The notes under the pieces: generated by a model
Told to the model about the DNA's origin: nothing
Database searches by the model: none
Seen by the model: only the letters and a program-made list of their open reading frames with translations
From: Candidatus Eisenbacteria bacterium
GTDB lineage: Bacteria > Eisenbacteria > RBG-16-71-46 > SZUA-252
DNA length: 50,483 bases
Reading direction: 5' to 3'
Assembly (NCBI GenBank): GCA_005893275.1
Contig: VBOW01000026.1
Span: 1-50,483, forward strand
Program-made: the position numbers and the translations under genes
Part shown: positions 1-50,483 of the stretch, in pieces
Numbering within the stretch: position 1 is the first letter of the stretch
Layout: each line of letters opens with the position of its first letter

Positions 1-179
1 GACCAGACGCCGAGGGCGGCCACCCCCCCCAGCAGGAGGAGAAGCCACCAGGCGCCGGTCGCCAGGGACCCGATCAACACGGCGGGCGCGAGAGCCGCCG
101 CGGCGAGCAGGAGAGCCCGACTCCGCCCTCTCTCTCCCGCCCGCTCCGGAATCGCCGCCGACGCCCCAAGGTGCGTCAT
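1..179 (-). CDS. N-terminus of a membrane protein (possible O-antigen ligase/polymerase), cut by window edge
   Basis: An ATG at 179 on the minus strand opens a frame that runs without a stop to the left edge. It encodes a short basic cytoplasmic N-terminus (ending around RAGERGRSR) followed by two hydrophobic stretches, LLLAAAALAPAVLIG and WWLLLLLGGVAALGVW, that look like consecutive membrane helices. It lies divergently from the first glycosyltransferase of a polysaccharide cluster, where an O-antigen ligase, polymerase or similar multi-spanning protein would be expected. That function is inference from location only; only about 59 residues are visible. Confidence 0.5.
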   Translation of the reverse strand, partial: MTHLGASAAIPERAGERGRSRALLLAAAALAPAVLIGSLATGAWWLLLLLGGVAALGVW

Positions 180-272
180 GCCGGAAATGGTACGGTCGCA
201 AGGCGCGCGGGGAAAGGCGGAATCGTCGCCGGGTCTTTGGGGGTCCGGGCGGTGATGGTATGCTGCCGGCCG

Positions 273-1250
273 ATGATCGGGAAGTCGCGCTGCTCGGTGA
301 TCGTGGTGAGCTACAACTCAGCCCGCCACCTTCCACCCTGTCTCTGCGCCATCGAAGCCCAGCGGGGGGCGGACCCCCAGATTCACGTCGTGGACAACGC
401 CTCCTCCGACGGCAGCGCCGAGCTGGTGCGCCGCGCATTCCCGCGGGTCCGCGTGGTGGAGAACCCACGGAACCTCGGCTTCGCGCGCGCCAACAACCAG
501 GTGCTGGAGCGCGAGACGGCGGAGTTCGTTGCCGTCGTCAATCCCGATACCGTGCTCACCCCGAACGCGCTGGCCGCATGCGTGGATTACTTGAAGCGCG
601 ATCCCAAGGCGGGGGCCGTGGCGACCCGGCTTGTCTTTCCGGAGGGGACCCTCCAGCCTTCCTGCCACTCGTTCCTCAACCTCGGAAACCTGCTCGGGGA
701 GACCTTCGGCGTCCATCGGCTCCTCCCGGGGCTCCGCTCACTCTCCTCTTTGCACATGCCGTGGTTCGCCCACGACCGGATCGCGGAGGTGGACTGGATC
801 CAGGGCACCTTTCTGGTAGTTCGCGGTGAGGTGGTGCGGACCGTCGGCGGTTTCGATCCCGACTACTTCATGTACGGCGAAGAGATGGATTGGTGCCGCC
901 GTATCCGCCGCGCCGGGTGGAAGGTGGTATTTCTGCCCGAGCCCGCCGTGGTGCACGTGGGCGGAGCCAGCAGCGCGCCGATCGCAGGTCCCATGTTCGT
1001 GGAGAATCTGAAGGGCCGGGTCCGGTTCCTCCAGAAGCACCGGGGCTACCTGGTGGCGACCGCGGCGCGGGCGCTGATCGCCGTGTCGGTGCTCCTTCGC
1101 TTCGCGTGGCGCGAGGCGGAGGCGCTCGGGCTCTCCCTCGCGGGGCGCGCCCCCGGGGAACCCCTTCGGCAGCGCCGGACGATGTTCCGTTCGGCGATCC
1201 GCTGGGTTCTTCGGGGACTCCCACTCTCGGCTCCCGACCTTGGGCCCTAG
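273..1250 (+). CDS. Family 2 glycosyltransferase (rhamnosyltransferase-like)
   Basis: Inverting GT-A glycosyltransferase that likely adds a sugar from a nucleotide donor to a lipid-linked oligosaccharide at the inner membrane. The GT2 core starts at once (CSVIVVSYNS), followed by VVDNASSDGSAE, the nucleotide-binding VVNPDTVL (DxD equivalent), and the acceptor-side block GGFDPDYFMYGEEMDWCRR, typical of WbbL-type rhamnosyltransferases. The ATG at 273 puts the core about five residues from the N-terminus; an ATG at 255 is also possible. A GTG at 171 would add 34 residues without homology and run into the divergent gene. No good ribosome-binding site is seen. The stop overlaps the next gene by 11 bases. 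Donor and acceptor sugars cannot be told from sequence. Confidence 0.85.
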   Translation: MIGKSRCSVIVVSYNSARHLPPCLCAIEAQRGADPQIHVVDNASSDGSAELVRRAFPRVRVVENPRNLGFARANNQVLERETAEFVAVVNPDTVLTPNALAACVDYLKRDPKAGAVATRLVFPEGTLQPSCHSFLNLGNLLGETFGVHRLLPGLRSLSSLHMPWFAHDRIAEVDWIQGTFLVVRGEVVRTVGGFDPDYFMYGEEMDWCRRIRRAGWKVVFLPEPAVVHVGGASSAPIAGPMFVENLKGRVRFLQKHRGYLVATAARALIAVSVLLRFAWREAEALGLSLAGRAPGEPLRQRRTMFRSAIRWVLRGLPLSAPDLGP

Positions 1251-2433
1251 GACGGCGCTGGTTCTCACGCCCCGACTGCCGTGGCCGCTCGACGACGGCG
1301 GCCGGATCGTCATGTGGCAGTCGGTCTGGTCCGCGGCCCAGGAATACCGCACGATCCTCGTGAGCTTGGTCCACCCGGACGCGCCCGCGTCACCGGTGCC
1401 GCGCGAGATCGAGGATCTCGGCATCGAGGTGATCCCCATCCCCCACCGCCCGCCTTCGACGCTCGCCGCGGCATGGAGCGGCATCGCCGGACGGTGGCCC
1501 CTTACCCTGGCCCGATTCCGCAGCGAGGGCCTCCGGAGCACGCTGGGTCGTCTCGTCGAGACCCGCCGTCCCGCCTTCGCGCTCGTGAACCACCTTCACC
1601 TGGCCACCTATGTCGACGATCTCGGCCGCGTTCCCATGGTGCTTCGCGAGCACAACGTCGAATACCTATGGATGGAGCGCTACGCGCGCGCGCAGGGTTT
1701 GGGCCCGCGGGGTCTCTACGCGCGCGTCCAGGCGGGGCGCCTTCGCGCCGCCGAAGCGCGCCTCTGCGGGCGGGCCAGCCTCGTGCTCGCCATCCAGGCC
1801 CGCGAGGCCGAGATCCTACAGCGCCTCGCCCCGCACTGCCCGGTCCGGGTGGTTCCCATCGGCATCGATTTCGCCCGCTTCGGGGAACCATGCCCCGCGC
1901 AGCCCCCGGTGGTCCTGATCGCCGGCTCCTTCGCCTGGGAGCCGAACTCGCGGGGAGCGCTCCGCTTCTTACAGGAGGGGTGGCCCCGCCTGCGGGCCCT
2001 GGCGCCCGAGGTACGCCTGCGCCTCGCGGGGAAGGGACCGCCCGCCGAGCTGGTGGAAGCAGCCGAGCGGGGCGGCGCCGAGACGACGGGCTACGTGGCC
2101 TCCATGAGCGAGGAGTTCGCGCGCGCCTCGGTGCTGCTCGTTCCTCTCTGGGTCGGGGCCGGCGCGAGGGTAAAGATCGTGGAGGCGATCGCGGCCCAGC
2201 TCCCGGTCGTCTCGACCCCCTTGGGAGCGGAGGGACTGGGTTTGATCGGCGGACGGGACTACGTGGAGGCCGATTCTCCGGAAGCCCTGGCGGAAGGCGT
2301 GGCGGGCGTGCTTCGCGCCCCGGATCGCGGGCGGGCGGGGGCCCGGAGCGCCCGCGCGCTCGCCGCGGAGAGCAGGGGGCTCCCCGCGGTGGCGGCCCTC
2401 CAGAACCGCTACTGCGCCGAGGTCGCTGGCTAG
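1240..2433 (+). CDS. GT-B glycosyltransferase (family 4-like)
   Basis: Predicted retaining GT-B glycosyltransferase of 397 residues. The N-terminal Rossmann half begins with ALVLTPRLPWPLDDGGRI, the usual donor/acceptor loop of group 1 enzymes. The C-terminal half carries VVLIAGSFAWEPN, RLRLAGKGPPAEL, TGYVASMSEEFARASVLLVPLWVGAGARVKIVEA and PVVSTPLGAEGL, the nucleotide-sugar binding block of GT4 enzymes. Start is TTG at 1240, inside the upstream gene, so the two are probably translationally coupled. It converges on the next gene with a 4-base overlap of stop codons. Likely adds a sugar to the repeat unit of the exported polysaccharide; specificity unknown. Confidence 0.85.
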   Translation: MGPRTALVLTPRLPWPLDDGGRIVMWQSVWSAAQEYRTILVSLVHPDAPASPVPREIEDLGIEVIPIPHRPPSTLAAAWSGIAGRWPLTLARFRSEGLRSTLGRLVETRRPAFALVNHLHLATYVDDLGRVPMVLREHNVEYLWMERYARAQGLGPRGLYARVQAGRLRAAEARLCGRASLVLAIQAREAEILQRLAPHCPVRVVPIGIDFARFGEPCPAQPPVVLIAGSFAWEPNSRGALRFLQEGWPRLRALAPEVRLRLAGKGPPAELVEAAERGGAETTGYVASMSEEFARASVLLVPLWVGAGARVKIVEAIAAQLPVVSTPLGAEGLGLIGGRDYVEADSPEALAEGVAGVLRAPDRGRAGARSARALAAESRGLPAVAALQNRYCAEVAG

Positions 2434-3602
2434 CCCGCCCGATTCGGAATCGAAGCCGGGTGGATCACGCGCGCGCAAAACCCACGAAACGACTCCGCGT
2501 CGAAGAGAAATTCCGATCGCTTGCGGAGCGCTTGCGCCCGGACCGCGTCGCAGGCGGAGCTTTCCACGAACCGGAACGCATCCTCGGGGGAATCGTAGGC
2601 GTGCCCGATCCCGTGCTCGAGAACGAGCCTCTCCATCGCCGGGAATTTGCCCCGGGGAAGGAGAATCGGGACCCCCGCGGCGAGCGCGATGAGGAGCCGG
2701 CTCGGGTAGGACGTCCGGAATCGGATCGGAACCGCCTGGCCCGAAGGGAGCCGGTACGTCACGAGGCAGGCGCGAAATCTGCGCAGGAGCGATGCGGTCT
2801 CCCCGCTCGTCATCTTCTCCCCCCCGAAGGCCGGGAAGAAGCGGATGTTCTCGTGGGCGAGCCCGTCCATGCGCACGCAGTGCACGGCGAGCCCCGCTTG
2901 CGCGAGCGCGCGCAACTCTTCCCTCACGTCGTTCAGCGAGTCGGAGAAGTCGGCCTGCCCCAGGAACACGATCCCGCGCTCCTCGGGCGCCGCGGGACCG
3001 GCTCGATCGTCCTCGGGCGCGAAGGATCGCGGATAGTAGAAGGGCCTTGGGTGGATTTCCATCCACGGAAGCTCGCCCAGAATGCCACGCAGATACTCGC
3101 GCATCTCCGGATTGGTGACGATCGCGCCGCGCAGGCTTCGCGCCACTCCCCGGAGGGCCGAGACCTCGAGGCGCTCCCGCGCCCCCCGGCGCCACGCGGT
3201 CGGAAACGTCTCCATATTGAGGATAACGGGTGGCGCCCGCCGGCCGGCCGCGAGAAGGAGCCGGATTTCCGGGATCACCGTCGCGCCCCAGTGGGCGAAA
3301 ACGAAGTCCACCGGCCCCGAGCCATCGAGGACCTCCGCCAGCCGGCGGACGAGGGCGCGATGCCAGGGCATCGGAATCTCCGGAAGGAGGCTCGCGTAGC
3401 GCGCGAGCCGCGGAGAGGGGATCTTCACCTCGTGATAGAGATTGCTGGCGACGGGAATGCGGGCTTCGAGCGCGGGGACGAATTCGTAGCGGATCGAGGG
3501 ATCGGTGTTCACCACCACGGGCTCGATGCCCGCTTCGAGAAAGCCCGCGAGCGTCTTCAGCGAATCGGCCACCCTCGCCAGGTGGAGCGCGCGCAGGCTC
3601 AT
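2430..3602 (-). CDS. Putative glycosyltransferase, polysaccharide cluster
   Basis: A 390-residue protein with a GT-B-like layout. The N-terminal half has ALHLARVADSLKTLAGFLEAG and VDFVFAHWGATVIPEIR; the C-terminal half has GIVFLGQADFSDSL, FRACLVTYRLPSG and YPSRLLIALAAGVPILLPRG, resembling the donor-binding end of a family 1/4 glycosyltransferase. The usual E-x7-E motif is not clearly kept, so class and activity are uncertain. It starts at an ATG 28 bases after the upstream flippase stop and is the last gene of the minus-strand polysaccharide run. Its stop overlaps that of the convergent glycosyltransferase. Confidence 0.65.
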   Translation of the reverse strand: MSLRALHLARVADSLKTLAGFLEAGIEPVVVNTDPSIRYEFVPALEARIPVASNLYHEVKIPSPRLARYASLLPEIPMPWHRALVRRLAEVLDGSGPVDFVFAHWGATVIPEIRLLLAAGRRAPPVILNMETFPTAWRRGARERLEVSALRGVARSLRGAIVTNPEMREYLRGILGELPWMEIHPRPFYYPRSFAPEDDRAGPAAPEERGIVFLGQADFSDSLNDVREELRALAQAGLAVHCVRMDGLAHENIRFFPAFGGEKMTSGETASLLRRFRACLVTYRLPSGQAVPIRFRTSYPSRLLIALAAGVPILLPRGKFPAMERLVLEHGIGHAYDSPEDAFRFVESSACDAVRAQALRKRSEFLFDAESFRGFCARVIHPASIPNRAG

Positions 3603-3630
3603 CGCCGCCGCGAGAGCTTTCGCTCCTGGG

Positions 3631-5169
3631 TCATGACGGAATCGGACCCCGAGCCGGTTCCGCCGCCGCCAGCCCGCGAAGCGGAGGAATGCGCCGCAGG
3701 ATCCAGGAAAGAAGCGCGAAAACGGCCGCCCCCGCGGTTCCGCCGGCGGCGGCGCCGGCGAGCGCCGCGACCCGGCTCGTGACCCACGCCTCCGGCCACC
3801 GGGCCACGACGAAGGCCCCGCAGGCGATGGCGGGCCCCACGGCCAGGCCCGGCACCGCGAAGGCCGCCGCCAGCATCCTGCCCGGCGGGATCTCGAAGGC
3901 GGCCGAGAAGCGGAGCAGAAACAAGACCGCCCACACCACCATGGCCGCGAAAAAGGCCGGTCCGACGCCGAGGGGGCCGTAGCGCCCGATGAGGATCGCG
4001 CTCGCGACGACGTGCACCGTGAGAGCGATGAGCCCCGGGAGAATCTCGAGACCGGGCCGTCCCGCGGCGCGCCCCGCCGAGGTCGCGACCCCGGTGCACA
4101 GATTGAGGGCCAAGCCGGCGAGGAGCCACTGCGCCAGACCCGCCGCCGTGCCGTAACCCGGTCCCACCCACGCGCGAATCAAGAGCGGCGCGGCCGGGAT
4201 GGCGCCCGATGCGAGAGCGAAGGCAAAGGCCGCGAGGAGGCCCGTCCCGCGGCGGCTGAGTCGCCGGAAGCGATCGCGATCGCCCGAGACCTCCAGCTCG
4301 GCGAAGGTGGGCAGCAGTGGAATCAGAGCCAGCGTGGGAAGAGACTGCACGGCGTTGGCCACACGGAAACCGAGCTCGAAATGCGTCACGGCGCGCACGC
4401 CCGCCCAAATGACTAGCAGGATCTTGTCGACCTGCTGCTGGGCCATGGCGATCACGTTGCTCGCTTGGATCGTCGAGCTGAAGCGAAGCCAAGGGCTTCC
4501 GCCCTTGGGCAGGTGAACGGACGGCCAGGACAGGGAGGGCGCCATCTTCCCCAGGGCGTAGAGGATGGCCAGGGCGGCCACCGCCCAGTAGACGGCCGTG
4601 CTCGCCACCACCGCATAAAGCCCGTAGCCCGCCTTGAGCCCGGCGACTAGGATCACGATCTGCGGGAGGGAGGCTCCGACTAGAACGGCGTTCTGTGTCC
4701 CCATGCGCTGGAGACCATTCAGGATCCCCATCCCCACGCTGACCAGGTTCGCGAAGGCGAAAACCACCGCGCTCACCAAGATCGCGAAACGGACCTCCTC
4801 GCGGTAGGGGGGCGTGATCTTGAGCCAGGCGAGCAAAAGCGGGTGGATGGCAACGATCGCCGCCACCCAAAGGGCGCCGAGGAAGAGATAGAGCCGCGTG
4901 ATGCCCGCCAGCGTGTCGCGCAGCCGGTCCAGCTCGCCGGCCATGGCGTATTGCGCCGTGAATTTGACGACCGAGGGGCCCAGGCCCAGGTCGAAGGTCA
5001 GGAAATAGCTCGAGAGGAGGAAGAGGAGCGACCAAACCCCGAATCGCTCGGGACCCAGCTGATGGAGGATGAAAGGGGTGAGGGCGACCCAGAGGAGGAT
5101 GGACCAGATTCGCCCGAAGACGATGTAGGCGGCGTTGCGGGCGAAGCGGAGGGCGAGGCCTCGGGGCAC
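3631..5169 (-). CDS. Polysaccharide flippase, MOP/MATE superfamily (Wzx-like)
   Basis: A 512-residue multi-spanning inner-membrane protein, normal for Wzx, that probably flips undecaprenyl-linked repeat units to the periplasm. After a short basic start come IVFGRIWSILLWVALTPFIL and the loop LGPERFGVWSLLFLLSSYFLTFDLGLGPSVVKFTAQY, typical of polysaccharide_synt-type flippases. About twelve to fourteen hydrophobic segments follow, ending in an Ala/Gly-rich helical tail. The GTG start at 5169 lies four bases past the stop of the Wzz-type gene, indicating one transcript. A second Wzx homologue lies at 9363-10865. Confidence 0.88.
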   Translation of the reverse strand: MPRGLALRFARNAAYIVFGRIWSILLWVALTPFILHQLGPERFGVWSLLFLLSSYFLTFDLGLGPSVVKFTAQYAMAGELDRLRDTLAGITRLYLFLGALWVAAIVAIHPLLLAWLKITPPYREEVRFAILVSAVVFAFANLVSVGMGILNGLQRMGTQNAVLVGASLPQIVILVAGLKAGYGLYAVVASTAVYWAVAALAILYALGKMAPSLSWPSVHLPKGGSPWLRFSSTIQASNVIAMAQQQVDKILLVIWAGVRAVTHFELGFRVANAVQSLPTLALIPLLPTFAELEVSGDRDRFRRLSRRGTGLLAAFAFALASGAIPAAPLLIRAWVGPGYGTAAGLAQWLLAGLALNLCTGVATSAGRAAGRPGLEILPGLIALTVHVVASAILIGRYGPLGVGPAFFAAMVVWAVLFLLRFSAAFEIPPGRMLAAAFAVPGLAVGPAIACGAFVVARWPEAWVTSRVAALAGAAAGGTAGAAVFALLSWILRRIPPLRGLAAAEPARGPIPS

Positions 5170-5173
5170 GGAG

Positions 5174-6301
5174 CTAGCCGGCGCCGGACCGCCGCACGCT
5201 CCAGGCGATCCAGAGCAAGGCCCCGAAGGCCGAAATCACGAAGCCAAGGGCGGTCAGGAGGCCGCGCCGGGGCCAGAATCGCCGATCTGGCGGATCCGCC
5301 CGATCCAGCACCTCCACCGTGGACACGTCCCGCGCCTCGGTGATGCGCGCCTCCTCGTACTGCGCCGAGAGCAACGAGAACACTTGCTCCTGGATCTTGA
5401 CCTCGCGCACCAGACGGGCGAGCTCGAGCCCCAGCTCGGGTAGAGCCCCGATCTGGCGGTTGACCTGGTCGAGCTGCTGGCGCAAGCGGCGGACCTCCTC
5501 ACTGCCCTCCGAGGCGTACTGGCGGACGACCCCCAGCTGCACCTCGAGGGCGGCCTGGCTGGCGAAAAACCGCGCCGCGCTCTCCACCGCCGAGAGCTGG
5601 TCGGCCGAGAGCGCCACGGTGCGATGCTGCTCCCCGTACTTGCGAAGCGCCTCCTCCGCACCGGCCAACTCCTGCTGCGTCTCCTGGAGGCGCTTCTCCA
5701 CGAAGACCCGCATGCGCCGCCCCTTGGTCATCCGGATCTCGCGATTGAAGCGGTCCAGCTCGTCGGCGTAGGCGTTGGCGAGGTCGGCGGCCCGCTTGGG
5801 ATCGCGGTCCTTGACGCGAATGATCACCGTGCCCGTCTCCCCCAATTGGAGGCTCGATTCGTTCTGGAGCCTGCGGATCGCATCGTCCTCGCGCCGCAAA
5901 CCGTAGACCTTCTTGAGATCGAAGCGCCCTACGAGGGTGGCGGCGATCCGGCGGCTGGTCAGGATGGCCATCGTCACGTCTTCCGCCCCCGTCCGGTTCG
6001 GGATCCGGATCCCGGGAACGTTGAGACCGCGGAAGGCGGAGGACATGTTGAATCCGGTGTCCTCTTCCGTGGGCGGGAGGAGAACCGCCACGGCGCGGTA
6101 CTCGGGCGGCCACACCAAAGCCACGGCGGCGGAGAGCAGGGTTCCCACGGCGACGGCGACCGACGCCCGGCGCAGATAGGGCCTCGCGCTGGCGAGGTAA
6201 TCGGAGGGGGTGGGCTCGCGACCGGAAGGCGCTCGCGCGAAGCGATCGCGGTCCGGCAGCTCGGGGGTGCGATCGTGGGGAAGGTACGGTTCGCGGCTCA
6301 T
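5174..6301 (-). CDS. Wzz-type polysaccharide chain-length / co-polymerase protein
   Basis: Inner-membrane polysaccharide co-polymerase that would set chain length or couple polymerisation to export. A hydrophilic N-terminus leads into a first membrane helix (VAVAVGTLLSAAVALVWP, about residues 48-65) and the Wzz motif YRAVAVLLPP. A long periplasmic alpha-helical coiled-coil region follows (about 180-330). A second membrane helix (LLTALGFVISAFGALLWIAW) ends the 375-residue protein. There is no C-terminal tyrosine-kinase domain, so it resembles Gram-negative Wzz or the kinase-less half of Wzc. The ATG at 6301 is three bases after the exporter stop, fitting an exporter/co-polymerase pair. Confidence 0.88.
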   Translation of the reverse strand: MSREPYLPHDRTPELPDRDRFARAPSGREPTPSDYLASARPYLRRASVAVAVGTLLSAAVALVWPPEYRAVAVLLPPTEEDTGFNMSSAFRGLNVPGIRIPNRTGAEDVTMAILTSRRIAATLVGRFDLKKVYGLRREDDAIRRLQNESSLQLGETGTVIIRVKDRDPKRAADLANAYADELDRFNREIRMTKGRRMRVFVEKRLQETQQELAGAEEALRKYGEQHRTVALSADQLSAVESAARFFASQAALEVQLGVVRQYASEGSEEVRRLRQQLDQVNRQIGALPELGLELARLVREVKIQEQVFSLLSAQYEEARITEARDVSTVEVLDRADPPDRRFWPRRGLLTALGFVISAFGALLWIAWSVRRSGAG

Positions 6302-6304
6302 GGG

Positions 6305-7984
6305 CTACTTGCTCAACTGGTTGATGGCGAGAATGATCGTGGCCACCTGCCCCGTCACGATGACGGCGTCCCGGAACAAGGTCCAGAACGAGGTGTCCCT
6401 CTTCTCCGGCACCCAGATGAAATCCCCGGGCTCGATGCGGCTGGCGTCGCGGGCGAAAACCGTGTTGGTGCTCCCGGAATGCGTCAGGCGTGCGTCGCGG
6501 ACATCGCCTCGCCGCGTCGGTCCCCCCGCCATTTTGATGTATTCGGCCGCCGTCCGCCTTCCCTGAAACGTCACCAGGCCGGGGCTCCTCACCGAGCCGT
6601 CCACGCGCACCGCCAGCTCGAGCCGAGGCACGTCGACGTGGTCCCCGTTGCGAAGAGGAACGTCGCTCTCCGGCGGCATCGGCGTCCCGGTCGAGAAGTC
6701 GATCAAGTAGGCCGACTGGCGCACGGCCAGCTTGCCGCGGAACGTCTGGTACTCGCTGTTCGTCATCTCGTCGCGCGTCAGCCGGCCCAGGCGCTCGAAC
6801 TCGACGTCGTTCTCCACGCCCGACGTGTGGCGCTCGAGGCGCACGTTGCGCGCCGCCCCCTGCGGAGTGAAGCCACCCGCCCAGCGCACGAGGTCGCTGA
6901 CCCGGCTTCGTCCTTCTTCGATCACGTAGGTTCCGGGGGACATCACCTCCCCGGTGATCGTCACCTGGCGGATCGGCCGCCACTCCGGCTGGGAACGAAT
7001 GAAGACCCGATCGTCGGCCCGGAGCGCAACCGCCTCGGCCCCGGCGCCCTGCTCGAGGCTCGTGGTGAGGGTATCGAGCTGGTGCGCGCCGCGGAAACGG
7101 ACGATCAGCACCGAGTCGAGACGGGCTTCGAGCAGCAGACCACCGGCGATTCGCAGGGCGGTGGCCAGGCTGTCACCCTCACGGAGCTCGTAGAAATTGG
7201 GGCGGGCCACCGCCCCGAACACGCCGAACCGCTGGATCGCCACCGGAACGATCACGCGGTCGCCGTCCTCGAGATACGGATTCGCTTCCCAATCGCCCGT
7301 ACGCTCGAAGCGCTCGACGTCGGCGATCTCGACCCGTCCGTCGCGGCGGAGCACGCGAATGTTCCGGCGCGAGGCATTCGGGTTGGTCCCGCCCGCGGCC
7401 TCGATGGCCTCGAGCACGCGGGCCGAGCCCGCCACCTCCTGCATGCCCGCACTCTTCACCTCGCCCAGAACGTAGACCTTGAACGTGCGCGGTTGGAGGA
7501 GGCGGAGGTCGAGGGATGCCCCGGGTACGTACGGACGCAGCCGCTTCAGGATGTCGGCGCGCGCGTCTGCGAGTGTGCTCCCCCCCACTTCGACGAGCCC
7601 GAGGTTGGGAATGCGAACGCGGCCCTCGGCGTCGACCACGAAAATCTTCGTGTCGAGCGCTTTGCCGCCGTACTCGAGGCTCAGGACGTCCCCCGGCCCG
7701 AGGCGGTACGACGCAGGATCGACGGGGCCGGCGAGCGCAGGGCGCGGACCGCCGAATCGGGGTGCCTCGGCGCCCACACCCACCGCCGGCCCGCCCGTGG
7801 ATCCGGTCAGCATGCGCAGCGCATCCTCTCCCGCCGTCTGCGCGCCCGCGGGCCCACAGCCGAGGGCGAGCGCGGCGGCGATCCCGATCCACCCTCGGGG
7901 GCGAGCGATCTTTCGGCGGGCCGCCGTCTCGATCCGGGTCGCGTCGCAGGCGTGGCGGTGGTCGTGCACGGGCAGGTCCTTCAC
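6305..7984 (-). CDS. Polysaccharide export outer-membrane protein with SLBB domains (Wza-like)
   Basis: A 559-residue member of the Wza/Poly_export family, expected to form the outer-membrane channel for capsule or exopolysaccharide. After an unusually long hydrophilic N-terminus of about 30 residues comes a signal sequence (WIGIAAALALGCGPAGA), cleavable after AGA or perhaps lipidated at the Cys. Then the poly_export domain (YRLGPGDVLSLEYGG, RIPNLGLVEVGG) and about four SLBB repeats (FKVYVLGEVKSAGMQEV, RFGVFGAVARPNFYEL, VTITGEVMSPGTYVIEEG, VRVDGSVRSPGLVTFQG). A C-terminal hydrophobic segment (AVIVTGQVATIILAINQL) may be the membrane-crossing helix. Start is GTG at 7984; a later start would give a more normal signal peptide. 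Confidence 0.9.
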   Translation of the reverse strand: MKDLPVHDHRHACDATRIETAARRKIARPRGWIGIAAALALGCGPAGAQTAGEDALRMLTGSTGGPAVGVGAEAPRFGGPRPALAGPVDPASYRLGPGDVLSLEYGGKALDTKIFVVDAEGRVRIPNLGLVEVGGSTLADARADILKRLRPYVPGASLDLRLLQPRTFKVYVLGEVKSAGMQEVAGSARVLEAIEAAGGTNPNASRRNIRVLRRDGRVEIADVERFERTGDWEANPYLEDGDRVIVPVAIQRFGVFGAVARPNFYELREGDSLATALRIAGGLLLEARLDSVLIVRFRGAHQLDTLTTSLEQGAGAEAVALRADDRVFIRSQPEWRPIRQVTITGEVMSPGTYVIEEGRSRVSDLVRWAGGFTPQGAARNVRLERHTSGVENDVEFERLGRLTRDEMTNSEYQTFRGKLAVRQSAYLIDFSTGTPMPPESDVPLRNGDHVDVPRLELAVRVDGSVRSPGLVTFQGRRTAAEYIKMAGGPTRRGDVRDARLTHSGSTNTVFARDASRIEPGDFIWVPEKRDTSFWTLFRDAVIVTGQVATIILAINQLSK

Positions 7985-8021
7985 ATGCTGGATCAGGATC
8001 CCTTGTCGGTCAAAGGGTTCC

Positions 8022-9125
8022 CTAGCGCAAGCCTGCGGCCTGCTCGGGCTCGGGGATCATGGAAACCGCCGCTCGGACCCGGAACTCGGCGATCACTTCC
8101 CGGAGCGTCTGGTCCAGCGGGATGCGAGGTTCCCATCCGAGGAGCCGGCGGATCTTCTGAATGTTGGGGATCCGACGGCGCATGTCCTCGAAGTCGGAGT
8201 CATAGGCTTTTTCGTACGGAACGAATTCGATCTCCGACTCGCTCCCCGCGAGGCCGATGATGCGCCTCGCAAGCTCGAGGATCGTGGTCTCCTGGTCGCT
8301 GCCCACGTTGAAGATCCCCCCCTCCGCGCGCGGGCACAGCGCGAGGTCGACGAGCGCGCGCACCACGTCAAAGACGTTGCAGAAGCAGCGCGACTGCCGT
8401 CCGTCCTCGTACACCGTAAGAGGCCGTCCTTCCACCGCCTGCTTCACGAGACGCGGGATCACCATCCCGTACGCTCCCGTCTGACGCAGGCCGACCGTGT
8501 TGAACAGCCGCGTGATCACCACCGGAACGCGATACTCCTTGTGGTACGCGAGCGCGAGGAATTCATCGAGCGCCTTGGACTCGGCGTAGGCCCAGCGGCT
8601 GCGCGTCGTGGGTCCCAGCACGCGGTCATCGTCCTCTTCATAGGGAAGGTGGTCGCTCTTCCCATACACCTCGGACGTTGAGGCGATCAGAGTCTTCTTG
8701 TGGTGGCGGCGTGCCAGGCGCAGCACCGCCTCGGTTCCGAGAACGTTGGTCTCTATGGTCTGGACCGGATTCCTGATGATGAGATCGACGCCCACCGCCG
8801 CCGCGAGGTGGTAGATCATGTCGCAGTCATCGACGAGTCGGTCCATCACGCTCACGTTCGTGACCGTCCCGTGGACGAATCGAAACTCGGGACGCTCGAC
8901 CAGATGGGCGATGTTCTCGAAACGTCCCGTGGAGAGATCGTCCACGGCGGTGACCGCCGCGCCGTGGGCGAGGAGATGTTCCGCGAGATGGCTCCCGATG
9001 AATCCGGCGCCTCCCGTGATCAGGATCCGCATGGACCGCGAGAAACGCGCCGTGGATTCGTTTCCGTTTCCGTTTCCGTTTCCGTTTCCGTTCCCGCTGC
9101 CATTCCCGTTCCCATTCGGGTGCAT
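8022..9125 (-). CDS. NAD-dependent nucleotide-sugar epimerase/dehydratase with Asn-Gly repeat N-terminus
   Basis: Extended short-chain dehydrogenase acting on a nucleotide sugar. It has MRILITGGAGFIGSH (NAD-binding GxxGxxG), STSEVYG and YAESK (catalytic Tyr and Lys), and a C-terminal AYDSDFEDMRRRIPN block seen in UDP-glucose 4-epimerase and UDP-glucuronate decarboxylase relatives. With a UDP-glucose dehydrogenase nearby, UDP-xylose synthesis is plausible but unproven. The ATG at 9125 has GAGAGG six bases upstream, while the ATG at 9032 next to the Rossmann fold has none. The protein therefore probably carries an N-terminal tail of about 20 residues of repeated Asn-Gly, which is unusual for the family. 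Length 367, or 336 without the tail. Confidence 0.85.
   Translation of the reverse strand: MHPNGNGNGSGNGNGNGNGNGNESTARFSRSMRILITGGAGFIGSHLAEHLLAHGAAVTAVDDLSTGRFENIAHLVERPEFRFVHGTVTNVSVMDRLVDDCDMIYHLAAAVGVDLIIRNPVQTIETNVLGTEAVLRLARRHHKKTLIASTSEVYGKSDHLPYEEDDDRVLGPTTRSRWAYAESKALDEFLALAYHKEYRVPVVITRLFNTVGLRQTGAYGMVIPRLVKQAVEGRPLTVYEDGRQSRCFCNVFDVVRALVDLALCPRAEGGIFNVGSDQETTILELARRIIGLAGSESEIEFVPYEKAYDSDFEDMRRRIPNIQKIRRLLGWEPRIPLDQTLREVIAEFRVRAAVSMIPEPEQAAGLR
9059..9118. repeat. Hexanucleotide tandem repeat (CGTTTC) encoding Asn-Gly
   Basis: Five exact CGTTTC units at 9059-9088 are followed by five degenerate units up to 9118. Read on the minus strand they encode alternating Gly and Asn with one Ser replacement near the start of the epimerase. 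Six-base units keep the frame, so gain or loss of units only changes tail length. Confidence 0.9.
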
Positions 9126-9362
9126 CGGTCCCTCTCGTTTCACATAGGGTCGGTGTAGGCCCCGACGTGAGGCCCTAGAGCTCCGGGGAAACGCCGCCGG
9201 TGGAAGCGATCGCACGGGCACGGCACGAACCGACAGGCAGCCGAGAGGTGCAAAAGGGGGATTGTCACCGTGCTCGATGGCGCCATGATGCCATACGGGG
9301 TGCTTCTTGCCAACGCCCTTCCGGGACCTCCTTCCGGAGTCCCAAGTCCATGGATCGTGACG
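9126..9362. other. Non-coding gap inside the polysaccharide run
   Basis: These 237 bases separate the second flippase from the epimerase and form the largest gap in the minus-strand run from pyrR to the left glycosyltransferase. An imperfect hairpin lies at 9323-9343 (arms GGGACCTCC and GGAGTCCC with one bulged base) but has no T-run. A promoter for the epimerase-wza-wzz-wzx group could lie here; I see no convincing -35/-10 pair. Confidence 0.4.
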
Positions 9363-10865
9363 TCAGGAATTGCCCGCCTCACGCGCCGGGCGCGACAGAA
9401 GCCCCCCGGCCCTCCGCCACGCCGTCCGCCACTCGTGGGGGCGAACCACGAGCCCCGCCCAGGACGCAAGCGCCGCCAGGGCGAGCGCCACGCCTGGGAT
9501 GCCCCGCGGGGTCCAGATCGACAGGCCGAGGAGAAGCGCGAGCGAGGCGAAAAGGAGCCGACGATTATCGGGTCCGAATCGAAATCGGAGGGTCTTTCGC
9601 GCGAGCGCGTAATTGAGCACCGCATGGCTGACGTGCCCTGCCACGTAGGCGATCACGGCGCTCTTGAGGCCCACGCGATCCACGAGCAGGGTGAACGTGA
9701 CGAGCATCACCGCACCATAGACCACGTCGAAGAGAACCCAGGGTCTCAGCCGGTTCTTGGGCACGAGCCAGATGGCGCAGAACCAGGCCACGGTGCGGAA
9801 GTAATCGCCCAGGAACTGAACGGGGAGCAGATCGAGCGCGGGGAGGAATTTCTTGGAATAGAACAGGGGAATCCAGATCGGGGCTCCCGCGAGCATGGCG
9901 CCGGTCACGGCCGTCATGAGCAGGACCCCAAGCCGGAGCGCTTCGCGCATGGTCGCGCTCGTCTCCTCGTCGCTCCGCTGCGCGGCGATCTGCGGCCAGA
10001 CGATCGCGGTGATCGAGTTCAGGATGAGCGGCATGTAGAGGCCCGAGATGCCGATGCACACCTGGTAGATCCCGTTCGGACCCAGGCCCAGCTTCGACAC
10101 GAGAACCGAGCGCAGGATGAGGACCGTCAGGGTCGCGGCGAGCCCGACCAGGAGCGCGCTGGATCCGTAGCGGAGGAGCGGGCGTACGAGCGGGCGATCG
10201 ATGAGCGCGCGGCGCGGCGCGGGAACCGCGCCGGCGGCCGCCTCCTCGCCGCCCGGCACCCCCGCATGCCGCGCGACCATCCTCCCGCTCGCCCATGCGT
10301 AGACGCCCGCCACGACGACGAGCTGCGCCACGGCGCCGCGCAACCCGAAGAACCATGCCAGGGGGATGATCGTCGCGATCCCCGCCGCGGCGACGACCGC
10401 GTTCAGCGCCGCCATCGGCTTCACCGCCTGGTGCCCCTGCAGGATTGAGACCCGCAGGGAGGCGATCGCGGACAAGGGGACCGTCGCCGCGCCGGCGAGC
10501 ACGACCCACGTCCATGCGCGGTCGTGGTAGAGCGCGTCCGCGAGCCAGGGGGAAGCAAGCGCCGCGAGCAGCGCGAGCGTCAATCCGGTGAGCCCGGAGA
10601 GGGTCAACGCGGTGGTGCGGACGCGCCGCACGAGGAACGCGTCCCCGCGTCCGCGCGCCTCCGCGATCATCGCCGTGATGCCGTTTCCCATGCCGAGCGT
10701 CGCGAGCGGGACCAAGACCGCGGTCAAGGTGGAGAGCTGCGCCAGGAGGCCCGTTCCCTGCGGGCCCAGGAGCGCGGCCAGGACCTTGGCGCGGAGGATG
10801 GCGGCCACGACCGTGGCGACCGAGCCGAGGCCCAGGAGGGCGGTCGAGCGGATCAGTCGGCGCAC
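9363..10865 (-). CDS. Second polysaccharide flippase, MOP superfamily (Wzx-like)
   Basis: A 500-residue multi-spanning membrane protein. The N-terminus (STALLGLGSVATVVAAILRAKVLAALLGPQGTGLLAQLS) is the first helix and loop signature of O-antigen transporters of the RfbX/Wzx and WzxE type. About twelve to fourteen hydrophobic segments follow, with a short basic interdomain loop around 215-235. The GTG start at 10865 lies 18 bases after rfbB, so it is probably cotranscribed with the dTDP-sugar genes. It differs clearly in sequence from the flippase at 3631-5169, so it is not a recent duplicate. Two flippases suggest two exported glycans or a merged locus. Confidence 0.85.
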   Translation of the reverse strand: MRRLIRSTALLGLGSVATVVAAILRAKVLAALLGPQGTGLLAQLSTLTAVLVPLATLGMGNGITAMIAEARGRGDAFLVRRVRTTALTLSGLTGLTLALLAALASPWLADALYHDRAWTWVVLAGAATVPLSAIASLRVSILQGHQAVKPMAALNAVVAAAGIATIIPLAWFFGLRGAVAQLVVVAGVYAWASGRMVARHAGVPGGEEAAAGAVPAPRRALIDRPLVRPLLRYGSSALLVGLAATLTVLILRSVLVSKLGLGPNGIYQVCIGISGLYMPLILNSITAIVWPQIAAQRSDEETSATMREALRLGVLLMTAVTGAMLAGAPIWIPLFYSKKFLPALDLLPVQFLGDYFRTVAWFCAIWLVPKNRLRPWVLFDVVYGAVMLVTFTLLVDRVGLKSAVIAYVAGHVSHAVLNYALARKTLRFRFGPDNRRLLFASLALLLGLSIWTPRGIPGVALALAALASWAGLVVRPHEWRTAWRRAGGLLSRPAREAGNS

Positions 10866-10883
10866 GGAGCCCTGGAACCCGGC

Positions 10884-11915
10884 CTAGCGGGCGCCGTACA
10901 TGCGTTCGTAGTAGTGCCGGTATTCTCCGGAGCGAACCGATTCCCACCAGGAGCGATGCTCGACGTACCAATCGATGGTCGCGGCGATTCCGCGCTCGAA
11001 CGCGACGGAGGGCTGAAATCCCGTCCGCTTCCTAAGCTTGCTCATGTCGAGCGCGTAGCGGCGGTCGTGCCCCGGCCGGTCGGTGACGTGCTGGATGAGG
11101 CTCTTGGGCTTCTTGAGCCGCTCCAAGATGAGCGCGGTGATCTCGAGGACCGTTTTCTCGTTCCCGGCCCCGATGTTGAAGGTCTCGCCCTCCACGTCCT
11201 TCGCGGCGAGAATCGAGAGCATCGCGGCGCAATGGTCGTCGACGTGAATCCAGTCGCGGGTGTTCTTGCCGCTTCCGTAAACCGGCATCGGCATCCCCTG
11301 CAACGCGTTCGTGACGAAAAGCGGGATGAGCTTCTCGGGATGCTGGAAGGGGCCGTAGTTGTTGCTGCACCGCGTCACGATCGTGGGAACGCCGTACGTT
11401 GCGAAGTAGGAGTACGCGAGCCGCTCTCCGCCGATCTTCGAGGCTGCGTACGGATTGCGCGCCAGGAGCGGCGACTCTTCCTTCGCGGCCTCGCCCAGAA
11501 TTTCGCCGTACACTTCGTCGGTCGACACCTGCAAGAACCGGCGAACCCCGATCCGGCGCGCCTCCTCGAGAAGCACGTACACCCCGAAGGTATCGGTGAG
11601 CACGAACTCGTGCGCCCTCTCGATCGACCGGTCGACGTGCGTCTCGGCGGCGAAATTGACGACGATGTCGCAACCTTCCATCGCGCCGGCCACCGCTCTC
11701 GTTTCGCAGATGTCCCCTTTGATGAAGCGGTAGCCCGGGTCGCCCGACAAGGATTCCAGGTTCGCGAGGTTTCCCGCGTAGGTCAGCTTGTCCAGGACGG
11801 TGACGCGGGAATCCGGGAATCGCTTCCGGATCAGGCGGACGAAGTTCGATCCGATGAATCCGGCGCCCCCCGTGACGAGAAAGCGGGCCCGCGCGAGATC
11901 CGGCGCCTCAGCCAT
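10884..11915 (-). CDS. rfbB: dTDP-glucose 4,6-dehydratase
   Basis: Converts dTDP-glucose to dTDP-4-keto-6-deoxyglucose, the branch point for dTDP-rhamnose and related deoxysugars. Visible features are FLVTGGAGFIGSNFVR (NAD binding), LDKLTYAGNLANLE, FAAETHVDRSIE, the catalytic STDEVYGE (Thr-Asp-Glu), YAASK, SNNYGPFQHPEKLIPL, RDWIHVDDHC and the C-terminal DRPGHDRRYALD. All are diagnostic of RfbB/RmlB. Length 343 is normal. The ATG at 11915 lies within the end of rfbC (8-base overlap). Neither the thymidylyltransferase (RmlA) nor the reductase (RmlD) is in the window, so the rhamnose pathway must be completed elsewhere, or a different dTDP sugar is made. Confidence 0.96.
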   Translation of the reverse strand: MAEAPDLARARFLVTGGAGFIGSNFVRLIRKRFPDSRVTVLDKLTYAGNLANLESLSGDPGYRFIKGDICETRAVAGAMEGCDIVVNFAAETHVDRSIERAHEFVLTDTFGVYVLLEEARRIGVRRFLQVSTDEVYGEILGEAAKEESPLLARNPYAASKIGGERLAYSYFATYGVPTIVTRCSNNYGPFQHPEKLIPLFVTNALQGMPMPVYGSGKNTRDWIHVDDHCAAMLSILAAKDVEGETFNIGAGNEKTVLEITALILERLKKPKSLIQHVTDRPGHDRRYALDMSKLRKRTGFQPSVAFERGIAATIDWYVEHRSWWESVRSGEYRHYYERMYGAR

Positions 11916-12372
11916 CCTTGCGATCCCAGCTGTAGGGAATGTCGTTCTTGTGGGGATCGATGCGATACTCGTCGGGCTGGTCGTATCGATAGAGCTCGGT
12001 CGGGACGTTCACGAGCATCGCGGGCTCGGTGCCGATTCCCTTCATGCCGTGCACCACGCCGGGCGGGATCGTGACGAGGATCGGGTTCTTCTCCCCCATG
12101 AAGAACTCGTTGATGAGCCCCCGGGTCGGGGAGCCGTCTCGCTGGTCGTAGAGCACCACCTTCATCATACCCTTCACGATCACGAAGTGGTCGGTCTGGA
12201 TCTTGTGGAAGTGCCACCCCTTGACGACGCCCGGGTAGGCGACCGAAACATACGACTGGCCGAAGCGCTGGAAAAAGGAGTCGTCCGAGCGCAGCATTTC
12301 CATCAAGTACCCCCGCTCGTCCGCGATGATCTTCAAGGGTTTCACATGAACGCCGTGGATCAGCTGCATCAT
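11908..12372 (-). CDS. rfbC: dTDP-4-dehydrorhamnose 3,5-epimerase family protein
   Basis: A 154-residue cupin of the RmlC family, expected to epimerise the 4-keto-6-deoxyglucose made by the neighbouring RfbB. The core GVVKGWHFHKIQTDHFVIV corresponds to the RmlC block that contains the catalytic His. Further matches are the middle strand MKVVLYDQRDGSPTRG and IPPGVVHGMKGIG. It is shorter than classical RmlC (about 180) and reads WHFH where many enzymes read LHYQ or LHFQ, so it may be a short subfamily, possibly a mono-epimerase. Start is ATG at 12372 (or 12369); it overlaps the ugd stop as ATGA. Confidence 0.82.
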   Translation of the reverse strand: MMQLIHGVHVKPLKIIADERGYLMEMLRSDDSFFQRFGQSYVSVAYPGVVKGWHFHKIQTDHFVIVKGMMKVVLYDQRDGSPTRGLINEFFMGEKNPILVTIPPGVVHGMKGIGTEPAMLVNVPTELYRYDQPDEYRIDPHKNDIPYSWDRKDG

Positions 12373-13670
12373 GCCCTCCCCACGCAGCTGTACGTGAACC
12401 CGAGGCGCCTCACCATCGCGGGATCATAGATGTCTCTCAGATCCACGATCACCCGCCGGCGCATGACACGGCGAATCTTGAGCAGGTCCAGCTTCCGGAA
12501 TTGGTTCCATTCGGTCACCAGAACCAGGACGTCCGCTCCCTTCGCGGCGTCATACGCGTTCGCGCCGAACGTGACCCCGGCTGGGACTCCGGCGCTTCCG
12601 CGCCGAACGGCGGGGTCGTAGGCCCGGACACGCACCCCCTTTTTCAGAAGGGCCCGGATCAGGTCCAGAGCGGGCGCTTCGCGAAGGTCGTCGGTATCCG
12701 GCTTATAGCTCAGGCCGAGGATCGCGGCCGTGCGCGTCCCGCGCCCCTTGAGGGCGGCGAACACCTTCTTGGCCGCGACCACGCGCTGCGCCTGATTCGT
12801 GTCGATGACCGCGCTCACGATTCGGAGCGGCACCCCTGCCCGTTTCGCGAAGGAGCGAAGCGCCACCGTGTCCTTGGGGAGGCAGGAGCCCCCGAATCCC
12901 GGGCCGGGGTGCAGGAACTTCGGCCCGATGCGCCGATCGAGTCCCATTCCTTTCGCCACGTCGCGGATATCCGCCCCGACCGCCTCGGCCAAGTTGGCCA
13001 TTTCGTTCACGAAGGAGATCTTCGTGGCGAGAAACGCGTTCGCAGCGTACTTCAACAGCTCCGCCGTGCGCACATCCGTGAGCAAGGTCGGCGTCTCGAG
13101 AAGATAGAGCGGCGCGTAGATACCCCGAAGAATTTTCTGTGCGCGCTCGGTGTTCGCGCCGATCACGATCCGGTCCGGCCGCATGAAATTCTCGACCGCC
13201 GTTCCCTCGCGCAGAAACTCGGGATTCGAAGCAACGTCAAAGGGCACGCGGCGTTTGGCGTAGCGCTTCAAGATCGCATGGACCCGGTCCCCCGTTCCCA
13301 CGGGCACCGTGCTCTTCTGGACGACGAGCCGGTACCCGGGCATCGCCTGCGCCACCTTCTTCGCGACGGCGAAGACCGCGCTCAAATCGGCGGTTCCGTC
13401 GCGGCGCGGCGGGGTGCCCACGCAAATGAAAACCACTTCCCCCCAGCGTGTCGCCTGCTCGAGCGACGTGCTGAACCTGAGCCTCCGCTCGCGGACGTTT
13501 CGGGCGACCAAATCCTTGAGACCGGGCTCGTAGAACGGGATTTCGCCGCGCTCCAGGAGGTCGATCTTGCTTCGATCGACGTCCACGCAGAGCACCTCGT
13601 TGCCGAAATCGGCGAGCCCGGCGCCGCTGACGAGCCCCACGTAACCGGTCCCCACCATGACGATCTGCAA
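12369..13670 (-). CDS. ugd: UDP-glucose 6-dehydrogenase
   Basis: Oxidises UDP-glucose to UDP-glucuronate with two NAD+, supplying an acidic sugar for polysaccharide. The N-terminal Rossmann domain begins MQIVMVGTGYVGLVSGAGLA. The central helix holds LLKYAANAFLATKISFVNEM with the conserved Lys207 and Asn211. The catalytic Cys263 sits in GPGFGGSCLPKDT with Asp267. The C-terminal UDP-binding domain has ILGLSYKPDTDDLREAP. Length 433 is typical of TuaD/Ugd. The start is TTG at 13670 with a G-rich ribosome-binding stretch (AAAGGGGG) about five bases upstream; the stop overlaps rfbC as ATGA. Confidence 0.96.
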   Translation of the reverse strand: MQIVMVGTGYVGLVSGAGLADFGNEVLCVDVDRSKIDLLERGEIPFYEPGLKDLVARNVRERRLRFSTSLEQATRWGEVVFICVGTPPRRDGTADLSAVFAVAKKVAQAMPGYRLVVQKSTVPVGTGDRVHAILKRYAKRRVPFDVASNPEFLREGTAVENFMRPDRIVIGANTERAQKILRGIYAPLYLLETPTLLTDVRTAELLKYAANAFLATKISFVNEMANLAEAVGADIRDVAKGMGLDRRIGPKFLHPGPGFGGSCLPKDTVALRSFAKRAGVPLRIVSAVIDTNQAQRVVAAKKVFAALKGRGTRTAAILGLSYKPDTDDLREAPALDLIRALLKKGVRVRAYDPAVRRGSAGVPAGVTFGANAYDAAKGADVLVLVTEWNQFRKLDLLKIRRVMRRRVIVDLRDIYDPAMVRRLGFTYSCVGRA

Positions 13671-13682
13671 TGTTTCCCCCTT

Positions 13683-14657
13683 TCAGCGGCCGATTTCTCG
13701 CCGCAGCCGTTCGCGTGCGTCGGTGTACAGATCTTGCAGCGTTCGCTCGATCGGAATGTCGGGAGACCACCGGGTCTTCGATCGAAGCTTCGTCGGATCC
13801 CCCACCAGGTAGTCGGCGTCCCGGGACCGCATCCGCTCCGGATCCTGGACGATCGTGGGCTTGAATCCCGCGGCACCGCACAGGATCTCGAGCAGGTCGC
13901 GAAGGACGTGCCCCCGTCCGGTGCAGACATTGTAGGTTTCGCCCGGCCCGCCGCGCTCGAGAAGGGCGTCGTACGCGCGCACCACGTCCCGCACGTCCCC
14001 GTAGTCCCGGACGCCCTCCAGATTTCCCACGCGCAGCTCCGCCGCGACGAGACCCGCGTCGATCCTCGCGAGCTGATCGGCAAAACCGGCGAGCGCGAAG
14101 CGCGGCTGTTGACCCGGTCCCGTGTGGCTGAAGGTGCGCGTCCTCACGATGTTCAAGCGATAGGTGCCCGCGTAGAGCTCCCCGAGCGAATCCTGCGCGG
14201 CCTTGCTGAAGGCGTAGGGGTTCATGGGCTTCATCGGGGCATCCTCCCGGATCTTCTGCCCCGGCGAGCCCGTCCCGTACACGTCCGCCGAACCCACGAG
14301 GAGCACCATGGCTTCCGGCGCTTCCGCCCGAACCGCCTCCAGGAGATGGAGCGTCCCTACCGCGTTCACGAGATAGGTGCCGGCGGGATCGCGGATGGAT
14401 TCGGCGCCGGAGGATTGCGCGGCGAGATGGACGATTCGGTCCGGCCGGCATTCCCTCACCCACCCCGCCACCTGGCCGAAATCCCTGACATCGAGGGGAC
14501 GATGGCTCTTGAGCTTCGCCCGCAGATCCCCGTCGGAATCGGAGTAGCCGAGCGCCACGTGATCCGCGCCGTAGAGCTCCTCCTTGGGACGTTTGGCGAG
14601 CTCGCGCGCGAGGTGGCGCCCCACAAAGCCCGCGACGCCGGTGATGAGCGTTCGCAA
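13683..14657 (-). CDS. GDP-sugar short-chain dehydrogenase (GMD/RMD-like)
   Basis: Extended SDR of about 324 residues related to GDP-mannose 4,6-dehydratase and GDP-4-keto-6-deoxymannose reductase (RMD). It has RTLITGVAGFVGRHLA, HLAAQSSGAESIRDP, GSADVYG, YAFSK and RTRTFSHTGPGQQPRFAL; the last block resembles the RMD-type NHTGPGQ. With the upstream neighbour it could convert GDP-mannose to GDP-D-rhamnose, or supply a 6-deoxyhexose. I chose the TTG at 14657, four bases after the upstream stop, because it starts directly at the Rossmann strand. A longer frame reading to 14801 overlaps the upstream gene and adds a low-complexity Ser/Arg-rich stretch with no homology. Confidence 0.82.
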   Translation of the reverse strand: MRTLITGVAGFVGRHLARELAKRPKEELYGADHVALGYSDSDGDLRAKLKSHRPLDVRDFGQVAGWVRECRPDRIVHLAAQSSGAESIRDPAGTYLVNAVGTLHLLEAVRAEAPEAMVLLVGSADVYGTGSPGQKIREDAPMKPMNPYAFSKAAQDSLGELYAGTYRLNIVRTRTFSHTGPGQQPRFALAGFADQLARIDAGLVAAELRVGNLEGVRDYGDVRDVVRAYDALLERGGPGETYNVCTGRGHVLRDLLEILCGAAGFKPTIVQDPERMRSRDADYLVGDPTKLRSKTRWSPDIPIERTLQDLYTDARERLRREIGR

Positions 14658-14661
14658 GGGG

Positions 14662-15615
14662 CTAGCGGGCCCTCCAGTACTCCAGGAGGTCCCGGAGCGT
14701 CTGCTCGAAGGGGATCTTCGGTTCCCAGCCGGTAACCTTCTTGAACTTGCCCGCGTCGCCGAGCAGAACGGGGACATCCGACGGACGCATGCGGGCGGCA
14801 TCCTGCTCGACCTTCACCTTGACCTTCGACATGCCCAGGAGAACGTCGAGCATCTCGCGGATCGTCCAGGCGCGCCCGGAGCAAATGTTGTAGACCTCCC
14901 CCGCCTGGCCTTTCTCGAGCGCGAGCCAGTACGCTCGCACGACGTCGCGCACGTCGGTGAAATCCCGGCGCGCGTCGAGATTGCCGACGCGAATCACGGG
15001 CGGACGCAGCCCCCTTTCGATATCCGCGATCTGCTTCGCGAAATCGGAGCACACAAAGACCGGGCCGCGCCGCGGACCCTCGTGGTTGAATCCGCGCGTC
15101 CGGATCACGGGAAGCTTGAAGCTCATGAAATATTGATACCCGAGCATGTCCTGACCCACCTTGCTCACCGCGTACGGCGAGAGCGGCCGGAGCGGATTCG
15201 TCTCGCGGATGGGCAGCTCGTTCTCATGCACCATGCCGTACTCCTCACTCGAGCACGCGAGCTGGATTCGCGGCAGGATGTGCAGCTTCTTCACGGCCTC
15301 GAAGATATGGAGCTGGCCGATGATGTTGGTGACGAGCGACTCGGTGGGGGCGGTCCAGGACGTCGGCACGAAGCTTTGGGCTGCGAGGTGGAAGATCCAG
15401 TCCGGCCTGGCCTCGTCCAGCACGTCGCGCACCGAGGATGCGTCGCGGAGATCGCACTCGAACATCCGCACCTTGCCCGCAAAATGCTCGATGTTCTCGG
15501 TTCGGCTTCTCCAGCGCTGGATCCCGACGATCTCAACGTCCTTTTTCTCCGCGAGCATGTAGTCGACGAGGTGGCTTCCGGCGAACCCCGTGATCCCCGT
15601 GACCAAAACCCTCAT
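14662..15615 (-). CDS. GDP-mannose 4,6-dehydratase-like NAD-dependent dehydratase
   Basis: A 317-residue extended SDR. It shows MRVLVTGITGFAGSHLVDYM, HLAAQSFVPTSWTAPTE, the catalytic SSEEYG, YAVSK, and the GMD-like substrate block RTRGFNHEGPRRGPVFV, plus DFTDVRDVVRAYW and a C-terminal GWEPKIPFEQTLRDLL. It is shorter than E. coli GMD (about 370) and could be either the dehydratase or the reductase of a GDP-6-deoxyhexose path; it and the next gene look like diverged paralogues. Its ATG overlaps the pyrF stop as ATGA, so translation is probably coupled directly to the pyrimidine operon. Confidence 0.82.
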   Translation of the reverse strand: MRVLVTGITGFAGSHLVDYMLAEKKDVEIVGIQRWRSRTENIEHFAGKVRMFECDLRDASSVRDVLDEARPDWIFHLAAQSFVPTSWTAPTESLVTNIIGQLHIFEAVKKLHILPRIQLACSSEEYGMVHENELPIRETNPLRPLSPYAVSKVGQDMLGYQYFMSFKLPVIRTRGFNHEGPRRGPVFVCSDFAKQIADIERGLRPPVIRVGNLDARRDFTDVRDVVRAYWLALEKGQAGEVYNICSGRAWTIREMLDVLLGMSKVKVKVEQDAARMRPSDVPVLLGDAGKFKKVTGWEPKIPFEQTLRDLLEYWRAR

Positions 15616-16346
15616 GATCCGGTCCTTTCTATGGAAAGATTCGATGCGATCGAGGCCTCATAGGCGGCCACCACGGCCCGCGGGTCCCGTGCCTCGAGGA
15701 TCGGCCGTCCCACCACGAGATAGTCCGCCCCGCGCGCCAGCGCCTCCTTGAGCGAGAGCGTCCGTTTCTGGTCCTGTACGGGGTCGCCGGGACCTCGGAT
15801 GCCGGGCGTGACGATCAGGAACGGCGGCGCGTGCTCGTGACGGAGCGCCTCGATCTCGAGCGGCGAGGCCACGACCCCCTCCACCCCCGCCTCACGGCAG
15901 GAGCGGGCGAGCCCGAGCACTTTCTCCTCGAGATTCGTCGTGGGGTTCCAGAGCGCCGGCAGCTCCGACCCGGTCAGGCTCGTGAGCATCGTGACGCCGA
16001 GAACGCGCGGCCGCGAGGACAGAGACCGGGCCGCATCCGCGGCGGCACGGAGCATCTCGGGGCCGCCGGCCGCGTGGACCGTCAGGAGCGAAACCGGAAG
16101 CCCCTCGAGGGCCCGGATCGCTTTCTCGACCGTGGCCGGGATGTCATGGAGCTTGAGGTCGAGAAAGATCCGCTTGCCGCGCTCGGCGAGCGCCGAGACG
16201 GCGGGCCTTCCCGCGGCGTAGAAGAGCTCCAGCCCCACCTTGTACCAGGCGGCGGCATCCCCGATCCGGTCCACGTGCAGGAGCGCGGATTTCAGATCGG
16301 GGCGGTCGAGCGCGACGATGAGCCGGTCGCGCAGGGCGCCGCTCAC
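15612..16346 (-). CDS. pyrF: Orotidine 5'-phosphate decarboxylase
   Basis: Last step of UMP synthesis: decarboxylates OMP. A 244-residue TIM barrel with LIVALDRPD, WYKVGLELFYAAG, the catalytic FLDLKLHDIP (Asp63, Lys65, Asp68), LLTVHAAGG, VLGVTMLTSL, TPGIRGPGD and the phosphate-binding GADYLVVGRPI. The GTG at 16346 is used, since it forms a GTGA overlap with pyrD and starts just before the first strand; the open frame further upstream is the shadow of pyrD. Its stop overlaps the GMD-like gene as ATGA, which ties pyrimidine and nucleotide-sugar genes together. Confidence 0.96.
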   Translation of the reverse strand: MSGALRDRLIVALDRPDLKSALLHVDRIGDAAAWYKVGLELFYAAGRPAVSALAERGKRIFLDLKLHDIPATVEKAIRALEGLPVSLLTVHAAGGPEMLRAAADAARSLSSRPRVLGVTMLTSLTGSELPALWNPTTNLEEKVLGLARSCREAGVEGVVASPLEIEALRHEHAPPFLIVTPGIRGPGDPVQDQKRTLSLKEALARGADYLVVGRPILEARDPRAVVAAYEASIASNLSIERTGS

Positions 16347-17326
16347 GAAGCGTTCCCACGGCGCGCCCGCTTCAGGACCGGCCTTCCGGCGCGGATCACG
16401 CCGTGCTCGGAGGAGACTTCCAGGGCACCGACCAAATCGGTCACCGATGCGATTTCCGAGCGGCGCAAGTAGGATTCGATCTCCTCGACACACGCCTCGG
16501 GAAGGCCCGGGTTCGCGAAGAGGGCCGTTCCCACCTGGATCGCGGTGGAGCCTACGAGGATGAATTCGATCGCGTCGGCGGGATATGTGATCCCCCCCAT
16601 CCCGATCACGGGAATGTCCACCGCCTGGACCACTTCCCAGACCTTCGCGAGCGCGAGCGGCTTGATCGCGGGGCCCGACAAGCCCCCGACGACGGTTCCC
16701 AGGATCGGCTTGCGCGAGATGGAGTCGACCGCCATTCCCACGAACGTGTTGACCAGCGATACGGCGTCCGCGCCGCAGGATTCGCATGCGGCCGCGATCT
16801 CCGCGATCCGGGTCACATTCGGGGTGAGCTTCGCGATGAGCGGCAACGCGGTGAGCGGGCGGATCGCGGTCATGACCTCGCGGGCCATGTCGGCGTCGGT
16901 CGAATAGCGAAGCCCGTGCGGTCCGACGTTGGGGCAGGAGATGTTCACCTCGATCGCGTGCGCGACGTCCGCGCGGCTCACCCCCTCGACCAGCTCGCAG
17001 AATTCCTGCACGTCCTCCCCCTCGACGGAGACGATCACCGCGCAGGGGAGTTCGCGCAGGACGGGAACTTTGATCTCGAGAAATCCATCGAGGCCGGGGT
17101 TCTCGATCCCGATCGAATTGAGCATGCCGGAAGGGGTCTCCACGACCCTGGGAGGAGGATTCCCGGCCCGGGCGTGTCGGGTCACGGTCTTCGTGACGAT
17201 GCCTCCGATCGTGCTCAGGTCCACCAGGCGCGCGTATTCGGTCCCGTATCCGATAATCCCCGAGGCAACGAGCACGGGATTTCGGAGCACGAGGGAGCCG
17301 ATGCGCGCTTCGAGGTTCGGCGTCAC
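16343..17326 (-). CDS. pyrD: Dihydroorotate dehydrogenase, class 1B catalytic subunit
   Basis: FMN enzyme that oxidises dihydroorotate to orotate; the class 1B form works with PyrK and passes electrons to NAD+. Motifs include NPVLVASGIIGYG, GIVTKTVTRHARAGNPPPR, NSIGIENPG and the active-site Cys131 in EVNISCPN, which marks class 1. Also seen are IAKLTPNV, VSLVNTF and the FMN phosphate region VIGMGGI and IQVGTALFANPG. Length 327 is slightly above the usual 300-310. The GTG at 17326 overlaps the pyrK stop as GTGA. The adjacent pyrK confirms class 1B. Confidence 0.96.
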   Translation of the reverse strand: MTPNLEARIGSLVLRNPVLVASGIIGYGTEYARLVDLSTIGGIVTKTVTRHARAGNPPPRVVETPSGMLNSIGIENPGLDGFLEIKVPVLRELPCAVIVSVEGEDVQEFCELVEGVSRADVAHAIEVNISCPNVGPHGLRYSTDADMAREVMTAIRPLTALPLIAKLTPNVTRIAEIAAACESCGADAVSLVNTFVGMAVDSISRKPILGTVVGGLSGPAIKPLALAKVWEVVQAVDIPVIGMGGITYPADAIEFILVGSTAIQVGTALFANPGLPEACVEEIESYLRRSEIASVTDLVGALEVSSEHGVIRAGRPVLKRARRGNAS

Positions 17327-18135
17327 GGGAGCCGCTCCCAGTCCACGAGGGTCGCGTCCATGACCGGACCCTCGAGGCACATCGCGGGGTAGCGGGCGCC
17401 GTTCCCGGGCGCCCCGGGGGTAAGCGGCACGGGGCACCCGCGGCACGCGCCGACCGCGCAGGCCATCGGCCCCTCGAGCGAGGCCTCGCATCGGACTCCA
17501 CGCCCCCCCGCGAACTCCGCCACCTCGTGGAGGAGCCCGTGCGGACCGCACGTGAAGATCTCCGCGGTGAGGGGCGTGTGGCCCCCGGCCTCCCATTCGC
17601 GCTTCAAAAGGGTGAGCACGCTCCCCCGATATCCCGTGGAGCCGTCGTCGGTGGCGAGATGGAGCCTCCCGCCGCGCACTTCGCGCGCTCCGTACAGCTC
17701 CCGGTTGGTTCGCGCGCCGAAGAGGAAAATGAAGGGGCGCTTCCTTTCCCGAAGCTTCCGGCTGAGGAACAGGAGCGGCGCCACGCCGCGCCCGCCCGCG
17801 ACGAGAATCGGCGTGCGGCGGGGGCGCGGCGAGAACCCGACGCCCAGCGGGCCGATGAGGTCCAGCTTCTGCCCTTTGGGCTGCGATGCGAGCGCTTTCG
17901 AGCCCCGTCCCACGACCGAATAGTAGATGCGGACCGCGCGGATCTTCCCGCGTTCCACGAAGCCTTCCAAGCTGTAGGGCCGACGGAGCAGGGGCTCGGA
18001 TTCAAGCGAGACGCGCAGGTGGACGAACTGCCCTGGCTGGGGCCGCGTGAATCCTCGAGGCACCTTGAGCGTGAGGAGGAAATTTCCCGCGGTGACCTCG
18101 CGGTTCTCCACGACCGAGCACGATACGAGGTTCAT
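17323..18135 (-). CDS. pyrK: Dihydroorotate dehydrogenase electron-transfer subunit
   Basis: FAD and [2Fe-2S] subunit that shuttles electrons from PyrD to NAD+. The N-terminal ferredoxin-reductase-type barrel has RRPYSL (FAD binding, about 52-57) and GPLGVGF. The NAD domain has LVAGGRGVAPLLFLSR and IFTCGPHGLL. The C-terminal cluster is formed by Cys226, Cys231, Cys234 and Cys253 (MACAVGACRGCPVP then AMCLEGPV), the standard PyrK spacing. Length 270 is normal. The ATG at 18135 overlaps the TPR lipoprotein stop as ATGA, and its own stop overlaps pyrD. Confidence 0.96.
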   Translation of the reverse strand: MNLVSCSVVENREVTAGNFLLTLKVPRGFTRPQPGQFVHLRVSLESEPLLRRPYSLEGFVERGKIRAVRIYYSVVGRGSKALASQPKGQKLDLIGPLGVGFSPRPRRTPILVAGGRGVAPLLFLSRKLRERKRPFIFLFGARTNRELYGAREVRGGRLHLATDDGSTGYRGSVLTLLKREWEAGGHTPLTAEIFTCGPHGLLHEVAEFAGGRGVRCEASLEGPMACAVGACRGCPVPLTPGAPGNGARYPAMCLEGPVMDATLVDWERLP

Positions 18136-19862
18136 CGCGAGGGTCCGATGGTCGGCGTCGAGGTCGTATCCGCGGGCAGCGGCCCGGATGTGGCGCGCGA
18201 GGTATCCGCGTCGGCCGGCCTTGAGACCGCGGGCGGGAACGGGGGGGCCTTCCCCTCGCGCTGCGCCCTGTAGAGCGCCCGTGTGTAGTCGGCGAGCGAA
18301 TCGCGACGCGCTTCTTCCGCCGGGGTGAGCGAACGCGCCTCTGGCGAAGGAGGCGTCTTCGCGCTGTCCTGCGCCGCGGCCCTGATCGTCGGGAGCAGCT
18401 CCTCCATCCGCTCGCGGGCGAGGCTCGTGTCGGGATGCGCCAGCATCGAGTCCAGGAGCGCCACCCTTTCGTCCGTTTTCCCGCTCCAGCGTTTCCAGAG
18501 ATAGAGCGCCGATTCCGCGTACCGGGTCTTCCGATAGCGCCTCGCGATCGAGTCGGTCAGCGCGGCGGCCGACAGGGTGTCGCCCTGGTCGTGCGTGTGG
18601 ATCCAGAGCCGGGCGAAGGCCGCCTTCGGGGCATAGGAGCTTTTCGGGAAATCGCGCTCCACCGCCGCGTACTGGATCAGAGCCGAGTCGATGTTTTGGA
18701 TCTGGAAGTAGTAAAGCTCGGCGAGAAGAAACGCGGCCCGTGCCCGCGCCTGCGTCGAGTCGGACTGCAGGGTCTGCCGATACTGCTTGATCGTGGCGAG
18801 GCTCCCCGATCGTCGCGCCGCCTCTACCTGGAACTCGGAGGAGGCGGGCTCCGCCTTCAGCTTGTCGTATTCACGACCGGCGGATTCGAAATCGCCGAGC
18901 TGCGACTCATAGAGATATCCCAACCGGAACTGGGCTTCGTACGCCACCGGCGTGTGCGGATTCTGCGCCACGAGATTCCGGTATCCGTCGAGCGCCTCGT
19001 TCACCCGCCCGAGAAGCGCCATGCACCCGTACACCCGGAGCCCAAGCTCTCCGCCGCGATTCTCGTTCACGGCAAAAGGTTTCCAGCTCTCGTACCACGC
19101 GAGCGCGTCGCCCCAGCGTCGTAACTCTTCGAGCGTCTCCCCGCGCTTCAGGGCGAGATCCAGCCGGCGGCCGCCGTCCTCCTCGGCCTTGAGGCACTGC
19201 TCGAACACGATTTGGGCGCTTTCGTACTTCTTGCTCGTGAAGAGCGCGTCCCCCGTGCGCCGTAACGCGTCGGCGCGCTCGCGCTTCTTCTTCGCGGACT
19301 TGACCGCGTGGTCGTACCAGACAAGGGCTTCCGGGTATTTCTTGAGCGCGACCTCGCATTCCGCGCCGTAGTAGTAGAGCTCCCACTTCCGCTTGAACGA
19401 GGGGTACTGCGCTTCCGTCTCGCGGAACATGGTCTCCGCCTCTAGATAGTCTTTCCTACGGTACAGGGAAAGCGCCTCCATGAGCTTCGAATCGGGCACG
19501 AATGGGCTCTTGGGCAGGGAGGCGCGAAGCTCGCCGAACTTCTTGATCGCCCCCGTGTAGTCCCCCCTCCCGTACATCGCCGCGCCCATGTAGTAGACGG
19601 CGTCGTCCACCCACTTGCTCTTGGGATAGTCGACCAGGATCTTGTTGCATTGGCGAATGGTCGCCTCGTATTTCTGCGCCGCGTCGGCAGAAGGCGAGTC
19701 GTTCACACTCCGCTCCTGCGCCTTTTGGGCTTCGCGGTAGTAGCGCTTGGCGAGATAAAACGTGTTGTAGTAGGCGCAACCGGTGAAGGCGACGAGAAGA
19801 ATCGATCCGAGGATCCAGGAGCCCGGGGGCTTCGCGTGCGGGGTCTGCATGAACGGCCCCAT
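18132..19862 (-). CDS. TPR-repeat outer-membrane lipoprotein inside the pyr operon
   Basis: A 576-residue predicted lipoprotein. A short N-terminus and hydrophobic segment (ILGSILLVAFTG) end at the lipobox Cys29, followed by CAYYNTFYLAKRYYREAQKAQ. This is a motif I associate with TPR lipoproteins of FCB-group bacteria. Many TPR-like helical pairs follow (for example YPKSKWVDDAVYYMGAAMYGRGDYTGAI), as in BamD/YbgF-type proteins. The last 70 residues are Pro/Ala/Ser-rich and probably unstructured. ATG at 19862 (or 19850) is chosen; a longer frame overlaps pyrC. It lies 25 bases after pyrC and overlaps pyrK as ATGA. Its job is unknown; nothing in it suggests pyrimidine chemistry. Confidence 0.8.
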   Translation of the reverse strand: MGPFMQTPHAKPPGSWILGSILLVAFTGCAYYNTFYLAKRYYREAQKAQERSVNDSPSADAAQKYEATIRQCNKILVDYPKSKWVDDAVYYMGAAMYGRGDYTGAIKKFGELRASLPKSPFVPDSKLMEALSLYRRKDYLEAETMFRETEAQYPSFKRKWELYYYGAECEVALKKYPEALVWYDHAVKSAKKKRERADALRRTGDALFTSKKYESAQIVFEQCLKAEEDGGRRLDLALKRGETLEELRRWGDALAWYESWKPFAVNENRGGELGLRVYGCMALLGRVNEALDGYRNLVAQNPHTPVAYEAQFRLGYLYESQLGDFESAGREYDKLKAEPASSEFQVEAARRSGSLATIKQYRQTLQSDSTQARARAAFLLAELYYFQIQNIDSALIQYAAVERDFPKSSYAPKAAFARLWIHTHDQGDTLSAAALTDSIARRYRKTRYAESALYLWKRWSGKTDERVALLDSMLAHPDTSLARERMEELLPTIRAAAQDSAKTPPSPEARSLTPAEEARRDSLADYTRALYRAQREGKAPPFPPAVSRPADADTSRATSGPLPADTTSTPTIGPSR

Positions 19863-21175
19863 CGTATCACTTTCGGGAACGGCCCCGCTATCGGGCGCCG
19901 GCCGGGGCGGTCTCGGCCCGATAGGTGACTCGGCCACCGACCATGGTGAGGAGCACCTGTCCAGGAAGCTCCCACCCATCGAAGGGCGTGTTCCGCCCCA
20001 TCGACGCGAACTCGGACGCGCGCACGGTCCAGCGGCGCGCCGGGTCGAAGACGGTGACGTCCGCCTGCGCCCCCGCTTCCAAGGTGCCGCCCGGCAGGCC
20101 CAGGATCTTGCATGGGTTCACGGTGAGACGGAGGATCAGCTCGGGCAGCGAGAGATGCTTCGGCTCCACCAGCGCTTTCAGGTAGATCCCGAGCGCGGTC
20201 TCAAGACCCACGACCCCGAACGGCGCCGAGTCGAAGTCATCGTCCTTCTCGATTTCCGTGTGCGGCGCGTGGTCGGTCGCGAGGCAATCGATCGTGCCGT
20301 CCACGACCGCTTCGATGAGCGCGTCGCGATCCTTGGCGCTCCGAAGCGGCGGGTTCATCTTGGTGCGGGGATCGTATCCCTCGACCGCCTCGTCGGTGAG
20401 GAGGAGGTAGTGCGGGGCGGTCTCGGCGGTCATGCGGATGCCGCGTGCCTTGGCGCGGCGGATGATCTCCGCCGAGCGGGCCGCGCTCACGTGAGCCACG
20501 TGGACGTGCCCCTGCGTCAGCTCGGCAAGCAAGGCGTCGCGGGCCACCATGGTGGACTCCGCCGCGTCGGGGATTCCTCTCATGCCGAGGCGCGTCGAGG
20601 TCCAGCCCTCGTGCATGACGCCGTCCCCCTTCAGATCCGGGTCCTCGGCGTGCTGGATCACGGGAACGCCCAAGCGGCGGGTCAGCTCGAGCGCGCGGCG
20701 CATGATCTCGGCGTTCCGAACGGGCTTTCCGTCGTCGGATGCGGCCACCGCGCCCGCCTCGACCAGATCCTCGATCTCGGTGAGCGTCTCCCCCATCTGG
20801 CCGCGCGTGACCGCTGCGACGGGGAAGACGCGAGCGTGCCCCGACTCCCGAGCGCGGCGGATCACGTACTCGATCCGCGGCCGATCATCGAGCGGAGGCA
20901 CGGTATTGGGCATGCACGCGACGGCGGTGAAGCCGCCGCGGGCCGCGGCTCGCGTTCCGGTCTCGATCGTTTCCTTCTCTTCCTGGCCCGGCTCGCGCAA
21001 GTGCACGTGGATGTCGACCAGACCGGGGCAGATCACGGCGCCCTGGACCGGAAGCACCTCGACTTCGGGATTCGACCTCACATCCGCCGGGGCGTCCTCT
21101 CCCAGACCCGCGATGCGGCCGTTCGCGATCCAGAGATCCTGGACGCGATCGATTCCGCGAGCGGGGTCGAGGACT

Positions 21176-23359
<2,184 letters not shown>

Positions 23360-23450
23360 CGTGGTTTCTCCGTTGTGGTTTGCCCCGATCCGGGGCGCGT
23401 GGATCGGCAGCGGCAGTCTAGCGGCCCAGGGCGACCTTTTCCACCCGCTT

Positions 23451-26400
23451 TCATCGCCCCCGGGGCGGAGCCGCCCCGCGGCGGCCGCGCCGAGCGTTGG
23501 AATCGCCGAGCGAGGAGCCCGACAGGAGGTCCGCCAGCACGCGCCGGACATCCTCCAGCGTGTACGGCTTTTGCAGGAAAGCAAATCCCTCCTCTTCGAA
23601 CTCGCCTCCGGCAAGCGAGTCCTTTGTGTATCCGGAGACCAGAAGCACCTTCAAGTCCGATTTCATGCTTACGAGGCGCCGCGCCAGATCCACCCCGTTC
23701 ATGCCCGGCATGACGATGTCGGTCACGACCGCGCGGAACGCCCGCTCGTGCTCGTCGAATATCCGGAGCGCTTCTTCGCCGTTGCTCGATTCCAAGACCT
23801 CGTACCCCAGGAAGTGGAGCATATCGCGCGCGAGGGCGCGCACCGCGTCCTCGTCCTCGACGAGAAGAATGGCCCCACGCCCCTTCGCGGGCGGCTCGGA
23901 TTCGGCCGTCGCGGCGCGGGCGCCTGAGGCGCCGGATTCGCCGCTCCGGGGCAGGAGAACCCGAAACGTGCTGCCCCGGCCGAGCCCGCTCTCGACGAGA
24001 ACGTCACCGCCGGCCTGGCGCACGATGCCGTATACGACGCTCAGGCCAAGGCCGGCGCCCTTTCCCTGATCCTTCGTGGTGAAGAAAGGCTCGAAGAGAT
24101 GCGAAAGCACCTCCGAGCCCATGCCGGTTCCTTGATCCGAGACTGCGAGCATGACGTAGGGTCCCGGAAGCAGGCTCGCGGCCTGCTTCGGATCCTCGAG
24201 AGAGACCTGGAACTCGGCCGCCTCGATGATGAGATCGCCCCCCCGAGGCATTGCGTCCCGCGCGTTCACCGACAGGTTCGCGATGACCTGCTCAATCTGG
24301 CCCCGGTCCGCACGGACGCACAGCGACCGCCCGTCCGTCTTGGTGAGGAGGCGGACGTCCGCGCCTATCAGCCGGTGGAGCATGGGCTCCATGCCCCTCA
24401 CCACCTCTCCCACGTCGAGAATCTCGGGCGTCACCACGTCCCGCCGGCTGAACGCGAGGAGCTGCCGCGTGAGGAGGGCGCCGCGAGCGCCCGCCTTCTG
24501 GATCTCCTGGGCACTCCTACGCAGCGGATCGTCGGGAGCCATCCGCGTGAGCATCACTTCGCTGTGACCCTTGATGACGGTAAGGAGGTTGTTGAAATCG
24601 TGCGCCACCCCCCCGGCGAGCTGCCCGACCGCCTCCAACTTCTGCGCGTGACGGAGCTGCGCTTCGAGAGTCTTCCGCTCGGTGATATCGGTCGCGACGC
24701 CCAGCAGGCCGACGACCCGGCCCTCGCTGTCGCGCACCGGCACGTAGTGGCTCTCGAAGGAGACGTCCCCTAGGTCCACGCTCGACGTGAACTCCTCGCC
24801 GGCCAAGCAGCGCTCGACGCTTGCGATCACGTCCGGATAGTCCCCGTACAGGTCGTAGACGGATTTCCCGATCGACTCTCCCTCCAGCCGCCCGAGCCGC
24901 TCGAGCCCCCTGCCCTCGGACAAGGTAAGAATGCCGTCGCGGTCCATCGCGAAGAGCACGATGGGGGAACCCGCGACGACCATCCGCAGGCGCTCCTGGA
25001 CGCTCCGGAGCGTGTGTTCCGCCTCCTTCCGTTCTGTGATGTCGCGCAGGAAGCCGGTGAACACGGGGGGGCCTTCCGAGGAAATTCGCGCGATCGCGAG
25101 CTCGACCGGGAACTCCGAGCCGTCGGCGCGCATGCCGGTGATCTCGATTCGGCGGCCGATCACACTCGCCTCGCCCGTGGCCAGGTGGCGCGCCATGCCG
25201 CGCCGATGTGCTTCTCGAAGCGACGGCGGGATGATGAGCTCCACCATGTCCCGGCCCAGAACGTCCTCCCGTTTCCGCCCGAAGATGCGCTCCGCGGCGG
25301 GATTGAACTCGAGGATCCGCCCCGCGTGATCCATCGAGATGATCGCATCGAGCGCCGCCTCGATCATGGCGCCCTGCCGGGCTTCGCTCTCCCCGAGCGC
25401 CCGTTCCGCCAGGCGACTCACGGTGACGTCGACCATCTCGACGAGGTCGACGCTCTTTCCCTCCATCTCGACGCGTGTCGAGGACACGCGCGCGATCCGC
25501 TCCTTGCCTTCCCGCGTGAGAACGCAGCATTCGATCCGACTGGGCGCCTCGTGCCCCGCGGCCGCCTCGTAGAAGCCCCGGAGGCGCTCCCAGTCATCGG
25601 GGGAGTGCAACGATCGGAGCGAGAGCTTCGCCAGCTCTTGCGGTGAATGCCCCAGCATGCGCTGCGTCGCCGGATTGGCGAGAAGGATTTGGTGGGTCTC
25701 GGGATCGACCATGAGGATCGCCTCGGCGTTCGCCTCGAAGAGGGCGCTGTAGCGAACCTCGGATTGGCGCAACGTCTCCAGGCCGGTCAGGTCCTGAACG
25801 AGGACCATGGCCTCGTGGGGTTTCCCGTCGAGCCCCTTGATGGGAAGCGCGGTCAGGTACAGGACGCCGGATGCGCCCTGGATCGTCATCCTCAGCTCCT
25901 GGTGAGTCACCTCGTTCCTCTCCAAGGCGTGCCGGATCGGGCAGTCGCAGGAGTCCGCGCCCGGCGCTCCTCGACCGAGCCGCGAGCACACCTCGCGGCA
26001 CGGCCTGTCGATCCAGCTCGATCCTTCCCCGCCGGGCGGAAGGAGGACGGCCATCGCCCGGTTGTTCCAGCGAATGGTCCGTGCCTCGTCGGTCACGAAG
26101 ACGAACGTGTCGGTTTGGTTGACGACGGCCGCGAACTTCTGACGCTCGCGGTCCAAGACGCGGAGATGATCGTCGAGTGTCTTGAACCAGCGCTTGTCCC
26201 GCTCCGCTTGGAGGCGGAGCTTCGAGACCTCGCTTCGGCTGATCGCGGTCGACGCCACCATTTCGACCACGGCGACGATCCAGGGGACGGTCTTCGGATC
26301 GCGCGCAACCTCGGCGGAGGACCAGGCGAGCGCCGCCGCGCCGAGCGGCCCCGACTCGGTCGAGAGGAAGAGCGTCCTGGTCGCGTGCCCACCCGGCTTC

Positions 26401-26693
26401 GCGCAGTCCGAAGCCGTCAGATGGGGTCCGCCCCGCCGGATTGCTTCGAGCGCTTCGACCTTGAGGCGCGGGCGCAGGGAGGCTTTGATCTCGGGATCGT
26501 TGGGCGCCCAGTGCTCGCGCAAAGGCGCATCGCCGTCGGCGAGGAAGATCACGGCGGCGTCGGCGCCTGTCCCGCGGCGAAGCAGCTCAAGAGCCTCCCC
26601 GATCGAGCCGTCGAGCGAGCTTGCCTGGAGGATGCGCGGGATCGCCTGGAGGAGGTGGTCCAGGTCTCGCTGCTCGAGCGGATCGTGGGTCAT
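23451..26693 (-). CDS. Hybrid histidine kinase with GAF, four PAS domains and a receiver
   Basis: A 1080-residue sensor with no membrane helix, so probably cytoplasmic. Approximate order: GAF (10-165), PAS (190-305), PAS (312-430), PAS (440-560), PAS (565-680), HisKA with phospho-acceptor His698 (GGVAHDFNNLL), HATPase (SVNARDAMPRGG N-box, VSDQGTGMG, GKGAGLGLSVVYG) and a C-terminal receiver with Asp992 (VTDIVMPGMNG). The first PAS carries a cysteine group (PCREVC then DSCDCPIRH) as in PAS_4 domains that often read CPxCP; metal or redox sensing is possible. No response regulator with an output domain is adjacent, so the partner is unknown. The gene lies 11 bases after the GAF protein, probably cotranscribed. 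Confidence 0.93.
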   Translation of the reverse strand: MTHDPLEQRDLDHLLQAIPRILQASSLDGSIGEALELLRRGTGADAAVIFLADGDAPLREHWAPNDPEIKASLRPRLKVEALEAIRRGGPHLTASDCAKPGGHATRTLFLSTESGPLGAAALAWSSAEVARDPKTVPWIVAVVEMVASTAISRSEVSKLRLQAERDKRWFKTLDDHLRVLDRERQKFAAVVNQTDTFVFVTDEARTIRWNNRAMAVLLPPGGEGSSWIDRPCREVCSRLGRGAPGADSCDCPIRHALERNEVTHQELRMTIQGASGVLYLTALPIKGLDGKPHEAMVLVQDLTGLETLRQSEVRYSALFEANAEAILMVDPETHQILLANPATQRMLGHSPQELAKLSLRSLHSPDDWERLRGFYEAAAGHEAPSRIECCVLTREGKERIARVSSTRVEMEGKSVDLVEMVDVTVSRLAERALGESEARQGAMIEAALDAIISMDHAGRILEFNPAAERIFGRKREDVLGRDMVELIIPPSLREAHRRGMARHLATGEASVIGRRIEITGMRADGSEFPVELAIARISSEGPPVFTGFLRDITERKEAEHTLRSVQERLRMVVAGSPIVLFAMDRDGILTLSEGRGLERLGRLEGESIGKSVYDLYGDYPDVIASVERCLAGEEFTSSVDLGDVSFESHYVPVRDSEGRVVGLLGVATDITERKTLEAQLRHAQKLEAVGQLAGGVAHDFNNLLTVIKGHSEVMLTRMAPDDPLRRSAQEIQKAGARGALLTRQLLAFSRRDVVTPEILDVGEVVRGMEPMLHRLIGADVRLLTKTDGRSLCVRADRGQIEQVIANLSVNARDAMPRGGDLIIEAAEFQVSLEDPKQAASLLPGPYVMLAVSDQGTGMGSEVLSHLFEPFFTTKDQGKGAGLGLSVVYGIVRQAGGDVLVESGLGRGSTFRVLLPRSGESGASGARAATAESEPPAKGRGAILLVEDEDAVRALARDMLHFLGYEVLESSNGEEALRIFDEHERAFRAVVTDIVMPGMNGVDLARRLVSMKSDLKVLLVSGYTKDSLAGGEFEEEGFAFLQKPYTLEDVRRVLADLLSGSSLGDSNARRGRRGAAPPRGR

Positions 26694-26704
26694 CGGCGGC
26701 CGGG

Positions 26705-27187
26705 CTAGGGAGCGCGCCCGAGGCGCTCGCGGGAATGGTAGAGCGAGGCGAGCCAGTCCGCGACCCGTTGCACCTGCATCACGGCACCCTCATCGAAGGC
26801 GGCGACCTGATGGCTGTCGATGTCGATCTGGGCGTAGATCTTCTCGCCGCTCCGGATGAGGATCACGAGCTCGGATCTCGTCTCCGTGCTGCACGCCAGG
26901 TAGTTGCTCACGAGGCGCACGTCGGGGACGTTGATGTTTCGCCGCTCGGCCACGGCCGTGCCGCACACGCCGCGTCCCACGCCGATGAATACGTGATCGG
27001 TGGGCGCCCCGACGAACGGTCCGAGTCTGAGAACGTTGTCAGGGAATAGCTCGTAAATGCCGGTCCAGTGAAACCGTTCGTCCAGGTCGTGCAGGCCGCG
27101 GACGGCCGCGTGAAGAAGGTCCTCGAACGGGACCCCCAACCGATGGCGCGCTTCGAGATCGGCGATGACTCGGTCTGCGTTGTTCAT
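26705..27187 (-). CDS. GAF-domain protein, free methionine-R-sulfoxide reductase-like
   Basis: A single GAF domain of 160 residues. The block GRGVCGTAVAERRNINVPDVR with YLACSTETRSELVILI and QIDIDS is the fRMsr signature. Cys75 and Cys99 are 24 residues apart, the same spacing as Cys94 and catalytic Cys118 of the E. coli enzyme as I recall it; the position of the third Cys (Cys84) is His65 here. It may reduce free methionine-R-sulfoxide with two rather than three cysteines, or act as a redox-sensing GAF protein for the kinase that follows 11 bases later. The ATG at 27187 begins a complete GAF fold; upstream frame has no similarity. Confidence 0.78.
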   Translation of the reverse strand: MNNADRVIADLEARHRLGVPFEDLLHAAVRGLHDLDERFHWTGIYELFPDNVLRLGPFVGAPTDHVFIGVGRGVCGTAVAERRNINVPDVRLVSNYLACSTETRSELVILIRSGEKIYAQIDIDSHQVAAFDEGAVMQVQRVADWLASLYHSRERLGRAP

Positions 27188-27411
27188 TCGCTCTGCGCCC
27201 CATGGTTCCACGCCGGTGGTCCGACCCGCGGGCTTGGCCGTGCGGACCCGCATCGGGATAGATCGGCGGAGGAGGCGGCTTCTTGATGCCGGGGTGGGTC
27301 GGGGGTTCCGCGAATCGTGGGAAGGGAGCTGCCTCCAGGTCGTTGAGGACAATGCCGTTACGGTCTTCTCCCCCCCAGCTCCGGGCGCTCCTGGCCGATC
27401 GGCAGTAAGTC
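27188..27411. other. Intergenic region, 224 bases
   Basis: Separates the double ATPase from the GAF gene, both on the minus strand. It contains the 10-base palindrome GCCGATCGGC near 27395-27406 and a run of C, but no clear terminator or promoter. Open frames crossing it lack coding character. Confidence 0.3.
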
Positions 27412-29151
27412 CTAGGCGGGGCGCGCGGCCGCGGCGCCCCGCGCCACAGCCTCAAGCAGGGTCTCCTCGTCGCGGACGGGGGAGGGCCCGAGAAGCCCAG
27501 CAAGGCGGAGCACACGCTCGAGCCGTATGAAATCGGGCCCGGGAATTCGCGCGCGGGCGAGCAGGCGATCATCCCGCAGCAGGAGAGCCGTCGGGCCCTG
27601 GACGTTCGCCGACCCCGATCCATCTTCCCCGCGAAGGAGCACGACGACGCGGCTCGCGACCGCGGCGACGAAGCCGAGATCATGGCTCGCGAGGAGGACA
27701 GTCCGCCCGCGCTCGCGGAGGCCGTCGATGACCTGGGCCAGCGCGCGCCTTCCTTCCGGGTCGAGCCCCGCGGTTGGCTCGTCGAGGAGCAAAATCTGAG
27801 GAGGCTCGACGATCACGCCGGCCAGCGCCGCGCGGCGCTTCTCTCCCTCGCTCAGCGAAACCGGGAATCGGTCCGCGAACCTCTCGGGATCCAGCCCGAC
27901 CTCGACCATCGCCCTCCGCGCGCTTCTCGCGCGTTCCTCCGCCGGGATCCCCTCGACCCAGAGCAGCGCGGCCACGTCCTCGAGGACCGTCCGTCCGAAG
28001 AGCTGCCGCTCGGGGTACTCGAGCGCGAGCGCGACCGGCCGCACGCGCGGGATCGCCGGCCTCTCGCGGTGGATCGTGCCCTCCGTCGGATCGACGATGC
28101 CGGCAGCAAGCTTGAGCACGGTGGTCTTGCCGGTTCCGCTCCGGCCGATGAGCGCGACGACCTCGCCGCGCCCGACTTCGAGATCCAGCCCCGACACGAC
28201 GGGTGCGCCGCGCCTCCCGCCGGGCGACCACGCCACGCCGCGCATCGTGAGCGCGGCCGGGCCACGGGGGGCGGGGATCGGGTCCGGCTCCGGCAGGGGC
28301 CCCGCCGATGCGGCGTGGGTCTCGCCGGCCCTTCCGGCGTCGCCCAACACGCGCTCCACCTGCTCCGCGTCCGCGGACAAGGGCCCCGACCAGCGCCCTT
28401 CGATCGCGAGGAGCGCCGAGACCCGGAGCGCGAGCGGGAAAGGAACGCCGGTGCTCTCGATCACGGCGCGCGGCGTGAGCTGGGAGGCGGGTTTGAGCGC
28501 GCGCGCCTCGAGGACGTAGAGGGTCTCTCCGGGAAAGGGCGGGTCGGCCTCCTGGTGGGTACGGATGACCGCGCGACCGCACGCGATCGCCTCACCGACG
28601 ATCCTCCCTTCCAGCTCGCGTCGCGAGCCCGGGTCCAGGTGCGCGAGGGACTGATCGAGCAGCAGGCAGCGCGGCGCCGCGGCGAGCGCCGCGGCGAGGA
28701 GGGTTCGGGCCTTCTCCCCGGCGCTCAAGCTCTGGGGCGGGCGCCCCGCAAGGGACGACAGGCCGAAGTCCCGGAGCGCCGAGGCGGTCCGATCTCGAAC
28801 GTCGCGCGGGGTGATCCCGAGCGATTCGAGGCCGAACGCGATCTCGGCCTCGACGGTGTCCGAAAGGAATTGAGGATCGGGCTCTTCGAAGATCGCCGCG
28901 ACGTCGGGCCAGAGCGAGCGACCTTCCGGACCGACGCGCACCTCCTCCCCGCCGAGGAGAAACCGGCCCGTGGTCGGCGGAGCGAGCCCCGCGAGAATCC
29001 GGATGAGGGCGGTCTTGCCGGAGCCGTTTTTTCCGAGGAGCAGGTGGCTCGACCCGGGAGGAGCCGCGAGGTCCACCGGTCCCACGAGGAATGCGGCGCC
29101 GCCGCCGGGAGGAGGGGGCGCCGCGTATGCGACGCCTTCCAGCCGGATCAC
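27412..29151 (-). CDS. Fused double ATPase of an ECF-type ABC transporter
   Basis: A 579-residue protein with two ABC ATPase domains, like EcfA1 and EcfA2 fused. First half: Walker A GKNGSGKT (40-47), PDPQFLSDTVEAEIAFG, signature LSAGE (142-146), LLLDQSLAHLD and switch His199. Second half: Walker A GRSGTGKT (336-343), YPERQLFGRTVLEDVA, signature LSEGE (433-437), LLLDEPTAGLD and a later SHD. The catalytic Glu of the first Walker B is replaced by Gln167 while the second is intact (Glu458), suggesting one working ATP site. No EcfT or S-component gene is in the window. It lies 49 bases downstream of larC, so nickel or another cofactor-related substrate is a reasonable guess. GTG start at 29151. 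Confidence 0.88.
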   Translation of the reverse strand: MIRLEGVAYAAPPPPGGGAAFLVGPVDLAAPPGSSHLLLGKNGSGKTALIRILAGLAPPTTGRFLLGGEEVRVGPEGRSLWPDVAAIFEEPDPQFLSDTVEAEIAFGLESLGITPRDVRDRTASALRDFGLSSLAGRPPQSLSAGEKARTLLAAALAAAPRCLLLDQSLAHLDPGSRRELEGRIVGEAIACGRAVIRTHQEADPPFPGETLYVLEARALKPASQLTPRAVIESTGVPFPLALRVSALLAIEGRWSGPLSADAEQVERVLGDAGRAGETHAASAGPLPEPDPIPAPRGPAALTMRGVAWSPGGRRGAPVVSGLDLEVGRGEVVALIGRSGTGKTTVLKLAAGIVDPTEGTIHRERPAIPRVRPVALALEYPERQLFGRTVLEDVAALLWVEGIPAEERARSARRAMVEVGLDPERFADRFPVSLSEGEKRRAALAGVIVEPPQILLLDEPTAGLDPEGRRALAQVIDGLRERGRTVLLASHDLGFVAAVASRVVVLLRGEDGSGSANVQGPTALLLRDDRLLARARIPGPDFIRLERVLRLAGLLGPSPVRDEETLLEAVARGAAAARPA

Positions 29152-29200
29152 GGACCGGCTCCGGCGCCTTCGACGTCCCGACTCCGGCTCCTGCGCCGGA

Positions 29201-30382
29201 TCACATCGTGGTCCGCGCGCTCTCGTGGAGGAAGGAGCGGACCTCGTCCATGACTTCGACCAGGGGACGCCCCGCCGCCTGCGCGAGACGCTTCAGGTCC
29301 TCGTATTCCGGAACTCGCCGTTCCTCGCCCGAAGGGAGGACGGCCGTCTTCACGCGGATTCGCCCCAGCGGCGTCTCGACCTCCGCGATCGTGCGCGTGA
29401 GCTCCACCCGCCCTTCGTGACGCACGCGCACGCCGATCGTCGTTGATTCCGCGAAGAGCCGCTCGATCACGGCATGGGCGGACGAGGGCTCGCAGATCGC
29501 CGTGACGAGGACGCCCGGGCGCCCCTTCTTCATCTGCACCGGGGTGAGAAAGACCTCTCGCGCCCCGCTCTGGAAAAGACTCTCCGTGAGGTGGCCGTAG
29601 AGCTGCGGGTTCATGTCGTCGATCGTCGTCTCCAGCACCTCGACCGCCCCCTCCGCCTCCGGCGTCAGCGGATCGCCGAGCAGGGCCCGCACGATGTTCG
29701 GGCGTTCGGCGAGATCGCGCGAGCCCGCGGCGATGCCCGTTCGACGCGGCCGGATCCCGACGGGCTCGCCGATCGTCTCGCAGAGGGTCCGGAGGAGCGC
29801 CGCGCCGGTGGGCGTGGTCAGCTCGGCTTCGATCTCGGTCATCCGGACGGCCACGCCCTCGAGAAGGCGCATCGTCGCCGGCGCGGGGACCGGGAGCGTT
29901 CCGTGGGCCGCCTGGACGAAGCCCCTCCCTTGGGGAATCACCGAGGCGTGGCATCGATCGACCCGGAGGATTTCGAGCGCCCATGCGGTGCCCACGATGT
30001 CGACGATGGCATCAAGCGCGCCCACCTCGTGGAAATGGACCTTTTCCAGGGTTGTCGCGTGCACTTCGGCTTCGCAGCGCCCCAGGAGCTCGAAGGCGCC
30101 CAGCGCCCGGCGAAGCACGCGCGGCGGCAGAGCGCCCCCTTCCAGCATGCGGCGGATTTCCGTGAAGTGCCGGTGGGACCGGCTTTCCTCGACCTCCACG
30201 TGGAGCTGAAGGGCGTCGAACCCGTGACGCTTCACGGTGGTCGAGCGGAGCTCGATTCCTTCGAGAGGGAGCGAGCGCAGCTTGCGCTCGATCTCGGGAA
30301 GCGGCGCGCCGAGCGCCACCAACGAGCCCAGGATCATGTCCCCGCTCGCGCCGCCGACGCAGTCGAAGTAGACGATGCTCAC
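29201..30382 (-). CDS. larC: Nickel-pincer cofactor nickel insertase LarC
   Basis: Inserts nickel, in a CTP-dependent reaction, into pyridinium-3,5-bisthiocarboxylic acid mononucleotide to complete the nickel-pincer cofactor of lactate racemase and related enzymes. The 393-residue protein starts MSIVYFDCVGGASGDMILGSL and contains KVHFHEVGALDAIVDIVG, PQGRGFV, HGTLPVPAPAT, ELTTPTGAALLRTL and ETTIDDMNPQLYGHL, all typical of LarC. It is one continuous frame, unlike Lactobacillus plantarum, where larC1 and larC2 are joined by frameshifting. GTG at 30382 overlaps the larB stop as GTGA. larA and larE are not in the window. Confidence 0.95.
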   Translation of the reverse strand: MSIVYFDCVGGASGDMILGSLVALGAPLPEIERKLRSLPLEGIELRSTTVKRHGFDALQLHVEVEESRSHRHFTEIRRMLEGGALPPRVLRRALGAFELLGRCEAEVHATTLEKVHFHEVGALDAIVDIVGTAWALEILRVDRCHASVIPQGRGFVQAAHGTLPVPAPATMRLLEGVAVRMTEIEAELTTPTGAALLRTLCETIGEPVGIRPRRTGIAAGSRDLAERPNIVRALLGDPLTPEAEGAVEVLETTIDDMNPQLYGHLTESLFQSGAREVFLTPVQMKKGRPGVLVTAICEPSSAHAVIERLFAESTTIGVRVRHEGRVELTRTIAEVETPLGRIRVKTAVLPSGEERRVPEYEDLKRLAQAAGRPLVEVMDEVRSFLHESARTTM

Positions 30383-31164
30383 GCCGATCTCCCCGCGCGG
30401 GACCTGAGCGCGATCACGCCGGCGGCGTAGCCCGCTCCGAACCCGTTGTCGATGTTCACGACCGTGACCCCGGCGGCGCAGGAGCTGAGCATCGCGAGGA
30501 GCGCCGCCAGACCCCCGAACGAGGCCCCGTAGCCGGCGCTCGTGGGCACGGCGATCACCGGTCGGTCGGTGATGCCGCCGACCACGCTTGCGAGCGCGCC
30601 CTCCATGCCGGCCACGACTACCACCGCGGAGGCCCGCCTGAGCGCCGGGACGTGCTTCAAGAGGCGGTGGATCCCGGCCACCCCCGCATCGTACACCCGG
30701 CCCACCGGCAGGCCCATGAATTCAAGGGTGACCGCGGCTTCCTCGGCGACCGGCAGGTCGGATGTCCCCGCGCTCACGACGAGCACACGAGCTGCGCGCC
30801 GCCGGGCCCCGCGACGACGACGCCCCGGGTTCTGAACGACCACCGTCCGTGCCGCTTCGTTCCAGGTCGCGGCGCGGCCGAACTCGCCGACCATCGCCCG
30901 GGCCTGCTCCGCGCTCGCGCGTGTCGCGAGCAGCCGGCCGCTCTTCGCAAAGATCGCGCGCGCGATCGCGAGGCACTGCGCCCTGGTCTTGCCCTGGCAG
31001 AGGATGACTTCGGGAAGCGCCTGGCGGATTCCTCGGTGGTGATCCACGGTTCCCGCGCCGATCGATTCGAACGGAAGGTGGGCGATCGCTTCGAGCGCCT
31101 GGCGCGTGGTGACGCGTCCCCGGCGTACGTCGAGGAGAAGCTTACGGAGCCGCGCAGGATCCAT
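30379..31164 (-). CDS. larB: Nickel-pincer cofactor biosynthesis protein LarB
   Basis: First enzyme of nickel-pincer cofactor synthesis: carboxylates the pyridinium ring of nicotinic acid adenine dinucleotide and cleaves the phosphoanhydride. The 261-residue protein has the LarB N-terminal domain (HRGIRQALPEVILCQGKT) and a PurE-like C-terminal domain (VLVVSAGTSDLPVAEEAA, DAGVAGIHRLL, VVVVAGMEGALASVVGG, PVIAVPTSAGYG, VVNIDNGFGAGYAA). The ATG at 31164 lies 23 bases inside the end of dusB; its stop overlaps larC. Confidence 0.95.
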   Translation of the reverse strand: MDPARLRKLLLDVRRGRVTTRQALEAIAHLPFESIGAGTVDHHRGIRQALPEVILCQGKTRAQCLAIARAIFAKSGRLLATRASAEQARAMVGEFGRAATWNEAARTVVVQNPGRRRRGARRRAARVLVVSAGTSDLPVAEEAAVTLEFMGLPVGRVYDAGVAGIHRLLKHVPALRRASAVVVVAGMEGALASVVGGITDRPVIAVPTSAGYGASFGGLAALLAMLSSCAAGVTVVNIDNGFGAGYAAGVIALRSRAGRSA

Positions 31165-32200
31165 GCGCGTCTGCGTCCCCGCCGCTCCACTCCGCCGTGC
31201 CCGAAGGCCCGGGCTCGGGGGCGCTTGCCTCGGGGGCGCTCTCGAGCTTCTCCAGATACCGGGTGAGCAGCGTCTCCACCTCGGCCGGGGTCGTGCTGTG
31301 GTTTACCTCCCGGCAGATCGAGGAGTTGTCGTAGAGCCCACGCACATACCATGCGACGTGCTTTCGCATGAGGACGGCGGCGTAATCCCCCTTCTTCGAA
31401 GCGAGGTCGTGGAGGTGGGCGATCGCGGTCAGGATCCGTTCGCGCGGGGTGGCGTCCGGACCGGGATCTCCACCGTTCAGAAGCCTCTGGGCGCGCGCGA
31501 AGAGCCACGGATTCCCGAATGAGCCCCGTCCGACCATGACCCCGTCGCATCCGGTGTCCCGAATCATGCGGAGCGCGTCCTCGGGAGTCTTCACGTCGCC
31601 GTTTCCGATCACGGGGAGGGTCGTGTTCCGCTTCACCTCCGCGATGACCTCCCAGTGCGCCTGGCCGGTGAATTTTTCGGAGCGGGCGCGCGCGTGCACG
31701 GTGACCCACTTCACCCCGGAGCGCTCGAGCGCCTTCGCGACATCCGGGGCGTTGGTCGAATTCCGGTCCCAGCCGATTCGGATTTTCGCGGTGACGGGAA
31801 GCGAGACGGCGTTTACGACCGCGGTCGTGACGCGCTCCAAACGGTCCAAGTCCGTGAGCATCGCGGCGCCGGCATCTCGGGCGATGACCTTGCGGACGGG
31901 ACAGCCGTAGTTGAGGTCGAGCGTGTCGAAGCCCAGCCCTTCGCACATCCGGGCGGCCTCGGCCATCACCTGGGGATCCGCTCCGCAGAGCTGGGCGCCG
32001 ATCGGGCGCTCCTCGGGGCGGTATTCGAGCAGCTCGAAGGTCTTGGGATTCCGCCGGACGAGACCGTCCGACGAGGTCATCTCGCAGAAGACCATGGCGG
32101 CGCCGTGCCGGCGCGCGATTTGCCGGAACGGCGAGTCGGTTACCCCGCAGAGCGGCGAGAGGAGAACGTGGCCCGGGACCTGGACCGATCCGGCACGCAT
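31142..32200 (-). CDS. dusB: tRNA-dihydrouridine synthase
   Basis: FMN enzyme that reduces uridines in tRNA. The 352-residue protein has the Dus start LLSPLCGVTDSPFRQIARR, FCEMTSS, QLCGADPQVM, the catalytic Cys100 in LDLNYGCPVRKV, GAAMLTD, VTAKIRIGWD, VTVHARARSEKFTG, IGNGDVKTPEDA and GVMVGRGSFGNPWLF. These fit the DusB/NifR3 group. I used the ATG at 32200, six bases after the protease stop; the longer frame overlaps ctpA. The last 30 residues are an extra Pro/Glu/Ala-rich tail that overlaps larB. Confidence 0.94.
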   Translation of the reverse strand: MRAGSVQVPGHVLLSPLCGVTDSPFRQIARRHGAAMVFCEMTSSDGLVRRNPKTFELLEYRPEERPIGAQLCGADPQVMAEAARMCEGLGFDTLDLNYGCPVRKVIARDAGAAMLTDLDRLERVTTAVVNAVSLPVTAKIRIGWDRNSTNAPDVAKALERSGVKWVTVHARARSEKFTGQAHWEVIAEVKRNTTLPVIGNGDVKTPEDALRMIRDTGCDGVMVGRGSFGNPWLFARAQRLLNGGDPGPDATPRERILTAIAHLHDLASKKGDYAAVLMRKHVAWYVRGLYDNSSICREVNHSTTPAEVETLLTRYLEKLESAPEASAPEPGPSGTAEWSGGDADAHGSCAAP

Positions 32201-32205
32201 CGCTC

Positions 32206-33852
32206 CTAGCGAACCGACTTGGAATTCAAGGGAGAGGTCTGCGTCGTCATCTTGCCCTTGTTCAGCTCCGACGCGAGCGCCAGGAGCTTGGGCAGGGTCG
32301 GCGCCTTGTCGAAGAGCGCCGCGGCCGCCTTGACCTGCTCGTCGTCTTCGAGCGCGATGCGGTAGGCCTCTTCCTCGCCGCCGAAGCGCCGGCCCAGCTC
32401 GCGCCGGATGCCGCCGTCGACCCACCGCTTGGCCGCGGCGAGCGAGTCCGGACTGGCCTCCACCTTCTCGTCCTTCATGATCTGCAGGAACTCGTCACGG
32501 ATCCCGGAATTGAGCGCGTAGTCGGCCGGGGGTTCCTTGTGTCTCGCGGCGTACCGGACCGCGTACTTGAAGAAGACCTGCTTCGCCTCCAAGTCCTCGA
32601 TCACGCGCGGGAGCTTCACGTCGACCAGCTCGACGTCGGGGTTGATGCCGCCGCCCCCGTACACGACGCGTCCCATTTCGGTGCGGTACTCGGGCTTGGC
32701 CTTCTTCGCGTCGGTCGCGTCGGTCTTGTCGGTCTTGTCGCCGTCGTCGGTGTCCTCGTCGTCCGCCAGCGCCCCATCCTTGAGCTGCTCGTCCTTCTGG
32801 ATGCAGCGGCCGCTCGGGGTGTAGTACTTCGCCGTGGTGAGCTTGAGCTTCGGCCCCTTGACGCTCCGCGTGAGAGGGATCACGGTCTGAACCAGACCCT
32901 TGCCGAACGTGGTCCTTCCGACGACGAGGCCCAGATCCAAGTCTTGCAGCGCGCCCGAGACGATCTCGGAAGCGGAGGCCGTCCATTGATTCACGAGGAT
33001 CACAATCGGGTACTGATTATGCGTCTGATCGGCGGTCGAGACGAAGTCGCGGTTTTGGGATGAGTCGCGCCCGCGCGTGTAGACGATCTTCTTCCCGCGC
33101 GGCGTGAACTCCTCGGCCACCTCCACGGCCTGGGACAGGAGGCCGCCGGGGTTGTAGCGCAGGTCGATGATCACACCCCGCGGGTGCAGCTTCTCGAGCT
33201 TGTCGAAGGCGGCGTCCATCTCCTGCCGGCTCCGCTCCGAGAAGTTCGAGAGCCGGACGTAGCCGACCCCGTTCGAGAGCATGCCCGAGTAGGGAACGCT
33301 CTTGATCTGGATGATGTCGCGCACGATGTCGAAGTCGAGCGCCTTGTCTCGGCCTTCGCGGAGGATGGTCAGCTTGACATGCGTTCCCTTTTCGCCGCGC
33401 ATTTTCTTCATCGCATCGTCGAGCGAAAGGCCCTCGGTGGACACATCATCGATCTTCGAAATGCGGTCGCCGCCCAGGATGCCCGCCTTCCACGCCGGCG
33501 TCCCTTCGATCGGAGCGATCACGGTCACCCAGCGGTCGCGCATGCCGATTGAGATACCGATTCCGCCAAAGGCGCCGTGGGTGGTGGTCTCGAGGCGCTC
33601 GGCCTCCTCCTTGTCGAGGTACTGCGAATAGGGATCCAGCGTTCGGAGCATCCCCCGGATCGCAGCGTCCATCAGCTTGTCGCTGCTCACGGGTTCGACG
33701 TAATTGTCCCGGACCTTCGTCAGAACCTGGATGAAGCGCTCGATATTCGAATAGGTGTTGTCGTTCGATTCCTGGACTCGAGCGACCGCCCACGTGCCCG
33801 CGATCAGAGCGACGACGAGGACGCATACCGCGATGATTTGCCTTCGATTCAT
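32206..33852 (-). CDS. C-terminal processing peptidase, S41 family
   Basis: A 548-residue periplasm-facing serine protease with a signal anchor (IIAVCVLVVALIAGTWAVA, about 6-24). It has a PDZ domain (about 95-180: GGIGISIG, GTPAWKAGILGGDRI) and the S41 catalytic core, with Ser295 in TASASEIVSG and Lys318 in TFGKGLVQ. Such proteases trim or degrade envelope proteins and act on cell-wall enzymes. An acidic, Asp/Thr/Lys-rich insert (about 353-386, ADDEDTDDGDKTDKTDATDA) interrupts the region after the core, encoded by short GTC-rich repeats. The C-terminal 100 residues are helical and charged. ATG at 33852, seven bases after tmk. Confidence 0.94.
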   Translation of the reverse strand: MNRRQIIAVCVLVVALIAGTWAVARVQESNDNTYSNIERFIQVLTKVRDNYVEPVSSDKLMDAAIRGMLRTLDPYSQYLDKEEAERLETTTHGAFGGIGISIGMRDRWVTVIAPIEGTPAWKAGILGGDRISKIDDVSTEGLSLDDAMKKMRGEKGTHVKLTILREGRDKALDFDIVRDIIQIKSVPYSGMLSNGVGYVRLSNFSERSRQEMDAAFDKLEKLHPRGVIIDLRYNPGGLLSQAVEVAEEFTPRGKKIVYTRGRDSSQNRDFVSTADQTHNQYPIVILVNQWTASASEIVSGALQDLDLGLVVGRTTFGKGLVQTVIPLTRSVKGPKLKLTTAKYYTPSGRCIQKDEQLKDGALADDEDTDDGDKTDKTDATDAKKAKPEYRTEMGRVVYGGGGINPDVELVDVKLPRVIEDLEAKQVFFKYAVRYAARHKEPPADYALNSGIRDEFLQIMKDEKVEASPDSLAAAKRWVDGGIRRELGRRFGGEEEAYRIALEDDEQVKAAAALFDKAPTLPKLLALASELNKGKMTTQTSPLNSKSVR

Positions 33853-33859
33853 GGACGGT

Positions 33860-34510
33860 TCACCTCTGTACGTTGGGAGTCCGGCCGCTCAAGATCCGGT
33901 GCACATCCTCCTCGATTTGACGCGCGAGAGTCTCTTCCGGAGACGTACCCCGCAGTACCACAATCCGTTCCGGCTCACGCCGCGCGATCTCCAAATAACG
34001 CGCGCGGACGGCTTCGAAGAACGCCCGGCTTTCCGATTCGATCCGGTCCGGCGGCACGCCCGTACGCTGCTTCGCCCTCGCGAGCCCGACCTCGATCGGG
34101 ACGTCGATCAAGTAGGTCCGGGCCGGCTTGAGCCCGCCCGTCGCCCACTCGTTGAGCGATGTCAAGAAGGCTTCCGGAATCGTCCGACCGCCCCCCTGGT
34201 AAGCCAGCGTCGCATCGGTGAACCGATCGCAGACAACGACTTCGCCGCGGCCGAGGGCGGGCCGAATGGTCCGCGCCACGTGCTGGGCCCTCGCCGCCAG
34301 GAACAGGAGCAGCTCCGCACCGGGGGCGAGAGGCTCCTCCCCTGCCCGCAAGATCAGGTCACGGACCCGTTCCGCAAGAGGGGAGCCGCCGGGCTCACGG
34401 GTTAAGCATACAGGAATTCCCGCTTCGACGAGCGAATCGCGTAGCCGGGAAGCCTGGGTGGTCTTGCCGGACCCCTCGATCCCCTCCAGGGTGATCAAGA
34501 GCCCCGTCAC
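33860..34510 (-). CDS. tmk: Thymidylate kinase
   Basis: Phosphorylates dTMP to dTDP. The 216-residue protein has the P-loop LEGIEGSGKTT, LTREPGGSPLAERVRDLIL, the DRF variant of the DR(Y/H) motif in VVCDRFTDATLAYQGGGR, and TYLIDVPIEVGLARAKQR. The LID region TGVPPDRIESESRAFFEAVRARYLE is of the usual type. GTG at 34510 starts directly at the first strand. It sits between the inositol-phosphate synthase (16 bases upstream) and ctpA, probably in one transcript. Confidence 0.96.
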   Translation of the reverse strand: MTGLLITLEGIEGSGKTTQASRLRDSLVEAGIPVCLTREPGGSPLAERVRDLILRAGEEPLAPGAELLLFLAARAQHVARTIRPALGRGEVVVCDRFTDATLAYQGGGRTIPEAFLTSLNEWATGGLKPARTYLIDVPIEVGLARAKQRTGVPPDRIESESRAFFEAVRARYLEIARREPERIVVLRGTSPEETLARQIEEDVHRILSGRTPNVQR

Positions 34511-34526
34511 GGTGTCGCCGCCCGGA

Positions 34527-35699
34527 TTAGACGCTCTTTCGAGCGGCGCGCTTGAGACCGCTTCGAGGCGCCGCCACCTGCCGCCGCCGCTCCGCTACCG
34601 CGGCCTTGGGGGCCGGCCTTCTCTTCTGGCCGTACTTCTCGATGAACTCCTCGACCATGCGGCGGGCCTGATCGTCGGGGTACTGGACCGGCGGGGACTT
34701 CTTGAAATACGCAGAGGGCCCGATGAGCGCCCCCGAAAGCCCGTTGTCGAGCGCGAGCTTCGCGCATCGGACCGCGTCGATGATGACGCCGGCCGAGTTC
34801 GGCGAATCCCAGACCTCGAGCTTCAGCTCGACGTTGAGCGGAACATCGCCGAATGTGCGCCCCTCGAGCCGGATATAGGCCCACTTGCGGTCGTCCAGCC
34901 ATTCGACGTAATCGCTCGGCCCGATGTGTACGTTCTTCTCTCCCAGATCGTAGTCGAGCATCGACGTGACCGCGTTCGTCTTCGAGATCTTCTTCGATTC
35001 GAGGCGCGAGCGTTCGAGCATGTTCAAGAAATCGGTGTTCCCGCCGACGTTGAGCTGGCTCGTGCGCTCGAGGCGAACGCCGCGCTCCCGGAACAGACGC
35101 GCGAGCACGCGGTGCACGATCGTCGCCCCGACCTGCGACTTGATGTCGTCGCCGATCACGGGGAGTTTCTTCTGCTCGAATCTCCGCTGCCAGTACTTTT
35201 CCCGCGCGATGAAGACCGGTATGGCGTTCACGAAACCACAGCCCGCGTCCAGGACCTGCTCGACGTACCACTTCGTGGCCTCTTCGCTGCCCACCGGAAG
35301 GTAGTTGATGACGACGTCGGTTTTCGTATCGCGCAGGAGGCGGACGATGTCCGCGGTCGATCCGGGCGCCTTGTGGATGATCTTGGAGAGGTATTGCCCG
35401 AGCCCGTCGTGCGTCATGCCGCGCGCCACGGGCACGCCGAGTCGCGGCACGTCGGAGAATTTGTACGTGTTGTTGGGCCAGGTGAAGACGGCCTCGGAAA
35501 GGTCCTTCCCGACTTTGTTCCGATCGATGTCGATCGCGGCGCTGAACTCGATGTCGCGAACGTGATAGCCGCCCAGGTTCACGTGCATGAGCCCCGGAAT
35601 GAAGTCGCTGTCCCGGGCGTTCCGGTAGTAATGGACGCCCTGGACGAACGATGATGCGCAGTTTCCGACGCCGATGATGCCGACGCGAATCTTCCCCAT
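34527..35699 (-). CDS. ino1: myo-Inositol-1-phosphate synthase
   Basis: Converts glucose-6-phosphate to L-myo-inositol-1-phosphate using bound NAD. The 390-residue protein begins [21 protein letters not shown] and has the family blocks [74 protein letters not shown] and [13 protein letters not shown]. These resemble the compact actinobacterial and archaeal type rather than the 500-residue eukaryotic type. The last 35 residues are Lys/Arg/Ala-rich. ATG at 35699 has a strong GGAGGAAGGA site upstream. It lies 87 bases after a CDP-alcohol phosphatidyltransferase, suggesting that inositol phosphate is used for phospholipid. Confidence 0.95.
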
Positions 35700-35786
35700 T
35701 GGAATCCTTCCTCCGTCTACGGATGAGCTCGAAAATGGCGGTCGCAGGCGCGGGTCCCGGCACCCCGATGGGGGCGCGCCCGGGCG

Positions 35787-36440
35787 TTACGCGGAGTTCG
35801 CTTGAGTCAGCTTCCGCACATGATACACACGCTGAAGGACCGTGACGAGAGTCAAAATGAAGATCACTCCCAGCACCCCGGGCATGAAGCGATGCCCCAG
35901 GAGCGCTCCCGCGCCCAGTGTCAGCGCACGCTCGGGACGTTCCATGATGCCCACCCGGCACTCCAGCCCGAGCCCCTCCGCGCGCGCCCGGGTGTAGGAG
36001 ACGAGGAACGAGAGAATCAGGGTCGCGAGCGCCAGAATGCCCAGGGTCGCGCCGTCCGCGTCCCCCCACTGGGCGCTCCCCTCGAACATGCCGCGCATCC
36101 ACAGGGTCGAGCTCTGGCTCCGGGTGAAATAAAAATACGCGAGGCCGACGTAGAGCGCGCCCTCGCTCAGCCGGTCGAGCGTGGAATCGAGGAAGGCTCC
36201 GAACGCGTTCACGATTCCGCGCTCGCGGGCCACGTCGCCGTCGAGGATGTCGCAGAGCCCGGCCAGCGGAAGAAGCAGCCCCGCCGCGAGGAAGGAGCCC
36301 CGGCCCAGGAAGAGCGCGGCGAGGAGCGACAGACAGACCCCCGCGAGGGTCAAATGGTCGGGCTTGACGCCCCGCGCGGCGAGATAGCGGGCCATGGGCC
36401 GGAACATTCCCCGCGCCTGCTCTTTCCAGTTCCGGTTCAC
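35787..36440 (-). CDS. CDP-alcohol phosphatidyltransferase (probable phosphatidylinositol-phosphate synthase)
   Basis: A 217-residue integral membrane enzyme that transfers a phosphatidyl group from CDP-diacylglycerol to an alcohol. The complete CDP-AP motif D-x2-DG-x2-AR-x8-G-x3-D-x3-D is present in CDILDGDVARER and FGAFLDSTLDR. About six hydrophobic segments follow, and the basic N-terminal block RPMARYLAARGVKPDHLTLAG is typical. The neighbouring inositol-phosphate synthase points to inositol phosphate as acceptor, but PgsA-like activity cannot be excluded. I used GTG at 36440, which overlaps the rsmI stop as GTGA; the longer open frame covers the rsmI 3' end. Confidence 0.85.
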   Translation of the reverse strand: MNRNWKEQARGMFRPMARYLAARGVKPDHLTLAGVCLSLLAALFLGRGSFLAAGLLLPLAGLCDILDGDVARERGIVNAFGAFLDSTLDRLSEGALYVGLAYFYFTRSQSSTLWMRGMFEGSAQWGDADGATLGILALATLILSFLVSYTRARAEGLGLECRVGIMERPERALTLGAGALLGHRFMPGVLGVIFILTLVTVLQRVYHVRKLTQANSA

Positions 36441-37195
36441 GCCTCCTCCTCCCCCTCGTCTTCCGGGCCGTCGGCTTCGCGCGGCGAGGTGGAGTCTTTC
36501 CGCGGCGCGCCGCCCACGACCACGACGAATTCCCCGCGGGGCGGCTCCGACTCCGCCCACTCGAGGAGGGACCGAAGCGTCCCGCGCCGCGTCTCCTCGA
36601 ACTTCTTCGTCAGCTCGCGCGAGACCGATGCGGGCCGCTCCCCGAGGAACTCCGAGAGATCGCGCAGGCATTCTCGCAGCCTGTGCGGCGACTCAAAGAA
36701 GATGAGGGTCCGCGGGTCCTCGCGCAACTCCTCGATGCGGGCGCGGCGGCGCGACGATCGGCGTGGGAGGAACCCCTCGAACGAAAACCGGTCCGTCGGA
36801 AGCCCCGATACCTCGAGCGCGCACAGGGCGCTCGAGGGGCCCGGGATCGGAACCAGGCGAATCTCGGCGGCCACCGCAGCGCGGACCAGCGTGAACGCGG
36901 GATCGGAGATCCCCGGCGAGCCCGCGTCCGAAACGATCGCGACCGAGAGGCCGGATTTGAGCTTCTCGACCAGCTCGGGCGTGCGGCGCTCCTTGTTGTG
37001 GTCGTGGTAGGACACGAGCGGCCTCCGGATGGCGAAGCGCGAGAGGAGCCCCTGCGTGTGCCGCGTGTCCTCGGCCGCGACGAGATCGACGGCGCCCAGG
37101 ATCCGGCGGGCCCGCGGCGAGAGGTCCTCCACGTTTCCGATGGGGGTGCCGACCAGGTAGAGCGTCCCGGGTTGGGGCTCGGACGCTTCGCTCAT
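36437..37195 (-). CDS. rsmI: 16S rRNA (cytidine-1402-2'-O)-methyltransferase
   Basis: SAM-dependent enzyme of the tetrapyrrole-methylase fold. The 252-residue protein has [107 protein letters not shown] and ELTKKFEE, a complete RsmI set. The last 25 residues are acidic and Pro-rich. ATG at 37195 overlaps the threonine aldolase stop as ATGA. Confidence 0.96.
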
Positions 37196-38226
37196 CGGGC
37201 GAGCACCGAGCGGGCCGCATCCCGAACCGCCGCGATCGCGCGATCGATGGCGGCGTCGTCCACGTCGAGGTGGGTCACCGCGCGGAACCGCCCCGGTCCG
37301 CCGAAGGGAGCGATGAGGACCCCGGCGGACGCGACCTCCCGGACGAACTCCTGGATTCTTTCGGGACGTGAAGCCGCTCGCGCGATCACGATGTTCGTCT
37401 CGATCTCGCCGGGGTCGATCGTGAGCCCCTCCATCTCGGCGAAGGACTCGGCGAGCCTCCTAGCCCTCGCATGATCGGAGGCGAGCCGCGCGAGGTGGTG
37501 CCGGAGCGCGTGGATCGCTCCCGCCGCGATGATTCCCGCCTGGCGCATCGCGCCCCCGAGCATCTTCCGCGCGCCGCGCGCCTCCTGAATGAAGGCCTTC
37601 GTGCCGGCGATCGCGGAGCCCACGGGGGCTCCCAGCCCCTTCGAGTAGCACACCATCACGCTATCCGCGCAGGCGGCGTAGCTCGCGGGGGCGATTCCCG
37701 TCGCGGCGCTCGCGTTCCACAGCCGCGCCCCGTCCAGATGGACCGGCAGGGATCGCGCCCGCGCCGCGAGAGCGACCGCCTCGAGCCTCTCCAAGGGGTA
37801 GATCGCGCCCGACCCCCAGTTGTGGGTGTTTTCGACTTCCACGAGCCCGAGCCGGGACGCGCCGGGCTCTCCGTTCGCGCACGCCGCGGTGACCTCCTCG
37901 GGGTCGAGCCGGCCGCGGTCTCCATCGCGCAGGAGAAACGTGCGCCCGAGCATCTCCGTCACCGCTCTCGCTTCGACCTGGACGATGTGGCTGTACCGAT
38001 CGAGAAGAATCGAGTCTCCGGCACGGGTGTGCACCGCCACCGCGATCTCGTTCCCCATGCAGCCGCTCGGCACGAGGAGCGCGGCTTCCTTGCCGAGAAT
38101 CGCCGCGGTCTCCTCCTCGAGGAGGGTTACCGTGGGGTCCTCGCCGAACACGTCGTCCCCCACCTCCGCCTCCGCCATCGCGCGCCGCATGGCGGGGGTC
38201 GGGCGGGTAACCGTGTCGCTGCGCAA
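37192..38226 (-). CDS. ltaE: Low-specificity threonine aldolase
   Basis: PLP enzyme that splits threonine or allo-threonine into glycine and acetaldehyde. Key blocks are [71 protein letters not shown] and the PLP lysine in [15 protein letters not shown] at 38226 is the first standard start, but the codons just before it read Tyr-Ile-Asp, completing the family hallmark (M)[12 protein letters not shown]. True initiation may therefore be a little upstream, for example at the in-frame CTG at 38247. Length 344 from the TTG. It is the first gene of a long minus-strand run. Confidence 0.93.
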
Positions 38227-38385
38227 ATCGATGTAAGTTGTTGTCAGATCGTCCCCGTTTCCTTGAATCGCGGCCCCGGTGCTGATAGTCTCAACTTGGG
38301 TGGTTTGCCGAAACTTTCCCGAGTTGGAGCAGTATAGGGGAGCGGGGGAGCCGCCTCAAAACCGAGAGAGACGAGGAGGAGATCG

Positions 38386-39087
38386 ATGTTCTTGCCGTTC
38401 TGGGATCCGACGATGATCTTGTTGATCCCGGCTATCATCTTGGCCGCGTACGCGCAAGCCAAGGTCCAGTCGACGTACGCCAAATTCAGCGAGGTGCCGT
38501 CGGCCAGCAATCGCACCGGCCGCGAGATCGCCCAAGCCATTCTCGCCGCGAACGGAATCTCCGGCGTCGCGGTCGAGCCGGGCCAGGGTGTCCTCTCGGA
38601 CCATTACGACCCGATCCACAAGGCCGTCCGGCTCTCTCCGCATAACTACGCCGAGTCCTCGATCGCCGCCATCAGCGTCGCCGCGCACGAGTGCGGGCAC
38701 GTGATCCAGCACGCTCATGGCTACGTTCCCCTTCAGATGCGGACCGCGATCTTCCCGCTGGCCAACATTGGAACGAACCTCGCGTGGCTCTTCATCATCG
38801 CTGGATTCATCTTCGCGAACAAGCTCGCCCTGTTCGGCGTCGGGCTGCTCGACATCGGCATCTTCCTCTTCTCCTTCGGCGTCCTCTTCCAGCTGATCAC
38901 GCTGCCGGTCGAGTTCGACGCCAGCAGGCGGGCGCTCGTGCAGCTGAACCGTCTCGGCCTGATCGCGCCGGACGAGCAGCGGAGCGCGAAGAAGGTGCTC
39001 GACGCCGCGGCGCTGACGTACGTGGCCGCGGCCGCGGTCGCGATCCTCGAGCTTGTGCGGCTCCTCCTCATCCGCGAGCGCCGCTGA
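38386..39087 (+). CDS. Membrane zinc metallopeptidase, YugP family
   Basis: A 233-residue predicted neutral zinc protease. An N-terminal helix (MILLIPAIILAAYA) leads to GREIAQAILAANGISGVAVE, LSDHYDPIHKAVRLS, and the metal site AAHECGHVIQHA (HExxH at 101-105). Two to three membrane helices follow and LPVEFDASRRAL supplies the likely third ligand Glu. This is the standard YugP/DUF-type layout. ATG at 38386 has GAGGAGGAG upstream. It is divergent from ltaE; a weak -10 (TATAGG at 38333-38338) precedes it without a good -35. Confidence 0.92.
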   Translation: MFLPFWDPTMILLIPAIILAAYAQAKVQSTYAKFSEVPSASNRTGREIAQAILAANGISGVAVEPGQGVLSDHYDPIHKAVRLSPHNYAESSIAAISVAAHECGHVIQHAHGYVPLQMRTAIFPLANIGTNLAWLFIIAGFIFANKLALFGVGLLDIGIFLFSFGVLFQLITLPVEFDASRRALVQLNRLGLIAPDEQRSAKKVLDAAALTYVAAAAVAILELVRLLLIRERR

Positions 39088-39126
39088 AGGACCAGCCTCC
39101 GGCGCGAGTCGGCGCCGGGAGCAAAA

Positions 39127-39154
39127 ACGGGACGCCCCCTGTGGGGCGTCCCGT
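39127..39154. terminator. Bidirectional terminator between the YugP-like gene and HU
   Basis: A perfect 12-bp stem (ACGGGACGCCCC at 39127-39138, GGGGCGTCCCGT at 39143-39154) with a CTGT loop lies between two convergent genes. It is flanked by an A-run on the left (T-run for the minus strand) and TTCGTT on the right, so it can stop transcription from both sides. Confidence 0.88.
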
Positions 39155-39177
39155 TTCGTTGAAGTCGCGCGGACGCT

Positions 39178-39456
39178 TCAGACCTGGGCGACTATGTCCT
39201 TCAGCTCCTTCGAGACCTTGAAAACCGGCACCCGTCGAGGGGGCACCGGGACCGACTCGCCGGTTCTCGGATTTCTCGCCAGGCGGGACTTTCGGTCCTT
39301 CACCTTGAAGGTCCCGAAGCCTCGAATCTCGATGTGCTTGCCAGCCGCCAGGGCCCGGGAGACCGCTTCCAGGAACTGATCGACGGTGTCGGCCACATCC
39401 TTCTTCGTCAGCCCGGTCCGCTCCGCAATCTCGTCGACTATCTCTGCCTTGGTCAT
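39178..39456 (-). CDS. HU/IHF-family DNA-binding protein
   Basis: Histone-like DNA-bending protein, 92 residues. It starts MTKAEIVDEIAERTGLTKKDV and has the HU signature region GFGTFKVKDRKSRLARNPRTGE and the C-terminal helix FKVSKELKDIV. The arm sequence (RNPRTGESVPVP) is typical HU; HU versus IHF cannot be separated with certainty. ATG at 39456 has a strong AGGAGG site. A near-consensus promoter lies about 140 bases upstream and a bidirectional terminator follows. Confidence 0.95.
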   Translation of the reverse strand: MTKAEIVDEIAERTGLTKKDVADTVDQFLEAVSRALAAGKHIEIRGFGTFKVKDRKSRLARNPRTGESVPVPPRRVPVFKVSKELKDIVAQV

Positions 39457-39597
39457 CAGCCCCTCCTGAAGAGGTAGTCCTCTCGGCCTGAGCCGGGCGG
39501 ATGTTGGATCTGCCGCGCGGGATCGCCAGCGCGCGTCGCGGAGCGCCTAAGGCGGAGTTGGCATTGAACATAAGCGCCTCGCGGTACGCGATTGGGG

Positions 39598-39625
39598 AAT
39601 ATAGGGCGCTGGCGAAAGCTGTCAA
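39598..39625 (-). promoter_or_regulatory. Near-consensus sigma-70 promoter for HU
   Basis: On the minus strand TTGACA (39625-39620, exact -35) is followed after 16 bases by TATATT (39603-39598, five of six -10 bases). Transcription would begin near 39590, giving a leader of about 135 bases before HU. It is the best promoter match I can see in the window. Confidence 0.72.
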
Positions 39626-39947
39626 GGCTTTTTCCCGCTGGAAGTTCCGCGACAACCGCGAATTCTGCACCGCCGCCCGGTGCAGGCTGCGTCCGGGGGC
39701 GCGGGCTTCGCAAAGTGCACAGTAGAGTGCGGGGTGCAAAGCAATAATCTATTTAGGCATAACAACTTATCTACTGAGGGCGTCGAGGCGGAATGTACCC
39801 CGCGTGGCACGTCGATTGCGATGTCCTACCGACAGGAAAAGATTCGGGAGCTGCACGAGCGAAGGTCCATGATCCTGCGTCGCCGGCCTGCCACCACCTT
39901 ACGCTCGGTTCGCGGCTCCCGATTTCTATTTCCGATGCGGCAGCCGC

Positions 39948-39953
39948 TATAAT
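39948..39953 (+). promoter_or_regulatory. Perfect -10 box (TATAAT) directly before the phosphomutase-like gene
   Basis: TATAAT at 39948-39953 lies 15 bases before the ATG at 39969. Initiation about seven bases downstream would leave a leader of only about 9 bases, and no Shine-Dalgarno sequence is seen, suggesting a nearly leaderless mRNA. No good -35 is present. Confidence 0.4.
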
Positions 39954-39968
39954 CCCGTCTCCCAGAAC

Positions 39969-40940
39969 ATGGCCATCCCTCCGGTTCCAAATCACGCTCC
40001 GGTCGCGCACTTCGATCGCATCCGGCGGCGCGTGCTTCTCTTTTTCATCGATGGCATCGGGGTGGGCACGGACGATCCCGCGCGAAACCCTCTCGCGACC
40101 GGCGAGTTTCCCACCCTCCGGCTCACGGAGTCGCTTCGGCCCGATGCCCGGGTCGGGCCGCCGCGAATCGCCTGGGGCCTCGACGCTGCCATGGGGGTGC
40201 CCGGTTTACCACAGAGCGCGACGGGGCAGACCTCGATCCTCACCGGGATCAACGCTCCGAAGGCGATGGGGCACCACGTATCCGGCTTTCCGGGGCCCAC
40301 GCTGCGGCGGATCATCATGGAGCACTCGCTCCTGAAACAGGTGCGCGAGCGCGGCCTGAGCGCCACCTTCCTGAACGCGTTCCGTCCCGAGTACTTCGAG
40401 ATGCCCTACGCCCACCGTCGCCTCTCCGCGACCTCGCTCGCCACGCTCGCCTCGGGCGCTCGGTTTCGCTCCTGGGAGGATCTCCTCGAGGGACGCGCGG
40501 TGACGCACGACCTCACCCACTGGAGGATGCGCGAGCGAGGGTACGAGCTGCCGGAGAGGACCCCGGAGGAGGCGGGCGCGATCATCGCGGAGGAGGCGAT
40601 GCAGAACGACTTCTCCCTCTTCGAATACTTCGAGACGGACCGTGCCGGCCACGCCCAGGACCGCCCGCGCGCGATGCGGTGCCTGGCCGACCTGGACCGG
40701 GCGCTCCAGACGGTGTTGAGCCGCGTCGATCTCGATCGGCTATGCGTGCTGATCGTGAGCGATCACGGAAATCTCGAGGATGGCGCCCTGAGCACCCACA
40801 CCGCGAACCCGGCGATCTTCGCGATGTGGGGGCCGCCTGGGGACCCGGCTTCCACACCGCCGCGGCGGCTCACCGATCTCGCCCCCCTGGCGCTCCGGGC
40901 GCTGGGAATCGAGCCGGAGAGCCTTACTTCAGCCTCTTGA
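39969..40940 (+). CDS. Alkaline-phosphatase-superfamily metalloenzyme (phosphoglycerate-mutase-like)
   Basis: A 323-residue protein with the two-metal site of the iPGM/phosphopentomutase/alkaline phosphatase superfamily. Visible are the first metal Asp in LLFFIDGIGVGTDDP, the nucleophile region SATGQTSILTGINA, the Asp/His pair in FETDRAGHAQD, VSDHGNLED and the final His in STHTANPA. The metal ligands all seem present, so it is likely an active phosphomutase or phosphoesterase. It lacks the large insert of true iPGM (about 510 residues); substrate unknown. The ATG at 39969 lacks a ribosome-binding site. The 3' end overlaps the convergent parvulin gene by 17 bases. Confidence 0.82.
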   Translation: MAIPPVPNHAPVAHFDRIRRRVLLFFIDGIGVGTDDPARNPLATGEFPTLRLTESLRPDARVGPPRIAWGLDAAMGVPGLPQSATGQTSILTGINAPKAMGHHVSGFPGPTLRRIIMEHSLLKQVRERGLSATFLNAFRPEYFEMPYAHRRLSATSLATLASGARFRSWEDLLEGRAVTHDLTHWRMRERGYELPERTPEEAGAIIAEEAMQNDFSLFEYFETDRAGHAQDRPRAMRCLADLDRALQTVLSRVDLDRLCVLIVSDHGNLEDGALSTHTANPAIFAMWGPPGDPASTPPRRLTDLAPLALRALGIEPESLTSAS

Positions 40941-41580
40941 TGATGTGCCAGCCGAACGGGCTCATTTTGGGATCATAGTCGGCGATCCCGATGTTCCCCG
41001 GGCTGATCGAGAAGCCCACGTTTCCGAACGCGGGCACCAAGCTTTCGCGCGGGTATTCCCCTTCCAGGGGCGGGACTCCGGTCCCGCTCATCCCGTAGAT
41101 CCCCGGGGGGGAATCATCGGTATACCGGCCCGTGAGCTCGTCGAAATCCTCCCCCTTCCGCGCGCGCTCGAGGATCTGGTAGGCGAGCGCCTTGGCCTCC
41201 TCCTTCGTCCGAGTGATGTTCTTGCCCGGGACCGACCCGGAGAATCCGATGAGGATGTGCTGCACCTGCACGTGCAGCGGCAAGACTTCCGGCTTGACCG
41301 GCATGGTTCCCGCCTTCGCGCCCACTTCCACGGTCTTCTCCGTTTTCTTCCCGCCCGAGGCGGCTTTGGTCTTGTTTTTCCTCTTCTTCGGGCTCACGAC
41401 CTCCTTGGCTCGGGCCCTCGCCTCCGACTTGGCGCCCGTCGAGTCCGAAGACCTAGCCTGGACGGAATCCGCGGAGGAGGCGGCCTGGGCCGAGTCGGCC
41501 GACGGGGTCGCAAACGAAGTCTGGGGAAGGGTGAGTAGGGCAGCGAGCGCGATTACGGGAAACAGCTGTCGAGATGGCAT
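40924..41580 (-). CDS. Secreted parvulin-type peptidyl-prolyl isomerase
   Basis: A 218-residue protein with a signal peptide (LFPVIALAALLTLPQTSFA). A low-complexity Ser/Ala/Asp linker follows, with near repeats SADSAQA and SADSVQA. Then comes a strongly basic stretch (SPKKRKNKTKAASGGKKTEK) and one C-terminal parvulin (PpiC/rotamase) domain from about 120: VQHILIGFSG, EEAKALAYQILERARKGEDFDELTGRYTDD, FGNVGFSISPG and PFGWHIIKRLK. It would help fold envelope proteins; the basic linker might hold it to acidic polymers. ATG at 41580 starts the signal peptide. Convergent, overlapping neighbour on the plus strand. Confidence 0.88.
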   Translation of the reverse strand: MPSRQLFPVIALAALLTLPQTSFATPSADSAQAASSADSVQARSSDSTGAKSEARARAKEVVSPKKRKNKTKAASGGKKTEKTVEVGAKAGTMPVKPEVLPLHVQVQHILIGFSGSVPGKNITRTKEEAKALAYQILERARKGEDFDELTGRYTDDSPPGIYGMSGTGVPPLEGEYPRESLVPAFGNVGFSISPGNIGIADYDPKMSPFGWHIIKRLK

Positions 41581-41594
41581 GCCGGGCTCCGGGC

Positions 41595-42230
41595 CTAGAA
41601 CAAGAACACGGCGCTTGAGAGGACCGTTGTCCAGCCTTTTGCCGAGATGACGGCCGATTGGGTGACGTTGAACGTGCGGATGATCTCGCCGGAGATCTTG
41701 AACACCTGCTCCTTTTCGTCCCAGTTCGCGCTCTCGTCGAATTCCACGCCGAGTGTCGACGCGAGCATCGAGGCGGCCATGTCCTCGGCGAACTCGCCGG
41801 CATACTCGTCCGTCTGTCCGTACGCGTGGTGCTCGCTCAGATAGCCGTACGTGCTCTTGTCGGCCGGGATGGCGCAGCCGATCGAGGACGCGATGAGCCG
41901 GCGCATCTCGTTCGAGGCGAGCCGCGCCATGACGCAGAACGCGATGCTCCCGGGGGCGATGAGCTTCACGCCTTCGTCCTTCGGGATGATCTTGCACTTG
42001 GGAGGGAAGATGCTCGACACGTGGACGAGGTTGAGCTTTTCGATGCCGGCGTCCTTGAGCGCCAGCTCGAAGGAACGCAGCTCGTCGCGGTGGCTGCCGA
42101 CCCCCTTCGTGAAGAACACCCGCGTGGGAACCAGGCTGAAACCGGCGTTCGTCCGGTCCGCCACCATGGTCGCTCCCTGCGGATCCATGGCCGCGTTCCC
42201 GGCAGGATTCGGATCGGTCGTTCGCTTCAT
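41595..42230 (-). CDS. Pyruvoyl-dependent arginine decarboxylase
   Basis: Makes agmatine from arginine, a first step to polyamines. It is made as a proenzyme that cleaves itself between two serines to form a pyruvoyl group. The 211-residue protein has [20 protein letters not shown], the cleavage site [13 protein letters not shown] (Ser72/Ser73), the region [12 protein letters not shown] and [26 protein letters not shown] typical of the PvlArgDC family. It ends with an extra 50-residue region. ATG at 42230 is used (GAGGAG about 11 bases upstream); a start near residue 22 would be closer to family length. No agmatinase or agmatine deiminase is nearby. Confidence 0.92.
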
Positions 42231-42261
42231 CCTTGTCGGTCTCCTCTCTCCGTCTCGTGTC

Positions 42262-42978
42262 TTACCGGACCCGCGCGTGATCTGACGAGGAGTCGGGCCC
42301 CGCCTTATCGAGAAGGATCGTGACGACGCAGCGACGCGTCTCGAGGTTGGCCACGTTCGCGGGCAAGGCCAGAGCGACCAAGCGCTGGATTCTCTCGCGT
42401 TCTCCGGTGATGTCAACTGCCACTGTGTAGAGCGTGTCGATTTCCTGGACAAGCTTCGCCGGTCCCATCACCCGCACCGAATCGGGCACGACGGCCGGCT
42501 CGCTATGAAGGACGTACCCCTCCGCGGGGCGCCCCACCACGCGCACGCGGACGGGCAGGGTCCGCGTCGCCTTGAGCTCGATCGCGAGATCCACGCTGCG
42601 AGGATCGCGCACTTCGGTCACGGACACGATCCGGGCGAGCTCGGGCGGGATGGCCCGGCGCGAGATCTCGTCCGCCGTGATCGACGTCTGGAACACGCCC
42701 GGCTTCGCGCCGGCGAGGTCGATCGAAAGGAACGGCCGCGTGAGGCTCAATCGGATCAGATCCTTCCATTTGCCTCGGACCTTGACCGCGACGCGCGGAG
42801 GAAGCTCACCGACGCTCGTCAGCGTGTCCGCCAAGCCCACGACGGCGATTGGAATCTGGATGATGGCGTCGCGTTCCTGCTCGGTGACGACGTGGGCGTA
42901 GAGCAGGCAGGCGAGAAGAAGCGACGCAAGCTTGAGACCGAGGTTATCGAAGAGAATCGCGCGGACACCATTCCACAT
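42262..42978 (-). CDS. YbbR-domain membrane protein (CdaR-like)
   Basis: A 238-residue protein with one N-terminal membrane helix ([20 protein letters not shown]) and two YbbR-type extracytoplasmic repeats. The first runs from [28 protein letters not shown]; the second from [34 protein letters not shown]. In Firmicutes YbbR (CdaR) regulates the diadenylate cyclase CdaA, but no cyclase is seen here. ATG at 42978, six bases after the upstream stop, is preferred to a TTG at 43023 inside the preceding gene. Confidence 0.85.
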
Positions 42979-42983
42979 GCTGA

Positions 42984-43559
42984 TCAGAAGCCGGAAGCTT
43001 CCGACGAACCAAGCTCGATCCAATATTTCGTGTCCTTAGGATCGGCCTCGTCCACCGTGTGCCCGCTCACGACCGAGAACCTCACGTTTCGGTTCGCCTC
43101 GTCATCCGGAAAGTAGATCCACCCGAGACCGCCCGAGACCGAGCGCCACTTGAGCTCGAACGTATTGAACAGGAGGGATCCTCCGTCGGCCACGGTCGCG
43201 AGCCCTTTGTCCCTCTGTCCCGGGAACACCCAGAGGAACGCCGGGTGCTCGACGTAAAAGAAGTAGCGGAGCGAATCCTTCCCGCCCGACATCTCTTCGA
43301 TCGGAAGCACCGCGGCAAACTCCCCTCCCTTTCGCAGGAGAAGGACGTTTCCGGGCTCGAGGCGGAGCCTCAAGTCGTGCATGTTCCCGAGCATGGCCCG
43401 GTCCGATTCGGGCACTTCCTCCAAGAGCCGGACGAGGCGCACGTGAGCCCGGCTCTCCCCGGCGCGCCCCGGCGGGGTCTGGGCCGCGATCAAAACCGTA
43501 GCGAGCGTGAGCGAAGCGGGAATGGCGAGCGTGCGCCATGTGGATGAATATCGGCTCAT
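42984..43559 (-). CDS. Secreted protein of unknown function
   Basis: A 191-residue protein with an N-terminal signal segment (TLAIPASLTLATVLIAAQ). The rest is globular: VRLVRLLEEVPESDRAMLGNMHDLRLRLEPGNVLLLRKGGEFAAVLPIEE, then a strand-rich part with FFYVEHPAFLWVFPG and FNTFELKWRSVSGGLGWIYFPDDE. I do not recognise the family. ATG at 43559 is chosen over a TTG three codons earlier. It directly precedes the YbbR-domain gene (five-base gap), so the two are probably cotranscribed. Divergent from the OGG1-like gene. Confidence 0.7.
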   Translation of the reverse strand: MSRYSSTWRTLAIPASLTLATVLIAAQTPPGRAGESRAHVRLVRLLEEVPESDRAMLGNMHDLRLRLEPGNVLLLRKGGEFAAVLPIEEMSGGKDSLRYFFYVEHPAFLWVFPGQRDKGLATVADGGSLLFNTFELKWRSVSGGLGWIYFPDDEANRNVRFSVVSGHTVDEADPKDTKYWIELGSSEASGF

Positions 43560-43725
43560 TCTGGTCAAGGGGTGCGTCGGGCAGCGCCGCGGAGACGCGT
43601 CTCCGACCGGCTATACCCAAAAACGCAACCAAAGTTTCCCACGCGCGCGAAGCGGGGGTCAACGGAAACCGCCCCCTCGGACAAAAGAAATTGACGCCAT
43701 CGCCTCACGCCCCGAGGCTATTCCC

Positions 43726-44628
43726 GTGCACTACGAGCTTCGCGTCCCGGGACCGATCGATCTCGATCTCACGTTTTCATGCGGCCAGGCGTTCCGCTGG
43801 GTCAGGGAAGGCGAATGCTGGCGCGGAATCGTGGGCCGTGCCGAGCTTTCGGTCGCGTTGCTTGGGCCGGCCGGCCTCGCGGTTTCCATTGCCGGAGAGG
43901 ACCCTGGCCGCCAAGCCCTGGTCCGATATTTCAGGCTGGACGAAGATCCCAGGGTCCACCTGGAGCACGCGGAGGAGCTTCGCGCGCTGCCGGGGATCCT
44001 GCCGCTCTTCGGCTTGAGGCTCCTCCGCCAGGATCCATGGGAAACCGTTGCCTCGTTCATCTGCTCCGCGGCCGCGAACATCCTCAAGATCAGCCGCTGC
44101 GTGGAGGCGATGGCGGCGCGCTGGGGCGAACCCATTCCCGGCTCCCTAAGGCGGGCCTTCCCCGGGGCCGAGACGATCGCCCGGGCGCGCGAACCGCAGC
44201 TCCGGGCGAGCGGCCTGGGATTCCGCGCACCCTATCTCCTTCAGAGCGCCCGCGTCATCGCGTCGGCCGGATGGTCGTGGGATGCCCTGCGCGACGCTTC
44301 GCACGAGGAAGCGCGGGGTCGCTTGTGCGAGCTGCCCGGCGTGGGGCCGAAGATCGCCGACTGCACGCTGCTCTTTGGCCTCGGCCGCCTCGAGGCCTTC
44401 CCGGTGGACCGATGGATCCGGCGCGCGACGCTGGAGCTTGCGTCGCGGCGGAGGGCGAAGGATGAGGAGCTGTCGCGCTGGGCCGAGCGGTTCGGACCGG
44501 GGCGCGGCTACCTGCAGCAGATCCTCTTCCACTTGCGCCGCACGCAGGGCCCGCTCCCGCCCCTCCCGCGCTCCTCGGAGCGCCGTTCCGCGCGCCCCCT
44601 CGCCGCGCGCGCCAGGCGGATCGCGTGA
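43726..44628 (+). CDS. OGG1-type 8-oxoguanine DNA glycosylase with altered NNN motif
   Basis: Base-excision repair glycosylase/lyase removing 8-oxoguanine. The N-terminal OGG_N domain has LTFSCGQAFRW. The helix-hairpin-helix motif ELPGVGPKIADC holds the catalytic Lys209, followed by the activating Asp228 in FPVDRWIRR. The segment equivalent to human SSNNNI reads SAAANI (114-119), so two of the three Asn that probe the opposite cytosine are Ala. Length 300 from GTG at 43726, which begins just before the first strand; the frame is open upstream but lacks similarity. The last 30 residues are Arg/Pro-rich. It overlaps the next gene as GTGA. Confidence 0.87.
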   Translation: MHYELRVPGPIDLDLTFSCGQAFRWVREGECWRGIVGRAELSVALLGPAGLAVSIAGEDPGRQALVRYFRLDEDPRVHLEHAEELRALPGILPLFGLRLLRQDPWETVASFICSAAANILKISRCVEAMAARWGEPIPGSLRRAFPGAETIARAREPQLRASGLGFRAPYLLQSARVIASAGWSWDALRDASHEEARGRLCELPGVGPKIADCTLLFGLGRLEAFPVDRWIRRATLELASRRRAKDEELSRWAERFGPGRGYLQQILFHLRRTQGPLPPLPRSSERRSARPLAARARRIA

Positions 44629-45317
44629 ATCCGGCGGGTGAAGGATCCCCTCGCGATCCCGCGATCGCGCTCTTCGCGAAGGCGCCGCGGCCCGGCCACG
44701 TGAAGACCAGGCTCGTTCCTCCCCTGACCCATGAAGACGCGGCGCGCGTCGCCCGCGCCTCCCTCGAGGACACCGCCCGCTTCATCGTGCCCGCGGTCCC
44801 CGCGCATTGGACGCTCTTCCTGGACGGAGAGCCGGACCGTCCCCTGCAATCCCTCGCCGGGGAGATCGGGATCCCGATCTCGCCGCAGCGGGGCACCGAC
44901 CTGGGCGGACGGCTCGTCGCCGCGTTCCGCGACCTGCGGGCCAAGGGCGCGCGTCGCGTGGTCGCGATCGGCTCGGACGCCCCCACACTCGATCCGGAAC
45001 GGATCCTGGAAGCCATCGAGTCGCTCTCCGTCTGCGATGTCGCGCTGGGACCGACCGAGGACGGCGGGTACTACCTCATCGGCACGAGCGGGGACCACGA
45101 GTCGATTTTCGAGGAGATCCCGTGGGGAAGCGGCTCCGCCGCCGCCACGACGCTCGAGCGGGCCCGCGCGCGGAGCCTGGACGTGCGGCTGCTCACGCCG
45201 TGGTATGACCTCGATGACGCGGCGTCGCTCCTTCGGGCGTACGACGCGACCAGGCCGGGGTGGGCGCTGCGGGAGGTGCTGGACGAGGTGAGGGCGAGGC
45301 TCGTGACGGGCTCGTGA
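44625..45317 (+). CDS. TIGR04282-family glycosyltransferase-like protein (DUF2064)
   Basis: A 230-residue GT-A fold nucleotidyl/glycosyl transferase of the group named TIGR04282 (arsenosugar biosynthesis or selenodomain-associated transferase 1). Blocks seen: ALFAKAPRPGHVKTRLVPPLT, GRLVAAFRDL, VVAIGSDAPTLDPERILEA, VALGPTEDGGYYLIG and WYDLDDAASLLR, a full set. The family often neighbours radical-SAM genes, but none is here, so the substrate is unknown. GTG at 44625 overlaps the glycosylase stop as GTGA, indicating coupling. Confidence 0.88.
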   Translation: MNPAGEGSPRDPAIALFAKAPRPGHVKTRLVPPLTHEDAARVARASLEDTARFIVPAVPAHWTLFLDGEPDRPLQSLAGEIGIPISPQRGTDLGGRLVAAFRDLRAKGARRVVAIGSDAPTLDPERILEAIESLSVCDVALGPTEDGGYYLIGTSGDHESIFEEIPWGSGSAAATTLERARARSLDVRLLTPWYDLDDAASLLRAYDATRPGWALREVLDEVRARLVTGS

Positions 45318-45338
45318 AGCGGGGAGCTTTGGAGGAGC

Positions 45339-46118
45339 TCAGCCGGTCGATTTCAAGCTCGCCAGCTCCTGGCGGACCGCGGCCGCGTGCTCGCCGTCCG
45401 GAGCCAATTCGAGATAGCGTTCCCACGCCCGCTCGGCGCCCGCGCGGTCGCCGGTCTCCCGCATCACCACGCCGAGGTTGAGCCACGCATTCTTGTGGCG
45501 GGGGCTCTCCTTCGTGACTTTTAGGAGCTCGGTCTTCGCGACGTCGTTTCGCCCGCTCGAATGGTAAGCGATCGCGCGATCCACTCGGACGTCGGCGTTC
45601 TCGGGATCGATCGCGAGCGCGCGCGTGTAGTACTTGATCGCGTGCTCCCACTGACCCGAATCGAACTCCAAATTGCCGAGACCGACGTTGGCCTCGAGGT
45701 CATCGGGGTTTTTCGCGAGCGCTGCTTTGTAGGATCGCACCTGCTGCATAATCTGCGTCGGCATTCCCTGGGGCGCACCCTGCCCCTGCGGGGCTCCCGC
45801 GAGGATGTCCGCCGGGCCGGACGGCATCCCGGCTTCCCCGCGCGGACCGATCGCGGAGTGAAGCGCGAAGCCGATCATGCCCCCCACCGCGAACCCGACG
45901 ACGAGGAGCAGCCAGGCGATGCCCGGAACGGCCTGCGCGCGGTGGCGCCGCGCGGGCCCCGAAGGGGCGCGGCCGCGCGCGCGAGCCGGGGCGGATCCCG
46001 CGGCGGAGGATGCGGCCCCGCCGCGCGAGCCCAAGAGGGCGCCGCACGCGTCACAGCGGTCCAGGGTAGCGGGGAGCGATTCGCCGCAGCGGGGGCAGAT
46101 GATGCGATCGAGAGCCAT
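45339..46118 (-). CDS. Zinc-ribbon TPR membrane protein
   Basis: A 259-residue protein with a cytoplasmic zinc ribbon at the N-terminus (Cys8, Cys11, Cys22, Cys25: CPRCGE and CDACGA). A basic Ala/Arg/Pro linker, one membrane helix (IAWLLLVVGFAVGGMIGFAL, about 67-86) and about three TPR repeats follow (NPDDLEANVGLGNLEFDSGQWEHAIKYY, DPENADVRVDRAIAYHSSGR, SPRHKNAWLNLGVVMRETGD). The TPRs would face the periplasm. Function unknown; the layout suggests a scaffold. ATG at 46118, divergent from rsgA. Confidence 0.82.
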   Translation of the reverse strand: MALDRIICPRCGESLPATLDRCDACGALLGSRGGAASSAAGSAPARARGRAPSGPARRHRAQAVPGIAWLLLVVGFAVGGMIGFALHSAIGPRGEAGMPSGPADILAGAPQGQGAPQGMPTQIMQQVRSYKAALAKNPDDLEANVGLGNLEFDSGQWEHAIKYYTRALAIDPENADVRVDRAIAYHSSGRNDVAKTELLKVTKESPRHKNAWLNLGVVMRETGDRAGAERAWERYLELAPDGEHAAAVRQELASLKSTG

Positions 46119-46192
46119 TCTCGCTGGGAGTCTACGCCTTGCGTGAATCAGGGATCAACCTTGTCCCTTCGCCTTCGATCGGGTAAACAGGC

Positions 46193-47083
46193 GTGATGAT
46201 CCTGGCCCAGATGTTCGGATCGAGCGCCCTGGTGTGGGACGGAACGGAGATGCTGCAGGCCGCTCTGGGTCCGAAGCTCAGGTCCAGATCCGGGAGCCGC
46301 CTGGGGGCGCCGGCGGTCGGGGATCATGTGGAAGTGGGGCGGGATGCCCAGGGTACCCTCTCCGTGCTCTCGATCGCGCCGCGCCGGACGTCTCTCGCGC
46401 GCGCGGGGAGCGGGGCGCGCGACCGCCAGATCGTCGCGGCGAACGCCGAGCAGGCAGTGATCGTTTCCTCGGCGGCCCAGCCTCCGTTTCGCCCGGGGCT
46501 CGTGGACCGGTGGGCGCTTCTCGCCCACCGCGGCGGCTTGAGCCCCGTGCTGTGCCTCAACAAGGCGGATCTCGTCTCCCGCGAGGAGGCGGAGCGCCTG
46601 ATCGCCGATGCGGCGATCCCGCTTCCCTGCGTGCTCGTGAGCGCGAAGACGGGCTCGGGAATCGCCGAGCTCAAGGAGTCGCTTCAAGGAGTCTCTTCGG
46701 TCCTCGTGGGGCATTCCGGGGTGGGCAAGTCCTCGCTGCTTCGCCGCCTCATCCCCGAGGAGCAGATCGTGACCGGAACGCTGAGCGAGAAATCGGGAAA
46801 GGGCCGCCATACGACCTCGAGCGCGCGGCTCTACCGCCTGCCGGAGGGGGGGGTTGTCATCGATACGCCGGGCGTACGGAGCGTCGCCCTCGGAGAAACC
46901 GGTGCCGCGGAGGTCGCGAGCGTCTTCCCGGAGATCCAGGGCGCTCCGCCGTGCCGGTTCACTTCGTGCACCCACCGGATGGAGCCCGGCTGCGCGGTGC
47001 TGGCGGGGGTTCAGGCGGGGGTCATCCCGGAGAAGGTCTACGCGCGCTACAAGAAGCTCCTCCTCGAGGTCCTCGCCCCGTGA
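46193..47083 (+). CDS. rsgA: Ribosome small-subunit-dependent GTPase A
   Basis: Circularly permuted GTPase that helps late 30S maturation. The 296-residue protein has an N-terminal OB-fold (about 1-65), then the motifs in permuted order: NKAD (123-126, G4), SAKTG (G5), the P-loop GHSGVGKS (173-180, G1), GRHTTSSARLY (G2) and DTPG (G3). The C-terminal zinc knuckle is CRFTSCTHRMEPGCAV. ATG at 46193 (or the adjacent 46196). The stop overlaps the NagZ-like gene as GTGA. Confidence 0.96.
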   Translation: MMILAQMFGSSALVWDGTEMLQAALGPKLRSRSGSRLGAPAVGDHVEVGRDAQGTLSVLSIAPRRTSLARAGSGARDRQIVAANAEQAVIVSSAAQPPFRPGLVDRWALLAHRGGLSPVLCLNKADLVSREEAERLIADAAIPLPCVLVSAKTGSGIAELKESLQGVSSVLVGHSGVGKSSLLRRLIPEEQIVTGTLSEKSGKGRHTTSSARLYRLPEGGVVIDTPGVRSVALGETGAAEVASVFPEIQGAPPCRFTSCTHRMEPGCAVLAGVQAGVIPEKVYARYKKLLLEVLAP

Positions 47084-48600
47084 ATGCCGCCGCGCTGGAA
47101 TCGAGTCTCGGAGAGCTCCTGATCGTCGGGTTTCCCGGAACCGAGTTCACGGCCGAGGCCCGGGAGCGGCTCATGCGCGTGCGGCCTTCGGGGGTAATCT
47201 TTTTCGCGGCGAACTTCGGGGACGCCGACCAGGCCGCGGGGATCACGCGGTCGGTCCACGAAACCATCGGAGCGCCCGAGCTTCCCGCGCTCGTCTGCGC
47301 CGACGAGGAGGGAGGGATGGTTTCTCAAATCTCGGGCTTCTGGGAAGTGCCCCCGTCGGCCCGCGCGGTCGCATCTTCGGGAGGCCCGCCGCTAGTCAAG
47401 GATCTCGCGCAGCGCACCGCGCGCCGCCTCTTGGCGCTCGGGATCAACCTGACCTTCGCCCCGGTCCTCGATGTCGACTCGAACCCTGCGAATCCGGTGA
47501 TCGGAATCCGGAGCTTCGGCAGCTCCGTCTCCCAGGTGACCGCCTGCGGGCGGGCCGCGGTGGAAGGGGTCCTCGCGACGGGAGCGATCCCCGTCGTGAA
47601 GCACTTTCCCGGCCACGGGGACACCAGCCAGGATTCGCACGTGGCGCTGCCGACCGTGACCGCCGACCGGGCGCGGATGGACCTTCGCGAGCTGCGCCCC
47701 TTCGAGGCCGCCGTGAATTGGGGGGCGCCGGTGGTGATGACCGCGCACGTCCTCGTTCCGGCGTTCGAGCCCGACCCAACGCGGCCCGCCACGATCTCAC
47801 GCCGGGTCGTGACCGATCTCCTGCGCGGCAGGATGAAGTTCGATGGGGTGGTGATCACCGACGCGCTCGAGATGGCGGGCGTGACTTCCATCGCGCCCTA
47901 CGGGGAGATCGCGGTTCGCGCGATCGAGGCGGGCTGCGACCTTCTTCTTTACTCGAGGCCCTCCCCCGGTCCCGAGGAAGCGCTCACGGCGCTGCGCGAG
48001 GCGCTCCGATCGGGACGGCTGAGCGAGGAACGGGTCCAAGCCTCGCTAAGCAGGATTAGGACGCTCCGCGCCGCGAGCGCCGCGCGGCCCCATCCATGGA
48101 GCGATTCCCTCGAGCGCGAGGCGCGCCAGCTTGTCCCCCCCGAGGAGCTGGATCGGATCGCGGAGGGCGCGATCCGGATGCTCAAGCAGGGCGCGGGGGG
48201 GATCCCGCTCCGGAATCCGATCGATGTCCTGGAAGTGAATCGGCCGGCCTCCCGCGCCGGGATTGCGGATCTCCTGCGCGCCCACGGCATGACCGCGCGC
48301 GAGGTGGGCCCCGATGATTCGACGTGGCCCCGACGCATCGAGGGAACCGCGCTCCTCACGCTCGCGGCGCGCGCGTCGCTATCGCCCGAGGACGAAGCTA
48401 CTGCCCGCGCATGGCTCAGGCGCTACCCGGAAACCGTGGCCGTCGCATCCTTGAACCCTCACGTCGCGGACGGCTGGGCGGAGGTGCGGACGCTCCTCGC
48501 TACCTTCGACAACACGCCGGCCAGCCGCCGCGCGCTCGCCAGGCGCCTGGCCGGGGCCACCGATCCCGCGAAGTCGAGGCGCGCGCCGAGGGCGAGGTAG
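47080..48600 (+). CDS. Glycoside hydrolase family 3, beta-N-acetylhexosaminidase (NagZ-like)
   Basis: Probably cleaves N-acetylglucosamine from muropeptides in cell-wall recycling. The GH3 barrel shows CADEEGGMVSQI, FAPVLDVDSNP, IGIRSFGSS, the NagZ hallmark KHFPGHGDTSQDSH (acid/base His187) and the nucleophile Asp261 in VVITDALEMAGV. Length 506 exceeds E. coli NagZ (about 340). The extra C-terminal 170 residues resemble the second, degenerate domain of Bacillus-type enzymes. GTG at 47080 overlaps the rsgA stop as GTGA; the open frame further upstream is a shadow of rsgA. A hairpin terminator follows at 48620. Confidence 0.93.
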   Translation: MNAAALESSLGELLIVGFPGTEFTAEARERLMRVRPSGVIFFAANFGDADQAAGITRSVHETIGAPELPALVCADEEGGMVSQISGFWEVPPSARAVASSGGPPLVKDLAQRTARRLLALGINLTFAPVLDVDSNPANPVIGIRSFGSSVSQVTACGRAAVEGVLATGAIPVVKHFPGHGDTSQDSHVALPTVTADRARMDLRELRPFEAAVNWGAPVVMTAHVLVPAFEPDPTRPATISRRVVTDLLRGRMKFDGVVITDALEMAGVTSIAPYGEIAVRAIEAGCDLLLYSRPSPGPEEALTALREALRSGRLSEERVQASLSRIRTLRAASAARPHPWSDSLEREARQLVPPEELDRIAEGAIRMLKQGAGGIPLRNPIDVLEVNRPASRAGIADLLRAHGMTAREVGPDDSTWPRRIEGTALLTLAARASLSPEDEATARAWLRRYPETVAVASLNPHVADGWAEVRTLLATFDNTPASRRALARRLAGATDPAKSRRAPRAR

Positions 48601-48619
48601 GGCGCGGCCGTGAAACGAA

Positions 48620-48653
48620 ACGGGCGGCGCCTTCGGGGCACCGCCCGTGTTTT
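48620..48653. terminator. Bidirectional terminator between the NagZ-like and HMA genes
   Basis: A 12-bp stem with one G-U type mismatch (ACGGGCGGCGCC at 48620-48631, GGCACCGCCCGT at 48637-48648) has a five-base loop. GTTTT follows on the plus strand, and TTCGTTTC follows on the minus strand. It lies between convergent genes. Confidence 0.82.
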
Positions 48654-48678
48654 CGATCGCGCGATATCTAGCGGAGGA

Positions 48679-49164
48679 TCAGACCTTGTCCTTCTTGGCC
48701 GCGGCGGGCGAGGCGTTCGACCCAGCGGCCATCATCTTCACCAGCTCCTCGCGCACCTTCGGGCCCTTGGCCTTGAACGTGCAGGTGAAACCGGCGCCCT
48801 TGATCGCCTTCGCGATCGCCTTCTGGTCCAGCTTCCTGTCGCCGGCGACGTAGGCGGTCCTCGAGTCCAGGTCTACCTTCGCGCAGAGCACGCCCTTCTG
48901 CGCCATCGCCGTGGTCTGGATCTTGTCCACGCACGCGCCGCAGTGGGCGGTGGGCACCGCGAAGCTGAATACCGCGTTGTTCGCGCCGAACGTGCACTGC
49001 CCCTTGGCCTGCGCGGCCGAACCGGCCGTGCAGCGCGAGCCGCCTGCCGCCTGCTTGGCCGCGCCCTCGGACTTGCCCGTACACGCGCTGCCGCCGGCCC
49101 AAGCCGACGCGGCAAGGCTCAATGTGGCCAAAACCGTTGGAACGATCGTAACCCTACGCTTCAT
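48679..49164 (-). CDS. Secreted cysteine-rich heavy-metal-associated (HMA) domain protein
   Basis: A 161-residue exported protein. The signal peptide (VPTVLATLSLAASAWA) is probably cleaved after residue 23. A Gly/Ala/Lys linker then carries isolated Cys28, Cys45 and Cys57, followed by an HMA domain with the metal-binding pair HCGACVDKI (Cys75, Cys78) and the fold residues KGVLCAKVDLDSRTAYVAGD and AIAKAIKGAGFTC. The C-terminal tail is Ala/Lys-rich. HMA domains bind Cu(I), Zn(II) or Hg(II); a periplasmic metal chaperone or scavenger is likely. The ATG at 49164 has GGAAGGAGAG upstream. No metal pump is adjacent. Confidence 0.84.
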   Translation of the reverse strand: MKRRVTIVPTVLATLSLAASAWAGGSACTGKSEGAAKQAAGGSRCTAGSAAQAKGQCTFGANNAVFSFAVPTAHCGACVDKIQTTAMAQKGVLCAKVDLDSRTAYVAGDRKLDQKAIAKAIKGAGFTCTFKAKGPKVREELVKMMAAGSNASPAAAKKDKV

Positions 49165-49246
49165 GGCGGCTCTCCTTCCGAGAATTCGTGTTTGATCCGG
49201 ATTAAAGCCTCTACAGTGTACACCGCGCGCGTGGAACGGTATCCAG

Positions 49247-50483
49247 CTAATTGGAGGCGCTCCGGGCGTGGGTTTTCATGTAGGCCTGGACGCCGTCCGC
49301 GAGGCGCTCCGCCACCTTGGACTGGAACTGGGAGTCCTTGAGCATCGCCGCTTCGCGTGGGTTCGAGATGAACGCGGTTTCCACCAGGACCGCGGGAATA
49401 TCGGGGGCCTTGAGCACAACGAAGCCCGCCTGTTTCACCCCGCGCGTGTTCAACCGGTCCTCGTCCCGGAGGGCGTCGACGAGCTTCTCGGCCAGCTCGC
49501 TGCTGCGCCGGATTGTGTCGTTTTGCTTCAAATCGAAGAGGATCCCCAAGAGGTCGTCGCCCGTTTCGGGGGGTACGCCTCCGATCAAGTCGGCCGCGTT
49601 CTCCGCCTCGGCGAACGATCGCGAAGCTTCGTCGGTCACGCCCGTGAGCGAGAGGAAATAGACTTCGGTGCCCGTCGCCTCGTGATTCCTGCTGGCGTTG
49701 CAGTGGATGCTGATCATGATGTCCGCCTGGTACTTCCGCGCGAGCTCGATCCGTCTCCGCAGCGGGATGAAATAATCCCCGGCGCGGGTGAGAAACGCGC
49801 TCACGCCGGGGAGCTGTTCCAGCTCCCACCTCAGCTTCTTCGCGATCGCGAGGACGACGTCCGCCTCGGGGAGCCTTCGATAGCCGAGCGCTCCGGAATC
49901 GTCCCCGCCGTGGCCCGGGTCGATCGCGACGATGAGCCGCTTCGATTTCTTGATCTCGCTCAGCTGCTGCTCCAGCTTTAGCTCGGCTTGAGGATTGGGG
50001 GGTGCCGGCACGTCGATGACGATCCGGTCCGGCACGCCGTCCCCTGAGGCAAGCACGAAGGCGAGCGGCGTCGTCGTCTGCTTGAGGCCGATCCGGATCA
50101 CAACTCCCGAGTCGGAGACGGCCGGGAAGATGTCGGCAACCAGGCTGTCCCCCACGAACTCCCCCGTCACGGCGAGCGACTTACGGACCCCTGGGATGGA
50201 GACTTCGTAGCTCGTCGGCCCCGAAAGGCGGAACTGGGGTTCGGCGGGAGGCGGGCCGGAGAGATCGAATACGAGCCTTGTGTGATCCGGCGCGGTCCAG
50301 AAGCGGATCCTCACCAGCTCGGGCGACGGCCGGGGAGCGCGGGGAGGCGTTCTCGCAGCGTTGCGGGGAGCCGGCGGCCCGACCCCCAGGGACAAGACAG
50401 CCAATAGTCCCCAAACGGGGAGGCCCGTCCGGAGCCCCCATCTCGGGAGCCACGGGCCGGGCCTCGTTGCCGAGTGAGAACGA
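49247..50483 (-). CDS. N-acetylmuramoyl-L-alanine amidase with AMIN domain (N-terminus near window edge)
   Basis: Periplasmic zinc amidase that cuts peptidoglycan stem peptides from MurNAc. Beta-rich AMIN domain first (RIRFWTAPDHTRLVFDLSG through IVIDVPAP), then a short coiled linker and Amidase_3. Zinc ligands are His in IAIDPGHGGDDSGALG, Glu in LPEADVVLAIA and His in ISIHCNAS; the catalytic Glu is in VLVETAFISN. First in-window start is TTG at 50404, but that would cut into the hydrophobic stretch PVWGLLAVLSLGVG of the signal peptide. The frame is open to 50483 with no ATG or GTG, so the real start is probably at or beyond the edge. Confidence 0.92.
   Translation of the reverse strand, partial: RSHSATRPGPWLPRWGLRTGLPVWGLLAVLSLGVGPPAPRNAARTPPRAPRPSPELVRIRFWTAPDHTRLVFDLSGPPPAEPQFRLSGPTSYEVSIPGVRKSLAVTGEFVGDSLVADIFPAVSDSGVVIRIGLKQTTTPLAFVLASGDGVPDRIVIDVPAPPNPQAELKLEQQLSEIKKSKRLIVAIDPGHGGDDSGALGYRRLPEADVVLAIAKKLRWELEQLPGVSAFLTRAGDYFIPLRRRIELARKYQADIMISIHCNASRNHEATGTEVYFLSLTGVTDEASRSFAEAENAADLIGGVPPETGDDLLGILFDLKQNDTIRRSSELAEKLVDALRDEDRLNTRGVKQAGFVVLKAPDIPAVLVETAFISNPREAAMLKDSQFQSKVAERLADGVQAYMKTHARSASN

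Follow-up and report, generated by a model that had tools for sequence, protein, structure and literature searches.

In L. delbrueckii, the closest described case, replacement of the Walker B glutamate by glutamine in EcfA alone (E169Q), in EcfA' alone (E171Q) or in both subunits severely impaired growth under conditions that made uptake essential, ATP hydrolysis did not rise above background and folate was not transported, according to the sections of PMC10368641 dealing with these mutants. The same sections describe the double mutant, also treated in part of PMC7755397, as closed with ATP in both sites. Another section of PMC10368641 reports ATP in EcfA and ADP in EcfA' for wild-type ECF-FolT2 in the presence of ATP, and that paper leaves open which of the two ECF ATP sites fires and in which sequence. 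Among exporters, a missing Walker B glutamate is often accompanied by H-loop changes (excerpts of PMC7756269), and for ABCB1/ABCB11 a site without the glutamate is described as tolerable provided that ATP occlusion is avoided, which happens where residues close by make ATP binding weaker (PMC7544095). Described hallmarks are the ECF-specific Q-helix motif X-P-D/E-X-Q-hydrophobic, which follows the Q-loop of the ATPases (excerpts of PMC6828968), and the Arg-centred motifs of the T units (excerpts of PMC3246461). A natural glutamine in the Walker B motif of an ECF ATPase was not found among the papers listed by searches of the open-licence PMC literature, judged mainly from titles and the beginnings of abstracts.

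The window analyzed here, i.e. the whole stretch of 50,483 nucleotides from a Candidatus Eisenbacteria genome, encodes a fused double ATPase (Table 1), whose relatives carry a valine at the aligned position of its GTG start. The PF00005 (ABC_tran) profile matched two stretches of the protein with an E value of 8.6e-45; Walker A, signature and Walker B motifs occurred in both halves, which are 36% identical over 187 columns. Direct reading of the open reading frame confirmed the claim of the earlier note that the first Walker B motif is LLLDQS, with Gln167 in place of the catalytic glutamate, and the second LLLDEP; the span 28648-28660 given there for the change contains the Gln167 codon, but the motif extends further, to 28665. 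The signatures of the two halves, LSAGE and LSEGE, differ from the usual LSGGQ. Each composite ABC site combines the Walker motifs of one half with the signature supplied by its partner half, so Gln167 should face LSEGE and Glu458 should face LSAGE. The predicted structure of the protein had a mean pLDDT of 81, with values below 50 at the Q-loops (residues 90-93 and 379-384).

Table 1. Features of the double ATPase, its neighbouring genes and its putative partners (window positions unless a contig of the same genome, G000, is given)
Feature	Position	Strand	Basis and remarks
Fused double ATPase, EcfA1-like and EcfA2-like half, 579 aa, GTG start	27412-29151	-	ORF list; PF00005 twice
Half 1 Walker A GKNGSGKT, residues 40-47	29011-29034	-	Sequence
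Half 1 Q-loop Glu89 (Gln in solved EcfA1)	28885-28887	-	Alignment; Glu in 6/6
Half 1 ECF Q-helix motif EPDPQF, residues 90-95	28867-28884	-	Sequence; P91, D92, Q94 and F95 invariant in six
Half 1 signature LSAGE, facing the EcfA2-type site	28714-28728	-	Sequence; site pairing from general ABC knowledge
Half 1 Walker B LLLDQS, residues 163-168	28648-28665	-	Sequence
Gln167 codon CAG, in place of catalytic Glu, half 1	28651-28653	-	Gln in 6/6 family sequences
Half 1 switch His199 (Ser in G004, Arg in G007)	28555-28557	-	Sequence
Half 2 Walker A GRSGTGKT, residues 336-343	28123-28146	-	Sequence
Half 2 Q-loop Glu378 instead of Gln	28018-28020	-	Alignment; Glu in 6/6
Half 2 ECF Q-helix motif YPERQL, residues 379-384	28000-28017	-	Sequence; invariant in six
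Half 2 signature LSEGE, facing the Gln167 site	27841-27855	-	Sequence
Half 2 Walker B LLLDEP, residues 454-459	27775-27792	-	Sequence
Catalytic Glu458 codon, half 2	27778-27780	-	Glu in 6/6
Half 2 switch His490	27682-27684	-	His in 6/6
LarC	29201-30382	-	PF01969, E 6.2e-132; directly upstream of the ATPase in 6/6 genomes
LarB	30379-31164	-	NF033503, E 4.1e-80; upstream of LarC
Divergent EcfT	G000:C14:53571-54308		Homologue of the family alignment; below the Pfam CbiQ cut-off
BioY, S component	G000:C47:11588-12004		Other contig than the ATPase; E 1.1e-38

The protein looks like an ECF-type double ATPase, as had been proposed, judging from the best NCBIfam models of its halves and from the Q-helix motifs. 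Half 1 scored best with TIGR04520 (EcfA1, 114.5 bits), followed by the cbiO model TIGR01166 (113.8 bits) and EcfA2 (100.3 bits), and half 2 scored best with TIGR04521 (EcfA2, 167 bits; EcfA1, 129.8 bits). Since these values are far below the curated scores of 315 bits (TIGR04520) and 330 bits (TIGR04521), the double ATPase is not filed as an equivalog of either model. The EcfA1 model alone also fails to single it out, because half 2 (129.3 bits in this genome-wide comparison; half 1, 114.1 bits) was outscored by 11 further ABC domains encoded in the genome. The ECF assignment therefore leans on the partners described below and on the Q-helix motif, which is found in both halves and kept in all six proteins of the family. 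A PDB search with half 1 returned 9kym_A, 4huq_B and 4hlu_D as the three best rows, all named EcfA1, although 4huq_B is also called 'EcfA 2' in some entries. Among the best 60 of 130 matches to the whole protein, the top rows were ABCB1 chains; 9kym_A and 4huq_B aligned best to half 1, and 4zir_A, 4mki_B (EcfA2), 2yz2_A and 4hlu_A (TM_0222) aligned best to half 2. On these comparisons half 1 resembles EcfA1 and half 2 resembles EcfA2.

The rarity of the glutamine was evaluated within the same genome (G000, 99.65% complete), where the PF00005 profile search returned 47 ABC_tran matches. Walker B motifs were tallied in the 37 matches with an E value of 6.2e-14 or better, leaving out the 10 weaker ones: 33 ended in Asp-Glu, and one each in Ser-Glu (L166), Asp-Asp (L145), Arg-Ser (L167) and Asp-Gln, the last being half 1 of the double ATPase. 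As separate observations on this genome, L145 and L153 (C14:105050-107500) are adjacent ABC proteins with Asp-Asp and Asp-Glu Walker B motifs, respectively, an arrangement suggestive of a heterodimeric exporter in which one site is degenerate, and L167 and L168 (C29:21870-23250) belong to a fused double ABC ATPase in which neither Walker motif of the second half has kept the consensus.

Whole-protein relatives at E <= 1e-70 occurred in six of the 47 searched genomes of the phylum, all belonging to the family of the genome under study (f1). The five other distinct sequences are 82, 70, 54, 54 and 51% identical to the double ATPase and two of them match named Candidatus Eisenbacteria records (L008, L009); the six proteins represent three genera, its own included, of a single family of Candidatus Eisenbacteria. 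In the copy of G007 (L086, 1313-2746) the linker is much shorter, and the C-terminal stretch common to the other five is missing. The earlier note had reasoned that glutamate in all close homologues would point to a recent mutation or a sequencing error; the alignment gave the opposite result, all six proteins having Asp-Gln in the first half but Asp-Glu in the second. The codon of Gln167 is CAG in five sequences and CAA in one, a silent change, and both Glu458 and His490 of half 2 are present throughout. Comparison with G003 yielded dN/dS ratios of 0.26 for half 1 and 0.11 for half 2, and comparison with G001 ratios of 0.26 and 0.14, respectively; the five remaining pairs gave nearly equal ratios for both halves, with dS of about 0.75 to 1.2. 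These values indicate that half 1 is under purifying selection. In the phylogenetic tree the six first halves formed one group with 100/100 support, and under midpoint rooting the split between first and second halves was weak (38/85).

Since the glutamine is present in all six proteins, tolerates a silent codon change, lies in a half under purifying selection and marks a single fully supported group, the change at position 167 is old and has been kept. A sequencing error or a recent neutral mutation, contradicted by glutamine in all five other assemblies, by the silent codon in one of them and by the grouping of the first halves, has a negligible probability. In none of the six proteins do both Walker B motifs end in the catalytic glutamate, as they do in a canonical two-site ECF motor; each lacks it at one site only (Gln167 versus Glu458), which corresponds to the pattern of a degenerate ATP site. 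The Gln167 variant is real, conserved and mechanistically telling, and a one-site reading of it is plausible.

The comparison was extended to ATPases outside the family, which were few and chosen by similarity to the query. All 27 readable loci among 29 (L036 and L038 were left out) carried Asp-Glu in Walker B, as did a further 31 compared rows, two of which represent the same G049 protein. The glutamate is thus kept in the adjacent pair of G013 (L097), the single ATPase of G019 (L077), the G049 fusion and the archaeal and Dehalococcoidia fusions, and the statement that the Eisenbacteria protein is unlike typical EcfA1/A2 pairs holds against the EcfA1/A2 sequences compared. Other deviations were observed in these proteins: the switch histidine is a glutamine in G013 EcfA1 and in half 1 of the G049 fusion, and the Q-loop residue is an aspartate in four aligned archaeal first halves (L010, L011, L013 and L018), L011 also showing the histidine to glutamine change. 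In all these cases the second halves are canonical, and the Dehalococcoidia fusion is canonical in both halves. Across the other ECF-like pairs (L097, L090, L010, L011, L013 and L018), it is the first or A1-like half that deviates and the second that is canonical.

A further change, which the earlier note did not mention, accompanies Gln167: the Q-loop glutamine is replaced by glutamate in both halves of all six double ATPases (Glu89 and Glu378). Q-loop glutamate was also found in other ABC domains of the genome, namely L143 and L154, with an Asp-Glu Walker B, and L166, with Ser-Glu, and so on its own it is no mark of a dead site. One might suppose that the carboxylate was swapped, the catalytic base having moved from Walker B to Glu89, so that the half-1 site would still be catalytic. 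The invariance of both the Walker B glutamine and the Q-loop glutamate in the six proteins agrees with such an exchange, as does the pairing of Q-loop glutamine with Walker B glutamate in the ECF-like proteins of G013 (same class, family f6), G049 and Dehalococcoidia (L015). However, the Q-loop glutamate is also present in half 2, which retains its Walker B glutamate, and in L143 and L154 with their normal Walker B, and the four archaeal first halves combine a Q-loop aspartate with a normal Walker B glutamate; an acidic Q-loop residue is therefore not tied to the Walker B glutamine. In addition, Walker A, signature and switch histidine, described by the earlier note as intact in both halves, are so in the protein of the window, but the first switch histidine is lost in two of the five relatives, being Ser in G004 and Arg in G007, whereas His490 is kept in all six; this loss suggests that the half-1 site does not hydrolyse ATP. 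The structural model is of low confidence in just the stretches that bear on the geometry of Glu89. Taken together, we consider a relocated base unlikely and favour a half-1 site that would be non-hydrolysing.

The T unit expected of an ECF importer was then sought. PF02361 (CbiQ/EcfT) returned no match in the genome of the window at E <= 0.001, and at E <= 10 it gave six weak matches across the nine genomes of the family, none above the cut-off. Four of these (G001, G002, G006 and G007:C18) correspond to one conserved gene, which proved to be an EcfT, and the notion that EcfT is absent and the system hence not of the ECF type was dropped. When an alignment of three of its members was used as query, a homologue was recovered in all nine family genomes, incomplete in two of them (two pieces on two contigs in G003; a start at base 4 of the contig in G005). 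The gene adjoins truA in all nine genomes (partial in two), and in the genome of the window, where its region is L049 1498-2337, it lies between an lnt-like gene and truA, these neighbours being named from their translations. A truA neighbourhood is also found for ecfT of Firmicutes.

A profile of seven family members matched solved EcfT with an E value of 3.4e-6 and with both Arg-Gly motifs in register, so that the genome contains an EcfT with the two Arg-centred motifs of a group II ECF system. The predicted model of this protein had a mean pLDDT of 66. Among the best 50 of 90 Foldseek matches, the first 11 rows were chains of ECF transporters, seven of them with E <= 0.001. VIA-align ranked 8bms_C first (Z 10.0, rmsd 6.6, 215 aligned residues), a score below the level trusted by the tool for helical bundles, since helical models reach such Z values by chance; the unrelated MurJ came second (Z 8.7 over 71 residues), followed by further ECF chains. 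The Pfam CbiQ model misses the EcfT of this Eisenbacteria family. Three of the nine family genomes (G002, G005 and G008, which are 81, 94 and 78% complete) have the EcfT but no detectable double ATPase, the search for the latter giving only generic ABC matches. In other families, an ATPase beside EcfT was detected by blastp at E <= 1e-6 only in L077 (G019) among the six stretches L074-L079.

As for the S component, BioY was detected in five of the nine family genomes and was not seen in G002, G003, G004 and G008, of which G003 and G004 possess the double ATPase. In the genome of the window it is encoded on another contig, away from the A and T genes as in group II ECF systems. PF12822 gave only weak matches below the cut-off, the best being 4.4e-4 in G007 and 0.23 in the genome under study. 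With genes for both EcfT and BioY present in the genome, the likely setting is a shared-module ECF system whose genes are dispersed; the lack of linkage between the ATPase and EcfT genes and the three genomes that have EcfT but no detectable double ATPase speak against it.

The genes around the ATPase are of a different kind. LarB and LarC are genes of the nickel-pincer cofactor, and the order LarB-LarC-ATPase is kept in the family, LarB being present in five of the six genomes and the contig of G007 ending in LarC. On the 3' side of the ATPase (23451-27352, minus strand), a GAF-domain protein and a 1080-residue ORF, apparently a PAS-containing hybrid sensor kinase from its translation, follow one another as they do in G001 and G003. 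The constant position of LarC immediately upstream raises the question of whether, instead of driving EcfT and BioY, the double ATPase serves LarB/LarC or some other soluble task. The separate location of EcfT and BioY would fit such a role, as would the three genomes with EcfT and without the double ATPase and the first ranks of the Foldseek search with the full-length ATPase model, where the top full-length rows were other fused double ABC proteins. Yet both halves carry the ECF-specific Q-helix motif and have EcfA1 and EcfA2 as their best NCBIfam models, and the LarA N domain (Lar_N, PF09861) was found in none of the six genomes with the double ATPase, which argues against a Lar role. A function outside ECF transport thus appears rather unlikely.

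The same neighbourhood might instead reflect the substrate, which would be nickel or another metal recognized by an S component that has diverged beyond the reach of Pfam. The lar operon of Lactobacillus contains a nickel ECF system, and the conserved LarB-LarC-ATPase order fits a metal substrate. Against nickel, the CbiM/NikM S component (PF01891) that characterizes NikMNQO/CbiMNQO systems was found in none of the six genomes at E <= 1, and the S component actually detected, BioY, speaks against a metal, although the case of EcfT shows that Pfam misses divergent members here. We regard a metal substrate as quite improbable, and biotin as the better candidate.

The best explanation as a whole, to which we assign a probability of about 0.6, is an ECF motor in which the EcfA1-type site would hold ATP and the EcfA2-type site would drive the cycle. 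The fused EcfA1-like/EcfA2-like ATPase would be the motor of a shared-module ECF importer, with the divergent EcfT beside truA and at least one S component, BioY, as likely partners. Site 1, formed by the Walker A and B motifs of half 1 and the signature of half 2, would hold ATP with slow or absent hydrolysis, because the general-base glutamate is a glutamine; site 2, formed by the Walker motifs of half 2 and the signature of half 1, has kept Glu458 and His490 and would do the work. Binding of ATP at both sites would close the dimer and expel the S component, and hydrolysis at the EcfA2-type site alone would reopen it, with one hydrolysis per cycle. Glu89 and, in some members, the loss of the switch histidine may relax the Gln167 site enough to keep ATP from locking it, in the way that weakened ATP binding makes the missing glutamate tolerable in the ABCB1/ABCB11 case. 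From the genes, we infer that the A, T and S components would assemble into one complex, that hydrolysis would occur at one site, that biotin would be transported and that the accompanying residue changes would compensate for Gln167. The assignment made by the earlier note, a half-1 site structural rather than catalytic, appears plausible, although the glutamate that has replaced the Q-loop glutamine in this half might have a bearing on it.

The published data on L. delbrueckii bear on this reading in two ways. Since wild-type EcfA keeps ATP and EcfA' ADP in the sections of PMC10368641 cited above, the natural glutamine occupies the type of site in which ATP stays bound there, with the same polarity. 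The glutamate to glutamine exchange, presented by the earlier note as the classic laboratory change that slows hydrolysis, is indeed well known, but 'slows' is too mild, as the single EcfA E169Q mutation abolished ATPase activity and transport in those sections. One-site function is therefore not automatic, the natural glutamine protein needs compensation, and the one-site reading is more surprising than initially thought. As a tentative and rather doubtful extension, the family-wide glutamate to glutamine change in the EcfA1 Walker B and the reciprocal glutamine to glutamate change in the Q-loop might let an otherwise ATP-locked site cycle, the site serving as a loose clamp without catalysis or else using a carboxylate supplied by the Q-loop. 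By the same extension, a drift of the EcfA1 half to a non-hydrolysing role may have occurred in several lineages (archaeal Q-loop aspartate; histidine to glutamine in G013 and G049), which would settle the order of hydrolysis that the L. delbrueckii work leaves open.

The importers of this Eisenbacteria family, seemingly for a vitamin, may thus run on a single working ATP site, and the family offers a natural motor without the EcfA1 base, together with a short list of accompanying residues, to be set against a laboratory motor killed by the same change. Comparison of the natural protein with the L. delbrueckii mutant would show whether one or two hydrolysis events are needed for ECF transport and how a site without hydrolysis avoids becoming locked. 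For structural work, the protein would also provide an ECF module that is half-trapped by nature.

Compared with known systems, the putative Eisenbacteria importer is like the group II ECF transporters of L. delbrueckii (ECF-FolT2, ECF-CbrT), in which EcfA, EcfA' and EcfT are combined with exchangeable S components, in its EcfA1-like and EcfA2-like CbiO-type domains with Q-helix motifs, in its EcfT with two Arg motifs and in a BioY encoded elsewhere. It differs from them in the fusion of the ATPase domains in one chain, in the glutamine of the first Walker B, in the Q-loop glutamate of both halves and in an EcfT too divergent for Pfam, and its natural A1 glutamine is the very change that inactivates the L. 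delbrueckii motor in the mutant sections of PMC10368641. With the degenerate-site exporters (BSEP/ABCB11, MRP1 and CFTR, as well as TM287/288 and BmrCD) it shares one composite site without the Walker B glutamate next to a canonical one and H-loop changes in some members; unlike them, it is an importer-type protein whose mechanism would be expulsion of the S component, and its replacement is glutamine rather than the Asp, Met or Ser found in exporters in the excerpts of PMC7756269. Finally, like the archaeal fusions (L010-L014, L017 and L018) and the G049 protein, it carries two ECF-like halves in one polypeptide with a partly deviant first half, whereas those proteins keep the glutamate in both Walker B motifs.
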